NCBI RefSeq assembly: GCF_017876575.1
Contig: NZ_JAGIOE010000001.1
Location: 4,444,443-4,508,442 of the forward strand
DNA: 64,000 bases
Reading direction: 5' to 3'
Source of the DNA: Paeniglutamicibacter psychrophenolicus
GTDB taxonomy: Bacteria; Actinomycetota; Actinomycetes; Actinomycetales; Micrococcaceae
Both the position numbers and the translations under genes were made by a program. The notes under the pieces are model-generated. The model made no database searches and was not told where the DNA came from. It saw only the letters and a program-made list of their open reading frames with translations. Shown piece after piece: positions 1 through 64,000 of this stretch. Each line of letters starts with the position of its first letter. The first letter of the stretch is position 1.

Positions 1-59
1 CGTATTTCATTTAGCCCGGCGTTTTCATGGGATGGGTTGTCATTAAGCGTCTCTAACGA

Positions 60-132
60 GGAAAAGGTGAGCTGATCTGGGAAAATAGAGGTACCACACC
101 TTATATTCCACCAGATCAGGACTCACCTTTTC
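60..132. repeat. Inverted repeat before the transposase start
   Basis: GAAAAGGTGAG-CTGATCTGG at about 60-79 is repeated inverted as CCAGATCAGGACTCACCTTTTC at 111-132, with two extra bases in the second arm. The start codon follows immediately. It could sequester the translation start in transcripts entering from outside the element. Confidence 0.6.
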
Positions 133-133
133 G

Positions 134-1570
134 ATGCTTAACGATACCCGTGTTTTCCCCGCCGTTCCCGCAACCCTGACCGGCCAGTCGCTGGTCTCCC
201 ACGCCGGGCTGAACGTGCTCACCTCCTTCCTGGACGCGACCGGCTTCGGTGCCCTGTGCGAGGACCGGCTCTCCCAGTTCGTCCCCGAACAGGCCATCCA
301 CCGGCCCGGCGGGATCCTGGGCCCGCTGGCGGTGATGCTCGCCGGTGGCGGGGAACACGTCACTGACCTCGACACCCTGCGCGACAGCCCCGGCTTGTTC
401 GGCCCGACGCCCTCGAACGCGACCGTGTCCAGGTTCGTGGCGCGTGCCGCCGAATCACCGGAGGCCTACGCCCACGGCTTCGCCACCCTCACCAAGGCCC
501 TGCGCTCCAGGATCTGGGAAGCCTCCGGCCCACGGAACCCCGCCATCCTGGCCACTAGGCTGGACCCGCTGATCATCGATCTGGACGCGACCCTGGTGAA
601 TTCCCACTCCGAGAAGGAATGGGCCGCAGGCGACTTCAAGGGCGGGTTCGGTCACGCCCCCTTCGTCGCCAGCCTCGACTACGGCAGGAGCAACGGCAAC
701 GGCGAGGTCCTTGTCGCGGAACTGCGGGCCGGCAACAAGGGCGCTAACTCGGCAACGGACCACATCCGCGTGCTCGACAAGGCCCTGGACCAGCTCCCCG
801 ATGCGATGCGCGACCAGCAGGGGGAACTGGCCGCCGAGAAGATCCTGGTGCGCACCGACAGCGCCGGGGCCAGCCGCGAGTTCCTGCACCACCTGCACGA
901 CAGGGGGCTGCAGTTCTCCACCTCCTACGCCCTGCCGGTCCCCAACGAGCGGTTCATCCACTGGATCAACGACAAGACCCTGTGGGAGCGGGTCGTGGAG
1001 CAGGACGGGTACGAACGCCGCGACGCCTGGGTCATCGACGCAACCCAGGTCATAAAACTGAAGGATTACCCGCCAGGAACGCGCCTGTACCTCCGTGCCG
1101 AGCCGTTGCATCCCGGGGCGCAGGCCAGCCTGTTCGACGTGGACGGGCACCGGGTGACCGCGTTCCTCACCAACGCCCCGCGCTGGAACGTGGCGTTCCT
1201 CGACGCCCGGCACCGGGCCCGCGGGCGGTGCGAAAACCGCATCAAGACGCTCAAGAACAGCGGTATGGGGAAGCTGCCCTTCTTCGGGATCTCGGCGAAC
1301 CAGCTGTGGACTGACCTCGCGGTGCTCGCCATGAACCTCGTGGCGTGGATGCCGTTGGCGATCCTGCCCGCCGGGCATGACGCCGGTTCCTGGGACATGA
1401 AACGCTGGCGCTACCGGTTGTTTTCGATCGCCGGGAAAATCATCAGCAGCGCGCGGCGGAAACGGCTGCTGATCCCGCAATCCGCACCCGAATCGCCGCT
1501 GCTGATCGCGCTCCTGGATGGGACCGCCCGTCTGCGCCAGCGCTGGCGGCAGGGGCACCTCGCGGCATAA
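134..1570 (+). CDS. IS1380-family DDE transposase
   Basis: A 478-residue transposase that cuts and pastes the surrounding element through an RNase-H-like DDE active site. Candidate catalytic residues are in IIDLDAT (Asp149/151), LVRTDSAG (Asp242) and GRCENRIKTLK (Glu365), the order expected for DDE_Tnp_1 of IS1380 transposases. The length is typical and there is no internal stop or frameshift. The ATG lies just after an inverted repeat (about 60-80 against 111-132, GAAAAGGTGAG arms) that would form a hairpin in any read-through transcript. Such hairpins often keep transposase expression low when an element lands downstream of an active promoter, but that role is inferred here. Confidence 0.93.
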   Translation: MLNDTRVFPAVPATLTGQSLVSHAGLNVLTSFLDATGFGALCEDRLSQFVPEQAIHRPGGILGPLAVMLAGGGEHVTDLDTLRDSPGLFGPTPSNATVSRFVARAAESPEAYAHGFATLTKALRSRIWEASGPRNPAILATRLDPLIIDLDATLVNSHSEKEWAAGDFKGGFGHAPFVASLDYGRSNGNGEVLVAELRAGNKGANSATDHIRVLDKALDQLPDAMRDQQGELAAEKILVRTDSAGASREFLHHLHDRGLQFSTSYALPVPNERFIHWINDKTLWERVVEQDGYERRDAWVIDATQVIKLKDYPPGTRLYLRAEPLHPGAQASLFDVDGHRVTAFLTNAPRWNVAFLDARHRARGRCENRIKTLKNSGMGKLPFFGISANQLWTDLAVLAMNLVAWMPLAILPAGHDAGSWDMKRWRYRLFSIAGKIISSARRKRLLIPQSAPESPLLIALLDGTARLRQRWRQGHLAA

Positions 1571-1744
1571 GGACCCATGCCGCGAGAACCCCCTTCGAGA
1601 GAAAGAACAAGCCCTTTTCGGGAGTGGAACCCGACGCCCGGACCGGTGGCAGGTCTTCTTGCCGTGCCCGGAAACCGGTCGGGCCGCCGAATCCGGGAAA
1701 ACCATGGATCCAGCGGCCCACCGGCATCACATGAAAAATCCGGG

Positions 1745-2863
1745 TTAGTCAGCCAAGGGAGCTTCGGAGTTCTCCTTGTCAGGCAACTCATGTGTCGACC
1801 CTTGAACTGCCTCCGGGCCCCATTCCAGAGTCACTTTGAGTTCCTGGCCCCAAGCGTAATCAGTTGTGAGACGCTGCGCTTGCCCCAAGACGATGCTCGG
1901 TGCAATACCCAGCTCGGATGCAAGTCCACGAACGGCTGCAATATTTCGACTTCGTGGAAGCCGATCTTGGAACGCAGCAGGGATCAGCGTTCTTGAAGCG
2001 AAAGCATCGGCTTCGGTCTCTGCAGTGTCGCGTGCACCTTGAACGAACACTCTTTTGTCACCGTGCAGCAGCACATGCCCCAGTTCATGGAAGAGCGTGA
2101 ACCACAGTTGGTCATCTTTCTTGCCACGCACCGAAAGCTGCACCAGCGGATGACCGGCGATCCATCGGGTTGCTCCATGCACTCCGAACCCCGGGATCGG
2201 AGGGATCAAGCACATCGCGATGCCGACTTGCCCCAACAAGATCGTGGCTTCGTCAACCGCTGCAACCGGGTCGGGTGCAGCGGTGAGCGCACGTAGTTGT
2301 GGCAATAACGTCTGCAACCCGGACTTGTTATATTCCGGAAGATCGTTGCGCGGGAAGTGCCGCTCACCGAGAGCCAGCCAGGTGGCAAGCTCTCGGGTCT
2401 TGTCGTTCCCGAGCGTGGCCTTGCGATAGGCCACCTTGCCGTGAACCCATGTGGCGTCGAAAGCATCGAGGTCTGCAATGCCCAGGAGCGAGAGCAACTG
2501 ACTGACCGTGCCCACGCGATCACGGGCCGGGGCTGTGATGAACTTCCACTTCCGCAGGTACGCGAGAGGGAATGCCTTGGCGCACTCATATTGCGCAGCA
2601 AGCTCGTAGGCTTCGGAGACTCGAGCGAGGTCGCTTCGGTAACCGGACTCATACAGGTTCCAGATCCGGGCCGCGATATTGGTCACGCGTTCAAGGCCCA
2701 AGGCAAGGGCTGGCCTGAGAGGTGCCTTGCCGGAGAGCAGTTCGGAGACGTGCTTGGGAGTAACTCCAAGGCGGCGGGCCAGCTCCGCCGCATTGATGCC
2801 TTCGTCTTCCATCCACTCGTCGAGGTGGTCACCGGTGGAGACGATGTAATCGGGGGTACTCAT
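1745..2863 (-). CDS. HigA-like antitoxin fused to ImmA/IrrE (M78) metallopeptidase
   Basis: A 372-residue protein in two parts. Residues about 10-60 form an XRE-type helix-turn-helix (ELARRLGVTPKHVSELLSGK). The C-terminal half is a zinc-peptidase domain with HELGH at 259-263 and a downstream glutamate region (ETEADAFAS, about 281-290), as in the ImmA/IrrE family. This fusion is known among HigA-type antitoxins paired with RelE/HigB toxins. It follows the toxin gene by 20 bp and has its own ribosome site (GAGAGGAG), so the two form one operon with the toxin first, the usual higBA order. The peptidase may control antitoxin or repressor turnover, which is inference. The stop codon TAA lies in the TTAG duplicated by the adjacent insertion sequence, so the protein is unaltered. 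Confidence 0.88.
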   Translation of the reverse strand: MSTPDYIVSTGDHLDEWMEDEGINAAELARRLGVTPKHVSELLSGKAPLRPALALGLERVTNIAARIWNLYESGYRSDLARVSEAYELAAQYECAKAFPLAYLRKWKFITAPARDRVGTVSQLLSLLGIADLDAFDATWVHGKVAYRKATLGNDKTRELATWLALGERHFPRNDLPEYNKSGLQTLLPQLRALTAAPDPVAAVDEATILLGQVGIAMCLIPPIPGFGVHGATRWIAGHPLVQLSVRGKKDDQLWFTLFHELGHVLLHGDKRVFVQGARDTAETEADAFASRTLIPAAFQDRLPRSRNIAAVRGLASELGIAPSIVLGQAQRLTTDYAWGQELKVTLEWGPEAVQGSTHELPDKENSEAPLAD

Positions 2864-2883
2864 TGCTCTGCTCCTCTCTGCAG

Positions 2884-3177
2884 CTAGTGGTAGTCAACGA
2901 TCTCAACGACAAGGACCGCAATTCGGCCATTTTCCTCGGTCTGGATGATAAGCCGCCAATTCGCGGTCAGCCTGCCAGACCACTGCCCCGCGCGGTCTCC
3001 TTTGAGTTCTTCCCATTTGCCTCCCATGAGCAATAGGTCAGACAGGTCCGCGGCCCTTCGAAGGTCGTCAAGGCGTAGTTTGAGCCGCTTTGCACGGTCG
3101 GGGCCGAGCTTGCGCTGCATGTGGCTTGCTTCGGTGCATTGGCGCTCAAGCTCGCAACTCGCATAGTTCAACTCCAT
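2884..3177 (-). CDS. RelE/HigB-like toxin
   Basis: A 97-residue protein with the compact RelE/ParE fold pattern: an N-terminal helix pair (LGPDRAKRLKLRLDDLRRA), the turn WEELKGDRAGQWSGRL and two closing strands (WRLIIQ, IAVLVVEIVDYH). Family members are usually ribosome-dependent mRNA interferases. It precedes an HTH-peptidase antitoxin by 20 bp. No Shine-Dalgarno stands before the ATG. A TACGAT hexamer lies 12 nt upstream and an imperfect palindrome covers the same stretch, consistent with a short-leader transcript under autorepression. The toxin reading frame is intact. Confidence 0.82.
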   Translation of the reverse strand: MELNYASCELERQCTEASHMQRKLGPDRAKRLKLRLDDLRRAADLSDLLLMGGKWEELKGDRAGQWSGRLTANWRLIIQTEENGRIAVLVVEIVDYH

Positions 3178-3178
3178 A

Positions 3179-3199
3179 GTATTACCTAAATCGTAACAC
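3179..3199. promoter_or_regulatory. Candidate higBA operator
   Basis: GTATTAC (3179-3185) and GTAACAC (3193-3199) are inverted copies with one mismatch and a 7-bp spacer, directly upstream of the toxin ATG. HigA-type antitoxins commonly bind such palindromes over their own promoter. The assignment is by position and symmetry only. Confidence 0.5.
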
Positions 3200-3571
3200 T
3201 TTTAGAGTAGGGCTGACGGCGTTTTTCGGCAATTGCCATCCCTCGAATCGTGTTCTCAGCATGCGGGAAAGGCCCAGACGCTGCCCGAACAGCGAATCAC
3301 GCTGGCTGGACGCGCCCGCTACCCTCCGGATCACTATAAGGGCCATCGCCCACACTTTGATTCACTATCTTCGGCGTTGAGTAGAGCCGAGGCTCCCGGC
3401 AGCTTGCGCTTGCCCTTCCGCTCCGGGCCGAATGGGCTCCAGCAGGACGCTGCAAGCTCGTACTACCTTCAATACGCACGCGAGCGATTCCTACGTACCT
3501 ACCCGAAAGGCAGGAGCCGTTCAATGCATTTTCGCGCTAAACGGCTCCTGCCTCGAACAAGTCGGAATCTA
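3200..3571. other. Stretch without a recognisable gene
   Basis: No frame here resembles a known protein. The only clear structure is the hairpin at 3509-3552. The stretch separates the toxin-antitoxin operon from a transporter remnant and looks like decayed DNA. Confidence 0.5.
3509..3552. terminator. 13-bp perfect hairpin beyond the BASS remnant
   Basis: GGCAGGAGCCGTT (3509-3521) is exactly inverted at 3540-3552 around an 18-nt loop. On the minus strand it lies just beyond the end of the transporter remnant and may be the leftover terminator of that gene. No U-run follows on either strand. Confidence 0.45.
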
Positions 3572-3841
3572 CTATTCGCGCTCAGGCTCAGTTCCGGCAA
3601 CGCCGCGTTCAGCGTCTTTCGCATATGAGCGGTACCGGTACAAATCAACAACCACGCAGAAGAGGTTGTGTCGGATCGACAACTCGGTACCCTGCAGCGC
3701 CGGCGCTATGGTGAAGAACTGTTTGCCTGGGCCCGAGGCCAACCCAAAGTTCTGTGTGCTGATTTCGCTGGCCATGACGAAGGGAATTCTTTGACAGTAC
3801 GGCCACTTTCGGCATGCCAAGTCTTCGATGGCGCTTCCCAA
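3572..3841 (-). pseudogene. Decayed C-terminal fragment of a BASS-family transporter
   Basis: The minus-strand frame reads MASEISTQNFGLASG..K..FT...AL.G...S..HNL...V...Y.R...AK.AER. It lines up with the C-terminus of the intact transporter 0.6 kb upstream (MAIEVGMQNSGLASGLAK...). About 40% of roughly 65 positions match, including the QN.GLASG motif. Only the last quarter of the protein is left: the upstream part is replaced by an unrelated membrane-protein gene. This is a broken paralogue or a displaced copy rather than a shadow frame, because the conserved residues fall in register. Confidence 0.7.
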
Positions 3842-4261
3842 TCAGCTATCAAAGGAAGTTGCCGGGCCGACTCTCTTCAACCGTCTTGAGCTCATTCGCC
3901 CGATGTAAAAGAGCAAAAGTGCAAAAAGGCTAAATAAAATAACGGATTCAGTTTTCAAGTCAGGAGGAAAAAATACAAAGGCAATCACAACCAAGGCCGC
4001 TTGGCTAAATGCGGCAAACTCCCATGAACGCTCCCGGCGCTTTCTGTCCGCCGTGGCCCGCTCCCGGATTCCTGCGGCAACCTCTGCCTCCACCAGTCCC
4101 TGTAGCTTCGGCCCCATCGAGATCCGTCTCGCGTGGAGAGCTGCCAGTCGCTCGATCACTTCGATGCGCTTCATTTGCGGGTCGCGAAACAACGATATGA
4201 AGGCAGGACCCAGCCACGCGGACACTACCGCGACCAGCACCGCAGCGAAAATTTCCCACAT
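3842..4261 (-). CDS. Small membrane protein of unknown function
   Basis: I do not recognise the family. The start at 4261 (MWEIFAAVL) is preferred over an in-frame ATG at 4285 because AGGGG stands just before it. The protein has one N-terminal hydrophobic segment, a charged helical region of about 60 residues (MKRIEVIERLAALHARR and RERATADRKRRERS) and two closely spaced hydrophobic segments near the C-terminus, so it is probably an inner-membrane protein with a cytoplasmic helical loop. The 3' half is AT-rich compared with the core genes, which fits recent acquisition together with the neighbouring mobile DNA. Confidence 0.6.
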   Translation of the reverse strand: MWEIFAAVLVAVVSAWLGPAFISLFRDPQMKRIEVIERLAALHARRISMGPKLQGLVEAEVAAGIRERATADRKRRERSWEFAAFSQAALVVIAFVFFPPDLKTESVILFSLFALLLFYIGRMSSRRLKRVGPATSFDS

Positions 4262-4427
4262 GGAAACCCCTAATGAAGAAACCATCCAGATCCCACTACC
4301 CCACTAACCTTGAACAGAGAAGCAAAAATGATCCAGCCATGTCGGCGTTCCTTGACTCAAGATGACATAGGACGTTGCCGCGAAATGACACTGCGACGCC
4401 CCCTGAGCCTTTCTTTGAAGTTACTCG

Positions 4428-5435
4428 CTACTTGCCAACCAGCTCCGAATCGAGGGCCTCGCGCTCGGCGATCTTGGCGCTGCTGCGGCGCCAGTAGGCG
4501 GCGATGACCGCTCCGGAGAGGTTGTGCCAGACCGAGAACACGGCACCGGGCAGTGCGGCTTCCGGCGTGAAGTAGGTCTTGGCCAAGCCGGAGGCCAGGC
4601 CGGAGTTCTGCATGCCGACCTCGATGGCCATGGTCCGTCGGGTGGCGATGGGCTGCTTGAAAAGCTTCGCGGTTCCGTAGCCCAGGGCCACACCGCCGGC
4701 ATTGTGCAGGATGACGGCCAGCAGGATCAGCGCACCTGCGCTGAAGATGGCGGCGGCACTGCCGGCCACCACGATGAGCACCACTCCGGTGATGGCGATG
4801 ACCGAGACCCAGGGAAGGGCCGGGAGCACCTTGGCGACCAAGCGCGGCAGGATCACCCGGAGCACCAGACCCAGGACCACGGGGATGAGCACGATCTGCA
4901 CGATCGACTTGGCCATCGACCCGGCGTCAACCGGCAGGTACTGTCCGGCCAGCCACAGTGTCAGCAACGGGGTAAAGATGGGTGCCAGCAGGGTGGAAAT
5001 CGAGGTCATGGTCACCGAGAGCGCGACGTCTCCCTTGGCCAGATAGGTCACCACGTTCGAGGCGGTGCCGCCCGGTGCGCAACCAACCAGGATGACGCCG
5101 GCGGCCAGTGCCGGGGGCAGCTGCAGCAGCATCGAGATGCCAAGGCCAAGCAGCGGCATGATCACGTACTGCGCCACCACGCCCAGCAGCACCGGCAGCG
5201 GCTTGCGCACTACCAGTGCGAAGTCGGGAAGCGTCAAGGTCAGGCCCATGCCGAACATGATGACCATGAGCAAGGGGTTGATGGCCTTGGAGAATCCGCT
5301 GAAGGTTTCCGGGGAGAGCAGGGCGAACGCCCCGCCGGCCAGGACCAGCAGCGGGAAGAGAGTCACGGCAATCTTGGCGCTGCGCTCTTCGGCATCCAGT
5401 CCGGGCTTTGGTTGTACGTTTCGATCAGTTAACAT
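4428..5435 (-). CDS. Bile acid:sodium symporter (BASS) family transporter
   Basis: A 335-residue integral membrane protein with about ten hydrophobic segments. It has the family signature GCAPGGTASNVVTYLAKGD in the first half and QNSGLASGLAK in the second, the two crossover regions that hold the sodium sites in BASS proteins. Bacterial members of this branch carry small organic anions such as pantothenate or 2-keto acids; the substrate cannot be read from the sequence. No ribosome site precedes the ATG, so the mRNA may be leaderless. Inverted GATCAGTT/AACTGATC copies straddle the start codon. The next gene downstream on this strand is an unrelated orphan, so it is probably transcribed alone. 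Confidence 0.88.
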   Translation of the reverse strand: MLTDRNVQPKPGLDAEERSAKIAVTLFPLLVLAGGAFALLSPETFSGFSKAINPLLMVIMFGMGLTLTLPDFALVVRKPLPVLLGVVAQYVIMPLLGLGISMLLQLPPALAAGVILVGCAPGGTASNVVTYLAKGDVALSVTMTSISTLLAPIFTPLLTLWLAGQYLPVDAGSMAKSIVQIVLIPVVLGLVLRVILPRLVAKVLPALPWVSVIAITGVVLIVVAGSAAAIFSAGALILLAVILHNAGGVALGYGTAKLFKQPIATRRTMAIEVGMQNSGLASGLAKTYFTPEAALPGAVFSVWHNLSGAVIAAYWRRSSAKIAEREALDSELVGK

Positions 5436-5458
5436 GAATAGATCGTGGCAAACTGATC
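5423..5458. promoter_or_regulatory. Inverted repeat over the BASS transporter start
   Basis: GATCAGTT (5423-5430) and AACTGATC (5451-5458) are perfect 8-bp inverted copies bracketing the ATG and the presumed promoter. This is a candidate repressor site; the regulator is unknown. Confidence 0.35.
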
Positions 5459-5586
5459 AATCGCTGTCCATTTGTGACAACAATTCGTTCATCGCTTGCC
5501 ATTCATCGCAAACCACCTACCGCTTATCGCGGCATCGCGGCTTCATTTGCTTCACGAATTTCCCGCCGTCTTCGTCCCGGACGGGA

Positions 5587-5638
5587 TTGCGGTGGTCCCT
5601 CCCCAGCCCCCTCAGACCTTCACAAGGGACCACCGCAA
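5587..5638. terminator. Terminator of the met operon
   Basis: TTGCGGTGGTCCCT (5587-5600) is perfectly inverted at 5625-5638. It begins six bases beyond the metB stop codon. In the minus-strand (metB) direction there is no U-run, while on the plus strand TCTTTTTA follows. It probably ends the metFEYB transcript. Confidence 0.75.
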
Positions 5639-5644
5639 GTCTTT

Positions 5645-6853
5645 TTATCGTGCCCCGGCGTATTGGCGCGAGGCGTTCCGGGCTGCGGCCAGTCCGACCT
5701 CCAGGTCGGCGATGAGGTCCTCGACCTGTTCGATTCCGACGCTCAGGCGCACCAGGTTCCTCGGCACGGCCAGCGGGGTGCCGACCACCGAGGCATGGGT
5801 CATTTCCGCCGAGTAGCAAACCAACGACTCGACCCCGCCCAGGGACACCGAGAGCGCAAAGAGCTTCATTGATTCGGCAAAGGCCCGGGCCGCGGTCTCC
5901 CCTCCGGCAAACAGGATCGAGACGATCCCGCCGAAGCCGTTGGACTGCGTCTTGGCCAGTTCGTGGCCGGGGTGCGATTCCAGGCCCGGGTACAGGACGG
6001 TTTCGACTTCCTCGCGGGTGCCCAGCCAGTCGGTAAGGGTTGCTGCGTTGGAGCAGTGGCGTTCCATGCGCAGCCCCAGGGTCTTCAGCCCGCGGGCGGC
6101 CAGGAAACAGTCCTGCGGCCCGGCCACCGCTCCGCCGGCGAATTGCTGGAAGCCCACGGACTGAGCCAGTTCCTCGCCGCGGAATTCCTTCCGGGCCACG
6201 ATCACCGCGCCCCCGAGCACATCCGAGTGCCCGCCGATGTACTTGGTGGTCGAGTGCACCACGGCGTCCGCGCCCAGGGACAGCGGGCGTTGCAGGAACG
6301 GGGTGGCGAAGGTGTTGTCCACGACCAGCAGGGCACCCGCAGCATGGGCGATCCTCGCCCAGCCCGCCACGTCCGCGATGCCCAGCAGCGGGTTGGACGG
6401 GGTTTCGACCCAGAGCAGCGCGGTCTTTCCCGGCTGGACGGCCGCTGCGACGGCGTCCAGGTCGGTGATGTCCACCGGGGTGTTGGTGATCCCCCATTTG
6501 CCGTGCAGGCGGTTGATCAGCCGGTTGGTTCCGCCGTAGCCGTCGGCACCGAGGACGATGTGGTCACCGGGTGCCAGCACCGCGCGCAGCAGCGCGTCCT
6601 CGGCGGCGATCCCCGATGCGAATGCGAAGCCCGCGTGTCCGCCCTCCAGGGCGGTGAGCTGGGTTTCGAATCCGTTGCGGGTCGGGTTGGAGCCCCGGGA
6701 GTACTCGTGCCCGTTGCGCAGCACGTTGATCCCGTCCTGCACGAAGGTGCTGGTCTGGTAGATCGGCGGGATGACGGCCCCGGTGAGCGGATCGGGCGCC
6801 TGGCCCGCGTGGATGGCTTGGGTGTTGAAACCCTGGTGGCTGGTGGTTCCCAT
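5645..6853 (-). CDS. metB: Cystathionine gamma-synthase / gamma-lyase (PLP)
   Basis: A 402-residue PLP enzyme of the Cys/Met-metabolism fold-type I family. The PLP-lysine motif is HSTTKYIGGHSDVLGG, the phosphate-contact region is SRGSNPTRN, and the PLP-ring aspartate is in LVVDNTFATPF. In a methionine operon the expected reaction is condensation of acylated homoserine with cysteine to cystathionine; a gamma-lyase activity cannot be excluded from sequence. The start is supported by GGGAG eight bases upstream. It begins 18 bp after metY and is the last gene of the SAM-riboswitch-controlled operon, followed by a strong hairpin. Confidence 0.88.
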   Translation of the reverse strand: MGTTSHQGFNTQAIHAGQAPDPLTGAVIPPIYQTSTFVQDGINVLRNGHEYSRGSNPTRNGFETQLTALEGGHAGFAFASGIAAEDALLRAVLAPGDHIVLGADGYGGTNRLINRLHGKWGITNTPVDITDLDAVAAAVQPGKTALLWVETPSNPLLGIADVAGWARIAHAAGALLVVDNTFATPFLQRPLSLGADAVVHSTTKYIGGHSDVLGGAVIVARKEFRGEELAQSVGFQQFAGGAVAGPQDCFLAARGLKTLGLRMERHCSNAATLTDWLGTREEVETVLYPGLESHPGHELAKTQSNGFGGIVSILFAGGETAARAFAESMKLFALSVSLGGVESLVCYSAEMTHASVVGTPLAVPRNLVRLSVGIEQVEDLIADLEVGLAAARNASRQYAGAR

Positions 6854-6871
6854 GATGCTGCTCCCTGGTCC

Positions 6872-8209
6872 CTAGGCGTTGACGGTTTCGCGCGGCGCGT
6901 TGGCCACGGTTTCGGTGGTGTTGTTTTGGCCCAGGGCGTCGAGCCCGGCGGTGAGGTCGGCGATCAAATCGGCGGCGTCCTCGAGTCCCACCGAGAGGCG
7001 CAGCGTACCCGGTGCGATGCCTGCGGCTTCAAGCTGCGCATCGTTGAGCCGGCAGTGGGTCATCGCGGCCGGGTGCACGACCAGCGAGCGGGCGTCCCCG
7101 ATGTTGGCGGCCAGGGCGAAGAGCTTCAGCGAATCGACCAGTTGCGGCACCGCTGCCGGATCCTTGAGGTCAAAGGAAAACACGCAGCCGGTGCCATTCG
7201 GGAAGTGTTCCTTGGCCAGCTCGTGGTCCTGGTGGGTGGGCACCGAGGGGTGGTGCACCCGGGCCACGGCCGGGTGCGCTCCCAGGGCCTTGACCAGTTC
7301 CAGCACGTTGGACTGGGCCTTGGCCACGCGCAGCGAGAGCGTCTCGATGCCGGTGAGGATGGAGCTTGCCGAGGCCGCCGAGAGAGTGGGGCCCAGATCG
7401 TGCAGGAACTTTGAGCGTGCGAGCATCAGGTAGGCCTTGGCTCCGTAGCGCCCCAGCAGCGAATCTCCGTAGTAACGCGCCTTGGGTCCGGCGATCTGCG
7501 GCCAGCGTGCGGCATCGGTGAAATCGAAGGTGCCGGCGTCAATGACCAGTCCCCCAAGAACCGATCCGTGGCCGGACAGGGCCTTGGTTGCGGAGTGCAC
7601 CACGATGTCGGCGCCGAACTCGATGGGCCGGTAGGCGGCCGGGGTGGCCAGGGTGTTGTCCACGACCACCGGGATCCCGGCGGCGTGGGCCAGATCGGTG
7701 ATGGCGCGCAGATCCACCAGGGTGGCCAGCGGGTTGGAGACCGACTCGAGCAGGAATCCGCGGGTCTTCTCGGTGATGGCCGCCGCCCAGTTGGCGGGGT
7801 CCTCCGGGTCGACGAACGTGACGGTGATGCCGAAGTCGGCGAAGGTGTCGGTGAGCAGGTCGACGGTGCCGCCGTAGAGCTTGGACGAGGCAACCAGGTG
7901 GTTGGGTCCCTGCAGCAGCGCCAGCAGGGACAGCGCGACGGCCGCCTGCCCGGTGGCCGTGGCGATTGCACCGATCCCGCCTTCCAGGGCGGCGGCGCGC
8001 TCCTCGAGCACCGCGACCGTGGGGTTGCCGGTGCGCGAGTAGGTGAAGCCCGGCTCCTTGAGCGAGAAGAGCTTTGCCGCGGTGGCGTAGTCGGGGAATT
8101 GGTAGGCCGCGGTGTTGTAGATCGGCACGGTCATGGGTCGGTGTTCTCCCGCCGGGGAGTACCCGGCGTGGATTTCGGTGGTGGCGCTTTGCCAGGAGCT
8201 GGAGGCCAT
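6872..8209 (-). CDS. metY: O-acetylhomoserine aminocarboxypropyltransferase (sulfhydrylase)
   Basis: A 445-residue PLP enzyme making homocysteine directly from O-acetylhomoserine and sulfide. It has the SRTGNPTVAVLEERAAALEGG opening, the PLP-aspartate in VVDNTLATPA and the lysine in HSATKALSGHGSVLGG, features that mark MetY/Cys-synthase-like members. The start at 8209 (MASSSWQ) follows GAAAGG and matches homologous N-termini; the open frame continues upstream without protein-like content. With metB and metE in the same operon the cell has both transsulfuration and direct sulfhydrylation. The gene follows metE across a 104-bp gap holding a 22-bp hairpin. Confidence 0.9.
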   Translation of the reverse strand: MASSSWQSATTEIHAGYSPAGEHRPMTVPIYNTAAYQFPDYATAAKLFSLKEPGFTYSRTGNPTVAVLEERAAALEGGIGAIATATGQAAVALSLLALLQGPNHLVASSKLYGGTVDLLTDTFADFGITVTFVDPEDPANWAAAITEKTRGFLLESVSNPLATLVDLRAITDLAHAAGIPVVVDNTLATPAAYRPIEFGADIVVHSATKALSGHGSVLGGLVIDAGTFDFTDAARWPQIAGPKARYYGDSLLGRYGAKAYLMLARSKFLHDLGPTLSAASASSILTGIETLSLRVAKAQSNVLELVKALGAHPAVARVHHPSVPTHQDHELAKEHFPNGTGCVFSFDLKDPAAVPQLVDSLKLFALAANIGDARSLVVHPAAMTHCRLNDAQLEAAGIAPGTLRLSVGLEDAADLIADLTAGLDALGQNNTTETVANAPRETVNA

Positions 8210-8255
8210 GATCGTGCCTTTCGGGCCGAGAGAGGAAGAAGTGCGTGTTAGGGGA

Positions 8256-8304
8256 GGGTGTGCGGGTGCGGCACCGAATGGCTCGGTGCCGCACCCGCAC
8301 ACCC
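8256..8304. terminator. 22-bp perfect hairpin between metE and metY
   Basis: Arms 8256-8277 and 8283-8304 are perfectly complementary around a 5-nt loop (ATGGC on the plus strand). No U-run follows. It could end part of the transcripts after metE, or protect the upstream metFE mRNA from 3' decay, setting different amounts of upstream and downstream enzymes. Confidence 0.75.
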
Positions 8305-8313
8305 GAGTGCAAG

Positions 8314-10671
8314 CTAGACCGCGACGCCCAGGGTGGCGCGGGCGGCGACGGCGGCGGAGACCAGGTTGGCCAGCGAGGCCTCGGTCTCGGCGTAGCCGCG
8401 GGTCTTCAGTCCGCAGTCCGGGTTGATCCACAGCGCCTTGGGATCCAGCGAACCCAGGGCGATGTCGATGAGCTCGGCGACTTCCTCGGTGGAGGGAACG
8501 CGCGGGGAGTGGATGTCGTACACGCCCGGGCCGATGCCGCGGGAGTAGCCGTAGCTGGTCAGATCCGCGGTGACCTCCATGCGGGAACGGGCGGCCTCGA
8601 TCGAGGTGACATCTGCATCCAGTGCGTCGATGGCCTCGATGATTTCGCCGAATTCCGAGTAGCACAGGTGGGTGTGGATCTGGGTGGCGTCCACCGCGCC
8701 GGCGGTGGCCAGACGGAAGGAGTCAACGCTCCAGCCCAGGTACTTGGGCTGGTCCGCGGCGCGCAGCGGCAGCAGCTCGCGCAGCGCCGGCTCGTCGACC
8801 TGGATGATGCCGATTCCTGCGGCCTGCAGGTCCGCGATCTCGTCGCGCAGCGCCAGGGCGACCTGGTTGGCGGAGATGGACAGTGGCTGGTCGTCGCGGA
8901 TGAAGCTCCAGGCCAGGATGGTCACCGGTCCGGTGAGCATGCCCTTGAGCGGCTTGTTGGTCAACGAGGCGGCGTAGGAGATCCACGGGACGGTGAAGGC
9001 CGCCGGACGGGAGACATCTCCCCAGAGGATCGAGGGACGGGTGGCGCGCGATCCGTAGGACTGCACCCAGCCGTTCTCGGTCTCGGAGAAGCCGTCGAAG
9101 TTCTCGGCGAAGTACTGGACCATGTCGTTGCGCTCGGCCTCGCCGTGCACCAGCACGTCCAGGCCCAGCTTTTCCTGCAGCTCGACCACGCGGGTGATTT
9201 CCGCCTTGAGGAAGCCCTCGTAGCCGGCGTCGTCCAGGGTGCCGGCCTTGTGGGCGGCGCGGGCGGTGCGGACCTCGGTGGTCTGCGGGAAGGAACCGAT
9301 GGTGGTGGTCGGCAGCGGCGGCAGCGCCAGGGCCGCCTCCTGTGCTTCCTTGCGGGTCTGCGCATCCGAGCGGGAGAAGTCGGCGGTGGTCAGGTTGGCC
9401 AGGCGCTCGCGCACCGCGGCGACGGTGGTCCCGGCGAAGCCGGCTCGGTGGGCGATGGCCGATTCGGCGGCCGAGAGCTCGGCGGCGATCGCCGATTCAC
9501 CCTCGGAAAGGCCCTTGGCCAGGGTGATGACCTCGGCGACCTTCTGGTTGGCGAAGGCGAGCCATTCGGGAAGGTGGGCCGGAAGGTTGGCTTCCAGGGC
9601 GACATCGTGCGGGACGTGCTGCAGCGAGGTGGCGGTGCCCACGGCCAGGGCGCCGTTGGCCTTTTCGACCTCGGTGCGCAGGGACTTGAGGATGTCCAGC
9701 GAGGCGGAGAGGTTGTTGCGCCAGATGTTGCGCGAGTCCACGATTCCGGCCACCAGGGTGGAGCCGGCCAGCTCGCCGAGGAATTCGGCGGTCGGGAGGG
9801 CACCGCGGACCAGGTCGGCGTGCACGGCCTCGACACCGGCGCGGGCCAGCAGGCCCTGGGTGGCACCCGGGCGGGTCGGTTCCCCGGCGGTGCCGTAGCC
9901 GAAGGTGACCAGCAGTGCCGGTCGTTCGGTGGCGGCTGCGAGCTTGGTGTAGACGGTCTCGGCGAGTGCGCCGGGAACTGCCAGCTCGGCGCCACGGTCG
10001 GTGACCAGGCCCGGCTCGTCCAGCTGCACCCACGGTGCTCCGGCGGCGGCGAGCTCGGCGAGGATCTGTGCGTAGGCTGCCACGACCTCATCGATGCGGG
10101 TCAGCGGGTCGAAGCCGGCGGCTGCGCCGTCCTCGGCCTTGGCCAGCAGCAGGTAGCTGATCGGGCCGACCAGGGTGGGGCGGATGGTGGTGCCGTTGGC
10201 GGCGTGCGCCTTGAAGTTTTCGACAAGCACCGTGGCGTTGGCCTTGATCGGGGTGGTTTCGCCGATTTCCGGGACCAGGTAGTGGTAGTTGGTGTCGAAC
10301 CACTTGGTCATTTCCAGCGGGGCGCGGGATTCGTCGCCGCGGGCCAGGATGAAGGAGGCGGCGGTGTCGATGGCGCCGTTGGCATCGGCCAGGTCGGCAA
10401 AGCGGGTGGGCAGGGCCGAGAGCGCGAGCGTGGCGTCCAGGACCTGGTCGTAGTAGGCGAAGTCGCCGGGCAGCGAGGCGTCGTCGGGCTTCAGGCCCAG
10501 GGCGGCAAGCTTGGAAAGGTTGGCCTTCTGCAACTGCAGGGCAGCGGCGTGCAGCGTGGCCTCGTCGGTCTTCCGGGCCCAGTGGGCCTCAAGGGCCTTC
10601 TTCAGTTCGCGGTTCGGCCCGATGCGCGGGTAGCCGAGGACGGATGCGGCGGGGAAGGTTGGCTTCGACAT
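8314..10671 (-). CDS. metE: Cobalamin-independent methionine synthase
   Basis: A 785-residue enzyme that transfers the methyl group from 5-methyltetrahydropteroyl-triglutamate to homocysteine, using zinc. The length is typical of MetE (about 750-790). The N-terminal folate barrel begins LGYPRIGPNRELKKALEA. The catalytic C-terminal barrel has TTIGSFPQTTEVR, LVHGEAERNDMVQYF and HTHLCYSEF, which supply the His and first Cys zinc ligands, and NPDCGLKTRG, which supplies the second Cys. A clear ribosome site (AAGGAGA) precedes the ATG. It is 55 bp downstream of metF, which makes its methyl donor, so both lie under one SAM riboswitch. Confidence 0.96.
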   Translation of the reverse strand: MSKPTFPAASVLGYPRIGPNRELKKALEAHWARKTDEATLHAAALQLQKANLSKLAALGLKPDDASLPGDFAYYDQVLDATLALSALPTRFADLADANGAIDTAASFILARGDESRAPLEMTKWFDTNYHYLVPEIGETTPIKANATVLVENFKAHAANGTTIRPTLVGPISYLLLAKAEDGAAAGFDPLTRIDEVVAAYAQILAELAAAGAPWVQLDEPGLVTDRGAELAVPGALAETVYTKLAAATERPALLVTFGYGTAGEPTRPGATQGLLARAGVEAVHADLVRGALPTAEFLGELAGSTLVAGIVDSRNIWRNNLSASLDILKSLRTEVEKANGALAVGTATSLQHVPHDVALEANLPAHLPEWLAFANQKVAEVITLAKGLSEGESAIAAELSAAESAIAHRAGFAGTTVAAVRERLANLTTADFSRSDAQTRKEAQEAALALPPLPTTTIGSFPQTTEVRTARAAHKAGTLDDAGYEGFLKAEITRVVELQEKLGLDVLVHGEAERNDMVQYFAENFDGFSETENGWVQSYGSRATRPSILWGDVSRPAAFTVPWISYAASLTNKPLKGMLTGPVTILAWSFIRDDQPLSISANQVALALRDEIADLQAAGIGIIQVDEPALRELLPLRAADQPKYLGWSVDSFRLATAGAVDATQIHTHLCYSEFGEIIEAIDALDADVTSIEAARSRMEVTADLTSYGYSRGIGPGVYDIHSPRVPSTEEVAELIDIALGSLDPKALWINPDCGLKTRGYAETEASLANLVSAAVAARATLGVAV

Positions 10672-10726
10672 GGTGGATCTCCTTGGTGTTGTTGACGTTT
10701 TTTGAAAGTTGGGAAGAAGGTGTGGG

Positions 10727-11653
10727 TCAGACCGCTGCGCGGGTGGCCCAGGAGTTGGTGAGGGTGGCGCGGGTCCGCGGCAGCTCGAGCTGCTCGATCA
10801 CGTCGAGCGAGCCGCGGTGGTCGTTGAAGGTGTAGAGGTGCACGCCCGGCGCCCCGTCGTCGAAGGCCCGGCGGGCCAGGTTCACGGCTGCGTCCACGCC
10901 GATGCGGTGGCGTTCGCCCTCCGAGCTTGCGGTTTCCAGGGCGTGGGCCAGGATCGGGTCCGGTGCCACCCCGGTCATCTTGGCCAGGCGGTTCAAACGT
11001 GGCAGCGAGTTCAGCGGGATGACCCCGGGGATCACCGGGATGGTGACCCCGGCCCGGCGGGATGACTCCACGAGGTTGGTGTACTCCTCGGGCTGGAAGT
11101 ACACCTGGGTGATGGCGTAGTTGGCCCCGGAACGTTCCTTGGCCAGCAGCACCTCCACGTCGTGCTCGAAGGACGGGGATTCGGGGTGCTGGATGGGGTA
11201 GGCGGCAACGCCCACGCCCAGCCGCCCGCCGGCCAGTGCTGCAGAGTGGTCGGCCTCCACCTCGCGGATCAGTTCGATCAGGTAGCGGGCGAAGGGGAAT
11301 TCCCCGCGCCATTCCTGCGGGTCGGTGGGCAAATCCCCGCGTAGTGCCAGCACGCCGCGGACCCCGAGGGAGATGAAGTGGCGAATCAGGTTCTGCAGCG
11401 ATTCGCGGCTCTCCCCCACGCAGGTCAGGTGGGCCAGCGGACGCAGCCGGGTGTTTTGGATGAGGTGCTCGATCAGTTCCAGGGACGCGTTGCGGCGGGC
11501 CGGGGACCCCGAGTAGGTCACCGACACGTAGTCGGGATCCGTGGTTTCCAGTGCGGCGATGGTGTTGAAAACACCCTCGGAGGCATCGCGGTTCACCGGC
11601 GGGTACAGCTCGTAGGACAGTGACGGCGGTGCTGTTGTCGGTGCAATGCTCAT
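10727..11653 (-). CDS. metF: 5,10-methylenetetrahydrofolate reductase
   Basis: A 308-residue FAD/NAD(P)H enzyme reducing methylene-THF to methyl-THF for methionine synthase. Family features include SVTYSGSP near the N-terminus, HLTCVGESR in the middle, the folate/FAD region FEHDVEVLLAKERSGANYAITQVYF and PVIPGVIPLNS. The start MSIAPTT at 11653 is chosen because GAGGAG lies just upstream and homology begins there; an in-frame extension to 11824 runs through the riboswitch and is not protein-like. It is the first gene of metF-metE-metY-metB. Part of its ribosome site lies in a 6-bp hairpin, suggesting translational control by the upstream aptamer. Confidence 0.94.
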   Translation of the reverse strand: MSIAPTTAPPSLSYELYPPVNRDASEGVFNTIAALETTDPDYVSVTYSGSPARRNASLELIEHLIQNTRLRPLAHLTCVGESRESLQNLIRHFISLGVRGVLALRGDLPTDPQEWRGEFPFARYLIELIREVEADHSAALAGGRLGVGVAAYPIQHPESPSFEHDVEVLLAKERSGANYAITQVYFQPEEYTNLVESSRRAGVTIPVIPGVIPLNSLPRLNRLAKMTGVAPDPILAHALETASSEGERHRIGVDAAVNLARRAFDDGAPGVHLYTFNDHRGSLDVIEQLELPRTRATLTNSWATRAAV

Positions 11654-11661
11654 TGAAATTA

Positions 11662-11679
11662 CTCCTCGTCGACACGAGG
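11662..11679 (-). promoter_or_regulatory. Hairpin masking the metF ribosome-binding site
   Basis: On the minus strand CCTCGT-GTCG-ACGAGG forms a 6-bp stem with a tetraloop (11664-11679). Four bases of the GAGGAG Shine-Dalgarno (complement of 11662-11667) lie in the stem. This is the likely output of the SAM riboswitch: translation blocked when SAM is bound. Confidence 0.6.
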
Positions 11680-11761
11680 GAGGCATCAAGGTTCGCCACA
11701 AAAGCCCCAGGCACCCGTCAACGGGTTTCCTGCGGCGATGTGAGAGAACGCTGAAAGCGGC

Positions 11762-11880
11762 TCCATCGCTTCTGGCCTTAGCACCCTCGCCGACGGAAAG
11801 TCCCCGCAAAGGGGGAAAATCCATCGGATGATGGTTGCTGCGGCGTCAACGAGCCAGATCTCTCAGCCGCTCTTGATGGT
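11762..11880 (-). promoter_or_regulatory. SAM riboswitch controlling metFEYB
   Basis: On the minus strand the conserved S-box core is visible: ATCAAGAG, the P2 arms GCGGC/GCCGC enclosing TGAGAGATCTGGC, the GCAGCAACC joint, P3 (CCATC-ATCC-GATGG) and GGTGCTAAGGCCAGA. TCTGGC in the P2 loop pairs perfectly with GCCAGA, the SAM-family pseudoknot. CCATC at the 5' end pairs with GATGG directly after the pseudoknot, and a small CGCT/AGCG hairpin follows P1. That topology, with no clear P4 inside the junction, resembles the actinobacterial SAM-IV class more than canonical SAM-I; the class is uncertain, the ligand is not. Confidence 0.88.
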
Positions 11881-12305
11881 TGATGTATCCATCTTGGGCC
11901 AGCCGAAACCACGGATGCAAGGGGTCTGCCGGCCAAGCTGTCACGAACGGTTAAAACACTTCACATGACCGAGCGGCGTCATTTTCGATCGCCACCCGGG
12001 GTCACATTGTTACGGGAGGCAATCGGACTGCTTCCCTTGGCCTGCAAGGATTCGGGACTCGGATGTGACGACCAGGAGTTTTCCATGAAGCTTCCGTGAC
12101 GTCCCGCGGCGCTGCCTGCCGGAACGCTGCCGGGGCCCCGGGCGGCGGCACATGGCCGCGGGCATGCCGCAATTGGGTGCGCGCCAGCCGCCGGCTTCCT
12201 CCTGCCGGAGGCGACCGAACCATGGCCGGCGGCGGGAAGCTTGGGGCAATCCCCGACACGGGTGCCCGGCGATTGGGCTGGTGGTTCGGCTTGGCCCGGG
12301 CAGCG
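11881..12305. other. Gene-free stretch upstream of the riboswitch
   Basis: It lies between the riboswitch and the end of the MmyB-type regulator. The met-operon promoter must be here. GGATACAT just upstream of the aptamer (complement of about 11882-11889) is a possible -10 but no good -35 is apparent. The GC-rich remainder (12090-12305) holds no gene I can support. Confidence 0.4.
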
Positions 12306-13142
12306 TCAGGCGGTTTCGTCCGCCAGGAGCTTGCGGATCCGCTCCGCGGTCGGGGTGCCGGGCACCGGCACGTACATCACCAGGTGCAGTTCCGGGGCGT
12401 CCGAGGGCACCAGCCGGTGCTGCTCGAAGACCAGCTCACCGGCAACCGGATGCATGAACACGCGCTGCCGGGAGGCAAAGCGCTCCACGCCGCGGTCGGC
12501 CCAGAGCTTGGCGAATTGCCCGCTGGCTTCGCCCAGGCGCTTCAGCAGTGTCGTGTGGGCGGCCGATCCGAGGCGGGCGCCGGCCTCGGCACGGAACTCG
12601 GCGACAAAGTGCCGCGAGGTTTCTTCCCAGTCGGGCAGCATCTGGCGCAGGTGCGGGTCGGTGAAAATCAGCCAGAGCAGGTTCCGGTCCTCCGGGTCCA
12701 CCGCGGCTATGCGCGTGTAGAGGCCCGCGTAGGCCCGGTTCCAGCCGGCGATGCCCCAATCGGGGGCGACGGCGAACGCCGGGAAGTCAAAGGCGTCGAG
12801 CAGCCGCTGCAGGTGGTCCGGGGCCTGCTCGATGGCCATGACCTCGGCGGAGGGGACGGGCGTGTATCCGCCCATGGCCAGCAGGTACGCCGTTTCGGCC
12901 GCGGTCAGGGTGAGCACGCGGGCGATGGATTCGAGCACCTGGCGGGAGGCGTTGATGTCCCGCCCCTGTTCAAGCCAGGTGTACCAGGTGACGCTGACTG
13001 CGGCGAAGGCCGCGATCTCCTCCCGGCGCAGTCCCAGCGTGCGGTTGCGCCCGATCGGCGGCAGCCCCAGTTCCGCACGGACGAGGTTGCCGCGCCTGTC
13101 CCGCAGGAACTGCCCCAGCTCCCGCCTGCGTTCAACACTCAT
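12306..13142 (-). CDS. XRE-family regulator with MmyB-type ligand-binding domain
   Basis: A 278-residue transcription factor. Residues about 5-75 are a helix-turn-helix of the type LGLRREEIAAFAAVSVTWYTWLEQGRD. The C-terminal half (from about 105) is the MmyB-like PAS-related domain, with WNRAYAGLY, NLLWLIFTDP and a terminal VMYVPVPGTPTAERI. Such proteins are thought to sense fatty-acid-like or other hydrophobic ligands. The start at 13142 is preferred because TAGATT lies seven bases upstream and no ribosome site exists, the pattern of a leaderless transcript; ATG 13148 is the alternative. It is divergent from ilvD with a 77-bp gap holding the palindrome TACTAGTA, so it may control ilvD or itself. 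Confidence 0.85.
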   Translation of the reverse strand: MSVERRRELGQFLRDRRGNLVRAELGLPPIGRNRTLGLRREEIAAFAAVSVTWYTWLEQGRDINASRQVLESIARVLTLTAAETAYLLAMGGYTPVPSAEVMAIEQAPDHLQRLLDAFDFPAFAVAPDWGIAGWNRAYAGLYTRIAAVDPEDRNLLWLIFTDPHLRQMLPDWEETSRHFVAEFRAEAGARLGSAAHTTLLKRLGEASGQFAKLWADRGVERFASRQRVFMHPVAGELVFEQHRLVPSDAPELHLVMYVPVPGTPTAERIRKLLADETA

Positions 13143-13166
13143 GACCATAAATCTATCACTGCCACT

Positions 13167-13174
13167 ACTAGTAT
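13167..13174. promoter_or_regulatory. Palindrome in the regulator/ilvD divergent gap
   Basis: TACTAGTA is a perfect 8-bp palindrome in the intergenic space between the MmyB-type regulator and ilvD, a possible operator. Support is position and symmetry only. Confidence 0.3.
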
Positions 13175-13219
13175 TAGGAGCGTCTTCCGCCGCGTGGACG
13201 GTGCTGGTTGACTTGGATC

Positions 13220-15088
13220 ATGCCTGAATTACGTTCACGAACAGTCACCCACGGCCGCAACATGGTCGGAGCACGCGCGCTGCTCCGAGCCGCCGGCGTC
13301 AAGGGCTCCGACTTCGGAAAGCCGATCATCGCCGTTGCGAACAGCTTCACCGAATTCGTCCCCGGACACACCCACCTCCAGCCGGTGGGCCGCATCGTCT
13401 CGGACGCCATCATCGAGGCCGGGGGAATCCCGCGCGAGTTCAACACCATCGCCGTGGACGACGGGATCGCCATGGGCCACAGCGGCATGCTCTACTCGCT
13501 GCCCTCGCGCGATCTGATCGCCGACTCGGTCGAGTACATGGTCAACGCGCACTGCGCCGATGCACTGATCTGCATCTCCAACTGCGACAAGATCACCCCC
13601 GGCATGATGATGGCCGCCATGCGCCTGAACATCCCCACCGTCTTTGTCTCCGGCGGCCCCATGGAAGGCGGCACCGCGATCCTGGTGGACGGCACCGTGC
13701 GCAAGCGCCTGAACCTGATCTCCGCCATTGCCGATGCCGTGAACGATGCGGTCTCCGACGAGGACCTGTTGAGCGTCGAGGAAGCAGCCTGCCCCACCTG
13801 CGGTTCCTGCTCCGGCATGTTCACCGCGAACTCGATGAACTGCCTCACCGAGGCCCTGGGCCTATCGCTTCCGGGCAACGGCACCACGCTTGCAACGCAC
13901 ACCGCACGCAAGGATCTCTACGAGGATGCCGGCCGCGCAATCGTGGAAATCACCAAGTCCTACTACTTCGACGACGACGCCTCGGTGCTGCCGCGCGCCA
14001 TCGCCGGCCGTGCCGCGTTCGAGAACGCCATGACCATGGACATTGCCATGGGCGGCTCCTCGAACACCATCTTGCACCTGTTGGCCACGGCCCAGGAAGC
14101 GGAGCTGGATTTCACACTCGATGACATCGATGAGATTTCCCGCCGCACCCCGTGCCTGACCAAGGTTGCCCCCAACGGCGACTACCTGGTCGAGGATGTG
14201 CACCGCGCCGGCGGCATCCCCGCCATCCTGGGCGAGCTGGATCGCGGCGGCCGACTGCGCCACGACGTCCGCTCCATCCACAGCACGGACCTGCGCTCCT
14301 GGCTTGATGACTGGGATATCCGCGGCGGCAAGGCCACCGAGACCGCCATTGAGCTGTTCCATGCGGCCCCGGGCTGCGTGCGTTCGGCCGAGGCGTTCTC
14401 CCAGTCCGAGCGCTGGGACACCTTGGATGTGGATGCGGAAAATGGCTGCATCCACTCCATGGAAAATGCACACTCGGTCGAGGGCGGCCTGGCCGTGCTG
14501 CGCGGAAACATCTCGCTTGACGGGTGCGTGGTGAAGACCGCCGGCGTGGACGAGTCGATCTTCAAGTTCTCCGGGCCCGCGGTTGTCTTCGAATCCCAGG
14601 ACGATGCCGTCACCGCGATCCTGAGCAAGGAGATTGTTGCAGGGGACGTCGTCGTGATCCGCTACGAGGGTCCGCGCGGCGGGCCGGGCATGCAGGAAAT
14701 GCTCTACCCGACCTCGTTCCTCAAGGGCCTGGGCCTGGGCGCCAAGTGCGCGTTGATCACCGACGGGCGCTTCTCCGGCGGCACCTCCGGGCTGTCGATC
14801 GGGCACATCTCCCCCGAGGCCGCCGCAGGCGGCGCGATCGCGCTGGTGGAGAACGGGGACACCATCTCCATCGACATCCCGGCGCGCTCCATCACGCTGG
14901 AGGTCAGCGAGGACGAGCTGGCACGCCGCCGCGCGAACCTGGAATCCACCATCGGCTACCAGCCGCGTGACCGCGACCGCGTGGTCTCCCCCGCGCTGCG
15001 TGCCTATGCCGCCTTTGCGCAGTCGGCCGACAAGGGTGCGGTGCGGTACGTACCGGAGATTTCGGTTCCGCTGCCCGCGCTGGCTTAG
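13220..15088 (+). CDS. ilvD: Dihydroxy-acid dehydratase
   Basis: A 622-residue iron-sulfur enzyme dehydrating 2,3-dihydroxy acids to 2-keto acids, the shared step of valine, leucine and isoleucine synthesis. The cluster cysteines lie in [12 protein letters not shown] and [19 protein letters not shown]. The magnesium and substrate region [15 protein letters not shown] is near the C-terminus. The length and N-terminus ([15 protein letters not shown]) match the long IlvD form, so the ATG at 13220 is preferred over an in-frame TTG at 13208. No strong ribosome site is visible. It is followed by a canonical terminator and is a single-gene unit. Confidence 0.96.
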
Positions 15089-15124
15089 CGGGAACCGCAT
15101 CCACGCGTTGTCCCAGGTTTTCCC

Positions 15125-15169
15125 AACGGGTGCCCGTCGTTCAACGATGGGCACCCGTTGTTTTCTTCT
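15125..15169 (+). terminator. Rho-independent terminator of ilvD
   Basis: AACGGGTGCCC (15125-15135) and GGGCACCCGTT (15149-15159) form an 11-bp stem, followed by GTTTTCTTCT. The inner GTCGTT/AACGAT bases can extend the stem further. Confidence 0.9.
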
Positions 15170-15429
15170 GCCGGACAATGCCGGAGGCCGGATCGCCTAT
15201 CTTCGGCACGATGGGCAAAGACATGCAAGACAGTTCCGCTTGAAACGGTGGGCAGTGCCGCAGAGAAGCGCCATTGGCGTTAAGCCGTTCCGGGGATTTG
15301 CGCAAGAATTAGCCGGGGAAGAGAAGTCCGCGCCTCGAAGTTCGGCTGATTCATCATCTTAGGCAAGGTTCAACTGTCGTGGTCCTAGCCCGTCGCAAGC
15401 CACTTCCACACAGCCTCACGGCCGAACTT

Positions 15430-15873
15430 CTATACGCCGGGTTGGTCCCCTTGCGACATCCAGTATTCGTTGAGCGCCTGGACGGCTTGCTCCTTAGTCA
15501 TCTTGGCAACGAGTTCCTCCGCAATGCCCGCAGTGCGGGTTAGCTGCCAAACCAAAGCCAAAGGAAGCGCCATAGAAGGCTCGTGCACGGCCCCACGTGG
15601 GGGCAAAACCCCGCCTTCTACGCAAGCCCAAAACTCTTCCTCATCGACCATGAGTTGGTCTTGGAGAATGTGATTCCAAATGGAAGCCGAGTAGGTAGTC
15701 CGGTCAACCGGGCGAGAAATCCGAGTCCGCAGGATCCGCCCATCGTCCAGAACCAGCCGGTATGTTGCATGGTGTCGCACCGGTTTCCCGCGGGCATTCA
15801 TCAGGAGTTCCCACCGTTCAGTCAGACAGAACTTCTCGTGGTCATCCCGTCCACCGAGCCGGCGGGCGCTCAT
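15430..15873 (-). CDS. Putative toxin of a Phd-linked pair
   Basis: A 147-residue protein with a conserved core: WELLMNARGKPVRHHATYRL, ILRTRISRPVDRTTYSASIW, ILQDQLMVDEEEFWACV. From memory, relatives in actinobacteria are annotated as cytotoxic translational repressors of toxin-antitoxin systems, but I know of no experimental mechanism for this branch. The Arg/His-rich central part and the DRTTY motif would be the place to look for an active site. The gene overlaps its upstream partner by 4 bp (ATGA), so the pair is translationally coupled, with the antitoxin first. The reading frame is intact. Confidence 0.6.
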   Translation of the reverse strand: MSARRLGGRDDHEKFCLTERWELLMNARGKPVRHHATYRLVLDDGRILRTRISRPVDRTTYSASIWNHILQDQLMVDEEEFWACVEGGVLPPRGAVHEPSMALPLALVWQLTRTAGIAEELVAKMTKEQAVQALNEYWMSQGDQPGV

Positions 15874-16319
15874 GCCTCAGAACCGGTAAGCCAGGAAATC
15901 AATTGTTCATCTGAGGAAAGCCCCACCAACTGAACCAAGGCCCAATTTTCGCGATGGTTAGGCGCGACATGCAAATGGTCTTCCCAATCTTCAGCATATT
16001 CTCGCAATGCCTCAACGAAGTCCACCAGAGCATCCTCCAGTTCCGTGGCCTCCGTGGCCAAGGGCTGCCCTTGCATGAAGACCACCCAGGCACCATCCTC
16101 GTTCACTACCTGAACGTTAGGAACAACAGTTAGCGCCAGATAGCGGCGAAGACTCTCACCATTTACCACGGCGGCTGGTGTCCGGTCTGGACGGCTGATC
16201 ATGGACAACCCGCCCCGTTCACTGAAATCCAGAATCGCTTTCAGCGATTCCCTCGCCTGGGTATACCCGTAGGCGTGTGTGCCGACGCTTTCATGTGTTG
16301 GGGTGCTCATACGACCCAT
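15870..16319 (-). CDS. Phd/YefM-like antitoxin
   Basis: About 149 residues. The N-terminal half has the Phd fold signature (YGYTQARESLKAILDFSERGGLSMISRPDRTPAAVVNGESLRRYL condensed to its key elements: AR.SLK.I...., G...I.R......V....L..YL). The C-terminal half is acidic and probably binds the toxin. The start at 16319 follows GAGGATC; a second in-frame ATG at 16310 is possible. Directly upstream are two tandem 9-bp repeats with TTGACG on the coding strand, likely the promoter or operator for autoregulation. It ends in a 4-bp overlap with the toxin gene. Confidence 0.65.
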   Translation of the reverse strand: MGRMSTPTHESVGTHAYGYTQARESLKAILDFSERGGLSMISRPDRTPAAVVNGESLRRYLALTVVPNVQVVNEDGAWVVFMQGQPLATEATELEDALVDFVEALREYAEDWEDHLHVAPNHRENWALVQLVGLSSDEQLISWLTGSEA

Positions 16320-16337
16320 GATCCTCAAGATCTTCAC

Positions 16338-16360
16338 GTACGTCAAGTACGTCAAGTACG
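16338..16360. repeat. Tandem 9-bp repeats upstream of the Phd-like antitoxin
   Basis: GTACGTCAA occurs at 16338-16346 and 16347-16355, followed by a partial third copy GTACG. On the coding (minus) strand each copy gives TTGACGTAC, so either may serve as a -35, with tandem repressor sites over it. Confidence 0.55.
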
Positions 16361-16626
16361 CGGTTTTTATGCGCATCTCCTGCGATCCCGTCTAGAAGCA
16401 ACCCCGGTTGTCACACACCTCTGTACTTCCGAGACTCATACTCGAAGCTCGGCGGTTGCAGACGAGAACGATGACAAAATCCGCGAAATCGAAGGTATCC
16501 GTCGCACAAAACAGCCGCACTGGCGCACGGGATTGTCCGACCGTACCTGTAGCAAATGAAGTCGTTGAACCAAATATTGAGTGTCATCCTTCGGATACGC
16601 CGTGAGTCGCCGGTTGCTCGCACCAT

Positions 16627-18183
16627 GTGCCCACTAAGCTGGTGCGCACCATGGAATACAGGAACACGACACACCTCAGCGGCGGACGGGACCGGGCCAT
16701 CGCCGAGGAATCGCGGCCCGGCGAAGACGAATTCCGTGTCGACATCGAACGCATCCGCTTCTCCCCCTATTTCTCCCGGCTCTCGGCGGTCACCCAGGTG
16801 ATTCCGCAGGCAGGCACCGGAACCGTGGTGCACAACCGGCTCACCCACTCGCTGAAGGTCTCCGCCGTGGCCCGCTCCATCGCCATCGGGCTGCGCAACG
16901 CCGACGAACCCACGCAAAGGCTCGTGGAGACACTCGGCGGCTGCGACCCGGTCGTGGTGCAGGCCGCGGCTGCGGCCCACGACCTGGGCCACCCGCCCTT
17001 CGGCCACCTGGGCGAACAGGAACTGGACCGGGCCGCCCGCCAGATCCTCGGGCTGCCCGACGGGTTCGAGGGCAACGCCCAGTCCTTCCGCATCCTCACC
17101 GCGCTGGACAGCTGCGACGCTTCCGCACGCGGGCTGAACCTGACCCGGGCCGTGCGGGCCGCGGTGCTGAAGTACCCGTGGACCCGCAACGAGTGGCGCT
17201 CGTTGCCTTCCCGTCCCCCGGAACTATTGCCGCGCGGAGTGGGTGCCGGTGGCGGCAGCCCGGCGGCGAAATACTCCGCCTACGACATCGAGGCGGCCGA
17301 GATGCGCGATGTGCTCTCGGTCTTCCCGCAGATCGCCGACCACCAGCAGACCCTGGAATGCTCGGTCATGGACATCGCCGACGACATCGCCTACGCGGTG
17401 CACGACCTGGACGACTTCTACCGTGCCGGGGTGCTGCAGTACTCGCTGGTGTCCGCGGAGCTGCGGCGCTGGCTCGATTCCGGTTCCGCGCTGTCCGCCG
17501 TGCATGCGCGCGATCTCGACCTGCGCATCCCCGGCCACGCGCTGGAGCGCACCTGGCGGAAGGTGTTGGCCAAGGACCCGTGGATCGCCAACGCCGAGGC
17601 CTTCCGCGCCTCCGTGGAACGCGTGGGCCACGACCTGGTCGAGGGCCTGCTCGCCCTGCCCTACGACGGCGGCCTTGATGCCGACCGTGCCGTCACCGCC
17701 TTCACACGGCGCTGGATCAACCGGCTCCAGGCCTCCATCGCGGTGGAAAAGGACCCGGTGGTCCGCAGCGGGCACGTGCGGCTGGCCGACGAGGCCTGGC
17801 ACGACGTGGTGGTGCTCAAGTTCGTGCACGAGCGCTTCGTGCTCGAGCGCTCCGACCTGGCGCTGTACCAGCGCGGGCAGACCCGCATCATCAGCTCGCT
17901 GGCCGAGGGGCTGGCTGCGTGGCTGGATGACCCGCAGGACGCCGCCCGGGCCCCGCGCCGGCTGCTGGACTCCGTCGAGGCCGCCACCGGCGAGTACCGG
18001 CGGCTGCATGCCGAGTCCCCCAGGCTTTTTGCCGAGGCCTCGCGCGGGGAGATCGAGCGGCTGGGCCGGGCCCGGGCCATCGTCGACTACATTGCCTCGT
18101 TCACCGACGCGCAGGCTGCCTCCGTCAATGCCCTGCTCACCGGGACCTCCGAGGGCATCTGGGAAGTGGGACGCGGGCTGTAG
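16627..18183 (+). CDS. dgt: Deoxyguanosinetriphosphate triphosphohydrolase-like protein
   Basis: A 518-residue HD-domain enzyme that cleaves dNTPs to deoxynucleosides and triphosphate, limiting dNTP pools. The metal ligands lie in RLTHSLKV (His), AAAAHDLGHPPFGH (the HD pair and catalytic His) and CSVMDIADDIAYAVHDLDD (Asp). The length fits actinobacterial Dgt. The start is uncertain: GTG 16627, or ATG 16651 (MEYRNTTHLSGG); neither has a good ribosome site. It is flanked by a toxin-antitoxin pair upstream and a convergent ATPase gene 3 bp downstream. Confidence 0.93.
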   Translation: MPTKLVRTMEYRNTTHLSGGRDRAIAEESRPGEDEFRVDIERIRFSPYFSRLSAVTQVIPQAGTGTVVHNRLTHSLKVSAVARSIAIGLRNADEPTQRLVETLGGCDPVVVQAAAAAHDLGHPPFGHLGEQELDRAARQILGLPDGFEGNAQSFRILTALDSCDASARGLNLTRAVRAAVLKYPWTRNEWRSLPSRPPELLPRGVGAGGGSPAAKYSAYDIEAAEMRDVLSVFPQIADHQQTLECSVMDIADDIAYAVHDLDDFYRAGVLQYSLVSAELRRWLDSGSALSAVHARDLDLRIPGHALERTWRKVLAKDPWIANAEAFRASVERVGHDLVEGLLALPYDGGLDADRAVTAFTRRWINRLQASIAVEKDPVVRSGHVRLADEAWHDVVVLKFVHERFVLERSDLALYQRGQTRIISSLAEGLAAWLDDPQDAARAPRRLLDSVEAATGEYRRLHAESPRLFAEASRGEIERLGRARAIVDYIASFTDAQAASVNALLTGTSEGIWEVGRGL

Positions 18184-18186
18184 GCA

Positions 18187-18717
18187 CTATGCCTGCGTCA
18201 CGGCGAGGCGTCCGGCGATGGTGCGGGCGGCTTCCCCGGCATCCATGGCGGTCGTGTCCACGACGTGGGAGAGCGAACTCAGCCAGGAGCGGTTTTCCAG
18301 GTAGCTTTCCACGTGGTCCAGGCGCCATTGGCGCGCACCGGTTTCGATGGTGTCGGTCTCGATCCGCCGCACCAACTCGTCTTTCCGGACATCGAGCAGG
18401 ACGTGGTGGTGCTCGATGCCGCGGTGCGACAGGCCGTCCAGGATCTCGGTGAGGTAGTTCCTGCGCATCACTGTCATGGGTGCCACCAGCACCCCGCCGT
18501 AGTGCTTGAGCATTTGGTCGGCAACCTGCGGGACCAGGGCCCGCCAAGCGGGCCAGTCCTGGAAATCCGGTACCGGTTCGCTGATGTAGTGGCGCAGCAT
18601 GAACCCGACGATCTCCGGGTCAAAGGTGCGCGCGCCGGGAATGAGTTCCACCAGTTCGTTCGCCGTGGTCGTCTTGCCGGAGCCGAACGCCCCGTTGAGC
18701 CAAATGATCTGTGCCAT
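18187..18717 (-). CDS. TmrB-like P-loop ATPase
   Basis: A 176-residue protein starting with the Walker A motif WLNGAFGSGKTTTANEL at residues about 4-20, then FDPEIVGF and FQDWPAWRALVPQ. It continues with VAPMTVMRRNYLTEI and ends with the basic lid VRRIETDTIETGARQWRL. This order matches the TmrB/AAA_33 family, whose Bacillus member gives tunicamycin resistance by binding the drug. Many relatives are simply small-molecule kinase-like proteins of unknown substrate. Start 18717 (MAQIIWLNG) fits the family better than ATG 18723. It is convergent with dgt. Confidence 0.75.
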   Translation of the reverse strand: MAQIIWLNGAFGSGKTTTANELVELIPGARTFDPEIVGFMLRHYISEPVPDFQDWPAWRALVPQVADQMLKHYGGVLVAPMTVMRRNYLTEILDGLSHRGIEHHHVLLDVRKDELVRRIETDTIETGARQWRLDHVESYLENRSWLSSLSHVVDTTAMDAGEAARTIAGRLAVTQA

Positions 18718-18801
18718 GGGCACGAGTATGCCCCGGAATCTCCAACGCGCTTGTCCGCAAAACGCCGACGGCGGGCAGCGGATGCGGGCCGAGGGCGGGG
18801 A

Positions 18802-20022
18802 TCAGGCGTCCCTGGGCCGGCGCGGCGAGGCGAGTGATTCCGCCACGAGTGCCGCGTCGAGGCCCACCCCGAACAGCAGCGCCGACCGGCGCACGCGCAT
18901 GAAGTGCACGCCGCAGAAGAACAGCCCGGGAACCGGACTCGTTCCTGCCTCGGTGATCGGAAAACCACTCTCGTCGCACACCGGGAAATCGATCCACCCG
19001 TAGTCCGGCCGGTAGCCCGCGGTGAAGATGACAACCCCGATGTCGTTGAGGTCCAGGTCCGTCACCGGATCGTAGCGGAACGCGTCCTCGATCGGAGTCC
19101 CGGGCACCTCGTACCCCTGCGCCGGCAGTTCGGCGGCCAGCAAGGCCCGCAACTCGGCCCAGCGCGCATCGCCAAAGGCCACCGACGCGCCCAGGTCATC
19201 CACGAATGACGCGCGGTGCCCGTCCACGTGCGCCAGGTGCCCCAGCAACACGACGCCAAGCCGTTGCAGCGTGCGGAAATCGAGGTCATGGCCACCGGCC
19301 GCGCCGGTGTTCTGCGGGTTCGCCAGCAATCGGGCCCCTGGCGAGGGCAGGGAGGCCAGCGGCAGGTCGAAGAAGCCGGTCCGCGACAGCCAGGTGACTA
19401 TGTCAATGCCGTCGAGCCACCTGGGCATCCGGGGCGCGCGGCCACAGGACAGGAACACCTCGCGCCCGGCAAGAAAGAGTTCCTCGGCAAGCTGGCAGCC
19501 GGTCTGCCCGCTTCCGATCACCAAGACCTTGCCCGGCGGGAGTTCGGCGGGGTTGCGATACTCGAGCGCATCGATCGCCGGCAGCCCGGGCGGCAACATG
19601 CCAACCGGTGGCCGGTGCGGCTTGCTGAACGATCCGGTGCACACCACGACGTTGTTCGCGTTGATCGGACCGAGGGAGGTGGCAAGCTCGAAACGCGATT
19701 CGGTCCCGGCCAGTAGCGAGTTGACGTTGATGCCTTCCCTCACCGGCACGTGCCATTTCGAGCGGTAGTCCTCCAGGTAGCCAACGATCTGGTCGCGCGG
19801 CACGTGGCCCTCGGGGTCAGCTCCGGAGTAAGGGGAACCTGGAAGGTCCATGGTCCAGTTGGGGGTCACCAGCGTGAAGCTGTCCCACCGCTCGCGCCAC
19901 GACTGCCCGACGCGCGAGCGCTCCAAGACCGCATGACCGATCCCGCGGATCCCGAGTTCACGACTGACCGCAAGTCCCGCCTGCCCGGCTCCGATCACGA
20001 CCGTATCAATTTTCTCCGGCAT
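18802..20022 (-). CDS. Flavin-containing monooxygenase / oxidoreductase
   Basis: A 406-residue FAD and NAD(P)H enzyme. The FAD dinucleotide motif VVIGAGQAGLAVSREL is at the N-terminus; a second Rossmann motif (VLVIGSGQTGCQLAEEL) in the middle binds NADPH. WRERWDSFTLVTPNW and the late VIFTAGYRPDYGWI are typical of CzcO-type monooxygenases. The substrate is unknown; relatives oxidise soft nucleophiles or ketones. The start 20022 (MPEKIDT) is where homology begins, with GGTGGAAACG upstream; the longer frame to 20148 is not protein-like. It is transcribed in the same direction as icd but separated from it by icd's terminator. Confidence 0.85.
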   Translation of the reverse strand: MPEKIDTVVIGAGQAGLAVSRELGIRGIGHAVLERSRVGQSWRERWDSFTLVTPNWTMDLPGSPYSGADPEGHVPRDQIVGYLEDYRSKWHVPVREGINVNSLLAGTESRFELATSLGPINANNVVVCTGSFSKPHRPPVGMLPPGLPAIDALEYRNPAELPPGKVLVIGSGQTGCQLAEELFLAGREVFLSCGRAPRMPRWLDGIDIVTWLSRTGFFDLPLASLPSPGARLLANPQNTGAAGGHDLDFRTLQRLGVVLLGHLAHVDGHRASFVDDLGASVAFGDARWAELRALLAAELPAQGYEVPGTPIEDAFRYDPVTDLDLNDIGVVIFTAGYRPDYGWIDFPVCDESGFPITEAGTSPVPGLFFCGVHFMRVRRSALLFGVGLDAALVAESLASPRRPRDA

Positions 20023-20153
20023 CGTTTCCACCCACTCACACCGTGCTTGCTTCAACGCCTGGGCCTTGGGTTCAATCTTGGCACCGCCACGGGTGCACGG
20101 CAAGAGCTCAACGGGCATGCCCGGGCCCGGATCCGGGGCCTTGGGCAAACGCC

Positions 20154-20205
20154 GACGGCGGGCCGCTTGCCTCCCCGGAAAGGGAAAAGCAGGCGACCCG
20201 CCGTC
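20154..20205 (-). terminator. Terminator of icd
   Basis: GACGGCGGG (20154-20162) is inverted at 20197-20205, with more pairing inside (GCTTGCCT/AGGCG). It lies about 20 bp beyond the icd stop on the minus strand. Confidence 0.7.
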
Positions 20206-20227
20206 ATGCGTTGAGTCAGGCGCGAAA

Positions 20228-22504
<2,277 letters not shown>

Positions 22505-22672
22505 TCAACGTCCCCAACTTACCCGATCTTCCGCCCGTAAACACTTTTTGTGGCAGGGATCCCGTTGCCCCGAGGCCCCTTTTCGCCGCGAATTGGCGGG
22601 GCAATCGTCGCCTCCGCGCCCGGCCGGCGTTAAGTTAACCCTTCGTAACTGAACAATGCGTTCGGCCCCCGC

Positions 22673-23260
22673 TCAGCCGGCCGGCTGGAAGAGTTGCCCC
22701 AGTTCCCGCGCGGCCTCGTCGAAGTGGTCCATCGGGTTCGAGGTGATTCCCGCCAACTCGTCACGGGCAAAGGACTGCCAGGCCACGCGCCACACTGCCG
22801 TGGCCACCTCGGCGAGAAGCATCGCCCGGGTCGGCGGAAGCTGGTCGAGTTCGATGAGGGAAGCGCCCAGCGCCTCGACCAGGTCTCGTTCCTGCCGGGC
22901 CACGAAGCGCATCAGCTCCGGTTCCTTGACCAACAGGCGCGTGATCCTCCGGAAGACACCGCTCGCGACTTCAAAGGCAAAGTTTTCCCGGAAGGTTTCC
23001 ACCAGGTCGGCCAGGATCCCGGCGGCGTCCACCCCGGCTGGCTTGACCTCCGTCATCGAGGCGACCAGCCCGGTCTGGGCCGGCATCAGCGCGTCTTCCT
23101 TGGAGGCGTAGTAGCGGAAGACGGTGCGCTCGGAAATCCCCACGCGGGAGGCGATGTGGCTAATGGTCGTGGCGGCCAGCCCCTGCGCTTCGACCAGGTC
23201 CAGGGCTGCATCCCGGATGTCGCGGAACATCTGCGCGCGGTGTCTTTCACGGATTCCCAC
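22673..23260 (-). CDS. TetR-family repressor
   Basis: About 195 residues. The N-terminal TetR helix-turn-helix reads AAGLAATTISHIASRVGIS-like (GLAATTISHIASRVGISERTVFRYY in two parts) with the hallmark TVFRYY-K-DAL. The rest is a helical ligand-binding domain. The chosen start is GTG 23260 (GIRERHRAQMFRDIRDAAL), with AGGAAAG upstream; the frame extends to 23335 without clear support. It is divergent from a DHA2 efflux gene and a perfect palindrome lies between them, so it probably represses that pump until an inducer binds. Confidence 0.85.
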   Translation of the reverse strand: MGIRERHRAQMFRDIRDAALDLVEAQGLAATTISHIASRVGISERTVFRYYASKEDALMPAQTGLVASMTEVKPAGVDAAGILADLVETFRENFAFEVASGVFRRITRLLVKEPELMRFVARQERDLVEALGASLIELDQLPPTRAMLLAEVATAVWRVAWQSFARDELAGITSNPMDHFDEAARELGQLFQPAG

Positions 23261-23363
23261 GTTTGGCTCTTTCCTGCTGGCTGGAGGTTTCCCCGTCGCC
23301 GGGGCAGGGAACCACCAGTCTATATTTTCGGTCACACTTCGTTCCGCTTCGCTTACGAAAACA

Positions 23364-23378
23364 TGTCACACTGTGACA
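23364..23378. promoter_or_regulatory. TetR-type operator for the efflux pump
   Basis: TGTCACACTGTGACA is a perfect 15-bp palindrome (7+1+7) in the gap between the divergent repressor and the efflux gene, 39 bp before the pump's ATG. Its size and symmetry fit a TetR-family operator. Confidence 0.75.
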
Positions 23379-23416
23379 CTATTTGGTGTTCCAGTTCCCA
23401 CCGAAGAGGTTTTCCC

Positions 23417-24877
23417 ATGCCCAGCCCCCTGTCCGAGACGATCCCTGCGCCGGCCGTCCAACCCCGGCCGGAACCGCCCGCCCTGCCAACGAGGCAGCTC
23501 ACCGGCATCATCGGGGCCCTGGCCCTGGCCGCGTTCCTGATGATCCTGAACGAAACGGTGCTCAGCGTCGCACTGCCGGCCATCATGGCTGACCTGTCCG
23601 TCTCCGCGGCCGCCGGGCAGTGGTTGACCACCGGGTTCCTGCTGACCATGTCGGTGGTCATCCCGACCACCGGCTTCCTGCTGCAGCGTTTCAGCACGCG
23701 GGCCCTGTTCATCTTTGCCCTGTCCAGCTTCATCGTCGGCACGGCCATCGCCATCGTTGCCCCGAGCTTCGCGGTGCTGCTGGTGGCCCGCATCATCCAG
23801 GCGGTGGGCACCGCCATCGTGCTGCCGCTGCTGATGACCACCACGCTGCAGCTGGTTCCCGTGCACAAGCGCGGAGCCGTCATGGGACTGAACTCGATCG
23901 TGATCTCCGTGGGCCCGGCCGTGGGCCCCACGGTTTCCGGCGCCATCGTCAACTCCTTCAGCTGGCATTACATCTTCATCCTCATGGCCCCGCTGGCCGT
24001 GGTCATCCTGGTGCTGGGCATCGTTTTCATCAAGCTCCCGTCAACGGCCCGCAAGCTCCCGGTCGATGCCCTCTCCGTCGTGCTCTCCGCCATCGCCTTC
24101 GGCCTGCTGGTTTACGGCATCTCCACCCTTGAGCATGCCGCCGAGAACCCGGTGCTGGCCATCGCCTGCTTCGTCGTCGGCCTGGTGTCCCTGGCCCTGT
24201 TCATCACCCGCCAGCTCCGCCTCACCCGCGACGGCAGGGAACTGCTGAACCTGACCCCGTTCAAGTCCCGTACCTTCACCTTCTCGGTTCTGCTGATCAT
24301 GATCGCCTTCGGCACGCTGCTGGGCACCATCGTGATGCTGCCGATCATCCTCGAATCCGGCGCGGGCATCGGCACGCTGGCCATCGGGATGATGTTGCTG
24401 CCCGGCGGTCTGGCCCAGGCCGTTGTCGCACCGATCTTCGGACGCATCCACGACCGATTCGGTCCCCGCCCGGTCGTGATTCCGGGTGCGGCAATGCTGG
24501 CACTTGGCCAGTGGCTCTACGTGAGCGTGGATTCGGACACCGCACTGTGGGTGTTCATGCTCAACCACATCATCTTCTCCATCGGCCTGGCCCTGCTGAT
24601 GACCGGACTGATGACCTCGGCCATGGCCAGCCTCGAGCCCCGCCTGTACGGCCATGGCTCGGCCATCTTCAACACCGGCCAGCAGCTCGGCGGCGCCATC
24701 GGCACCACCGTCTTCATCACCGTCATGTCACTGCTTTCCACGGCAAGGCTTGAAGCGGGGTCCGACCTGGCCCACGCACTGTTCTCCGGAGCCCACGTGG
24801 CCTTCATCGTTGGTGCCGTCCTGGCGACCATCGGCCTGGCCATTTCGTTCTTCGTCACGGTCGACAAGCGGCGCTGA
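23417..24877 (+). CDS. DHA2-family (EmrB/QacA-type) multidrug efflux MFS transporter
   Basis: A 486-residue proton-driven exporter with about 14 hydrophobic segments. Motif A variants are present, along with the DHA2 features LNETVLSVALPAIMADL in segment 1 and WLTTGFLLTMSVVIPTTG in segment 2. GAVMGLNSIVISVGPAVGPTVSGAI matches motif C of drug exporters. The start MPSPLSE at 23417 follows GAAGAGG; an upstream in-frame extension overlaps the divergent repressor and is rejected. The pairing with a TetR repressor and a palindromic operator indicates inducible efflux of a toxic compound. Confidence 0.92.
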   Translation: MPSPLSETIPAPAVQPRPEPPALPTRQLTGIIGALALAAFLMILNETVLSVALPAIMADLSVSAAAGQWLTTGFLLTMSVVIPTTGFLLQRFSTRALFIFALSSFIVGTAIAIVAPSFAVLLVARIIQAVGTAIVLPLLMTTTLQLVPVHKRGAVMGLNSIVISVGPAVGPTVSGAIVNSFSWHYIFILMAPLAVVILVLGIVFIKLPSTARKLPVDALSVVLSAIAFGLLVYGISTLEHAAENPVLAIACFVVGLVSLALFITRQLRLTRDGRELLNLTPFKSRTFTFSVLLIMIAFGTLLGTIVMLPIILESGAGIGTLAIGMMLLPGGLAQAVVAPIFGRIHDRFGPRPVVIPGAAMLALGQWLYVSVDSDTALWVFMLNHIIFSIGLALLMTGLMTSAMASLEPRLYGHGSAIFNTGQQLGGAIGTTVFITVMSLLSTARLEAGSDLAHALFSGAHVAFIVGAVLATIGLAISFFVTVDKRR

Positions 24878-25036
24878 GGGAACGGTCCCTGACGCGAACG
24901 AAGCCAACTTCGCCCGGGGAACCGTGTACAGGACAGCTCATTGCTGCTTGTGGGTCATTGCCCTGGGGTGTGAATTCGGAGTCGTGGCAAATGCGTTGGC
25001 ATGGCCTGTTTGCGCCTCCGGGAGCAAACCAGAACC

Positions 25037-25306
25037 ATGACTGAAACTTCCAGCTCCATGGGCGTTGCCGAGCCACGTGCCGGCCTCTCCGACGCCATGA
25101 GCCGGGCCGCCTTTGGCCATGAACGCATCGTCATCACCCATCGCGGCAAAATCGCAGCCGTTCTCATCGGACCGGAGGACCAGGAAAGCCTGGAACAGCT
25201 GGATGACCGGCAGGACCTTGTTGCCCTTCGCCAAGCCCGCGAGGAGGACGACGGTGAAAGGATCGGCCTGGACGAAGTCCTGGCCGCGAATGGCATGACC
25301 CGTTGA
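25037..25306 (+). CDS. Phd/YefM-family antitoxin
   Basis: An 89-residue protein with the Phd pattern: an N-terminal strand and helix (LSDAMSRAAFGHERIVITHRG), KIAAVLIGPEDQESLEQL and an acidic C-terminal tail (AREEDDGERIGLDEVLAANG) that would wrap the toxin. The start at 25037 matches the family length; GGGAG lies a little far upstream. It overlaps by a few bases a RelE-type toxin gene that is broken by a stop codon and truncated. The antitoxin itself is intact and may persist as an orphan repressor. Confidence 0.8.
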   Translation: MTETSSSMGVAEPRAGLSDAMSRAAFGHERIVITHRGKIAAVLIGPEDQESLEQLDDRQDLVALRQAREEDDGERIGLDEVLAANGMTR

Positions 25307-25470
25307 GTCGCTTCACCGTAAGCTTCACCCCTGTTGCCCTCAAAGAGCCAAGCAAGCTCGACAAACCGCTCCGACAACGCCTCCTGAACACGATCGCTTG
25401 ACTGGAGGAGAAGCCGAGGCCCGATGGCACACTTCGCGCCAAGCGGCAACGACGGTCAAAAATCAAAAAA
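25303..25470 (+). pseudogene. RelE/ParE-type toxin, interrupted and truncated
   Basis: From TTG 25303, overlapping the antitoxin stop, the frame reads SRFTVSFTPVALKEPSKLDK, then PLRQRLLNTIA, a TGA at 25399-25401, then LEEKPRPDGTLRAKRQRR. The halves match the start of RelE-like toxins (a TP.A...L.KLDK..R.R.L..I..L.E.PRP.G pattern). The rest, including the catalytic C-terminal strands, is missing: the frame runs into the purH terminator. The toxin is therefore dead by a nonsense mutation and a 3' deletion. Confidence 0.75.
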
Positions 25471-25513
25471 GCTGCCGCCGGCATTCCCCGCGAGGGGAAA
25501 CGCCGGCGGCAGC
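25465..25513 (-). terminator. Rho-independent terminator of purH
   Basis: GCTGCCGCCGGC (25471-25482) and GCCGGCGGCAGC (25502-25513) form a perfect 12-bp stem. On the minus strand it is followed by TTTTTTGATTTTTG. This is the most canonical U-tract terminator in the window. Confidence 0.93.
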
Positions 25514-25543
25514 CTTGTCACTGGCTGGCCAGTGGAGCTTTTC

Positions 25544-27214
25544 CTAGTGGAAGAAGTGGCGTGCACCGGTGAAGTACATGGTGATGCCTGCCGCGTTGGC
25601 AGCGGCAATGACTTCCTCGTCGCGAACCGAGCCGCCGGGCTGGACCACGGCGCGCACACCGGCATCCAGCAGGATCTGCAGGCCGTCGGCGAACGGGAAG
25701 AACGCGTCCGAGGCGGCAACCGCGCCGCGGGCGCGCTGCTCGGAGACGGCATCGCCGGTTCCCGAGGCGCCGCCTGCGGCGTCCACCTTGGACTCGATGA
25801 CCACACCCAGGGTGTTGGCGCGCTCCACGGCAAGCTTGCAGGAATCCACGCGGTTGACCTGGCCCATGCCGATGCCCACGGCTGCGCCGTTGTTGGCCAG
25901 CAGGATGGCGTTGGACTTCGCGGCACGCACCGCGGTCCAGGCGAAGGCCAAATCGGCCATGGTCTTCTCGTCGGCTGCCGCGCCGGCTGCCAGGGTCCAG
26001 TTCGCCGGGTTGTCGCCGTCGGCGTCGACCTTGTCGCTGAGCTGGACCAGCACGCCGCCGGAGACCTGGCGGATTTCGGCCGGGTAGCGGCCGTAGCCCT
26101 CGGGCAGGGCCAGCAGGCGGATGTTCTTCTTCGCCGAGAGGATGGCCACGGCTTCGGCCTCGAAGGCCGGGGCGATGACCACCTCGGTGAAGATGTCCTT
26201 GACGGCATTGGCCATGGCCACGGTCACGGTGCGGTTCGCGGCAATGACGCCACCGAAGGCCGAGAGCGGGTCGGTGGCGTGGGCCTTGGCGTGTGCGTCG
26301 GCGATCGGGTCCACGGCATCCGGGGAAGCCACTGCGACGCCGCACGGGTTGGCGTGCTTGATCACCGCGACGGCCGGGACGTCGAAGTCGAAGGCTGCGC
26401 GCAGCGCGGCGTCGGCGTCGACGTAGTTGTTGTAGCTCATGGCCTTGCCGTGCAGCTGGTCGGCCTGGGCGATGCCGGCCGGGGCGGCCTTGTCCACGTA
26501 GAGGGCCGCCTGCTGGTGCGGGTTTTCGCCGTAGCGCAGGACCTCGGAGCGTTCCAGGGCCAGGCCCGAGTACGCGGGCCAGTCAATGACCCCGTCGCCG
26601 TCCTCGTCCAGGAACTGGGCCGCGGTCCAGGAAGCAACCGCCGTGTCGTAGGCGGCGGTGTGTGCGAAGGCCTTGGCGGCCAGGCGCTGGCGGGACTTCA
26701 AATCGAAGCCGCCGGAGGCTGCCGCGGCGATGACCTCGGTGTAGGAGGCCGGGTCAACCACGATGGACACCGCGGCGTGGTTCTTGGCCGCCGAGCGGAC
26801 CATGGCCGGTCCGCCGATGTCGATCTGCTCGACCACGGCGTCGTTCGCGGCGCCGGAACGCACGGTCTCGACGAACGGGTAGAGGTTCACCACGACGAGG
26901 TCGAAGGCCTCGATCTTCATGTCGGCCAGGGTCTGCATGTGGGCCGGGACGCGGCGGTCGGCCAGGATGCCGCCGTGCACGCGCGGGTGCAGGGTCTTGA
27001 CGCGGCCGTCAAGCATCTCCGGGGAACCGGTGACTTCCTCGACCTCGGTGACCGGGATGCCCGCGGCGGCAATGCGCTTGGCGGTGGAACCGGTGGAGAC
27101 CAGGGCGACGCCTGCTGCGTGCAGGCCCGCAGCCAGTTCCTCCAGTCCGCTCTTGTCGTAGACGGAAATCAGGGCCCGGCGAATCGGGACGAGATCAAGG
27201 ACGGTCTGGCTCAC
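25544..27214 (-). CDS. purH: Bifunctional AICAR transformylase / IMP cyclohydrolase
   Basis: A 556-residue enzyme performing the last two steps of IMP synthesis. The N-terminal cyclohydrolase domain (about 1-200) has [25 protein letters not shown] and [17 protein letters not shown]. The C-terminal transformylase has [27 protein letters not shown] and [13 protein letters not shown]. The start is GTG 27214 with GGGAG upstream. In mycobacteria purN lies immediately upstream; here purN is 14 kb away on the same strand, with unrelated genes between. It is followed by a strong terminator. Confidence 0.96.
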
Positions 27215-27304
27215 AAAAGTCTCCCAGGGTGCGGAATTGAGGGGGGTGCACTGCCCATCTTATCCCGCACCGTTGGGAGCGACCTTTTCCGTGTGGTGCG
27301 GGAG

Positions 27305-27841
27305 TTACTTGACCAATTCCCCCGCGGGCGTTGCCACGTACCAAACGTCCTTGAGTCCCTGGCCCTTGACATCCCCGGGTTTGGTGTCCTGGGCGAAGTA
27401 GTACAGCGGCATGCCATTGAGCGTGAGCTGCTTGGCGCCGTCGGGGCTGGTGATGGTTCCAACCTTGCCGGTCACCCCTTCCACCGTCGGGGTGGCGTTG
27501 GTGGTGGTGGCGATCGGCCAGGCATCGAGGCAGTCAGCGGTGCAGGCACTGGTGGTGGTGTCCTTGGCGTCCTTGGTGAAGAAGTACAGCGTCATGCCCT
27601 TGGAATCGACAACGATGTTTCCCAAGGAGGTCGATGCGGTCTTCAGGTCCGTCGCTGCAGCAGCGGGGCTCGAGGCCGGGGCACTGGATGTCGGTGCCGC
27701 GTATCCGTCTCCACCTGCGGCGGAGGTGGCGGCGGGGCTTTGCGCCGGGGTGGTGCTGTTGCCGCAGCCGGCCAGCAGCAGGGCAGCACCCAGGAGCACC
27801 GCGGCGGTGGAAGCGAATTTCGGGTGGTTCTTCCGGATCAT
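27305..27841 (-). CDS. Secreted lipoprotein with two Lipoprotein_15 (COG4315) repeats
   Basis: A 178-residue lipoprotein. The signal peptide ends in the lipobox LLAGC (Cys about 25), followed by a Ser/Ala/Pro-rich linker and two copies of the repeat found in this family: LGNIVVDSKGMTLYFFTKD...C..DCLDAWP and ITSPDGAKQLTLNGMPLYYFAQD. The function of this domain is not established; members are often controlled by ECF sigma factors and linked to electron transfer or envelope stress. AGGA precedes the ATG at 27841. An ECF-type promoter (TGAACC-N16-CGTCTT) lies 110 bp upstream, identical in spacing to that of the divergent sigma gene. Confidence 0.88.
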   Translation of the reverse strand: MIRKNHPKFASTAAVLLGAALLLAGCGNSTTPAQSPAATSAAGGDGYAAPTSSAPASSPAAAATDLKTASTSLGNIVVDSKGMTLYFFTKDAKDTTTSACTADCLDAWPIATTTNATPTVEGVTGKVGTITSPDGAKQLTLNGMPLYYFAQDTKPGDVKGQGLKDVWYVATPAGELVK

Positions 27842-27949
27842 GATGCAATTCCTAACACTTTGGGGGCGAAACGTGGGCCCCGGTGGTCTTCGGGGCCAGG
27901 GATCCCCCGGGGCACCAAACCGGTGCATCCGGGAAACCTCTCACCGGCT

Positions 27950-27977
27950 AAGACGCACCAAAGCGCAAGAGGGTTCA
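27950..27977 (-). promoter_or_regulatory. ECF promoter of the lipoprotein gene
   Basis: On the minus strand: TGAACC (complement of 27972-27977), 16-bp spacer, CGTCTT (complement of 27950-27955). It matches my recollection of the mycobacterial SigL consensus (TGAACC-N16-CGT) and mirrors the promoter in front of the divergent sigma gene. Confidence 0.75.
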
Positions 27978-28016
27978 TGGTGTTGCAGACTTTTCTGCGC
28001 ATACTTGGAGGGTGCT

Positions 28017-28044
28017 TGAACCTTTTGCCGTCCCGATGCGTCTG
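28017..28044 (+). promoter_or_regulatory. ECF promoter of the sigma gene (autoregulation)
   Basis: TGAACC (28017-28022), 16-bp spacer, CGTCTG (28039-28044). Transcription would begin near 28051, so the sigma protein should start at ATG 28058 rather than at 28046. Confidence 0.75.
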
Positions 28045-28057
28045 AATGGGTGAACCC

Positions 28058-28591
28058 ATGTTCCCGAGAAGACCCAATGGAGCCCATGTGCCGCTAGATG
28101 CGCAAGTGGTGTCGGATATCTACCGCGACCACGGAGATGCCCTGCGCCGCTTCGTGTTGCGTGTGGCCGCCGACCGCGACGAGGCCGACGACGTGGTGCA
28201 GGAAACCGTCCTCAAGGTGTGGAAGGCTGCGCCTGAGTTGACCGGTTCGCTGCGCAGCTACCTGTTTGCCACGGCCCGCAACGTGATCATCGACCGGCAC
28301 CGCCGGGCCGCGGCACGGATTTCGGCCACCGGACTCGGCGAGCAGGACCCGGAATCCGCCGGGGCATTCGCGGGCATGGAAGCCGTCCTGGACAAGATCC
28401 TCATGGAAGAGGCCCTGATGCGTTTGACCCTTGAGCACCGGCAGGTGGTGGTCCACCTGCACTACCTGGGTTCCACGGTGGCACAGACGGCCACCAGCTT
28501 GGGGATCCCCCAGGGAACGGTGAAATCACGGGCATACTATGCGATGCGGTCCCTGCGCGGGATCCTGGCGGAAATGGGGGTCGAGCAGTGA
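28058..28591 (+). CDS. ECF sigma factor, SigL-like
   Basis: A 177-residue sigma-70 family protein with region 2 (YRDHGDALRRFVLRVAADRDEADDVVQETVLKVW, in which DEADDVVQET is the core contact) and region 4 (LEHRQVVVHLHYLGSTVAQTATSLGIPQGTVKSR), and no region 1 or 3. It overlaps a zinc-finger anti-sigma gene by 4 bp and is divergent from a lipoprotein gene carrying the same promoter. The layout and the promoter sequence resemble the mycobacterial SigL-RslA module. ATG 28058 is chosen because the matched promoter leaves no room for translation from 28046. Confidence 0.9.
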   Translation: MFPRRPNGAHVPLDAQVVSDIYRDHGDALRRFVLRVAADRDEADDVVQETVLKVWKAAPELTGSLRSYLFATARNVIIDRHRRAAARISATGLGEQDPESAGAFAGMEAVLDKILMEEALMRLTLEHRQVVVHLHYLGSTVAQTATSLGIPQGTVKSRAYYAMRSLRGILAEMGVEQ

Positions 28592-29256
28592 ACGAACATA
28601 TGGACTTGGGCGCCTACGTGCTGGGCGGACTGGATTCCGAGGCGGCCCGGAACTTCGAGGCGCACCTCGAATCGTGCGCCCAATGCCGCAGGGAGCTTGC
28701 CTCTTACTCCCCGGTGACGATGCGCCTGGGTGCGTTGGACCCGCAGGCCGCCCGGGCGATGCTTGAGGCCGAACCGGCGGCGCCGGTGGCCGCACCCGGG
28801 ATGGAGCTGCTGGACCGGCTGCGGGCCAGGCGCCGGACGCGCCGGGCCGTGTGGGGCTCCGCGGCGGCGGTTGCGGTTGCCGCGTCCGTTGCCTCGGGCG
28901 TGTTCCTGGCACCGGTGCTGAATCCCGCCCCGGCACCCGATGCCAGCTACCAGGTCGTCTCGGCCGCCGGGCCGCGAGTGGATGTGGGATTGAATGCCAA
29001 GGCATGGGGCACCGAGCTGCAGTTCAGCGGCACCGACCTGCCCACCAACGGGACCCTGTCGTTGTGGGTCATCGATAGTTCCGGCCAGGTCGACCGGGCA
29101 GGATCCTGGAGTGCGACCACGACGGGTACGGCCCGCCTGAGCGGGGCCGTACCCACGCAAATGGGGCACATCTCGGCGATCCAGCTGCGCGACGTGGATT
29201 CAAGGATCCTCGCGCAGCTCAACCTTTCGGACGGGTCCGCGCAACTGCCTAGCTAA
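28588..29256 (+). CDS. Zinc-finger anti-sigma factor (RslA-like)
   Basis: A 222-residue membrane-anchored anti-sigma factor. The cytoplasmic N-terminal domain carries the ZAS motif HLESCAQC (His-x3-Cys-x2-Cys). A single hydrophobic segment (AAAVAVAASVASGVFLAPVL, about residues 92-111) leads to an extracytoplasmic domain of about 105 residues. The GTG start at 28588 overlaps the sigma stop codon (GTGA), so the two are translationally coupled. It should hold the sigma factor inactive until a redox or envelope signal releases it. Its stop codon overlaps that of the convergent DUF4303 gene by 4 bp. Confidence 0.88.
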   Translation: MNEHMDLGAYVLGGLDSEAARNFEAHLESCAQCRRELASYSPVTMRLGALDPQAARAMLEAEPAAPVAAPGMELLDRLRARRRTRRAVWGSAAAVAVAASVASGVFLAPVLNPAPAPDASYQVVSAAGPRVDVGLNAKAWGTELQFSGTDLPTNGTLSLWVIDSSGQVDRAGSWSATTTGTARLSGAVPTQMGHISAIQLRDVDSRILAQLNLSDGSAQLPS

Positions 29257-30002
29257 AGTGCCAGTTCCGGGAAATGCTTGGCCAGCTGCGCCTCGGTGAG
29301 GCACCTGCGCAGCAGGGCATCGCCGTGGTCGTCATCCGAGAGGTAGACGACAACGTCCTTGTTGCGTCCCTTGGCCAGGGTGTTGCGCAACGACTCGGTG
29401 ACGCGGATGAGCATCTCATAGTACAGGCGGTTGGTCTTTTCCCACCCGTGGTCCTTGGCGACGTTGGTCAGCGCCTGGCTCCACAGCTCGGTGGCCGACT
29501 CGTCGAAGAGCTCGATGGGGCTCCACTGCCAATCGGCGGGGTTCCACTTGGACGAGTAGTAGCCCTGCTCGGCGCCGGAGGTCAGCGCGTCGAATTCCTT
29601 CAGGACCGCGTCGATGTCTTCATCGTCGTCGTCCTCGTCGGTGGCTTCGCCCTCGTCCTCGTCGTCATCGTCCGAGTTGCTGTTGTTGACGTCGCGATTC
29701 AGGTCCCTGTCGGACCCGTCATCGTCGGCGTCGGCACGTTCCTCGAAGTCCTCTTCCTCGTCCTCGTCCTCGAAGTCCTCTTCGTCGTTTTCCTCGTCGT
29801 CACCGGCGAGGGAGCGGGTCAGGGCTTGTTCGGAGTTCAGGGCCAGCACGGGCAAATCGATGTGGTCGGTTTCGTCCGCGCTCACCCCGTCAAGGGCAAC
29901 GGCATAGAACATTTCGTCCGGGTGACGGTCAATTATTTCTTCCGCCTGGCGAAGAGCCGACACCCGTATCGCCTCTTCGAGAGCGGTCCAATCTACTCCC
30001 AT
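29253..30002 (-). CDS. DUF4303-like protein with acidic insertion
   Basis: A 249-residue protein of unknown function. The ends match DUF4303: an N-terminal EEAIRVSALRQAEEII...FYAVALDG and a C-terminal YYSSKWNPADWQWSPIELFD. Between them (about residues 70-135) is a low-complexity stretch almost entirely of Asp and Glu with some Asn and Ser, which is unusual and looks like a lineage-specific expansion. The gene is convergent with the anti-sigma gene; the two stop codons share the bases CTAA at 29253-29256. The start is ATG 30002. No operon partner is apparent. Confidence 0.75.
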   Translation of the reverse strand: MGVDWTALEEAIRVSALRQAEEIIDRHPDEMFYAVALDGVSADETDHIDLPVLALNSEQALTRSLAGDDEENDEEDFEDEDEEEDFEERADADDDGSDRDLNRDVNNSNSDDDDEDEGEATDEDDDDEDIDAVLKEFDALTSGAEQGYYSSKWNPADWQWSPIELFDESATELWSQALTNVAKDHGWEKTNRLYYEMLIRVTESLRNTLAKGRNKDVVVYLSDDDHGDALLRRCLTEAQLAKHFPELAL

Positions 30003-30269
30003 AACCAGAGCCTACCCCGGGTTGCCCCGCACCGGAACAGCCCCGGCACATGGGCCTTCACCGGATGAGCCGGGGCCGGAATGATGCGGATCGACGCAAC
30101 ACGAAGCCACAAAAAGTCAAGGCCTATTCTGTGTATTTCCGTTGCACCGCGTAGCGTTGTTCACGGCAGGCACGGTAGGACTTCCTCCATGCTGCAGCAT
30201 TTGCCACCATGTTGTCCTGGCTGTACCCCGTCCCGCGTCGGTCCGCACCTTTCCAAAGGCCAATCCCTG

Positions 30270-31619
30270 ATGAACAATTTCCTGAAGCTTCCCACCGGCG
30301 AATCGGTCGTCCAGAACCTTCCGTGGAAGTGGGGTGTGCAGGGAAGGATCTTCATCATTGGCGGGCTGGGATTCATGTTCGACGCCTGGGACGTTACGCT
30401 CAACGGCGCATTGATCCCCCTGGTTGCCGCCGAATGGGGACTGGACCGGACCACCGCCGCCCTGCTGGGCACCGGCAACCTGGTGGGCATGGCCCTTGGC
30501 GCGTTCCTCTGGGGAACCATTGCCGACAAGATCGGGCGCAAGAAGGCCTTCACCTGGACACTGCTGATCTTCTCGATCTTCACAGTTGCCGGGGCCCTGG
30601 CCCCGGGCTTCGGATGGTTTGTGGCCTGCCGCTTCATTGCCGGGGTGGGCCTGGGCGGCTGCATCCCGGTGGACTACGCGCTGGTCGGCGAGTTCACCCC
30701 GGCCAGGCAACGCGGGAGGGTGCTCACCGCGATGGATGGCTGGTGGCCGGTTGGTGCCGCGCTGTCATTCTTTGTTTCGGGCTGGGTCCAGGCGACCACG
30801 GGAAACTGGCGGCTGATCCTGGTGGTCATGGTGCTGCCGGCGCTACTGGTGTTCTGGGTGCGGCGCAGCGTCCCGGAATCCCCGCTCTACCTGGTCCGCA
30901 AGGGCCAGCGCGACGCGGCGGCCAAGGTCATCGACGACCTGGTGGCCCGCACCGGAGCCACCGCGGCGCCCTACACGCTGCCCGAGCCCCAGTCCGTGCC
31001 GCGCCTGTCCGCGGGGTCCTGGCTGGAGCAGCTGGTGAAGATCTGGCGCTTCAGCCCGCGGATCACCATGGTTTCCTGGTCGTTGTTCCTGACCATCCTG
31101 CTGGTCTACTACCTGGCTTTGACGTGGATGCCGTCCATCCTGGCCGACACCGGCATGGTCCAGTCCACGGCGTTCTTCATGACCTCGGTGATGGCGCTAA
31201 TGGGGTTGATCGGCGTCGGCATCGCCGCGCTGCTGGTCGAGCGGGTCGGGCGCAAGTGGCTGCTGGGCATCACCGGGCCGCTGTCCGCGATCATCCTGGT
31301 GATGGTCGCGGTGACCATCAATGCGCCCACCCTGGCGCTGATCTGGCTGCTGGTCTTCGGCGTGGTCGTGCAGATCGCCGTGCCGGTGCTCTACACCTAC
31401 GTCTCCGAGCTGTACCCCACCGAGCTGCGCGGATCCGGCTTTGGCTGGGCATCCTCGTTCAGCCGGCTGGGCGCCGGGTTCGGGCCGCTGGCCTTTGCCG
31501 CGCTGTGGCCCGTGGTGGGCCTGGGCAACCTGTTCCTGGTGGCCGGGGCCATGGTGCTGGCCGCTGTCATCCTGATGGCGTTCTTCGCCCCCGAGACCAA
31601 GGGCCGCGCCCTGCAATAG
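30270..31619 (+). CDS. MFS transporter (sugar/organic-acid porter type)
   Basis: A 449-residue permease with 12 predicted membrane segments. Motif A is visible between segments 2 and 3 (GTIADKIGRKKAF) and its repeat in the second half (LVERVGRKWLLG). CRFIAGVGLGGCIPVDYALVGEFTPARQRGR and YVSELYPTELRGSGFG are typical of the metabolite:H+ symporter and SV2/NiaP-like branch. The substrate cannot be deduced. The start at 30270 (MNNFLKL) follows AAAGG; the longer frame from 30081 is not protein-like. It stands alone between DUF4303 and DUF3800 genes. Confidence 0.88.
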   Translation: MNNFLKLPTGESVVQNLPWKWGVQGRIFIIGGLGFMFDAWDVTLNGALIPLVAAEWGLDRTTAALLGTGNLVGMALGAFLWGTIADKIGRKKAFTWTLLIFSIFTVAGALAPGFGWFVACRFIAGVGLGGCIPVDYALVGEFTPARQRGRVLTAMDGWWPVGAALSFFVSGWVQATTGNWRLILVVMVLPALLVFWVRRSVPESPLYLVRKGQRDAAAKVIDDLVARTGATAAPYTLPEPQSVPRLSAGSWLEQLVKIWRFSPRITMVSWSLFLTILLVYYLALTWMPSILADTGMVQSTAFFMTSVMALMGLIGVGIAALLVERVGRKWLLGITGPLSAIILVMVAVTINAPTLALIWLLVFGVVVQIAVPVLYTYVSELYPTELRGSGFGWASSFSRLGAGFGPLAFAALWPVVGLGNLFLVAGAMVLAAVILMAFFAPETKGRALQ

Positions 31620-31797
31620 GCCCGGCCGGGTCCCTCCGCCAAACAACTGCGGCCTCCGGCCTGAGCTGCCTTGCAACCCGGTGCAGTACGACGAAAACGA
31701 CGACTTGTCCTGAGCTACATCGCGTGCAACACTGGAAGTGCCCACCATTGCGATGGATTGGGAAGAAGGCCCTTGAACCCCAGCCGGACGACTGGAT

Positions 31798-32397
31798 CTA
31801 GGGTCTTTCGTCTTTAATTGAATCTTCAGTAGTTGAGTTGTAGACCACGAAGTCCTTGAGAGCGTCATAATATTCGCTAATCCCCTTGTGATTAGCGTTG
31901 ATTGCACCCAGGAATATATCGGGAATCCAAAGAAGTGGCTCATCTCCACCTCGGCGATGAGTGATATCGAATTCTGGCGCGACAAATTTCTTCTGTCGAA
32001 GTGTCAGAAGATGAGCCACATCTTTCTTGCCTTGGTTCTCCATGCGTGATTCACATGTCACCTGATGAATTCCCATCCCAGAAAGTGCGTAGTAGATGGT
32101 TTCCAAGCACTTGCGACGGAAATGCTCAGTCTTCCTGCGAGGCTGGCTCATGTGGGTGACTACTGCTGTCATGGGTGTAAGCTCCGCAACCGCGGAAACG
32201 ATCTTCCGTCGTCGTGCTTCATCCTCATCAGTCCAATGAAGTTTTTTCTGGCCCTTGAGCTTAAGGGGAAGCAGTTGCTCCCTCACTTCGTCAGCAGATT
32301 CAAGGGGAATGATGGCAGCGCAAACGAGGTACTCTTGGCGGTCCTCCGAACGGATGGCCGAGGATTCGTCTAGGAATGCTGAGTAGTCCGGTTGCAT
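31798..32397 (-). CDS. DUF3800 domain protein
   Basis: A 199-residue protein with the DUF3800 signature: an N-terminal acidic strand YSAFLDESSA, then LHWTDEDEARRRKI and the C-terminal PLLWIPDIFLGAINANHKG. The family has an RNase-H-like fold with conserved acidic residues and is frequent on mobile elements and in defence neighbourhoods; its function is not known. The coding sequence is clearly lower in GC and uses more A/T-ending codons than neighbouring genes, a sign of horizontal acquisition. There is no partner gene; the flanking genes are core-like. Confidence 0.8.
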   Translation of the reverse strand: MQPDYSAFLDESSAIRSEDRQEYLVCAAIIPLESADEVREQLLPLKLKGQKKLHWTDEDEARRRKIVSAVAELTPMTAVVTHMSQPRRKTEHFRRKCLETIYYALSGMGIHQVTCESRMENQGKKDVAHLLTLRQKKFVAPEFDITHRRGGDEPLLWIPDIFLGAINANHKGISEYYDALKDFVVYNSTTEDSIKDERP

Positions 32398-32563
32398 GGG
32401 ATTCCAAAATTACCCCACTACGCGCTCTTCCCAGAAACAGGGGCCTCATCATGCCAAACGTACGTTCGCAAATAAGTAATCCATCATGACCGACGGTCAG
32501 CACGCCTGAGCCAGACATAAGGAAACCCGTGTGCGCCGTGGGCAATGTACTGCTCGCAGTACC

Positions 32564-32591
32564 CTCCGGCCCCCGTTGACGGGGGCCGGAG
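32564..32591 (-). terminator. Terminator of the N-acetylglucosamine kinase gene
   Basis: CTCCGGCCCCCG (32564-32575) and CGGGGGCCGGAG (32580-32591) form a perfect 12-bp stem with a TTGA loop, 24 bp beyond the stop. No U-run follows on the minus strand. Confidence 0.8.
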
Positions 32592-32614
32592 TGCACTGTT
32601 GCTTACGTCCTTGG

Positions 32615-33532
32615 CTAGGCCGTGGTGGCGGGCATGGGACTGTGGTCGGAAATGAACTTCGTCCCTTCCACCGGGTCGAGAACCAGGAAGCGGATCTCGA
32701 TCAGTCCCATGTCTCCCAGGGCATGGCGCAGCATCTCCTGGTAGACGGGCTGGTGCATGCCCAGGCCGCCGCCGATGATGACCGGCCCTTGGGTTTCCAG
32801 CAGTGCGGAGAGGTCCGAGAGCATTTGGCACACATGCTCGACCGCCTCCCCAACGATCACGGCGCTGTCCGGGTCCCCGGTTGCGAGGGCCTCGAAGACC
32901 AGCGGGGACTGCTGGGCCCAGTAGCGGCGGTCGGTGTCGCCGTGGAAGAGCGCAATCAGCTCGTCCGGGGAGGAAACCCTGTTGGCCGCGAGCACGCGCC
33001 TGCCCAGCTCGCCCGGGGCCAGTCCCCGGTTGAATTCGCGCAGCGTGTGGCGCACCGCCTCGCGGCCCATCCAGTAGCCGCTGGCCTCGTCCCCCAGCAG
33101 GTAGCCCCAGCCACCGGCCCGGCCTTCCTTGCCTTCGGCGTTGACGCCCCAGGCCGCCGAACCGGTGCCCAGGATGACAGCCATGCCGGTGGAGGCGTGG
33201 CCGGCGGCCAGGACCAGCCGGGTGTCGTGGACCACGAGGATCTCGGCATCCGGGGCGTGGACGGCGATCAGGGAACGCAGGAACCCGGCGTCCGCCTCGG
33301 TGTCGATGCCGCCGGCACCGGCCACGACCCGGTCGATGTGCCCGGCGCCGAGCGCGGCGAACACCTCGGCAATGTTGGCCTTGGCTGTCTCGACACTGAC
33401 GTTCTGCACGTTGGCGCTTCCGCTCTTGGCTTCGGCGAGCCGTGTCCCACCGCTCCAGGCCATGGCGTGCGTCTTGGTTCCGCCGATGTCCAGGCCCACC
33501 AGGGCCAGCGGTTTCTGCCGGGAGCTACTCAT
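32615..33532 (-). CDS. N-acetylglucosamine kinase (BadF/BadG/BcrA/BcrD family)
   Basis: A 305-residue sugar kinase of the ASKHA fold. The phosphate 1 loop GLDIGGTKTHA is at the N-terminus. GAGGIDTEADAGFL, VVHDTRLVLAAGHASTGMAVILGTGSAAWG and GGWGYLLGDEASGYWMGREA carry the catalytic Asp and the adenosine contacts. The usual reaction is ATP-dependent phosphorylation of GlcNAc (or glucosamine). The start at 33532 (MSSSRQK) is chosen by homology. It is divergent from a GH38 alpha-mannosidase; together they suggest breakdown of N-glycan-like or mannose/GlcNAc polymers. Confidence 0.87.
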   Translation of the reverse strand: MSSSRQKPLALVGLDIGGTKTHAMAWSGGTRLAEAKSGSANVQNVSVETAKANIAEVFAALGAGHIDRVVAGAGGIDTEADAGFLRSLIAVHAPDAEILVVHDTRLVLAAGHASTGMAVILGTGSAAWGVNAEGKEGRAGGWGYLLGDEASGYWMGREAVRHTLREFNRGLAPGELGRRVLAANRVSSPDELIALFHGDTDRRYWAQQSPLVFEALATGDPDSAVIVGEAVEHVCQMLSDLSALLETQGPVIIGGGLGMHQPVYQEMLRHALGDMGLIEIRFLVLDPVEGTKFISDHSPMPATTA

Positions 33533-34076
33533 GAATGTTCCTTCTCGTGGGTGACGCCAGTGCATCGCCGGGGTGGTGGTCCTTGCCCATTTTCCCCCGG
33601 CTGCCTGGTGCCCGGGCCGTTCACGGACAGGCTGAACGGCGGCATGTCCGCGGCTCCCGGCCAGACACGGTCGGTTCGGCGGGCCTTGCGGCAACGACCG
33701 TCGCTTGCGGGTGAAAGCCCTGATTCATGATGGCATCGTATCCGCCATTGCCTGTCCTTGCCCGTCCGCCACGGTGGACGGCTGCCGTCCCCTTGCGGGA
33801 CATCGCTGCCCGGGCACCACGTGTTTCCCTCCGGGACACGCCCACCTGGCGGTCCGGCACCCGAAACCCCGGGGAGCCGTCTCCCGCGTTCCCGCCCCCG
33901 GGCGGGGGCACGTTCGGCACGGCCTCCCGTTGACCTGGACCGGACCTTCCGGGACGGTGGAGGTCTTCTCGGATACGCTGACAAGACAGGTCAACGACGA
34001 AATCCTTGCAGAGCACCCCCCGCCCGGCCCCTTGGACACCATCCTTCGGGCCGCGGCCCCGCGAAAGGCATTCTTC
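33533..34076. other. Divergent promoter region, nagK-like / mannosidase
   Basis: A 544-bp space between two divergent glycan genes. No gene is supported; the open frame extending the mannosidase upstream is not protein-like. GTTGACC (33929-33935) and GGTCAAC (33989-33995) are widely spaced inverted copies and may be regulator half-sites; support is weak. Confidence 0.4.
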
Positions 34077-37000
34077 ATGCATGACGACATCCCCCTGACC
34101 CTCGGACGTGTTGGGCGGGTCCTTGGGGAACGCATCCGCCCTGCCATCCACCCCGTTGCCCTCCCGCTGGAGGTTCAATGGCACGAACTTCCCGGCGAGC
34201 CCATCGCGCCGGCCGAAGCCATGGGCCTGGACTACACCGATTATTCGGTCGGCACCGCCTGGGGCGCGGCGTGGGGAACGACCTGGTTCCACCTGCGCGG
34301 CACCGTCCCGGCCGCATGGGCCGGCAAGCGCGTCGAGGCCCTGGTTGATTTGGGCTTTGACAAGAACATGACCGGCTTCCAATGCGAAGGCCTGGTCCAC
34401 CGGGCCGACGGCAGCACCGTAAAGGCCATCAACCCGCGCAACCAGTGGATCCCCGTTGCCGACGCCGCCGAGGGCGACGAGACGGTGGACTACTTCATCG
34501 AGGCCGCCGCCAACCCGGTGCTGCTGGACTACCACCCGTTCCTTCCGACCCGGGAAGGCGATATCCAGACCTCGTCCTCGCGCAGGCTTTACACCACCGC
34601 ACGCATGGACCTGGCGATCTTCGAACCCGAGGTCCACGAGCTCTCCCTGGACCTGGAGGTGCTGCTCGAGCTGCAGGCCGAGCTGCCCGCGGGCCCGCGC
34701 CGCATGCGCATCCTGCAGGCCATGGACAACGCCCTTGACGTGCTGGACCTGCAGCGCATCACCGAAACCGCGCCCGCGGCCCGCGCCGAACTGGCCGGGG
34801 TGCTGGCCGCGCGCGCCGACGAATCCGCGCACCGCATCTCCGCCGTGGGCCATTCCCACATCGACTCGGCCTGGCTGTGGCCGGTGCGCGAGACCATCCG
34901 CAAGGTCGCCCGGACCTCGTCCTCCATGGTGGAAATGCTCGATGACGATGAGGATTTCCTCTACGGCATGTCCAGCGCCCAGCAATACGCCTGGCTCAAG
35001 GAGCACCGTCCCGAGGTCTACGTCCGGGTCAAGAAGGCCGTGGCCTCCGGCCGCTTCCTGCCGCTGGGCGGCATGTGGGTCGAGTCCGACACCGTGATGC
35101 CTTCGGGCGAATCCATGGTCCGCCAGTTTTATTACGGCCAGCGCTTCTTCCGCGAGGAATTCGGGATCACCTGCGCCGGGGTCTGGCTGCCGGACTCCTT
35201 TGGGTACTCCCCCGCGCTGCCGCAGCTGATGAAACGGGCCGGCTTCGAATGGTTCTTCACCCAGAAGATCTCCTGGAACCAGCAGAACGTATTCCCGCAC
35301 CACACCTTCAACTGGGAGGGGATCGACGGCTCGCGCGTCTTCAGCCACTTCCCCTCGATGGACACCTACAACTCGCAGCTCTCCGGCGAAGAGGTCGCCC
35401 GTGCCTCGCGCCAGTTCCGCGAGTCCCGCCACGCCACCGGCTCCATCGCACCGGTGGGCTGGGGAGATGGCGGCGGCGGCACCACCCGCGAGATGACCGG
35501 CAAGGCACGCCGCCTGGCCGACCTCGAAGGCAGCGCCAAGGTGAAGTGGGAACACCCCGACGAGTTCTTCAGGCGCGCCAAGACCGAGCTGGAGAACCCG
35601 CCGGTGTGGGTGGGCGAGCTCTACCTGGAACTGCACCGCGCCACGCTGACTTCCCAGCACCGGACCAAGCAGGGCAACCGCCGCACCGAGCAGCTGCTGG
35701 TGGAGGCCGAACTCTGGTGCGCCACCGCCGCCGTGTACTCAGGCTTCGAGTACCCGCACGAGGAAATCGACGCGCTGTGGAAGCAGGTGCTGCTGCACCA
35801 GTTCCACGACATCCTGCCGGGCACCTCGATCGCCTGGGTGCACCGCGAGGTCGTTGCCGAATACGCACGGGTCGCCACGGCTGCCGAGGCCATCATCGCC
35901 GCCGCGCAGGCGGCACTGGTCGACGCGGGCGAGACCCCGATCGCGCTGAATGCGGCCCCGTTCAACCGCTCGGGCATCCGCACCGGCGCCGGCGTGTCGG
36001 TGGCCGAGCTGGCCGCGGTCACCGACACCGTGAGCGCCACCGAGTCGGAGGAGGGCTTCGTGCTCTCCAATGGCTTGGTCACCATCGTGATTTCCCGCGG
36101 GGGCCTGATCACCTCGGCGATCGAGAACGCCACGGGCCGCGAAACCATCGCGGTGGGCGCCGAGGCCAACCTGCTGCAACTGCACCAGGACTTCCCGAAC
36201 AAGTGGGATGCCTGGGACGTTGACAGGTACTACCGCAACCAGGTCACCGACCTGCGCGAACTCGAGGCGATCGCCCTGTCCACCGATGCGGACGGCACCG
36301 CCCGCGTCATCATCGAACGCAGTTTCTCCGCGTCGACCCTGCGCCAGGAACTGACGCTTTCCCCTGGCTCGCGGGTGCTGCAGATCGAGCAGGTCACCGA
36401 CTGGCACGAGACCGAGAAATTCCTGAAGGTCTCCTTCCCGCTGGATATCCGCGCCGAGCACGTGATCGCCGAGACCCAGTTCGGCCACCACAAGCGCGTC
36501 ACCCACGTGAACACCAGCTGGGAGGCGGCAAAGTTCGAAACCTCGATGCACCGCTTCGTCCTGGCCGAGGAGCCGGGCTTCGGTGCCGCGTTGGTCAATG
36601 ACTCCATCTACGGTTTCGATGTCACCCGCGATTCCACCGATTCCGGCGTGATGACCAACGTGCGCCTGTCGCTGCTGCGTGCCCCGCGCTTCCCGGATCC
36701 GGAGACCGACCAGGGCATCCAGACGCACCGCTACGGCCTGGTCATCGGCGCCGACATCGCCTCGGCCACCGAGGCCGGCGCCCTGCTGAACTCCGCGGAG
36801 CGCACCCTCACCGGCGCCCACGGGTTCGACCCGCTGGTCACCGTCGAGGGTGCGGGCATCGTGCTCTCGAGCGTAAAGCTGGCAGGCGACAAGTCCGGCG
36901 ACCTGGTCGTGCGCGTCTACGAGTCGCTGGGCCGCCGTGCCACGGGCACCGTGAACATCCACCACCCGGTGGCAAGCGCCTCGGCCATCACGCTGCTGGA

Positions 37001-37109
37001 GGATGACATCGAGGGTGACGGCGGCATTGCCGAACACACCAACGGGACGGTAAAGATTTCCTTGACGGCCTTCGAGGTGCGAACCTTGCGCTTCAGCCTC
37101 AGTCGCTAG
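34077..37109 (+). CDS. Alpha-mannosidase, GH38
   Basis: A 1,010-residue glycoside hydrolase removing alpha-linked mannose from glycans. The catalytic domain has GHSHIDSAWLWPVRET (zinc His and Asp, about residue 257) and VWLPDSFGYSPALPQLM with the nucleophile Asp (about 370). ELYLELHRATLTSQ and LLHQFHDILPGTSI complete the family set. An N-terminal ligand-binding-like domain (about 1-245) and C-terminal beta domains complete the bacterial architecture. No signal peptide is seen, so it acts in the cytoplasm on imported oligosaccharides. The start at 34077 has GAAAGG nine bases upstream. It is divergent from an N-acetylglucosamine kinase. Confidence 0.95.
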   Translation: MHDDIPLTLGRVGRVLGERIRPAIHPVALPLEVQWHELPGEPIAPAEAMGLDYTDYSVGTAWGAAWGTTWFHLRGTVPAAWAGKRVEALVDLGFDKNMTGFQCEGLVHRADGSTVKAINPRNQWIPVADAAEGDETVDYFIEAAANPVLLDYHPFLPTREGDIQTSSSRRLYTTARMDLAIFEPEVHELSLDLEVLLELQAELPAGPRRMRILQAMDNALDVLDLQRITETAPAARAELAGVLAARADESAHRISAVGHSHIDSAWLWPVRETIRKVARTSSSMVEMLDDDEDFLYGMSSAQQYAWLKEHRPEVYVRVKKAVASGRFLPLGGMWVESDTVMPSGESMVRQFYYGQRFFREEFGITCAGVWLPDSFGYSPALPQLMKRAGFEWFFTQKISWNQQNVFPHHTFNWEGIDGSRVFSHFPSMDTYNSQLSGEEVARASRQFRESRHATGSIAPVGWGDGGGGTTREMTGKARRLADLEGSAKVKWEHPDEFFRRAKTELENPPVWVGELYLELHRATLTSQHRTKQGNRRTEQLLVEAELWCATAAVYSGFEYPHEEIDALWKQVLLHQFHDILPGTSIAWVHREVVAEYARVATAAEAIIAAAQAALVDAGETPIALNAAPFNRSGIRTGAGVSVAELAAVTDTVSATESEEGFVLSNGLVTIVISRGGLITSAIENATGRETIAVGAEANLLQLHQDFPNKWDAWDVDRYYRNQVTDLRELEAIALSTDADGTARVIIERSFSASTLRQELTLSPGSRVLQIEQVTDWHETEKFLKVSFPLDIRAEHVIAETQFGHHKRVTHVNTSWEAAKFETSMHRFVLAEEPGFGAALVNDSIYGFDVTRDSTDSGVMTNVRLSLLRAPRFPDPETDQGIQTHRYGLVIGADIASATEAGALLNSAERTLTGAHGFDPLVTVEGAGIVLSSVKLAGDKSGDLVVRVYESLGRRATGTVNIHHPVASASAITLLEDDIEGDGGIAEHTNGTVKISLTAFEVRTLRFSLSR

Positions 37110-37420
37110 CATTGGATTCATCGTTTTGGCTCAGGTCCCGAAGGGCGATGGCCGGTGGGGTCAGGACCAGCAGTGACGACGTGGACAAGTGGATGCGTTC
37201 CATCAACGCGAAGCTCGGCTTCCTCCCCGCTGAAACGGAAATGATCATGAACAAGGAACGCGCCCGGGACCAACGATGATCCACGGTCACGGCAACGAAA
37301 AAACGCCCTCTTTCCTCACCGGCGGAGGCCGTCCCCGCCAGGCTTCCGCCGCCGGGCCTGGGATCGTCGTCACCACGCGTTCGGACATCGCAGGAGAAAC
37401 GGTGCATACCCCGGGAACGA
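37110..37420. other. Convergent gap with a gene remnant
   Basis: A 311-bp region between the mannosidase and monooxygenase stops. It contains a GNAT acetyltransferase-like tail at 37148-37279 and otherwise nothing I can identify. Confidence 0.4.
37148..37279 (+). pseudogene. Possible C-terminal remnant of a GNAT acetyltransferase
   Basis: A 43-codon frame reads ...SSDDVDKWMRSINAKLGF, then LPAETEMIMNKERA. The pattern M..IN.KLGF.P.....M is typical of the last strand and helix of GNAT-family N-acetyltransferases. The acetyl-CoA-binding part is absent upstream. It is too short to be functional; the assignment rests on one motif. Confidence 0.4.
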
Positions 37421-38887
37421 TCACGTTCTGGCGGGCGTCCCCGGTCCAAACCAGAGCGTGAGCGCGTCAGCAAGCCCTTGATCGGAGCCTTCACCCACCC
37501 AGGCGACATAACCGTCCGGGCGGACCAGCACCGCGGCGGGGGCTGCCACCTCGCCCAGCAGCGGAAGCATCCAGCTGCCGGAGAACCGGGCTTCGACAGG
37601 CTTCACCCGATCTGCCCACGGCGCGGTCTCGAGGCTGTTCGACTCGGCCAGGCTGAGCAGCACCGGCCTGGCCTCATGGAGCAGGGCGAAGACCCGTTCG
37701 GGGCCGTTGGCCGTGTCAAGGTCAAGATCGGGCATGCGTCGTCCGAGCAGCGGGTGCCCTTCCCCGAGGTCGTAGGCGATGTCCAGGCCGTGGATCAGCG
37801 CCGCGAGATGACGGCGCGGTTGGTCCATGTGCATCAGCTCGTTGACGGTCTCGGCGAGCGCGGCGGTGCGTGCGTCATTCCGTTGCAGGGCCGTTTGTGC
37901 CATCGAGTGCTTGAGCGCGCGGAGCCCCACGGGATGGCGCTCCGCGTGGTAAGAATCCAGCAGGGAATCCGGCGAGAAGCCCTTGAGGACCTGTGCAAGT
38001 TTCCAGCCAAGGTTGACGGCGTCCTGCAGGCCCAGGCCGATCCCCTGGCCGCCGGCGGGATAGTGCACGTGTGCGGCGTCCCCGACGAGCAGCACCCGTC
38101 CCTTGCGGTAGGTTGCGGCCTGCCGGGTGGCGTCGGTGAACCTGGAGATCGAGGTTGGGCTGTGCACTCCGAAGTCCGTCCCGTACGCCGCGGTCAGGGA
38201 ATTGGACAGGTCACCCAAATCGGGGTCGTTGCGTGAACCGAGCTGCCGCTCCGTGGTGATGACGCGGTAGGTGCGCCCGTCGTCGAGCAGGCTGAAGCCG
38301 TGGACCCCCGCCGCATCCAGTAGCGTCCCGGCGGGCGGCTCCTCGGACACTTCCACTTCGGCGATCAGGTTGCTGCGGGTCGCCTCCCACCCGGGGAATT
38401 CGATGCCGGCCGCCTTGCGGACCAGGCTGCGTCCGCCATCGGCCCCCACCAGATACGTGGTTCGGAGTTTGGCGCCCTCGGAGGTCTCGACGGTGACCCC
38501 GGTATCGTCCTGGTCGAAGCCAATGACCTCCCGCCCATGGTGCACGGGCACGCCGAGCTGGTTGATCCAGTCTTCGAGGATTGGTTGTATCTGGCTCTGC
38601 CACAAACCAAGCCCATAGGGGTGCCGCGTCGGAAAGTCACTGATGTCCAACACCGTGTTGCCGAACCGGGCGGTTTGCACCGTTTTTCCCGCCTTCAGGA
38701 AGCGATCGGCGATCCCACGCTGATCGAGGACCTCGATGGTGCGGCAGTGGAAGCCGCCGGCGCGGGATTCGGCCAGCTCCCCCGACAGGCGCCGCTCCAT
38801 GATCGCCACATCGATGCCTGCCAATGCCAATTCCCCGGCCAGCATCATTCCGGCCGGGCCACTGCCCACAATCAGCACATCCGCCAT
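37421..38887 (-). CDS. FAD-dependent aromatic monooxygenase (PheA/TfdB, rifampicin-monooxygenase-like)
   Basis: A 488-residue class A flavoprotein monooxygenase. VLIVGSGPAGMMLAGELALAG at the N-terminus binds FAD, the DG motif (YLVGADGGRSLVRKAAG, about 155-171) is present, and the second FAD motif GRVLLVGDAAHVHYPAGGQG lies at about 270-290. The C-terminal thioredoxin-like domain ends the protein. Relatives hydroxylate phenols, polyketides or rifamycins; the substrate is unknown. The start at 38887 has the strong ribosome site GGAGGGAAG. It is convergent with the mannosidase, and an immunity-like gene is divergent from it. Confidence 0.88.
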   Translation of the reverse strand: MADVLIVGSGPAGMMLAGELALAGIDVAIMERRLSGELAESRAGGFHCRTIEVLDQRGIADRFLKAGKTVQTARFGNTVLDISDFPTRHPYGLGLWQSQIQPILEDWINQLGVPVHHGREVIGFDQDDTGVTVETSEGAKLRTTYLVGADGGRSLVRKAAGIEFPGWEATRSNLIAEVEVSEEPPAGTLLDAAGVHGFSLLDDGRTYRVITTERQLGSRNDPDLGDLSNSLTAAYGTDFGVHSPTSISRFTDATRQAATYRKGRVLLVGDAAHVHYPAGGQGIGLGLQDAVNLGWKLAQVLKGFSPDSLLDSYHAERHPVGLRALKHSMAQTALQRNDARTAALAETVNELMHMDQPRRHLAALIHGLDIAYDLGEGHPLLGRRMPDLDLDTANGPERVFALLHEARPVLLSLAESNSLETAPWADRVKPVEARFSGSWMLPLLGEVAAPAAVLVRPDGYVAWVGEGSDQGLADALTLWFGPGTPART

Positions 38888-39215
38888 GTTCTTCCCTCCC
38901 GGTGGCGCCCCGCCAAGGGGTGCACTTTCGAGCAGTGTATGGCACGCCGCGGGGCTTGCGGCAAGCCCCATGGAAGGCGATATCCTGAAAATGCAAAGCA
39001 TCGCCAACATCGGCATCCTCGACCTCTTCAAGGTGGTCCACGATGCCGGATTGGTTGCCCGCCGCCTCCGAATTCCCTGCGTCCTACCAGTTCTGGCGCT
39101 CTCGATCACGCTGGTCGAGGGGTGCAGAGTCCTGTCGCCGTGCCACCTCCCGGAAAACCTGCAAGCTTCGCCCCGAACCCGTGCCCTGGAACGTCGAGAA
39201 GCGTATATTTGCAGC
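38888..39215. other. Gap between monooxygenase and immunity-like gene
   Basis: A 328-bp divergent space. An open plus-strand frame from 38970 runs into the downstream gene, but its sequence has no recognisable features. TATATT at about 39204-39209 is a good -10 for a leaderless start at 39216. Confidence 0.4.
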
Positions 39216-39734
39216 ATGCCGATCCTTCCCAAGGAGCGCGATCCCCGGCTGGTCACCCTCCGTCGCGGGGGCACACTGAGCGATGAACACCACCGGCTGC
39301 TTGCCGCCTGGGCGCTGGACTGCGCCGAGCACGTGCTGCCGCTCTTCGAGGACAGGCAACCTGGCGATTCCCGACCTCGGCACGCCATCGAGGTCGGCCG
39401 GGCCTGGATCCGTGGCGAGGTGCCGATGCGCGAGGCACATAGGGAGGCTTTCCTGGTCAATGCCGCGGGGCGTTCAAGGCCCGACCCGGTGAAGTTCGCG
39501 GCCCTTGCGGCCGGGCAGGCCGTTGCCGTCGCCCACGTGGCAGCCCACGACCTGGGAGCCGCCGCCTACGCCATCAGGGCGGCCGGAGCGGATGTGGACC
39601 CCCGGGATGCCGCGGCGGCCCGTGCAGCTGAACGGGAATGGCAGCGCTCCCAACTGCCTGCAGCGGTCCGTGAACTGGTTCTCGATGACCAGAAGCACCG
39701 CAATGCCATTTGTTGGAACGCCTTCACCGATTGA
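39216..39734 (+). CDS. Imm5-like putative immunity protein
   Basis: A 172-residue, Ala-rich, all-helical protein with the pattern LAAWALDCAEHVLPLFE...PRHAIEVGRAWIRGEV...AAGQAVAVAHVAAHDLGAAAYA. This matches the putative immunity protein family (Imm-5 type) usually found in polymorphic toxin loci. No toxin gene lies nearby, so it is an orphan, either protecting against toxins of relatives or used for something else. No ribosome site is seen; TATATT stands seven bases before the ATG, so the transcript is probably leaderless. A divergent monooxygenase and a downstream AbiE-like pair are its neighbours. Confidence 0.65.
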   Translation: MPILPKERDPRLVTLRRGGTLSDEHHRLLAAWALDCAEHVLPLFEDRQPGDSRPRHAIEVGRAWIRGEVPMREAHREAFLVNAAGRSRPDPVKFAALAAGQAVAVAHVAAHDLGAAAYAIRAAGADVDPRDAAAARAAEREWQRSQLPAAVRELVLDDQKHRNAICWNAFTD

Positions 39735-39824
39735 CTCGGCAGGTGGACCTCGGTATCGAGGCCGGGAGCCTCTGGAGCCCTTACGCAGCACTCATCAATA
39801 TTCCCAGGCAGAAGTATTCACCAA

Positions 39825-39866
39825 CCATGTATCAATAGTTTTGTTCCAGATACAATTGATACATGG
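39825..39866. promoter_or_regulatory. Leaderless promoter and 12-bp inverted-repeat operator of the AbiE-like pair
   Basis: CCATGTATCAAT (39825-39836) is perfectly inverted at 39855-39866 with an 18-bp spacer. The right arm contains the antitoxin ATG (39863). TACAAT at 39851-39856 is a near-consensus -10 that would start transcription at the A of the ATG. The arrangement predicts tight autorepression by the HTH protein. Confidence 0.7.
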
Positions 39867-40546
39867 ATCTCTACACGACCGCCATGGCATCCGAGGAGCT
39901 TGGCATCACCCCGGCCGCCGTGCGACGCCTGGTGGATAGCGGTCGGCTCCAGGCGACAAAATTGGCTGGCACGCTTCTTTTCGAGCCGGCATCCATCCGC
40001 AGGCTCCAACGCTGTTCACGGGCCCCGGGACGTATTTGGTCTCCGAGAACCGCATGGGCAGCGCTGGAAATACTGCACAACCGGCAGACGGAACTCATCG
40101 ACCAGCCCCGTCGGTCGAGGCTCACCAGGCAGTTGCGCTCGCTGGAGGCTGCTGAGTTGCACCGTTTGGCACGCAACCACAGCCAGCTGAGGCGGTTCAG
40201 TGCGGGCCCGCGAGTTCGGTCCGGTCTTGCCGGGAACCTGGTGCCAACCGGCATAAGCTCGATCGCCGAAGACACCGTTGCCGACAGGTTCGGCTTGGCC
40301 GGAGTTTTGGAAGAGGACCGCCTGGAAGGGTATTGGGTCGGTTCCATCGAGTCACTGCTTGATCGAGTTCCGATGGCCCTCGACGAGGTTGGCGGAGTGC
40401 TTGTCAGGTTCGTGGACAGCCCGGATCTGATTTCGGGCGCAGTGGGTTCCGACGCTGTCATTGCGCTGGATTTGATGGACTCCGACGATATCCGCGAACG
40501 CGGGGCAGGACGGGATACCTTGCAGAGGATAATCGACAATGCCTGA
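39863..40546 (+). CDS. HTH antitoxin-like protein of an AbiE-type pair
   Basis: A 227-residue protein. Residues 1-48 form a winged-helix or excisionase-like DNA-binding domain (ASEELGITPAAVRRLVDSGR); the rest is mixed alpha/beta with no motif I recognise. It overlaps by 8 bp the start of a nucleotidyltransferase-like toxin gene, the order of AbiEi/AbiEii (MenA/MenT) type systems, in which the antitoxin is also the transcriptional repressor. The start at 39863 coincides with a predicted leaderless transcript and sits in a 12-bp inverted repeat. The antitoxin frame is intact although the toxin is not. Confidence 0.6.
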   Translation: MDLYTTAMASEELGITPAAVRRLVDSGRLQATKLAGTLLFEPASIRRLQRCSRAPGRIWSPRTAWAALEILHNRQTELIDQPRRSRLTRQLRSLEAAELHRLARNHSQLRRFSAGPRVRSGLAGNLVPTGISSIAEDTVADRFGLAGVLEEDRLEGYWVGSIESLLDRVPMALDEVGGVLVRFVDSPDLISGAVGSDAVIALDLMDSDDIRERGAGRDTLQRIIDNA

Positions 40547-41260
40547 GCAACGTCCCCGCCAAAGCGTACGTGTCCCCGGAGACCTCTGGCCTTCGCCCTG
40601 GCCAAATGTCTTCGAACTGGCCGATGCTGTCCCAAGCCGGCATTGGTCGTTGATCGGCGGCTTGATGGTCCAGTTGCACGTGATTGCCGCGGGCAAGCGG
40701 CCAACCAGGCCAACAAGTGACGTGGATGCGCTTATTCACGTTGAGCTCCCGGGCGACAGCATGTCCGTGTTTGGCGATGGACTGAAGCGCCTCGGCTATC
40801 GACTGGAGATGCACATCGCTACAGGCGAGGCAACGACCAAGTCGATTTCTTGGTCGCGGACCATTTAGCTCCATCAATCCTGCAACGGTTCAAGCCTCGG
40901 GGCGTCGTCCAAGCTCCTGGCGGCACAAACGCCCTGCGAAGAACCATTGAATTCGAATTGGTTCATGCCCAAGGGTCGTCGATCGTCTCGGCCCCGGATA
41001 TCGTTGGTGCGCTGATGCTCAAATCCGATGCCTACCGAGCAGACTCCAGGGATTCGCAAAGACACCCGCAGGACGCCATTTCCCTGGCGGTGCTGCTTTC
41101 CAACACGAACCGTGGGCAAGCGCTCTTTGGCAGGGGTCTCTGGCGCATCAGGCGCCTCATCAAGGACCTCGGCTCGCAGCATCCTCACCGCCTCGGCGTA
41201 GGACAAGATGAACTTGCCGATGCAGTCCATGCCCTGCGCGAGCTGCTCAAGCACGAATGA
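40539..41260 (+). pseudogene. Nucleotidyltransferase (AbiEii/MenT-like) toxin, frameshifted
   Basis: The first frame (40539-40868) holds the nucleotidyltransferase core: LIGGLMVQLH with the GG motif and PTSDVDALIHV with the D-x-D metal site. The second frame, open to 41260, continues with HRYRRGNDQVDFLVADHL, then a helical C-terminus with ALMLKSDAYRADSRDSQRHPQDA. The two fit one family protein only if a single base is missing near 40805-40815. No slippery heptamer is visible there, so a 1-nt deletion (or a sequencing error) is more likely than programmed frameshifting. The antitoxin gene overlaps it by 8 bp. Confidence 0.65.
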
Positions 41261-41288
41261 GGCAGTTAGACCTGCAGGCCGACCCCCA

Positions 41289-41327
41289 CAAAACCAGAAA
41301 GCCCGCCCGGAACCAAGCCGGGCAGGC
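41289..41327 (-). terminator. Terminator of purN
   Basis: On the minus strand GCCTGCCCGG pairs with CCGGGCGGGC (one T-G wobble) around a 7-nt loop (41301-41327), followed by TTTCTGGTTTTG. Confidence 0.85.
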
Positions 41328-41350
41328 CTCCTGCTTCGAAAAGCCGGGTG

Positions 41351-41917
41351 CTACTTCCCGGCCAAATCGGCCAGCGTGGCGATGAGCAGGCGGCGCTCGA
41401 CGACCTTGATGCGCTCGTGCAGCGACTCCTCGGTGTCGTCGTCCTCGATCACCACCGCTTCCTGACGAAGGATCGGACCGGTGTCCACCCCGGCGTCCGC
41501 GATGTGCACGGTGCAGCCGGTGACCTTGACCCCGTAGGCCATGGCGTCCCGCACGCCGTGGGCACCGGGGAAGGACGGCAGCAGGGCCGGGTGCGTGTTG
41601 ATGTAGGTGCCGTCGAAGGCGTTGATGAATTCCTCCCCGACGATGCGCATGAAGCCCGAGGAGACCACGTAGTCCGGCGTGTAGGAAAGGCACTTTTCGG
41701 TCAGCGCGTGGTTCCATTCGGCGCGGTCGTCGTAGTCCTTGAAGTTCACCACGAAGGTGTCGATGCCGGCGGCCGCGGAGCGTTCCACCCCGTAGGTGCC
41801 GTGCTTGTCGGCGCCGACGGCGGCGATTTCCACGTTTTTCAGCGAGCCGTCGGCGACGGCGTCGATGACGGACTGGAGGTTGGACCCGGTGCCGGAGACA
41901 AGAACTACGATGCGCAT
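41351..41917 (-). CDS. purN: Phosphoribosylglycinamide formyltransferase
   Basis: A 188-residue enzyme transferring a formyl group from 10-formyl-THF to GAR in purine synthesis. It has the N-terminal phosphate loop VLVSGTGSNLQ, the catalytic set INTHPALLPSFPGAHG (Asn and His) and VDTGPILRQEAV with the Asp. The start at 41917 gives the usual length; no good ribosome site precedes it. The frame stays open for 85 more codons, to an ATG at 42172 that has AGGG upstream, so an N-terminally extended form or a fused upstream ORF is possible. Its usual partner purH is 14 kb downstream. Confidence 0.94.
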   Translation of the reverse strand: MRIVVLVSGTGSNLQSVIDAVADGSLKNVEIAAVGADKHGTYGVERSAAAGIDTFVVNFKDYDDRAEWNHALTEKCLSYTPDYVVSSGFMRIVGEEFINAFDGTYINTHPALLPSFPGAHGVRDAMAYGVKVTGCTVHIADAGVDTGPILRQEAVVIEDDDTEESLHERIKVVERRLLIATLADLAGK

Positions 41918-42172
41918 GGGTACCAGTTTAGTTGTACGTGTCAGGGGAACTTGCATCCGTGATTGCCATGACGCATACCCACCCGTGGTTTGGTTTTCTT
42001 GTTCCTTGGCCAGCGGCAGGACCTCGGCTCCGGGCAGGGAAGCCAGCACGGCGCCGGAACACAGGATCTTCGATGCGCGGATCCCGCTGCCGATGACCAG
42101 GTGCCCGGCCGCGACCACCAACCCACGGTTCACCGGTGCGGAAGCGAATTCCAGCAATCCCGGTTCCATGCC
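41918..42172 (-). other. Open frame joining the ABC operon to purN
   Basis: ATG at 42172 (MEPGLLEFASAPVNRGLVVA) has AGGG nine bases upstream, directly after the stop of the ABC ATPase gene. The frame has no stop before the purN start and is in phase with purN. The 85 residues are not recognised. It may be a short coupled gene whose stop is lost, an N-terminal extension of PurN, or non-coding. Confidence 0.35.
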
Positions 42173-42179
42173 AGCCACC

Positions 42180-43919
42180 CTACGGGCTCGGCGCCAGCTC
42201 CTCGCCCAGGTCCAGCGAACTGGCCACCAGCTCGGCCGTGTAGGGATGGGCGGGGTTGTTGTAGATCTGTTCGGTGTCCCCGGACTCCACGATCCGCCCG
42301 TCCTTCATCACGATGACCCGGTCGCACAGGTGGCGCACCACCGACAGGTCGTGGGAGACCATCAGCAGCGTCAGCGCGTACTCGTCCACCAGGTCCGCGA
42401 TCAGGTTCAGCACCTGGGCGCGCACCGAGACATCCAGCGCGGAAACCGGCTCGTCGGCCACCAGGATGCTCGGGCGGTTCACCAGGGCCCGGGCGATGGA
42501 GATGCGCTGGCGCTGCCCGCCGGAGAACTGGTGCGGGTAGCGGGACGCGGATTCCGGCTCCAGGCCCACGAGCCCGAGCATCCTGTGCACCGCGGCCTCG
42601 CGCCCGCGGGCATCCAGCGTCTGGCCGGGCACCAGCAGCGGCTCCGCGATGATGTCGGAGACCTTCATCCGCGGGTCCAGCGAACCCATCGGGTCCTGGA
42701 AGACGATCTGCAATTGGCGGCGCAGCGGCGCCAGGTCCGCCTCCCTGGCCCCGGAGACCTCGGTTCCGGCCACCACGGCGCTGCCGGTGCTCGGGGCGTC
42801 CAGCCCGGCCAGGATGCGCAGCAGCGTGGACTTGCCCGAGCCGGACTCCCCCACGATGCCCACCCGTTCCCCGGCAGCAATGCTGAAGCTGACATCGTCC
42901 AGGGCCTTGACCACGGGGCGCGGGCCAAAGGCCCTGGTGCGGGCGCGGTGGTAGGTCCGTCCCAGGTTCGTGGCGGTGATCAGCGCGTCCCCGGCGGGCC
43001 GCACGGAACGCCCCGGCGCACCGGCGGCGGTGTCCTTGGCAACCCCGGTGCGCAGCGCCGGGGGCACGTAGCCGGCGGCGGTGTCCACGGTGAACAGCCG
43101 GCCGCGTGCATCGGTGGCCGAGATGTCGCTGGCGGCCAGCAGCGCCCGGGTGTACGGGTGGGCCGGGGCCGTGAAGATCTTCTCGATGTCCCCGGATTCC
43201 ACCAGCCTGCCCTTGCTCAGCACCAGCACCCGGGTGCACATGTTCGCGACCACGGCCAGGTCGTGGGTGATGAACAGCAGCCCGGTGCCGCGCTCGGAAA
43301 CCTGGGCGGAGATCAGCTCCAGGACCTGTGACTGCACCGTGACATCCAGCGCCGTGGTCGGTTCGTCGGCCAGCAGCAGCTGCGGGTCGTTGGCCAGGGC
43401 CATGGCGATCATGACGCGCTGGCGCTGCCCGCCCGAGAGCTGGTGCGGGTAGGCCCCGGCGGCCTGCGCCGGATCGGGGATCTTCACCGAGGCCAGCAGC
43501 TCGATGGCGCGTTTTCCGGCCGCGGACCGGGTGGGCACCGTGCGGTGCACCAGCATCACCTCGGCGACCTGCGCGCCGATTTTCATCAGCGGGTTCAGGG
43601 CCGAGAGCGGCTCCTGGAAGACCATCGAGATCTCATCCCCGCGCAGCCCCCTCATGGCCTTGTCACCGGCGGTGAGCAACTCCGGGGCGAACCCGCGCAG
43701 GTGCGCGCTGCCGCTGGGCGTCAGCTCCTCGGGGAGCAGGCCCAGCAGGGCCGTGGCGGTCAGGGACTTGCCGGACCCGGATTCGCCGATCAGCCCGATC
43801 CGCTCGCCGGCGGCCATGGAGAAGGACAACCCGGAAACCAACGGGGTGTCCCCGGCGGCGATGCCCAGGTTTTCGACGCGCAGCAGCGGCTCTTCTTGGA
43901 TTTCGTTGCCTTGGCTCAT
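42180..43919 (-). CDS. Peptide ABC transporter ATPase, two fused NBDs (DppDF-like)
   Basis: A 579-residue protein made of two complete ABC ATPase domains. The first has Walker [20 protein letters not shown], signature [15 protein letters not shown] and Walker [13 protein letters not shown]. The second has [34 protein letters not shown] and [12 protein letters not shown]. It powers uptake of peptides or nickel-like oligopeptide substrates through the two permeases upstream. It begins in a 4-bp overlap with the permease gene and is the last ABC gene of the operon. The separate oppD and oppF genes of many bacteria are joined here, as is common in Actinobacteria. Confidence 0.94.
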
Positions 43920-44743
43920 GCCTTGCCCCTGCCCAGCTTCGGGTCCAGCCAGTCGCGCAGCCCGTCCCCGAGCAGGTTGAAGCCCATCACGGCCAGCGCG
44001 ATCGCCAGCCCGGGCCAGATTGCCATGGCCGGGAAGGTGCCCCAGTACTGCTGGGATTCCTGCAGCATCCGCCCCCAGGAGGGCACCGGCGGGGGCGTGC
44101 CCAGGCCCAGAAAGGACAGCGCCGCCTCGGCCAGCACCGCCAGGGCGAAGGTCACCGAGCACTGGATCAGCAGCATCCCGGTGATGTTCGGCAGCACGTG
44201 GCGCACGGCGATGCGCACCGGGCGCTGGGCCGCGGCCCGGGCCGCCAGCACGTATTCGGCGTTCATGACCTGCAGCGTCCCGGCGCGGGCCACCCGGGCG
44301 AAGCCGGGCACCGAGGCCAACCCGATCGCCGCCATCGCCGAGACGGTGGAGGCGCCGTAGACCGCGGCGAACATGATGGCCAGCAGCAGCGCGGGGAAGG
44401 CCAGCAGGATGTCGGCGCCGCGCATGGTGATCTCCTCGACCGCGCCGCGCTTCATCCCGGCCCAGATGCCGACCGGGGTGCCGATGAGCACCGCGATGCC
44501 GACCGAGACCACCCCGACCAGCAGCGTGATCCGTGCCCCGACCAGGATGCGGGAGAGCAGGTCGCGGCCCAGGTTGTCGGTGCCCAGCCAGTGCTGCGGG
44601 CCGGGGCCCTGCAACCGCGCCGGCGCGTTGACCTGCAACGGGTCAAAGGGCGTATAGATAAAAGAGAGCAGGGCCGTGGCCGCAATCAGGGCCACGATCG
44701 CGGCCCCGACGAGCAGGGCCGGGGTGGGTCGGGCGTTTCTCAT
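43916..44743 (-). CDS. Peptide ABC transporter permease (DppC-like)
   Basis: A 275-residue membrane protein with an N-terminal segment, the DppC/OppC region LGTDNLGRDLLSRILVGARI after the first periplasmic loop, and the cytoplasmic EAA loop (AEYVLAARAAAQRPVRIAVRHVLPN) that docks onto the ATPase. Five to six hydrophobic segments are visible. It overlaps the preceding permease by 4 bp and the following ATPase by 4 bp, so the four genes are translationally coupled. Confidence 0.93.
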   Translation of the reverse strand: MRNARPTPALLVGAAIVALIAATALLSFIYTPFDPLQVNAPARLQGPGPQHWLGTDNLGRDLLSRILVGARITLLVGVVSVGIAVLIGTPVGIWAGMKRGAVEEITMRGADILLAFPALLLAIMFAAVYGASTVSAMAAIGLASVPGFARVARAGTLQVMNAEYVLAARAAAQRPVRIAVRHVLPNITGMLLIQCSVTFALAVLAEAALSFLGLGTPPPVPSWGRMLQESQQYWGTFPAMAIWPGLAIALAVMGFNLLGDGLRDWLDPKLGRGKA

Positions 44744-45699
44744 CTCTCTCCCTGGGCGGCTGCGCGGATGCGCGGGTCAACGATGGTGTACAGCACGTCC
44801 ACCAGCAGGTTGACGACCAGGGTGATGGCCACCAGCACCATCACCACCGACTGGACGGTGAGCAGGTCCCGGTTTCCCACCGCGGAAAGCAGCATCGAGC
44901 CAAGTCCCGGGATCACGAAGACCCGCTCGATGACCACCGCGCCGATGATCAGCGCGGAAAACTGCACGGAAGTCACCGTCAGCACCGGGATCGCGGCGTT
45001 GCGCAGCCCGTGCCGCACCAGCGCCCCCAGCGGGGACAGGCCCTTGGCCCGGGCGGTGCGCAGGTAGTCCTCGTGCATGACCTCCAGCACCGCGGAGCGC
45101 ACGTAGCGCACCAGGATCGCGGACTGCACCCCGGCCAGCGCAATGACCGGCAGCACCAGCCGGGCCAGGAATCCGGCGAAGTCGTCCCCGGGGGCCACCC
45201 AGCCGTTGGCCGGCAGCCAGCCCAGGCGCAGCGCAAAGAAGGAGACCAGCACGATGCCCAGCAGGAAGCCGGGGATCGCGATGCCCAGCTGGCTGGCCGC
45301 GGAGATCACCGCGCCGGAGGGCTTGTTGTGCCACACCGCGGCAATGGTCCCGGCCGGGACCGCGATCGCCAGCGCGAGCACCATGGCCAGGGTCACCAGG
45401 ATCAGCGAGACCTGCGCCTTGTCCGCCACCAGCGGCGAGATGTCGGTCCGGGTCACATAGGAGACCCCGAAGTCCCCGCGCCAGAGCCCGGAAAACCAGT
45501 CCCAGTACTGCACCGGAAGCGGCCTGTCGGTGCCGAATTGCTTCGCCAGGCCCGCCACCACCTCGGGGGTCGCGTTTTCCCCGGCGGCGATGGCCGCCGG
45601 GTCCCCGGGCAGCACGCGCATCAGCGCGAAGACCGCCAGGGTGGCCGCCAGCAGGGACAGCACGAAGCGTGCGAGGTTCCCCGCAATGCGCACCAGCAT
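44740..45699 (-). CDS. Peptide ABC transporter permease (DppB-like)
   Basis: A 319-residue membrane protein with six hydrophobic segments, the N-terminal FALMRVLPGDPAAIAAGENA and the following FGTDRPLPVQYWDWFSGL typical of DppB/OppB. The EAA loop is MHEDYLRTARAKGLSPLGALVRHGLRNAAIPV. It lies 10 bp downstream of the binding-protein gene and overlaps the second permease by 4 bp. It forms the heterodimeric channel with the DppC-like protein. Confidence 0.94.
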   Translation of the reverse strand: MLVRIAGNLARFVLSLLAATLAVFALMRVLPGDPAAIAAGENATPEVVAGLAKQFGTDRPLPVQYWDWFSGLWRGDFGVSYVTRTDISPLVADKAQVSLILVTLAMVLALAIAVPAGTIAAVWHNKPSGAVISAASQLGIAIPGFLLGIVLVSFFALRLGWLPANGWVAPGDDFAGFLARLVLPVIALAGVQSAILVRYVRSAVLEVMHEDYLRTARAKGLSPLGALVRHGLRNAAIPVLTVTSVQFSALIIGAVVIERVFVIPGLGSMLLSAVGNRDLLTVQSVVMVLVAITLVVNLLVDVLYTIVDPRIRAAAQGER

Positions 45700-45709
45700 G
45701 TGCGCCGCC

Positions 45710-47236
45710 CTAGGACCAGGCGATTGGCGCGAGGTTCAGCGCCTCGGTGACCGAGTTGGCCCCCAGCCCGCTGATCCCCGCCTTGGCCACCGAGATGTTC
45801 GGGAAGATGAACAGCGTGTCCACCGGTGCATCGTCCACGATGGTGCGCACCACGTTCTTCATGCCCTCGACGTAGTTCGCCTCGTCGCTCGCATCCGCCG
45901 CGGCGGCCTCGTCCTTGATCTTGGAGTTGTCGTAGCCGATGTAGTAGTTGGGGTTGTTGAACATGGTCAGCAGGTCGCGGGCCTCCACGGCCAGGATCAC
46001 CGACATCTGGTAGTCGTGGCGCGTGAAGACCTGATCCAGCCACACGGCCGGGAACTCGGCGGAGGCGATCTTCGCATCGATGCCCACGTCGCGCAGCTGC
46101 GACTGGACGATCTCCGAGACCGCCGTGGCGTACGGGCGGGTGGGCACCGTGAAGGTGATCTTCAGGTCCTGGGCCCCGGCGTCCTTCAGCAGGGCCCTGG
46201 CCTTGGCCGGGTCGAAGGGGTAGCGGTCGTTGAGGTCCTCGTAGTACGGGTCGGTGGGCGGCACCGGCCCGCCGACCAGGGTGCCCAGCCCGTTCCAGGC
46301 GGTGTCGCGCACGGCCTTGCGGTCGATGGCGTAGAGCACCGCCTGGCGCACCCGCTTGTCGTTGAAGGGCTTGGCCTTGTTGTTCATCGAGAGGATGACC
46401 TCGCCGTTGGAGGTGCCCTCGAGCACCTGGTAGGCGGGGTTGGACTCGAAGGAGGAAAGCAGCTCGGGGGCCTGCATGTTGTAGATGACATCCACGTCCC
46501 CGGAGGACAGCGCGTTGGTCGTCGCGATGGCGTCGGCGAAGTAGCGCAGGGACACGTCCTTGATGCCAGGTGCCGCGCCCCAGTAGTCGGGGCGGGCGAC
46601 CAGGTTGATCGATTCCCCGCGCGCCCAGGAGGCAAGCTTGTAGGGTCCGGTGCCCACCGGGTTGTTGGCCAGGTCGTCCACGCCCGAGGGGTCGAACATG
46701 GCCCCGACCAGCGTGGTCATCGAGTACAGCCAGGCCTGCGAGGGACGGGCAAGGTTCACCGTGACCGAGGTCGGCGAGTTGACCACCACGTCCTGGACAT
46801 CGTCCATCTTGGACTTGAGCCCGTTGAGCCACGCCGAGGACTTGACCCGTTCGATGGAGAACTTCACGTCCTCGGCGTCGAAGGCCGCCCCGTTGGAGAA
46901 CGTCGCGCCCTCGACCAGGGTGAAGGTGTAGGACTTGTTCATGTTGCTGGTTTCCCACTTCGTGGCCAGCAGCGGGCGGATCGCGCCGGTCTGGTCCAGG
47001 GTCACCAGGCCCTCATACACGTTGGCCATCATGGCCTGCGGGATCGCTGCCCCGGCAGTGGTGGTGAAGTCCAGGTTCACCGGCTCGCCGGTCAGCGCGA
47101 CCACGAGCTTGTCCTTGTCCGCCGGTGCCCCGCCGGTGGATCCAGCGCTGCAGGCCGCCAGCATCAGCAGCGCAGCAAGCACGGCGGCGAGCCGTGCGCC
47201 CCGCCTGCCACGTCGGGCCGTCAAGATTGCCTGCAT
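45710..47236 (-). CDS. Peptide ABC transporter substrate-binding lipoprotein
   Basis: A 508-residue SBP_bac_5 family lipoprotein. The signal peptide ends in LMLAACS, with the lipidated Cys at about 29. Family features are ANVYEGLVTLDQTGAIRPLLA, YTFTLVEGATFSNGAAFDAEDVKFS and the late region VRQAVLYAIDRKAVRD. It captures peptides (or a similar substrate) outside the membrane and delivers them to the permeases. AAAGGAA stands upstream of the ATG. A promoter (TTAGCA-N18-GATAAT) lies about 80 bp upstream, making this the first gene of a four-gene operon. Confidence 0.93.
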   Translation of the reverse strand: MQAILTARRGRRGARLAAVLAALLMLAACSAGSTGGAPADKDKLVVALTGEPVNLDFTTTAGAAIPQAMMANVYEGLVTLDQTGAIRPLLATKWETSNMNKSYTFTLVEGATFSNGAAFDAEDVKFSIERVKSSAWLNGLKSKMDDVQDVVVNSPTSVTVNLARPSQAWLYSMTTLVGAMFDPSGVDDLANNPVGTGPYKLASWARGESINLVARPDYWGAAPGIKDVSLRYFADAIATTNALSSGDVDVIYNMQAPELLSSFESNPAYQVLEGTSNGEVILSMNNKAKPFNDKRVRQAVLYAIDRKAVRDTAWNGLGTLVGGPVPPTDPYYEDLNDRYPFDPAKARALLKDAGAQDLKITFTVPTRPYATAVSEIVQSQLRDVGIDAKIASAEFPAVWLDQVFTRHDYQMSVILAVEARDLLTMFNNPNYYIGYDNSKIKDEAAAADASDEANYVEGMKNVVRTIVDDAPVDTLFIFPNISVAKAGISGLGANSVTEALNLAPIAWS

Positions 47237-47316
47237 CGAACCATCATTCCTTTGAGCTACCCGGGGTGGGTCGGCGCCGGGCGCCGCCCGTGGTGCGAAT
47301 GCACCGCTGACAAACC

Positions 47317-47346
47317 ATTATCGTACGCACAGGGCCCCGGTGCTAA
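47317..47346 (-). promoter_or_regulatory. Promoter of the peptide ABC operon
   Basis: On the minus strand: TTAGCA (complement of 47341-47346), 18-bp spacer, GATAAT (complement of 47317-47322). The -10 matches the housekeeping consensus at five of six positions; the overlapping TACGAT is an alternative. Confidence 0.55.
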
Positions 47347-47392
47347 CCCATTCCCTGTATCGATCGGGGCCATCGGGTCTAGTGTGGAAGAT

Positions 47393-47800
47393 ATGGGCAG
47401 CAACACCACCACTGGGGCATCCGATCCCGCGCGCCCGCTCCTTGCCTGGGTCGCGGCCACCATAGCGGCCATGGCCTGTGCACTGTGCTTCTGGTACCTG
47501 CCGCTGCCGTGGCGGCTGGGCGGGTTGCCCTTCGCTGTGGCCGGAACCGTCGTCGGGGCCATCACCTGCGTGCTGGCATGGCGGAACCCCGCCGCCGGCA
47601 TGCTGCGGATAGCCGCCCCCGTCGCGACGCTGGCCTGCGGGCTCTTCGCGCTGCCGCTGGCCGGGCAGCTGGCCTTCTACGGGCCGGCCCTGCACTACCA
47701 GCAATGCCAGCGCGACGCCCTGACGCTGCGCTCGGAGGCGGCATGCACCCAGGAATTCAAGAAACAACTGGACCCAAGTGAATTGAGGATCTTGAAATGA
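47393..47800 (+). CDS. Small membrane protein of unknown function
   Basis: A 135-residue protein with three or four hydrophobic segments (LLAWVAATIAAMACALCFWYL, LPFAVAGTVVGAITCVLA, APVATLACGLFALPLAGQLA) and a short cytoplasmic tail with three Cys. I do not recognise the family. The ATG has GGAAG four bases upstream. It overlaps the downstream DinB-like gene by 4 bp (ATGA), so the two are co-translated; that gene gives no clear hint of a shared role. Confidence 0.75.
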   Translation: MGSNTTTGASDPARPLLAWVAATIAAMACALCFWYLPLPWRLGGLPFAVAGTVVGAITCVLAWRNPAAGMLRIAAPVATLACGLFALPLAGQLAFYGPALHYQQCQRDALTLRSEAACTQEFKKQLDPSELRILK

Positions 47801-48333
47801 GCGAACAAATCATGCCCGACACCAAGGACTGGACCCTGGTGCTGAACGAAACCTGCAACGAGTGCGGGATCGATGTGCGGGCGCTGAGCACCGCGCAGGT
47901 CGCCGCCTTGGTGCGCGAGGCCTCCGGGCGCTTTGCCGAGGTGCTGGGCTCCCCCGGCGCGGGCACCCGGCCCTCGCCGATGGTGTGGAGCGCGCACGAA
48001 TACGTGGCCCACGTGGCCCAGATGTACCGGGTGATGACCGAGCGCCTGGCGCTGATCGTCGAGAAGGACGCCCCGTTGTTTGCGAACTGGGACCAGGATG
48101 CGGCGGCCGTCGCGAACGACTACGCCTCGATCCCGGCCCTCGAGGTCGCCCGGATGCTCGAGGAAGCCTCGCTGGCCTTCGCCGGGGCGTTGGAGGCGCT
48201 GACCGATGCACAGCTCCCGCGGATGGGCACCCGGTCCAACGGCGCGGTGTTCACCACCGCCACGCTGGCCCAGTACGCCTGGCACGACGCGGCCCACCAC
48301 CTGCACCACGATCTGGGCGTGGCCCGCAACTAG
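47797..48333 (+). CDS. DinB-like / mycothiol-dependent metalloenzyme fold protein
   Basis: A 178-residue four-helix-bundle protein of the DinB_2 superfamily. The pattern WSAHEYVAHVAQMYRVMTERL (His about 66) and the C-terminal YAWHDAAHHLHHDLG (His cluster about 160-172) supply the usual metal ligands. Members include mycothiol-dependent maleylpyruvate isomerases and bacillithiol S-transferases; the substrate here is not known. The start overlaps the upstream membrane-protein gene by 4 bp. It is convergent with perM, 7 bp away. Confidence 0.8.
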   Translation: MSEQIMPDTKDWTLVLNETCNECGIDVRALSTAQVAALVREASGRFAEVLGSPGAGTRPSPMVWSAHEYVAHVAQMYRVMTERLALIVEKDAPLFANWDQDAAAVANDYASIPALEVARMLEEASLAFAGALEALTDAQLPRMGTRSNGAVFTTATLAQYAWHDAAHHLHHDLGVARN

Positions 48334-48340
48334 GGCGGAT

Positions 48341-49669
48341 CTAGCCGTCGAGCACCGGGTCGTGCTCCAGCAGCGGGGAGATGAGGTATCCAATGGCGGT
48401 GCCCAGGGCGACCTCGGCGGCCAGCAGCAGCGCGGTCATCAGGACATCCGGCCCCACCTCGGTGAACCGCCCGATGCCAAGCGAGCCGCCGGCCAGCCAG
48501 GAACCCACCAGCGACAGCGCCCCGGCGAAGGCGCCGACGAACACGCCCAGGGCCACGGTTGACAGGCCCAGGGAGGCCCAGCGGGAGCGGATGCGCTTGG
48601 AGACCCAGTCGTCCAGGTGGTTCTCCCCCACCCGCAGGAAGTACCAGCCGGCCAACATCCCGGCCAGCACCGGCAGGCCCATGAACGCCCAGGCGTAAGC
48701 CAGGTCCCCGGAGGGCAGCGCCGCGAGAACCGGGACCGCCGGCAGCGGGCCGACGGTGGTTTCCAGCGTGGACAGCGTGCTGCCCACCCCCAGGGTGAAG
48801 CCGCCGCCGGTGATCCAGGCCAGGGTCCACAGCGCCAGGTTGGGCATGATCCCCAGCTGGCCCAGGGTCAGCACGGCCGAGCCGATGGCCCCGGGGCGCA
48901 GCTGCTGGTAGACGTTGGAGACATCGACCCAGTGCACACCCAGGTTGATGGCCAGCAGCAGCGAGGACAGCGCAAAGGTGAACATGTAGGCCAGGGTGCC
49001 GCCGCACAGCACCGCCCACACATAGGACCCGGCCCAGCGCGAGTGCTGCGAGGTCTTGGAGATCCAGGCCGCGGCGTCGAAGCCGATCAGCCGGCCCCAG
49101 GATCCGGCCTCGCGGCGGGCGCCGATGACCACCCCAGCGCCTGCAGGGATGGCGGGGATGAGGGTGGCGGCCAACAGCGAAACCGAGGCTTCCTCGTTGT
49201 TCACCAGGAACCCGGTGAACAGCCCGCAGAGCAGGTAGACGCCCAGCGCCCCGAGGATGCCCTGCCACAACGAGTCGGTGTAGGAGGCCCGCGCGATGCG
49301 CCGCCCGGCGCGCCAGCACAGGAAGAACGGGATCAGCGTGAGACCCAGCGGGGTGAAATCCAGCAGCCCGGAGCCCTGGGAGGGGTCGGCGCCGGTGCCC
49401 ACCTGCAGCAGGTGCAGCGGGACCGCGTGGATCAGCAGCCAGATCTGTCCGCCCATCTTCAGCACCGATTCGATGCTGCGGTCAGCGAAGCCGCCGCTGA
49501 ACCACACGGCGAACCACGGGATGACCACGAGGAAGGCCGAGAACAGGGCGGCCTGCAGGAACTCGAAGGCACCTTGCAGGAACAACGGCATGGGCCAGCC
49601 GGTGCTCAGCCGTTGGCGTGCCGCGTTCAATGCCGCCGCGGCGGGCGGCTGCTTTTTCTTCTCACTCAT
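48341..49669 (-). CDS. perM: PerM / DUF6350 membrane protein
   Basis: A 442-residue integral membrane protein with about ten hydrophobic segments and a short basic N-terminus (MSEKKKQPP). It matches the DUF6350 family; the Mycobacterium member PerM supports cell division and persistence and lies directly upstream of purN-purH. Typical stretches are DFTPLGLTLIPFFLCWRAGRR and YVWAVLCGGTLAYM. The start at 49669 is preferred over 49687 because GGAAG precedes it. Here purN is 6.4 kb downstream on the same strand, beyond the peptide transporter operon. Confidence 0.82.
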   Translation of the reverse strand: MSEKKKQPPAAAALNAARQRLSTGWPMPLFLQGAFEFLQAALFSAFLVVIPWFAVWFSGGFADRSIESVLKMGGQIWLLIHAVPLHLLQVGTGADPSQGSGLLDFTPLGLTLIPFFLCWRAGRRIARASYTDSLWQGILGALGVYLLCGLFTGFLVNNEEASVSLLAATLIPAIPAGAGVVIGARREAGSWGRLIGFDAAAWISKTSQHSRWAGSYVWAVLCGGTLAYMFTFALSSLLLAINLGVHWVDVSNVYQQLRPGAIGSAVLTLGQLGIMPNLALWTLAWITGGGFTLGVGSTLSTLETTVGPLPAVPVLAALPSGDLAYAWAFMGLPVLAGMLAGWYFLRVGENHLDDWVSKRIRSRWASLGLSTVALGVFVGAFAGALSLVGSWLAGGSLGIGRFTEVGPDVLMTALLLAAEVALGTAIGYLISPLLEHDPVLDG

Positions 49670-49735
49670 TGCTTCCAATCGTGCCATCGATGCGTGCCCG
49701 CGGCCCTGATTGACGCGTTTGCGCGCACCCCGGCG

Positions 49736-50482
49736 TTAAAGCGCGCGCAATCCGCTGACCAATGCCGTGACGGCACCGAAGAAGGCAAAGCAAAGCACGA
49801 AAAATCGTGCGTGCCGGTCGGTGACCACGCGTTGGACCTGCTCGCCGATGAGCACCCCGGCACCGATGAACACGGCAACCGCGATCCAGGCCCATCCGGG
49901 CAGCGGCGGCAGCTGGTCGGGGGTGGTGATGAACTTCATGGCCACGGTGACCGCTCCGGTCACCACGAAGAAGGGCTGCAGGGTCGCGGCGAAGGGGCGT
50001 TGGGGCCAGCGGGCGAGCACCGCGTAGGCGCTCACCGCAGGTCCCCCGACCCCGGCCAGGGCATTGGTGAGCCCGGAGAGGAACCCGGCGCCGGCCTTGG
50101 GAACCTGCCCGGCGACGGTCACGTTCGCACGCACCAGGATCAGGGAAAGCAGCAGCGCGGCGAGCACCGTGGCGCCGACCACGATCGACAGCGGGGCCTG
50201 GGGCAGGCCCCCGGCCAGCAGTGCGCCGGCCACCGATCCGACGACGCTGAAGGAGCACAGCCAGCGGAACATCGACCAGTCGATGTCCTTCCAGACCCGG
50301 GGGACGATGATCGCCGAGGAGACCACTCCGCAGATGTTCACCAGGAACACCCCCTGGTGCGCGCCCAGGGCGAGGACCAGGAACGGGGAGATGAGCATCG
50401 CGAAACCGAGTCCCGCCACGCGCTGGGCGATGGCACCGAGCACAACCATGCCAAGCACGAGCAAGATGAGGGGAAGTTCCAT
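49736..50482 (-). CDS. TauE/SafE-family sulfite exporter-like permease
   Basis: A 248-residue membrane protein with eight hydrophobic segments in two repeats, each with the small-residue motif of the family (GLGFAMLISPFLVLALG and GFLSGLTNALAGVGGPAVSAYAV). TauE/SafE proteins move sulfite, sulfoacetate or other small anions. The 5' region (50483-50811) contains an unusual series of GATCTAAA-type repeats that may bind a regulator. There is no sulfur-metabolism partner next to it; hpaI lies upstream on the same strand. Confidence 0.88.
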   Translation of the reverse strand: MELPLILLVLGMVVLGAIAQRVAGLGFAMLISPFLVLALGAHQGVFLVNICGVVSSAIIVPRVWKDIDWSMFRWLCSFSVVGSVAGALLAGGLPQAPLSIVVGATVLAALLLSLILVRANVTVAGQVPKAGAGFLSGLTNALAGVGGPAVSAYAVLARWPQRPFAATLQPFFVVTGAVTVAMKFITTPDQLPPLPGWAWIAVAVFIGAGVLIGEQVQRVVTDRHARFFVLCFAFFGAVTALVSGLRAL

Positions 50483-50811
50483 TCGATCGAGCCTATTCTC
50501 TTGTGGCCGCGCGCTTGTGACGGCCGGTCGGCTTCCAGCTGACCGGTCGGCGTCGCCGGATCTGAAATCCCGGGTCGGCCGATCTAAATTCTTTCGATTT
50601 TACGAACTGCCAAAAACCCCGCAATCCCGGGCTTGGATCAACCTTGATCTAAAATGTTGGTTTTACGGATCTAAATTGTTGCCGACTTTGCGCCGGACGC
50701 CAAGCACCTCCCAGGCACCCATGCGGGAACACGTTGCAAGCGGCCCCGCACGAGGACCGAACCTCCGAACAGGACCGCTTGACTGGTGTTCCGGGGCGCT
50801 GCCCGGTGTGG
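50483..50811. other. Repeat-bearing intergenic region upstream of tauE-like gene
   Basis: A 329-bp space, AT-richer than its flanks between 50580 and 50690. It carries four copies of GATCT(A/G)AA(A/T)T and two of AATCCCGGG and TTTTACG(A/G)A. No gene is supported. Confidence 0.5.
50559..50677. repeat. GATCTAAA-type direct repeats
   Basis: GATCTGAAAT 50559, GATCTAAATT 50581, GATCTAAAAT 50646, GATCTAAATT 50668. AATCCCGGG occurs at 50566 and 50623, and TTTTACG(A/G)A follows the second and third GATCT copies. The order AATCCCGGG...GATCTAAA...TTTTACG is repeated, so this is an imperfect tandem duplication of about 57-65 bp. Confidence 0.75.
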
Positions 50812-51627
50812 TCAGTAGCTGGCCGGGGCCCCGGCCTGGCTTCCGGCGCTGGGCAGGAACTTGGCTGCCAGCGCCTCGGTGCCGCGGGCCAGCAGCGCCA
50901 CGTCGGCCCCAACCCCCACATAGTGGGCCCCGAGCTCGATGTAGCGGTGGGCCGAGGCTTCCGCGAAGGCATTGACGCCAACGTACTTCCCGGCGGCCCG
51001 GCCCACGGCAATGGCCCGTTCCACCGCGGCGACGACGTCGGGGTGGTCCTGCTGACCGATCACGCCCATCGAGGCGGCCAGGTCCGAGGGACCGATGAAG
51101 ATACCGTCCACGCCCTCGGTTTCCACGATCTCCTTGACGTTGGCAACGGCCTCGGCCGATTCGATCTGCACCATCAGGGTCAGCGTTTCCCCGGCGCGGG
51201 TCAGGTAGTCAGGGACGCGGTTCCAGCGGGCCGAGCGGGCCAGCGCTGAACCGACGCCGCGCACACCCATCGGCGGGTAGTGGCAGGCGGACACCGCGGC
51301 GCGGGCCTCGACGGCGTTGTTGACCATGGGGATGATTAGCGACTGCACGCCCAAATCGAGGTACTGCTTGATCATCACGGTGTCGTTGACCGGCGGACGT
51401 ACCACCGGGATGACCGGGTATCCGCGCACCGATTGCAACTGGCCCAGGATCGATTCGAGCCCGTTGGGCGAGTGCTCGGCATCGATGAAGATCCAGTCGA
51501 AGCCTGCACCGGCGCAGATCTCGGCGACCAGCGGGGAACCGGAACATACCCAGATGCCGGCCAGCGCACGATCGGCGTGGTGCAGCGCGTCCTTGAAGGA
51601 CGGGTCGGGTTCTATGAGAAATGGCAT
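50812..51627 (-). CDS. hpaI: 4-hydroxy-2-oxoheptane-1,7-dioate aldolase family
   Basis: A 271-residue class II aldolase of the HpcH/HpaI family. The metal and substrate residues lie in WIFIDAEHSPNG (Asp, Glu, His), VQIESAEAVANV (Glu) and VDGIFIGPSDLAASMG (Asp), and the Arg of VVRPPVND is present. The usual reaction splits 4-hydroxy-2-oxo-heptanedioate into pyruvate and succinate semialdehyde, the last step of homoprotocatechuate degradation. The start at 51627 overlaps hpaH by 16 bp. Only these last two steps are present in the window, so the substrate may be different. Confidence 0.85.
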   Translation of the reverse strand: MPFLIEPDPSFKDALHHADRALAGIWVCSGSPLVAEICAGAGFDWIFIDAEHSPNGLESILGQLQSVRGYPVIPVVRPPVNDTVMIKQYLDLGVQSLIIPMVNNAVEARAAVSACHYPPMGVRGVGSALARSARWNRVPDYLTRAGETLTLMVQIESAEAVANVKEIVETEGVDGIFIGPSDLAASMGVIGQQDHPDVVAAVERAIAVGRAAGKYVGVNAFAEASAHRYIELGAHYVGVGADVALLARGTEALAAKFLPSAGSQAGAPASY

Positions 51628-52397
51628 GTCACGGTCCCCATTCGTCCGTAGTCGGCAAAGACAGTGTCTCCCTTGTCGACCCACATCGGGCGGGTGAAGG
51701 AGCCGGCCAGGATGATCTCCCCGGCGTTGAGCTTGTCGCCGTGGGCGGCGATCTTGTTGGCCAGCCAGTAGACCCCGGCCGCCGGGTGGTTCAGCACGCC
51801 GGCGGCGACGCCGGTTTCCTCGACGACCTGGTTCTTGTACAGGATCCCCGAAACCCAGCGCAGGTCGATGTCGGCCGGCTTCATCGGGTTCCCGCCGATG
51901 ACCATCGCTCCCATGGCCGCGTTGTCCGAGATGGTGTCCACGATGGTGCGCCCCTCCATCTCGATGCGCGAGTCAAGGATCTCCAGGGCCGGGATGACGT
52001 ACTCGGTGGCATTGAGCACGTCGAAGATGTTGGCGTTGGGGCCTTCGATGTCCTTGTTGAGCTTGAAGGCCAGTTCCATTTCCACGCGCGGGTGGGTGTA
52101 CTTGTCCCATTCGAAGGTGCAGCCCGAGTCCAGGACCATGTCATCGAAGATGATTCCGTAGTCCGGTTCGGTGATGCCGGTGGCCATCTGCATGGCGCGG
52201 GAGGTCAACCCGATCTTGCGGCCTGCCAGGGTGCGTCCGTTGGCCTCGGAGCGCCGCCGCCAGAGGTTTTGGACCTTGTAGGAGTCCTCGACGGTCATTT
52301 CGGGGAAGCGGGCGGTCAGTCGCTTGACCGGAACGCGGTCGTGACCCGCCTGCACGAGCTCGTCGGCTATCTGGGTGATGGTCTCTTCATTGAGCAT
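51612..52397 (-). CDS. hpaH: 2-oxo-hept-4-ene-1,7-dioate hydratase
   Basis: A 261-residue hydratase of the FAA-hydrolase-related superfamily. It adds water to 2-oxo-hept-4-enedioate to give the substrate of HpaI. Family features include the N-terminal RLTARFPEMTVEDSY, AGRKIGLTSRAMQMATGI, then VEMELAFKL with the metal Glu residues and AGSFTRPMWVDKGD near the C-terminus. The start at 52397 is where homology begins. It overlaps hpaI by 16 bp, so the two are coupled, as in homoprotocatechuate clusters; the upstream hpa genes are not here. Confidence 0.87.
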   Translation of the reverse strand: MLNEETITQIADELVQAGHDRVPVKRLTARFPEMTVEDSYKVQNLWRRRSEANGRTLAGRKIGLTSRAMQMATGITEPDYGIIFDDMVLDSGCTFEWDKYTHPRVEMELAFKLNKDIEGPNANIFDVLNATEYVIPALEILDSRIEMEGRTIVDTISDNAAMGAMVIGGNPMKPADIDLRWVSGILYKNQVVEETGVAAGVLNHPAAGVYWLANKIAAHGDKLNAGEIILAGSFTRPMWVDKGDTVFADYGRMGTVTCHFS

Positions 52398-52531
52398 GCT
52401 GGACTGGGCCCTTCCGGAGATCTTGTTTTGGTGCTGTGGCCGCTTCGAGATTCCGGGGCCACACGTGAACATGCTAGCCAATGCGTAGCCCAAGTCACAT
52501 TCCGTCCATCCGCGTGTCAAGGCCGGATGCA

Positions 52532-52573
52532 GCGCTGCGGACGCCCCCGACGACCCGGGAACGTCCGCAGCGC
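52532..52573 (-). terminator. Terminator of cutC
   Basis: GCGCTGCGGACG (52532-52543) and CGTCCGCAGCGC (52562-52573) form a perfect 12-bp stem 14 bp beyond the cutC stop; no U-run follows. Confidence 0.8.
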
Positions 52574-52587
52574 GGTCGATCCAGGTG

Positions 52588-53349
52588 CTATCGGGCCAGG
52601 GCCAGGGCTGCGGCCGCCGCGGCGACCAGCTCGGGGCTGGTCACGTCGAATGCCGATTCCCCGCCGCCGGGGCCCGAGGCGCCCCGGGTGCTTTGGGTGC
52701 GCGCCGAGAGGTGGATGCCGTCCAGCGAAGCCAGGGCGGGGATGTCCTCGATCCGCACGCCGCCGCCTGCCTGGATCTGCGGGTTGCCCGCCGCCTCGGT
52801 GCGCAACAGGTGCAGCACCTCGGCGCCGGCGCCCGAGGCCGGAGCCCCTCCAGAGGTCAGGATCCGGTGTGCGCCCACGGTGCGCAGCTGCGCAACGAGC
52901 TCGGCAATCGGCATGCCGTTTTCCAGCAGCACGTCCACGCAGCGGTGGACGGTGATTTCGATGTCCCGGTTCACCAGGTGGGCGGCGGCAACCAGCGTGG
53001 AGAGCACCGAAAGGTCCAGCGCTGCGTCGCCCTCGGCCAGTGCGCCGATCACGATCCCGGCGGCCCCGGCGTGTGCGGCGTGGGTGATGTCGCTGGCCAT
53101 CAGCTCGATTTCGTCCGGGGTGTAGGTGTAGCCGCCGCCGCGCGGGCGGATCAGCACATGCACGCCGATTCCGACGGTGACCACCGCCTCGATGGTGCCC
53201 AGGGTGGGTGTCAGCCCGCCCATGCCCAATGCGGTGCACAGCTCGACGCGGTCCGCTCCGTTCTCCAGGGCGATCCTGGCTCCGGCCGCATCCTGGACCG
53301 CGATTTCAAGTTTCGCCTGAACTACCAAGCGGCCAGACTCGGATTCCAT
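52588..53349 (-). CDS. cutC: CutC-family protein
   Basis: A 253-residue TIM-barrel protein of the CutC family, historically linked to copper tolerance although the biochemical role is unsettled. The signature is GADRVELCTALGMGGLTPTLGT near the N-terminus, then VLIRPRGGGYTYTPDEIELM, ITVHRCVD and RILTSGGAP. The start at 53349 (MESESGR) is chosen because GGAGG stands just upstream and the length then fits the family; ATGs at 53397 and 53403 lack a ribosome site. It is monocistronic with its own terminator. Confidence 0.88.
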   Translation of the reverse strand: MESESGRLVVQAKLEIAVQDAAGARIALENGADRVELCTALGMGGLTPTLGTIEAVVTVGIGVHVLIRPRGGGYTYTPDEIELMASDITHAAHAGAAGIVIGALAEGDAALDLSVLSTLVAAAHLVNRDIEITVHRCVDVLLENGMPIAELVAQLRTVGAHRILTSGGAPASGAGAEVLHLLRTEAAGNPQIQAGGGVRIEDIPALASLDGIHLSARTQSTRGASGPGGGESAFDVTSPELVAAAAAALALAR

Positions 53350-53531
53350 GCCGCCCTCCAAACGGGTCAAGTCCCCGGCGGGGTTTTCGATGCTCATGGA
53401 CACTGTCGCTCGATTCTCGTATCTGTGCTTGGTTCCGGGTGGTAGGCATGGGCCAGGGGCATCAGCCGGCTACCCAGGACCTGAAAGATTCTGCCCCCGA
53501 CCTCCAATTGCAAGGCTATCGGGTCGCTGCG

Positions 53532-54023
53532 TTACAACTGCCCGTCGTCCGGCAGTGCCGGGACCGAGGACTTGGGCTTGATGATCCGCGGCAGGACGAC
53601 CAGCAGGAAAACCGCCGCCAGCATCACCAGCCCTCCCACCAGCGCCCCGGCCGCCGCGCCGTAGAGGACCTGCACCACGAACCACACGCACCCGGCCACC
53701 AGGACGCCGACCCCGATGATCACGATCTTGGAAATCAGGTGGCCCATGCGCACCGTGGTGACCTTGACGCGCTGGCCGAAGAAGTGCCGGTGCACAGCCA
53801 CCGGGGTGACCAGCAGGACGATGAGCAGTGCGGAGAACACCAAGAGGACCAGGTAGAAGGTCCGTTCCGGATGTCCCAGCGAGGCGAAGCCGGTCTGGAA
53901 CGGCAGCACCACCAGGAACGCGGCAAGGATCTGGGCTCCGGTCTGCATGACCCGCAGCTCCTGCATGAGCTCGTTCCAGTTCCGGTCCAGACGCTCCTCT
54001 ACACTTTCATTGCGCCCGTTCAT
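53532..54023 (-). CDS. DUF6328 membrane protein
   Basis: A 163-residue protein with the DUF6328 opening (RLDRNWNELMQELRVMQTGAQIL) followed by four hydrophobic segments and a short charged tail. The family is common in Actinobacteria, sometimes annotated as sodium:proton antiporter-like without proof. GGGAGGGAG precedes the ATG. It is divergent from the MalY/PatB gene with a 177-bp gap. Confidence 0.82.
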   Translation of the reverse strand: MNGRNESVEERLDRNWNELMQELRVMQTGAQILAAFLVVLPFQTGFASLGHPERTFYLVLLVFSALLIVLLVTPVAVHRHFFGQRVKVTTVRMGHLISKIVIIGVGVLVAGCVWFVVQVLYGAAAGALVGGLVMLAAVFLLVVLPRIIKPKSSVPALPDDGQL

Positions 54024-54170
54024 TGCGCTCCCTCCCGGGCTACCAACCCATGGACCGGGGCCCGAAACGGGTCCGGGAGGTCCTGCCGGATTCGTCTTTT
54101 GCCCTCTTGACTTCCCAACCTACCGAAGAAGCCGCCCCGGGGGCAGAAGAAAAGAAAAACGGCAGGCGCA

Positions 54171-54182
54171 TTCGCCGGCGAA
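54171..54182. promoter_or_regulatory. Palindrome upstream of the MalY/PatB gene
   Basis: TTCGCCGGCGAA is a perfect 12-bp palindrome 18 bp before the ATG. TAAGCT lies six bases before the ATG, a possible -10 for a leaderless transcript. Weak evidence for an operator. Confidence 0.3.
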
Positions 54183-54200
54183 CGCGTCTAAGCTGGCTAA

Positions 54201-55406
54201 ATGAGCGCCCACCCATTCGACCTGCTGACCGTTGACCAACTGCGCCAGACCGGATCGCTGAAGTGGTCCGAATACCGCGGATCGCTGGGCGCCTGGGTGG
54301 CGGAAATGGACTTCGGGACCGCTCCGGGCGTCATCGCGGCGGCCCAGGAAACCCTGGCCAACGGCCTGATCGGCTACGCGCCGACCCGCCTGGTGCACGA
54401 CATGCAGCAGGCCACCGCGGCTTGGCTGGACAACCGGTTTGTCTGGAAGGTCGACCCCGAGCAGGTGCGGCCGCTGAACTCCGTGGCCTCGGCCCTGGAT
54501 GCGGCGATCATGCATTTTTCCCCCAGGTACCGCCCGGACGCACCGCTGGTGCTGCTCACCCCGGCCTACATGCCATTCATTTCCACGGCCTCGCGCTTCG
54601 GGCGGGATTCGATCCAGGTGGCCATGGTTCCCACGCCAACCGGCTGGGAGATCGACTGGAGCGCCCTGGAGCGCGCCCTGGCCGGCGGCGCACTGCTGGT
54701 GCTGGTCAATCCGCACAATCCCCTCGGCAAGGTCTACACGCGCGAGGAACTGCTGGGGATCGCCGCGCTGGTCGAGGCCACCGGTTCGCGGGTGTTTGCC
54801 GACGAGGTCCATGCGCCGCTGGTGTTCGACGGCGCCACGCACATTCCCTATGCCACGGTTTCCGATGCGGCTGCGGCGCATTCGATCACGGCGGTCGCCG
54901 CCACCAAGGCGTTCAACCTGCCGGGGCTCAAGTGCGCGCAGCTGGTGCTGACCAACGACGTGGACCGCATGGTGTGGGCACGGGTGGGAGATGTCCCCGA
55001 GCACGGGGCGGCAAACGTGGGCCTGGCGGCCACCACCGCCGCCTACCGCACGGGCACCGGTTGGCTCGATTCGGTGATCAGCTACCTGGACGAATCGAGG
55101 ATGCTGCTGGCCGGGATCATCTCCGAGCACCTGCCGCAGGTTCGCTACACTCCCCCGCAGGGCACCTACCTGGCCTGGCTGGACGTTTCCCGGCTGGTGC
55201 TCGAGCCCGGGCCTGCCCAGTTCTTCCTCAAGGAGGCGCAGGTCGCGCTGATCAACGGAAGCGCCTGCGGCAGCGGCGGGCGCGGATTCGTCCGGTTGAA
55301 CTTCGCCACCCCGCACCCGGTCCTGGGCGGGATGATCCACCGCATGGGGGCCGCGGTCGACGGCTGCGACAACAAGGACGCAACCGACCCGGAGTTCGCC
55401 CAGTGA
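54201..55406 (+). CDS. MalY/PatB-type aminotransferase (cystathionine beta-lyase)
   Basis: A 401-residue fold-type I PLP enzyme. The PLP lysine is in AVAATKAFNLPGLKCAQ; LVNPHNPLGKVYTREEL (Asn) and RVFADEVHAPLVFDG (Asp, Glu) contact the cofactor, and NFATPHPVLGGMIHRM carries the carboxylate-binding region. PatB/MalY enzymes split C-S bonds of cystathionine or other S-conjugates to give homocysteine or thiols, pyruvate and ammonia. Here it could complete the transsulfuration started by metB 48 kb away. No ribosome site is obvious. It is convergent with the FMN reductase gene 16 bp downstream. Confidence 0.9.
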   Translation: MSAHPFDLLTVDQLRQTGSLKWSEYRGSLGAWVAEMDFGTAPGVIAAAQETLANGLIGYAPTRLVHDMQQATAAWLDNRFVWKVDPEQVRPLNSVASALDAAIMHFSPRYRPDAPLVLLTPAYMPFISTASRFGRDSIQVAMVPTPTGWEIDWSALERALAGGALLVLVNPHNPLGKVYTREELLGIAALVEATGSRVFADEVHAPLVFDGATHIPYATVSDAAAAHSITAVAATKAFNLPGLKCAQLVLTNDVDRMVWARVGDVPEHGAANVGLAATTAAYRTGTGWLDSVISYLDESRMLLAGIISEHLPQVRYTPPQGTYLAWLDVSRLVLEPGPAQFFLKEAQVALINGSACGSGGRGFVRLNFATPHPVLGGMIHRMGAAVDGCDNKDATDPEFAQ

Positions 55407-55422
55407 TCCGGGTATTTTCCGC

Positions 55423-56103
55423 CTAGCCGGCCTGGATGTTTGCCAGCAGCTGCTCGAACGGCAGCGAGGTCATGTTGTCCCGCGGGTTCGCGGTCTCGCT
55501 CACGCGCGGCGCGATCGAGCGGGTGTCGCCCAGGTCCTGGGTCCGGGCGGCCGATCCGCCGGGCCCTGCAATGGCTTGGGCCAGCTCGACACCGGCCCGG
55601 CGCTCGCGTTCGGCAAGTGCCCCGTGCCCCTGGTCCGCTCCCCAGTCCTCGGGCGAGGCAAAGATGGAGGTGGGCATGATCCGGGCGCGCAGGTAGGCGA
55701 AGATCGGGCGCATCGCGTAGTCGACGACCAGGTTGTGCCGTGAGCTTCCGCCGGTGGCGGCCAGGATCATCGGCTTGTCATCGAGCGCGGCGGGATCCAG
55801 GACGTCGATGAAGGACTTGAAGAGCCCGGAGACCGAGGCGGTGAAGACCGGGGAGACAGCGATCAGCCCCGCGGCGCCGGAGACCGCTTCGATGGCCTCG
55901 GCCAGGCGCGGAGGTGCGTACCCGGTGAGCAGGTTGTTGGTGATGTCATTGGCGTAGTCACGCAGCTCCAGGACCGTCAAATCGGCCTGGATGCCCTTGG
56001 CAGCCAGTTCCCGCACGGCGGATTCGCCCAGCTGCCGGCCCAGCAGGCCGGAGGTCGATGGCGTGCCCAGGCCGCCGGAGATGACTACGATGTTTTGGCT
56101 CAC
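55423..56103 (-). CDS. NAD(P)H-dependent FMN reductase (CE1759-like)
   Basis: A 226-residue flavodoxin-fold reductase. The FMN phosphate loop is SGGLGTPSTSGLLGRQL at the N-terminus; PVFTASVSGLFKSFIDVLD and ILAATGGSSRHNLVVDYAM are the family motifs. The tail of about 45 residues (RTQDLGDTRSIAPRV...SLPFEQLLANI) matches the branch normally encoded beside a luciferase-like monooxygenase and feeding it reduced FMN. No such partner lies in the window, so the oxygenase must be elsewhere. The GTG start at 56103 has AAAGGGAG seven bases upstream. Confidence 0.85.
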   Translation of the reverse strand: MSQNIVVISGGLGTPSTSGLLGRQLGESAVRELAAKGIQADLTVLELRDYANDITNNLLTGYAPPRLAEAIEAVSGAAGLIAVSPVFTASVSGLFKSFIDVLDPAALDDKPMILAATGGSSRHNLVVDYAMRPIFAYLRARIMPTSIFASPEDWGADQGHGALAERERRAGVELAQAIAGPGGSAARTQDLGDTRSIAPRVSETANPRDNMTSLPFEQLLANIQAG

Positions 56104-56165
56104 GGTGTGTGGCTCCCTTTCATGGAGTACATGTGTTTGCATGTAAAACCACGAGGGTCGCCAAT

Positions 56166-56384
56166 TCATTCCCGGGCGGTCTCTTGGACCTTTTCCACCG
56201 ATTCCGCATCGATGGCCGACAGCGCGCATGCGTCGCCGAAGCAGCGCCCGCGGATGGCTGCGAGCAGGGAATATGCTGCAGCGGCAGCGGCGCCCAGGGC
56301 CGCCACCCATGCGTCGGACCACAGTGACGCCGCCATGGCGGCAAGGACCACGCCGACCACCAGCCAGATCAGCCGATCCCGCAT
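56166..56384 (-). CDS. Small membrane protein
   Basis: A 72-residue protein with two hydrophobic segments (LIWLVVGVVLAAMAASLW, WVAALGAAAAAAYSLLAAI) followed by RCFGDACA and an acidic tail. It resembles DUF2892-like (YgaP transmembrane type) proteins in layout but the match is not certain. The start at 56384 is just after GGTGGA. The longer frame upstream is not protein-like. Confidence 0.5.
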   Translation of the reverse strand: MRDRLIWLVVGVVLAAMAASLWSDAWVAALGAAAAAAYSLLAAIRGRCFGDACALSAIDAESVEKVQETARE

Positions 56385-56472
56385 TCCACCACGTCCCTGC
56401 CATTGCGCCCCGGGGGCTCGGGAAAGCCCGAAACCTATGCCCCCAAGGGTATCCCGGGGTGTGGTGGGGCCG

Positions 56473-57138
56473 CTACGCGGCGCGGCGCCTGACCCGACTG
56501 ACCCACAAAACCCCCGAGCCGACAACTCCGATGACCATGGCGATCAGCACCACATAGAATCCGACTGAGTAGTACCCGTTGGGACTCGTGTTCGGGTCCA
56601 GGAACGGATAGGGATACCACGGCTTGTCGGTGCGCGGGTCAAGAACCATTACGCCGCGCGCCAGGGTGTATCCCGCCCACAGGAGGGGGAAGGCGACGAT
56701 CCCCCAGAGCGCCTTGGCGTGCAGCCGCCGGCGCCCGGGGGCGATGAGCCAATCGAGCACCATGACGGCGGGCCCCACAACGTGGAGGATTTCATTGGAC
56801 CAGGGAACGGTGGCGCCCTGGGGAAGCTCGATGCCGCGCAACAGCAGGTTGTAGACCACTCCGGTGGTGGCCATGTAGGCGGTCACCGCCGCCCGGAACA
56901 TGCTCCAGCCGCGTGGCTCGGGGCGGCCGGACAAGGTGAAGATGCCCACGAACAGGACGATCGCCGCCAGGACATTGGATTCGATGGTGAAGAACGAGAA
57001 GAAGTTCTGGATGACAAAGCCGACTTCACCCTGGCCCGACCCCTCATTGGTGATGCTTCGTTGCAATTGCACAACCACGGCGGCGGTGATGGCGATGCTT
57101 CCGCCAATGCGCAGCAGGTAGGCCAAGACGCGTCTCAT
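56473..57138 (-). CDS. Pr6Pr family membrane protein
   Basis: A 221-residue protein with six hydrophobic segments, matching the Pr6Pr (FAR-17a/AIG1-like) family: FFSFFTIESNVLAAIVLFVG, NEILHVVGPAVMVLDWLIAP (conserved His) and the C-terminal region with GYYSVGFYVVL. The bacterial function is unknown; eukaryotic relatives are lipid esterases. The start at 57138 fits the family; an upstream in-frame extension is not protein-like. It is probably a single-gene unit. Confidence 0.82.
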   Translation of the reverse strand: MRRVLAYLLRIGGSIAITAAVVVQLQRSITNEGSGQGEVGFVIQNFFSFFTIESNVLAAIVLFVGIFTLSGRPEPRGWSMFRAAVTAYMATTGVVYNLLLRGIELPQGATVPWSNEILHVVGPAVMVLDWLIAPGRRRLHAKALWGIVAFPLLWAGYTLARGVMVLDPRTDKPWYPYPFLDPNTSPNGYYSVGFYVVLIAMVIGVVGSGVLWVSRVRRRAA

Positions 57139-57249
57139 ATCAGGTGAAGGTCCCTTTCTAGGTACTGCTGCCAGCCTAAACCGCCACGGCGCTACACCAT
57201 GGCCAAGACACTTTGGCTTCGGCAAGATCTTTCCCTGCGCCGGGCAGGG

Positions 57250-57292
57250 AAAGGCCACCGTTCGGACCGGTGAGTGCCAAACGGTGGCCTTT
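57250..57292. terminator. 13-bp hairpin terminator
   Basis: AAAGGCCACCGTT (57250-57262) is perfectly inverted at 57280-57292, 23 bp beyond the stop of the small membrane protein. The terminal A/T bases of the stem give a short U-run on both strands, so it may work in both directions. Confidence 0.8.
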
Positions 57293-57315
57293 CGCGATGG
57301 TGTGCCCGGACGACG

Positions 57316-57603
57316 TTATGCCGTCGGGTGCTTGTGCTCCGTGTCGCCCAGGCCGAAGGCCTCGGTGCCGCCCACGAGGCGGAAGACTCCGAGCAGCGCG
57401 ACCAGGACGCCGATGATGAATCCGATCCACAGCGGGCTGACCACATCGCCCAGCGTGGCGCCGCCGGTGATGATGAACAGCAGGAAGAGCAGTGCGGTGA
57501 GTGACCCTCCTACGATGAATCCGCGGGCGGGGTGCCTCTTCGGAATCCTCGGCGTTGCCTCGGGTTCCTCACGTGGTGCCGGAATGTGTGCATCTTGAGT
57601 CAT
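57316..57603 (-). CDS. Small membrane protein, 95 residues
   Basis: The protein has a proline- and charge-rich N-terminus (about 27 residues), two hydrophobic segments (GGSLTALLFLLFIITGGA, LWIGFIIGVLVALLGVFRLV) and a short tail. I do not recognise a named family. A perfect hairpin follows the stop codon, supporting a real transcript. The next gene upstream on the same strand is a 54-residue acidic protein. Confidence 0.7.
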   Translation of the reverse strand: MTQDAHIPAPREEPEATPRIPKRHPARGFIVGGSLTALLFLLFIITGGATLGDVVSPLWIGFIIGVLVALLGVFRLVGGTEAFGLGDTEHKHPTA

Positions 57604-57689
57604 GACTTTTCACTCCCTTCAGGTTTTCCAGGCCGGATGTTGCTGCCGCTCGCGCCCTTCGGGCGCGAGGCCTCCGCCACGATGCGGGG

Positions 57690-57854
57690 CTACCCCGCGT
57701 CGAAGCGGTTTTCGTCGTCAAGTTCCGGATGCTTGGGCGCGTCGTTGCCCGAGCCGTCCGGCAGTTCGTCAGGCGACAGCCTCCTGGGCCGGGCCTCGGC
57801 GGAGTCGCCGGGCACGACGTCGGTGGCTGGCTGGATCTTGGTTTCTTTGCTCAT
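57690..57854 (-). CDS. 54-residue acidic protein
   Basis: A short hydrophilic protein (MSKETKIQPATDVVPGDSAE..., ending DDENRFDAG) rich in Asp, Glu and Pro, probably disordered. The strong ribosome site AAGGAG seven bases before ATG 57854 supports expression. Function unknown. It lies upstream of the 95-residue membrane protein on the same strand. Confidence 0.6.
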   Translation of the reverse strand: MSKETKIQPATDVVPGDSAEARPRRLSPDELPDGSGNDAPKHPELDDENRFDAG

Positions 57855-58227
57855 CACGCGCTCCTTAGTCGCCAAAGCAAGGCCAATGACTTTCGGTGTT
57901 GGTTTTCGGGCCGTTCGGGGTCGGTGCCGGCGTTCGGTCCCGCCATGGATTCAAGGCCATGGGCCGGGGATTCTTTCGGGGCCAAGGCGCTGCGCCAAGG
58001 AAGGAAGCCGCAAGAGCCAAGGCTCGAACGGGGGGCCAATGTTGCGCACACCCCGAGCCTGGCTACGGCCGGTTGGCCGTCGGCACCGAGTTCTTTGCGT
58101 CATCCATATGCAGTTCCCGCGTTCCCTGGGGTGGCCGATTGAGCACACTTCCGCCACAACGACCTACATCCGAGACTACGCCGATGTGACCGGGGTAGCT
58201 AGGTTTTCGGGTGCCGCATGGCGTGGA
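57855..58227. other. Stretch without a recognisable gene
   Basis: A 373-bp region between a small gene and the broken cache-domain gene. Open frames exist on both strands but none has protein-like composition or a ribosome site. It may contain decayed sequence from the adjacent pseudogenes. Confidence 0.45.
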
Positions 58228-58809
58228 TCAGGCCGGTACGGCGATGGCCAGCGGCAACGTCCCGCAACGGCCGACGGCGACCTCGCCAAATCCAAGGTCC
58301 TTGTCGACAACCGGCAGGCTGGCGGCGTCGGATCCCTGCCACCCACGAACCAGCAGCGCCCCGGCGGCCAGTTGCGGATCGGCCGAGACGATGACGCGGC
58401 CGCTGCCGCTGACCAGCGTGGCCCTCGGGTCGATGTCCTTGGCCCGATTCCATGGGGACGCTGAACCATTCGCGTCGCGAATACGTCTCGCCGGCCGATT
58501 CAATGGTGGGCATGAGCAGGCACTCCCTGGCCTGCCCCTGCCACCAGGCCATGTGCCACGGCGTACCGGCCAACGCGTCCCGGGCGGCAACGAACCCGGC
58601 ACCAACCAGCGGCAGCTCCCTACGATCCAGGAACTCGCCGACCAGAGGATGGATCGCCGCATCGAATTGCCGCGGACGGGGGCTCCGTCGTGGGATTCAA
58701 AGACCTCGCTCATCTTTCCGGCCCATTCGTGAAGGTCCTGGAGCAGGGATTCGAAGAAGTAGGAAACATCGTCACCGGTGCCGTTGCCGGTGGTTTTGCC
58801 TTGGTTCAT
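58228..58809 (-). pseudogene. Cache-domain sensor protein, frameshifted and internally deleted
   Basis: Three pieces of one protein are visible in two frames. The first frame gives MNQGKTTGNGTGDDVSYFFE through about residue 49. The other frame continues with DAAIHPLVGEFLDRRELPLV, MAWWQGQARECLL and REWFSVPMESGQGH. The first frame returns with ATLVSGSGRVIVSADPQLAA and LLVRGWQGSDAASLPVV. WF.VP...GQ.H followed by an A.LV...GRV..S.DP.L..G pattern is that of actinobacterial cache-domain proteins encoded beside GntR regulators. About 60 residues of the sensor core are missing between the second and third pieces, so the gene is dead. Confidence 0.7.
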
Positions 58810-59633
58810 GAGGTCCTCCGCACAGGGCGTTCGGGTTTGGTCTTCTCTGGCTTCGCGGCCGGGATCGCGGCTCGGGCCTGGTCGGCGATGAGCCAGACGA
58901 CGCCCTCCCGGACGTAGTCGCCTACCAGTTTTCGCGCCATGGCCGGATCCCTGGCGGAAATCGCATCAAGAATGTCACCGCAAAGCTGGATCATCCGGGC
59001 GTCAAACTCCGGGTCGGCGTGCGCCAGGGCCAACAACGAACCAATGTCCATGGGCAGCCTGACTGCTCACGCGTGATCCGCGCCGACTGGCTCAGCGGCC
59101 AGCTCAAGCAGGAAGCCACCCACCACTGTTCCGCGTGCGCCATGGCCCTCCATCCTGCCTTCCAGCACCTGACGCCGGATCACCACGTCGTGTTCATCGG
59201 CGGCATTCGCCGCAAGCTCGGCCTCCGTGGAGGCGATGGCCATGTAGTGGATCGCCAGGTCCCGCAATTCAACCCGGCTCATGGCCGCCAGCCGGTCTTG
59301 CAGGATGCTGGTCCGGTCGCCCCGGGGCAGCGTGATGAAAGTGCCGACCTCACGTCCTCGGGTGGTCTTCACCAGTCCCCGGGCGCGCAGGGAGACCAGC
59401 ACTTCGCGTGCTGTCATGGTGGCCACCCCGAGGGAGGCAGCCAGCTCGGACTCGCTGGGCAGCCGGTCCCCATCGAGCAGGCTGCCTGCGGCAATACCCG
59501 AAACCATGCGGTCCTCGACGCGCTTGGCACGACCCTCGTCTCCCAGCGACGCGAAGACGGAGGAGAGCCGGCGCTGGTACGCAGCAGGCCAGGTTCGGTC
59601 GCTACCAGGATCGGATTTGCCGAGGCCGGCCAC
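58806..59633 (-). pseudogene. GntR/FCD-family regulator with in-frame stop
   Basis: One frame of 276 codons interrupted by TGA at 59067-59069. The first part has the GntR winged helix (DRLPSESELAASLGVATMTA, VSLRARGLVKTTRGREVGTF) and most of a helical effector domain. The second part (MDIGSLLALAHADPEFDARM..., VREGVVWLIADQARAA) is the missing C-terminus in the same frame. The GTG start directly follows the stop of the molybdopterin oxidoreductase gene and the end overlaps the cache gene by 4 bp. Read-through or re-initiation at ATG 59051 could give two pieces, but loss of function is more likely. Confidence 0.75.
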
Positions 59634-61193
59634 TTAGCCAACCGAAAACTGGACGCGCTGCCATCCGCTGGATCCATTGGGTGCCGGGTTGGCCTGCTCG
59701 CTGGTTTGCATTTCACCCTGCCCGTCAAAGGCCCGGACGCTGACCACATGGTTTCCCGAGGATCCGCCGTCCCACACATAGCGCCACTGGCGCCAGGTGT
59801 CCACGGAGGCCTCGGCGCCCAGTTCCGCGTCCGTCCAGTCTCCGTCGTCGATTTGCACCTGGACCTTGGAAATGCCGCGGGTCTGCGCCCAGGCGGTTCC
59901 GCCCATGGCAACCTTTCCGGCCGGGACGCGGGCGAAGGACCGCGGCACGTCGACCCGCGAGGAAAGCTTGATGGGACCGTGGTCGGACCATCCACGCGTG
60001 GTCCAGTAGGCGACCTTGTCCGCGAATCGGGTGACCTCCAGGTCCACGACCCACTTGGTGGCCGAGACGTATCCATAGAGGCCGGGAACCACCATGCGGA
60101 CCGGGAACCCGTGCTCCAGCGGCAGCGGTTCCCCGTTCATCCCCACCGCCAGCAGTGCCATGCGGTCGTCGGTGAGCACCTCCAGCGGTGTCGAGGCGCT
60201 GAAGCCGTCAATCGAGGTCGACAGCACCATGTCCGCGCCGTCCCGGGGCACCGCCCGCTCCAGCAGCCTGCGCAACGGGTAACCCAGCCACTTGGCGTTG
60301 CCCACGAGCTGGCCGCCGACGGGGTTCGAAACGCAGGTCAGCGTCAGGTAGCTTTCCACCAGGTCCTGGGCCAGCAGTTCCTCGAAGCCCATGGTGAATT
60401 CCTTCTCCACCATCCCGTGCACCCGCAGCGACCAGTCGGCCGGGTTGATCCTCGGCACCGAAAGTGCGGTGTCGATCCGGTAGAAATCCTTGTTCGGCGT
60501 GATGAATTGCGGCATGCCCGCGACCTCGACCTGTGCGTCGGCCGGCGGCGCCTTGACCGGAACCTTGGCCACGGGCAGCCCGAGGGCGGACCGGGCCGAA
60601 TCCGCAATGTTCCTTGCCGTGGCCAGGGATTGCCCGACCCCGGCGGCCACGGCCGCGCCAATCAGGGACAGCGCGGTGCCCAGCAGGAAGTTCCGGCGCG
60701 AGGAGCCCGCGACCGGAACCGCCCCGGAAACCGGCGCCCGGTCCTTGGCAACAAGCGTGGTCAGCCAGCGCAGACAGGCCAGGCCCGCAACCGCGCCCAG
60801 GATGATGGGGGTCAGGTCGACAAGCCCGGTGGCGGGCCGGGACAGGACCGCACCTCCAATGGCCACGGCGAGCAGCACGATGCAGGCGGCGGCCGCGGCG
60901 AAACTGCGTTTGGCCAGGATCCCCAGGAGGACCGAGGCGACCGCCACGACAACGCCGATGGAGATGAACAACGCCAACTTGTCGTTGGTGCCGAAGACGG
61001 AGATGGCGAAGTCCTTGAGCCATGGCGGGGTCAGGTCGATGAACGTCGAGCCCATGGCCACCAGGGGAGCCGAGGCGGTGGCGAAGAAGGCCGACACCAA
61101 TTGGGCCACGGAAAAAAGCACCGCGGCCGAGGTGAAGCCCGCGAGCCCGTAGGCCCCAGTGCCCCGCGGCCTTGTCGCTGGAAACTTGGTCAT
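59634..61193 (-). CDS. Molybdopterin-dependent oxidoreductase (sulfite oxidase family), membrane-bound
   Basis: A 519-residue protein. The N-terminal third has five or six hydrophobic segments, the fifth or sixth beginning at RRNFLLGTALSLIGAAVAAG, which resembles a Tat-like signal. The rest is the sulfite-oxidase fold: FYRIDTALSVPRINPADWSLRVHG, the molybdenum Cys in YLTLTCVSNPVGG, GFPVRMVVPGLYGY and the C-terminal Mo-co dimerisation domain (WAQTRGISKVQVQIDDGDW). It probably oxidises a small substrate outside the membrane. A promoter CCAATCC-N15-CCGAAT stands upstream, the same as in front of the fasciclin gene, suggesting control by the adjacent SigK-like factor. Confidence 0.88.
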   Translation of the reverse strand: MTKFPATRPRGTGAYGLAGFTSAAVLFSVAQLVSAFFATASAPLVAMGSTFIDLTPPWLKDFAISVFGTNDKLALFISIGVVVAVASVLLGILAKRSFAAAAACIVLLAVAIGGAVLSRPATGLVDLTPIILGAVAGLACLRWLTTLVAKDRAPVSGAVPVAGSSRRNFLLGTALSLIGAAVAAGVGQSLATARNIADSARSALGLPVAKVPVKAPPADAQVEVAGMPQFITPNKDFYRIDTALSVPRINPADWSLRVHGMVEKEFTMGFEELLAQDLVESYLTLTCVSNPVGGQLVGNAKWLGYPLRRLLERAVPRDGADMVLSTSIDGFSASTPLEVLTDDRMALLAVGMNGEPLPLEHGFPVRMVVPGLYGYVSATKWVVDLEVTRFADKVAYWTTRGWSDHGPIKLSSRVDVPRSFARVPAGKVAMGGTAWAQTRGISKVQVQIDDGDWTDAELGAEASVDTWRQWRYVWDGGSSGNHVVSVRAFDGQGEMQTSEQANPAPNGSSGWQRVQFSVG

Positions 61194-61261
61194 GATTTCA
61201 CCCACCCATACGTTGTGATGCTTTGTCCCCTGCGTTCGAGGGGAACAGCCAACCACTACGT

Positions 61262-61289
61262 ATTCGGAACGCTACCACCGGCGGATTGG
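61262..61289 (-). promoter_or_regulatory. SigK-type promoter of the molybdopterin oxidoreductase gene
   Basis: On the minus strand: CCAATCC (complement of 61283-61289), 15-bp spacer, CCGAAT (complement of 61262-61267). The same two boxes with the same spacing precede the fasciclin gene. I recall CCATCC-N16/17-CCGAAT as the mycobacterial SigK consensus. Confidence 0.75.
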
Positions 61290-61317
61290 AAACAACCCAT
61301 CATTTTCCGGCGGCAGG

Positions 61318-62148
61318 TCAGAGTGCCTGGACCAGGATCGGGTCGGACGTCGGTGCCGGCGAGCCGGATGCCGGTTCCACCGTGATCCCGAAGTGCGTCA
61401 CGCCCTGCATCGAGCCGGAAACCATCACCATGCCATCGGCCTTGGCACCGTCGACCATTCCCGCGGAGACGGCTCCCGTGCCGGAGATCAGCCAAAGCTC
61501 ATACCCCTTGTCGCTGGGCAGCGCGGGCAAACCGGCGGTGGTCACCGCCATCATGCCCTCGGTGGCCGAGTAGGCCAGGGTGACCCTGGCCCCGTTGTCA
61601 AGTTCCTGGGTCTTGGACCTGACATCCGCGGCACTCAGGATGCGCGTCAGCTCGGCCTGCTTCGTGTTCAGCGCGGCCAGTTGGTCCTCGAGTTTTTGCT
61701 GCTGGGCGTTCTGGTTGGCCACCACTCCGCCCAAGGCGCCGGCGGCAACCAGCAGCACGCCGGCCGCCAGGGCAAACATCCGCCGGCTGCCCCTCGCCGG
61801 GGCGGGTGGCGAGATCCGCGGGAGTGGATCGGGGCCGGTTTCCGTCGCGGATTCCGGGGCGTGGTCCGTTGCGGCCTCGGCGGCCGCGTCCTGAGCCTGG
61901 TGCGGGGCGGCAGCGGGCGGCAGCTGCGGGGTGTTGCGGATGGCGGACATGATGTTCGCCTTGACCCGGGCCGGGGGTGCAACGGGTGCGGCGGAAAGCC
62001 CCAGAAGCGCGGCGGTTTCCTGCATTGCCTCCACTTCCTGGCGGACGTCCTGGGAGGCTTCGGCGTCCCGGAGCAGTTCCTCGCGTTCCGCATCATTCAG
62101 GGCGTTCAGGGCGAAGCTGCCGGTCAGCTCGTTCTTCTGCTTGTCCAT
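61318..62148 (-). CDS. rskA: Anti-sigma-K factor (RskA-like)
   Basis: A 276-residue membrane anti-sigma factor. The cytoplasmic N-terminal part (DKQKNELTGSFALNALNDAE..., LLGLSAAPVAPPARVKANIM) binds the sigma factor. A single hydrophobic segment (MFALAAGVLLVAAGALGGVV, about 123-143) leads to the RskA C-terminal domain (YSATEGMMAVTTAGLPALP, YELWLISGTGAVSAGMVDG, FGITVEPASGSPAPTSDPI). In this family regulated proteolysis releases the sigma factor. ATG 62148 overlaps the sigma stop by one base; GTG 62151 is an alternative. Confidence 0.9.
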   Translation of the reverse strand: MDKQKNELTGSFALNALNDAEREELLRDAEASQDVRQEVEAMQETAALLGLSAAPVAPPARVKANIMSAIRNTPQLPPAAAPHQAQDAAAEAATDHAPESATETGPDPLPRISPPAPARGSRRMFALAAGVLLVAAGALGGVVANQNAQQQKLEDQLAALNTKQAELTRILSAADVRSKTQELDNGARVTLAYSATEGMMAVTTAGLPALPSDKGYELWLISGTGAVSAGMVDGAKADGMVMVSGSMQGVTHFGITVEPASGSPAPTSDPILVQAL

Positions 62149-62750
62149 CACGCCACTCCCATCAGGTCTCGAAGTTTGTTCATTCCGTCGCGTATTCGTG
62201 TTTTCGCGGTTCCCACCGGGATCTTGAGCAGCTCGGCCACCTCAAGGTGGGTGTAGCCGCCAAAATATGCCAGTTGGATGGCATCGCGCTGATTCTCGCT
62301 GAGCTGCTCCAGGGCCCGGACCACGCGGCGGCCTTCATCGTGCGCGATCGCCGTTTCCTCAACGTCATCGTAGCTCGCCTGGAAGTCCTTGATGCCTTCG
62401 CGCAGGTCACGGTCCTTGCTGGCTTGGCTGGCCCGAACCCTGTCAACCGCCCGGCGGTGCGCCAGGGTCAGCAGCCAGGTGATTGCCTTGCCGCGGGCCG
62501 CGTCAAAGCGCGCCGCCTGCTGCCAGGCTTCGACAAACACCTCTTGGGCCACTTCCTCGCTTTGCGCCTGGTCCTTCAGGATCCGGCGAACCAGGCCGAA
62601 GACCTGGGGTGCGTGGCGGTCGTAGAGTTCCTCGAAGGCGTTCTCGTTGCCTGCCGCGATCCGGAGCATCAGGTCTTCGGTGGAGGGCGCGGCGGTTTGG
62701 TCCGTTCCCCCGGGTAGATGTGAGCTCATGCGATAAAGCGTCTCATGCAT
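62148..62750 (-). CDS. sigK: ECF sigma factor, SigK-like
   Basis: A 200-residue sigma factor with region 2 (FEELYDRHAPQVFGLVRRIL, QSEEVAQEVFVEAWQQA) and region 4 (LSENQRDAIQLAYFGGYTHLEVAELLKIPVGTAKTRIRDG). The sequence and the coupled RskA gene place it in the SigK group. In mycobacteria SigK drives the fasciclin antigens MPT70/MPT83; here a fasciclin lipoprotein gene lies immediately upstream and carries the matching promoter, as does the molybdopterin oxidoreductase gene downstream. The start may be 62750 or 62729 (MSSHLPGG); neither has a strong ribosome site. I see no such promoter before sigK itself. Confidence 0.9.
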   Translation of the reverse strand: MHETLYRMSSHLPGGTDQTAAPSTEDLMLRIAAGNENAFEELYDRHAPQVFGLVRRILKDQAQSEEVAQEVFVEAWQQAARFDAARGKAITWLLTLAHRRAVDRVRASQASKDRDLREGIKDFQASYDDVEETAIAHDEGRRVVRALEQLSENQRDAIQLAYFGGYTHLEVAELLKIPVGTAKTRIRDGMNKLRDLMGVA

Positions 62751-62835
62751 GCCATTTCCGATCCCTCATCCCTTCTGGTGCGGCGGGAAAGAATTCTTCT
62801 TTCCGTCGCGCCGAATCTCCCCGTCGAATCCGGAC

Positions 62836-62885
62836 GACCGCTGGGGGCTGCCGATGGACGCGTCCATCGGCAGCCCCCAGCGGTC
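62836..62885. terminator. 50-nt perfect palindrome between fasciclin gene and sigK
   Basis: Bases 62836-62860 are exactly inverted at 62861-62885 with no spacer, giving 25-bp arms (a loop of about four central bases in practice). It lies 32 bp beyond the fasciclin stop and 86 bp before sigK. No U-run follows. It probably ends or stabilises the abundant fasciclin mRNA and limits read-through into sigK. Confidence 0.8.
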
Positions 62886-62916
62886 TGTTGCCGTGCCCTT
62901 GTGCGGGGTGCGGTGG

Positions 62917-63606
62917 CTACTTCTTGGCCGGGGGCATCAGCACGGTGTCCACCAGGTAGACGGTGGCGTTGGCGGTCTGGACGCCTCCGCAGATCACCGA
63001 TGCGCCGTTGACCATGAGCTTGTCGCCGCTGCCGGTGACCTTGAGGTCCTGTCCTTCGACGGTGGTGTGGCTGCCGGCGATGTCGCTCGGGGCGATCTGG
63101 CCGGGAACCACGTGGTAGGTCAGGATGTTGCTGAGCATATCGGCGTCGGCGACCACTGCCTTGAGGTCCTTGTCCGGGATGGCGGCAAATGCCTCGTCAA
63201 CCGGGGCAAAGACGGTGAACTCGCCGCCGTTGAGGGTGTCGACCAGGTCGACCTTCGGGTTGAGCTTGCCTGACACCGCCGCGGTGAGGGTCTTGAGCAG
63301 CGGGTTGTTCGAGGCTGCAACGGCCACGGGATCCTTCGCCATTCCGGCAACCGACCCCTCTCCACTGGGCACGGCCTTCGCGTAGGCGGCGCAGCCGGAG
63401 CCCACGAGGTTGGCTGCCGGGTCCATGGCCGACTCGCTGGCCATCGTCGAGCTGCTGGGTGCGGGCGCTGCACTGGAGGATGCCGCCGAGGAGGACGGTG
63501 CCATCGACTCGCTGGTCCCGGTGCCTGCCGAGCAAGCGGTCAGTCCCACGGTGGCAATCGCGATCAGTCCAAGTGCTGCGGAAAACCTGCTGTTCATGCG
63601 CTTCAT
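62917..63606 (-). CDS. Fasciclin-domain lipoprotein (MPT70/MPT83-like)
   Basis: A 229-residue secreted lipoprotein. The signal peptide ends in VGLTACS (lipidated Cys about 25); a Ser/Ala-rich linker follows (about 27-60), then one FAS1 domain (about 90-229) with [53 protein letters not shown] and the closing [17 protein letters not shown]83 is the close mycobacterial counterpart. AAGGAGC precedes the ATG. A CCAATCC-N15-CCGAAT promoter lies about 80 bp upstream, so it is a likely SigK target. Confidence 0.93.
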
Positions 63607-63684
63607 GTCATGCTCCTTGCTTGGCGTCGGCCTCCTGGGCCTCCGCGCCGTCCCGACCGCTTTTGGTTCGGGCTGTCATGGAGC

Positions 63685-63712
63685 ATTCGGTGCCGCGCGG
63701 CAAACGGATTGG
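63685..63712 (-). promoter_or_regulatory. SigK-type promoter of the fasciclin gene
   Basis: On the minus strand: CCAATCC (complement of 63706-63712), 15-bp spacer, CCGAAT (complement of 63685-63690). Transcription would start near 63678, giving a leader of about 70 nt. Confidence 0.75.
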
Positions 63713-63777
63713 AATCATGCCAAGAAAGTTTTCCGCCAGCGAAAGGGATGCGATCCCGCTTGTCGGCGGACATGGAA

Positions 63778-63810
63778 GAAGCGGAGAAGATGTCTGTTCT
63801 TCTCCGCTTC
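63778..63810 (-). terminator. Terminator of the 45-residue protein gene
   Basis: GAAGCGGAGAAGA (63778-63790) is perfectly inverted at 63798-63810 around a 7-nt loop, 30 bp beyond the small gene's stop on the minus strand. No U-run follows. Confidence 0.75.
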
Positions 63811-63840
63811 CCTTGAAGATATCTCCAATCATCAAGTTGC

Positions 63841-63978
63841 TCAGTGTTTCTTGATGTGGGTTACCTGCTCGGTGTCTGACTCCGGTGCGTTCTTCGAGCG
63901 CTTCTCCGCGCGTCGCGCCTTGATCGACTTGCCTGCAGGCTTTTTGTGTTCGTGTCTATGTGGTGATTTGTCTGGCAT
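63841..63978 (-). CDS. 45-residue basic protein
   Basis: A short ORF reading MPDKSPHRHEHKKPAGKSIK, then ARRAEKRSKN... and ending QVTHIKKH. It is strongly basic (many Lys, Arg, His) with no hydrophobic segment. GAGAGG stands seven bases before the ATG and a 13-bp hairpin follows the stop, so it is a complete small transcription unit. From memory, similar short Lys/Arg/His proteins recur in Arthrobacter-type genomes without a known role; nucleic-acid or ribosome binding is a guess from charge. Confidence 0.7.
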   Translation of the reverse strand: MPDKSPHRHEHKKPAGKSIKARRAEKRSKNAPESDTEQVTHIKKH

Positions 63979-64000
63979 CAATTACCTCTCACCCTGGGGC

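Follow-up and report, generated by a model that had tools for sequence, protein, structure and literature searches.

A compact SigK-RskA locus in Paeniglutamicibacter psychrophenolicus with one promoter box before both a fasciclin lipoprotein gene and a membrane molybdoenzyme gene

Within 64,000 nucleotides of the Paeniglutamicibacter psychrophenolicus genome (hereafter the window), a sigK-rskA pair is flanked by genes for a fasciclin lipoprotein and a membrane molybdoenzyme, both of which are preceded by exact copies of the same bipartite box, CCAATCC-N15-CCGAAT. We consider it probable that these genes form a compact SigK-RskA regulon under two-promoter control, with read-through expression of sigK-rskA and an extracytoplasmic redox pair as its output. 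An envelope signal would relieve RskA, and the freed SigK would then transcribe the fasciclin and molybdoenzyme genes, each from its own copy of the same promoter. sigK-rskA, with no box of its own, would receive transcripts that start at the fasciclin promoter and run on through a conserved hairpin, which would reduce the flow into sigK-rskA and so give weak positive autoregulation. The fasciclin lipoprotein and the molybdoenzyme would work as a redox pair on the outer side of the membrane; in other lineages the fasciclin appears to be kept while DipZ – a thiol-redox membrane protein – takes the molybdoenzyme's place.

Layout of the sigK locus

The genes and boxes are all on the minus strand. 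The first box (63685..63712) lies 78 nt from the ATG of the fasciclin (FAS1) lipoprotein gene (62917..63606; 229 aa; PF02469, E 3.2e-28), and is followed by sigK (62148..62750; 200 aa), rskA (61318..62151), which overlaps the sigK end, the second box (61262..61289), and, 68 nt from box to ATG, the membrane molybdoenzyme gene (59634..61193; 519 aa; PF00174 Oxidored_molyb, E 8.2e-43). Between the fasciclin stop and sigK is a perfect 50-nt palindrome (62836..62885) that would form a hairpin as RNA, and a second small inverted repeat, read from the sequence, lies directly 5′ of sigK (62786..62804, minus strand); hairpins occur at a similar place in several relatives. No Rfam family reaches threshold in 58800..64000, and all 598 records in a plasmid search are below 60% identity.

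The ECF sigma factor matches the SigK model NF007228 with 257.5 bits (cut-off 226), and its best PDB sequence match is the SigK structure 4nqw (E 2e-48). The adjoining, overlapping gene encodes an RskA-type anti-sigma partner, with a PF10099 RskA_C domain (E 4e-26) and 146.1 bits to NF052375 (cut-off 100). The window SigK contains no cysteines, and the pair at positions 133/183 of M. tuberculosis SigK is not present; as SigK family members without the pair are described in PMC7509140, the missing cysteines would remove a redox switch and not SigK membership. Both cysteines were found in none of the 124 SigKs at the loci compared here (one alignment method, mostly one order), a figure hard to square with PMC7509140, which puts two families at 94% and 56%, and we rely on the window protein alone.

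Promoter boxes in the genome

The sequence-only reading of this DNA had proposed that one promoter precedes both flanking genes, and exact boxes are indeed present at 63712..63685 and 61289..61262. The genome scan that it suggested as a check returns the same two sites, both at the sigK locus, as the only exact N15 matches in the whole 4.9-Mb genome. There are two matches with one mismatch and 94 with two; the scan total of 98 compares with 18 for the backward pattern, but the control differs in composition and we give the excess no weight. Within the window, matches with up to three mismatches (12) are below the shuffled mean (21.66), so that only the two exact boxes stand out.

Widening the spacer to N13-17 adds one further exact match; the N17 match was rejected as an extra regulon member, being within a frame judged by eye to be TetR-like. 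One of the two one-mismatch sites is inside a coding frame, and the other is on the opposite strand, beyond a gene that looks malic-enzyme-like by eye, and has no evident gene to go with it. The looser pattern CMATCC-N15-CCGAAY has six genome matches, two being the fasciclin and molybdoenzyme boxes; of the other four, three are at 355741, 2248513 and 3153692, and the fourth is antisense within a coding frame named beta-propeller-like by eye. Beyond the fasciclin and molybdoenzyme genes, we claim none of the other box matches in the genome as a regulon member.

Conservation of the boxes among relatives

The exact pair of boxes, about 2.4 kb apart, is present in all 15 genomes of the genus that were examined, and accounts for 30 of their 36 exact matches (reversed-pattern control, 0). 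Five of the other six were read: two are followed by genes of the DUF4383 type (one assigned by Pfam, the other by eye) and one by a CHRD-type gene (assigned with our own profile, the first 220 residues having no Pfam match), one is inside a monooxygenase-like frame, and one is before no clear gene; the sixth (G162) has letters identical to the last of these.

At 16 close loci, all 13 box columns of the fasciclin promoter are invariant compared with 3 of the 15 spacer columns, in a setting where the flanks are fairly conserved too (mean identity 0.73 and 0.86). The molybdoenzyme box is exact at 13/16 of these loci, has one mismatch at 1/16, and two mismatches at 2/16, both from Glutamicibacter. 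At sigK loci outside the close set, half-sites spaced by N15 precede 24/42 fasciclin, 11/31 molybdoenzyme and 34/108 sigK genes, and other spacings are rare. On the reverse strand, at all loci and with a spacing of 15 or 16, the counts are 2/58, 0/47 and 4/124, respectively; a spaced half-site pair also occurs in 6/117 stretches 5′ of rskA. These counts omit the weakest 11 of the 34 loci in the first set (L028-L038) and include 100 further loci fetched from the upper part of the SigK match list, with a few skipped; box positions depend on estimated start codons.

Some molybdoenzyme genes away from sigK also carry the box. There were 137 molybdoenzyme matches listed, about 106 of them outside the fetched sigK loci; among 40 read mostly by rank (besides six others), with spacings of 14-16 permitted, 13 have a box with at most one mismatch (reverse strand, 1/40) and 27 are unboxed. 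Boxed genes make up 9/14 of those with a fasciclin neighbour and 4/26 of those without; the twin-arginine column of this reading is unreliable. The window's family includes five genomes in which the parts are scattered; there, boxes precede sigK in 5/5, the fasciclin gene in 5/5 and the molybdoenzyme gene in 4/5.

Because the boxes are kept while their spacers drift, N15 dominates at distant loci, and distant molybdoenzyme genes are boxed, the sequence comparisons give good support to the two boxes being one promoter class and the molybdoenzyme being a predicted regulon member. Such membership had been suggested as a feature of this lineage; that restriction falls away, as members of many families in the order have the pairing, and box-led molybdoenzyme genes are found there both next to sigK and at a distance from it.

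SigK presumably reads these boxes, which resemble the mycobacterial SigK promoter consensus; by that consensus, a SigK promoter stands before the fasciclin gene here. At E 0.001 the SigK model has eight matches in the genome, only one above the cut-off among those listed, and another ECF sigma factor could in principle be the reader. We regard this as very improbable, given the likeness of the box to the mycobacterial promoter and the way that the box accompanies sigK-rskA throughout the order. Furthermore, at the 85 loci without a fasciclin gene directly upstream, sigK itself is boxed in 45 (reverse strand, 5/85), as expected of an autoregulated ECF sigma factor.

Expression of sigK-rskA

At the window locus sigK lacks the box, as originally noted; the best match in the gap upstream has 3/12 mismatches. 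Where a fasciclin gene is directly 5′ of sigK (39 loci), a box with at most one mismatch precedes the fasciclin gene in 38/39 and sigK in 1/39, and the same holds outside the close set (n = 23; 22/23 and 1/23). The most likely source of sigK-rskA transcripts is thus read-through from the fasciclin promoter.

The palindrome that had been pointed out before sigK is a conserved hairpin. In 16 sequences, 10 of 13 consensus pairs have compensatory changes, and 93.9% of hairpin cells are paired compared with 34-50% after sliding one side, although in covariation shuffles the number of pairs with two-sided changes was reached by 68/500 and that of further pair types by 224/500. For folding, each control set comprised 30 simple permutations of the letters, and the 100-nt segment that was folded extends into sigK where the gap is short. 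A covarying hairpin fits read-through expression of sigK, which we would expect it to attenuate; against this expectation, an intrinsic-terminator scan (loop 3-8 plus T-run) does not report the palindrome.

A long, stable hairpin after the fasciclin stop could also be the fasciclin terminator, with sigK transcribed from its own promoter between hairpin and start codon and no read-through autoregulation; the 85 nt left between hairpin and sigK would suffice. We think this unlikely. The gap has no SigK box (at most one mismatch) in all but one of the 39 loci of this arrangement, and a sigma-70 consensus scan of 61150..64000, which covers one promoter type only, finds no promoter.

The membrane molybdoenzyme

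The molybdoenzyme is modelled (mean pLDDT 80, pTM 0.61) with five helices, an internal twin-arginine motif before the last, and a sulfite-oxidase fold outside the membrane; by plain hydropathy the window protein has four stretches, one of them long enough for two helices. The two arginines and the Mo-ligand cysteine are invariant in 17 molybdoenzyme sequences. This architecture is that of the Sco3746-type dual Sec/Tat membrane molybdoproteins, which likewise have five helices, a twin-arginine motif immediately before the fifth, and the molybdopterin domain outside, but for which two b hemes are predicted (PMC5449189). The window enzyme has no histidine before the motif, and none is invariant there among aligned relatives, leaving no place for two b hemes.

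A redox or sulfur-oxyanion role had been envisaged for the regulon. The best solved matches are the sulfite dehydrogenase SorA (Foldseek) and chicken sulfite oxidase (VIA), and the structural match covers both the Mo and C-terminal domains, as expected for the fold of the sulfite oxidase family (SorA, SoxC, sulfite oxidase). This likeness by sequence and fold favours an enzyme that oxidizes sulfite or another sulfur oxyanion, with a regulon that handles such compounds. However, all profile scores are far below their cut-offs (SorA 108.7 bits vs 600, SoxC 88.5 vs 420, SorT 62.5 vs 570, MsrP 58 vs 207). The window enzyme shares with the family the Mo-ligand cysteine and one site arginine (Arg55 of SorA), but differs in having an additional membrane part and in lacking the second site arginine and the site tyrosine: Arg109 of SorA falls in a gap of the profile alignment, and the Tyr236 place is tryptophan in 16/17 molybdoenzyme sequences. 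We take Tyr236 and Arg109 to be residues of the sulfite site; because neither is kept, the sulfur-oxyanion role is unsupported by the sequence, and we think such a dehydrogenase quite improbable here. MsrP (YedY) shares the fold of the Mo domain over approximately 200 aligned residues, with the C-terminal domain of the window enzyme being extra. A redox role in general is the best guess.

Fasciclin genes and their redox neighbours

The fasciclin protein has a lipobox cysteine, a Ser/Met-rich linker and two domain cysteines, and all three cysteines are present in 58/58 aligned relatives. Among 83 main-type fasciclin genes, 56 have a molybdoenzyme gene and 13 a dipZ gene within 6 kb (69 in total), 14 have neither, and other fasciclin genes have none (0/15); the types were split by bit-score bands chosen after the list was seen. 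Seven neighbourless genes away from sigK were read, of which two (L186, L191) are unboxed; six of the 15 other-type fasciclins gave a profile match and were scored, with none boxed, and nine are unscored.

A box with at most one mismatch precedes 14/20 of the dipZ genes at sigK loci, or 9/15 once the five proteins that had been chosen by their boxes to seed the DipZ profile are set aside. DipZ (20 loci) and the molybdoenzyme (46 loci) are found together at none of 124 sigK loci, each of which extends only about 4-5.5 kb to either side. The corresponding chance of zero overlap (3e-5; 7e-4 when the 16 close loci are left out) is given no weight as a probability because the loci are not independent, and since the division between DipZ and molybdoenzyme loci largely follows taxonomic families, the mutual exclusion may reflect shared ancestry. 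Ten genomes have both families; the molybdoenzyme gene is unboxed in 6/6 of those read (G008, G027, G044, G074, G116 and G130), and in G065, also with both, it is dipZ that is unboxed. The window genome has no DipZ match at E 1e-60.

The boxes could be SigK promoters and yet serve a fasciclin and a molybdoenzyme that contribute to a single envelope stress response without working as a pair. Unrelated genes for CHRD-domain, DUF1775 and DUF4383 proteins are boxed in some relatives, and in the five genomes of the window's family with scattered parts the fasciclin and molybdoenzyme genes are far apart. We find this reading doubtful, considering the adjacency of the two genes for the main fasciclin type and its absence for the others, the nine box-led loci away from sigK where they are neighbours, and the reported fusion of a fasciclin domain with a molybdopterin-dependent oxidoreductase domain in a single polypeptide (PMC1949818). 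A physical or functional partnership is the most likely explanation.

Discussion

According to PMC9861118, mpt83, mpt70 and dipZ of M. tuberculosis each have a SigK-dependent promoter, and DipZ may help disulfide formation in MPT83/MPT70; counting against the pairing, in M. kansasii light raised expression of the fasciclin genes but not of dipZ. The mycobacterial regulon (the sigK locus and mpt83-dipZ-mpt70) shares with the window a SigK-subfamily sigma factor, an RskA partner, fasciclin targets, and an extracytoplasmic redox protein beside a fasciclin gene (PMC9861118 and PMC10540498). The window locus differs in having the molybdoenzyme in the DipZ place, a fasciclin gene that immediately precedes sigK and is separated from it by a hairpin, and a SigK without the redox-sensing cysteine pair described in PMC7509140. 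An Arthrobacter-type sigK placed inside a mycobacterial lipid operon was also considered, but Pfam searches of ten frames at two loci gave no support. Our literature search found no paper naming the molybdoenzyme as a SigK target, although a 2008 paper on SigK regulon evolution may show part of this.

We tentatively suggest, as a possibility short of an even chance, that an extracytoplasmic redox enzyme has the SigK-controlled fasciclins (relatives of the tuberculosis antigens MPT70/MPT83) as its partners or substrates at the cell surface, with the invariant cysteine pair and the Met-rich linker being redox-active; the regulon would supply one of two interchangeable enzymes, either the heme-less Sec/Tat molybdoenzyme or DipZ.

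To our knowledge, the function of SigK-regulated fasciclins in mycobacteria is an open question. The comparison suggests a constant set – SigK, RskA, a fasciclin and an extracytoplasmic redox partner – in which the enzyme filling the redox slot is replaceable. It yields a functional link that experiments can address, a naturally occurring regulon of two promoters with a presumed read-through hairpin, and a class of membrane molybdoenzymes. That a comparable regulon in a soil genus has another redox enzyme hints at the purpose of the SigK system of tuberculosis.

Organization of sigK loci

The window, from a 4.9-Mb host genome, carries on its minus strand, in order, genes for a fasciclin lipoprotein (62917..63606), SigK (62148..62750), RskA (61318..62151), and a 519-residue molybdoenzyme (59634..61193). 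The nearest named sigK comes from P. psychrophenolicus, with 98% identity at the protein level, which marks the host genome as Paeniglutamicibacter-type. The window is one of 16 loci with this gene arrangement (the close loci), all from Paeniglutamicibacter, Glutamicibacter, and close relatives. A gene for a GntR-family regulator (59067..59633, minus strand) begins right at the molybdoenzyme stop, and transcription from the molybdoenzyme promoter may extend into it; among fetched loci its profile matches were confined to L005 and L006. A broader set of 124 sigK loci comprises the window, 23 of 34 contig loci, and 100 more sigK-like loci taken from 149 genomes sampled at the level of the order. 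Profiles from the window proteins matched the fasciclin in 58 of these, the molybdoenzyme in 46 (48 matches), and rskA 117 times, with orders including molybdoenzyme-fasciclin-sigK-rskA, fasciclin-sigK-rskA-molybdoenzyme, sigK-rskA-molybdoenzyme-fasciclin, and divergent forms.

A box-led regulon that probably includes the molybdoenzyme

The SigK-type box CCAATCC-N15-CCGAAT is exact before both the fasciclin (63685..63712, minus strand) and the molybdoenzyme (61262..61289, minus strand) genes, with 15-nt spacers that are unlike each other in sequence. When the genus was scanned for the exact pattern, each of 15 genomes contained this pair, with about 2.4 kb between the boxes; the pairs account for 30 of the 36 matches, and the reversed pattern gave zero matches in the same genomes; the claim of the sequence-only reading that the two genes share a promoter type was thus borne out. 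Across the close loci all 13 letters of the fasciclin box are identical in 16 of 16, as are 3 of 15 spacer letters, and mean identity falls from 1.00 in the box to 0.72 in the spacer, with 0.73 and 0.86 in the two 20-nt flanks. The molybdoenzyme box is exact in 13 close loci, with one mismatch in one and two mismatches in two. Outside the close set, half-sites (CMATCC and CCGAAY) are mainly spaced by 15 nt, and at this spacing they lie upstream of fasciclin in 24 of 42, molybdoenzyme in 11 of 31, and sigK in 34 of 108 regions, the reverse-strand control (spacing 15 or 16, all loci) giving 2/58, 0/47, and 4/124, respectively. Regions upstream of rskA, where no box is expected, have spaced half-sites on the forward strand in 6 of 117.

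The molybdoenzyme family gave 137 matches in 92 of the 149 genomes. Forty copies not beside sigK were scored, allowing one mismatch and spacings of 14-16; 13 are boxed, against one in the reverse-strand control, and these 13 comprise 9 of 14 with a fasciclin neighbour and 4 of 26 without. These four all come from the window's family, where regulon parts are scattered, and five such genomes have boxed sigK (5/5), fasciclin (5/5), and molybdoenzyme (4/5) genes. No box precedes any of six other molybdoenzyme copies of the family, the main-type fasciclins L186 and L191, or the six scorable of 15 other-type fasciclins. With the box kept in close loci and present at distant copies, the earlier interpretation of the molybdoenzyme as a regulon member appears, on sequence grounds, to be right, and its restriction to this lineage too narrow. 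No naming of a molybdoenzyme as a SigK target was found in the literature searched, a coverage that excludes the main paper on SigK evolution.

Other genes also lie behind boxes in relatives. CHRD-type secreted proteins, matched by a profile seeded from box-selected proteins, are boxed in six instances, five of them at sigK loci and the other on a window-genus contig (L088, L097, L109, L119, L122, L225), two genomes of the genus have an exact box ahead of a DUF4383-type membrane protein (L220 and L233; one recognised by Pfam, one by eye), and a DUF1775 protein is boxed at one sigK locus (L088:3351-4046).

Expression of sigK

Where fasciclin directly precedes sigK (39 of 124 loci), a box with at most one mismatch lies before fasciclin in 38 and before sigK in one (22 and one of 23 outside the close set), in agreement with the earlier observation that sigK lacks a box of its own; at the other 85 loci sigK is boxed in 45 (reverse strand, 5). 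The box thus tends to mark the start of the transcription unit; where fasciclin lies upstream, sigK would depend indirectly on the fasciclin box.

The perfect 50-nt palindrome ahead of sigK (62836..62885), also noted earlier, proved to be the window's version of a hairpin present downstream of the fasciclin stop codon at all 16 close loci. Compensatory change occurs in 10 of 13 consensus pairs, and 93.9% of cells are paired, versus 34-50% with one side slid. Covariation score and percentage paired were reached by 0 of 500 shuffles; weaker measures were not outstanding (two-sided-change pairs 68/500, further pair types 224/500). Of the 23 gaps between fasciclin and sigK at more distant loci, 17 have folding z-scores of -2.4 or below relative to plain shuffles, and four (L065, L066, L067, L076) have no folding excess. 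Because a terminator scan did not report the palindrome, we refer to it as an attenuating or 3′-end hairpin. A separate inverted repeat (63778..63810) upstream of the fasciclin promoter is perhaps a neighbouring gene's terminator.

The molybdoenzyme

The molybdoenzyme is modelled with five helices ahead of an outer domain, has an invariant Arg-Arg immediately before the fifth, and its outer part has both domains of the sulfite-oxidase fold. This layout matches Sco3746, for whose membrane part reporter fusions showed five helices and a Tat requirement, and whose helix histidines are predicted to hold heme (PMC5449189). Those histidines are missing here, with zero His before the twin-arginine motif. 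By profile alignment, without superposition, the SorA Mo-ligand Cys and Arg55 are kept as Cys288 and Arg240 (numbered one higher than in the 519-residue protein). At the position of SorA Tyr236, 16 of 17 sequences have Trp403 and one has Tyr, and the position of Arg109 aligns to a gap. The residues compared serve the sulfite site of SorA; the changes speak against a plain sulfite dehydrogenase and leave the suggested sulfur-oxyanion role weak. The molybdoenzyme leader contains a small GC-rich inverted repeat (61225..61245); leaders of several relatives have comparable repeats, along with a CACAACGTA-like stretch in common.

Candidate inducing signal

M. tuberculosis SigK has a cysteine switch (PMC7509140), which cannot work in the window SigK because the protein has no Cys. 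Light raised the mpt83- and mpt70-type fasciclin genes of M. kansasii but not dipZ (PMC9861118). A photooxidative-stress study describes Rhodobacter capsulatus RpoE-ChrR as closer to SigK-RskA than to the R. sphaeroides pair, and a fasciclin gene among those raised in R. sphaeroides (PMC7074977). Light with a photosensitiser is a lead as to the signal of the window regulon.

The fasciclin and its proposed redox partner

All 58 aligned relatives have the lipobox Cys of the fasciclin and its two domain Cys; among nine other-type rows, each domain Cys is in two. Met averages 6.6% in the post-lipobox linker (53 of 67 rows, those with a recognised lipobox, including a few of other types), compared with 1.4-1.5% in molybdoenzymes and SigKs. 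In mycobacteria, DipZ may form the disulfides of the fasciclins (PMC9861118).

The 149 genomes contain 83 fasciclin genes in the main score band, with a molybdoenzyme within 6 kb of 56, DipZ of 13, and neither of 14; none of the 15 others is near either. At the 124 sigK loci a molybdoenzyme is present in 46, DipZ in 20, and both together in none. The DipZ genes are boxed (at most one mismatch) in 14 of 20, or, as the fairer measure, 9 of 15 without the five profile seeds, which were themselves chosen by their boxes and have confirmed DsbD_TM and thioredoxin-like domains (Pfam). Within the order, 26 of 149 genomes encode DipZ-type proteins (sigK loci L133, L136, and L137 are examples), in apparent conflict with a statement that full-length dipZ in Actinobacteria occurs only in pathogens (PMC3078919).

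Mycobacterial SigK controls mpt83, dipZ, and mpt70 (PMC9861118, PMC10540498); in the window the molybdoenzyme takes the place that DipZ has there. Either of two membrane redox proteins thus occupies one position next to the fasciclin gene, a split that may be inherited, since the two sort largely by family. An older survey notes a single secreted polypeptide with both fasciclin and molybdopterin-dependent oxidoreductase domains (PMC1949818). We infer that the fasciclin and the redox protein beside it work together.
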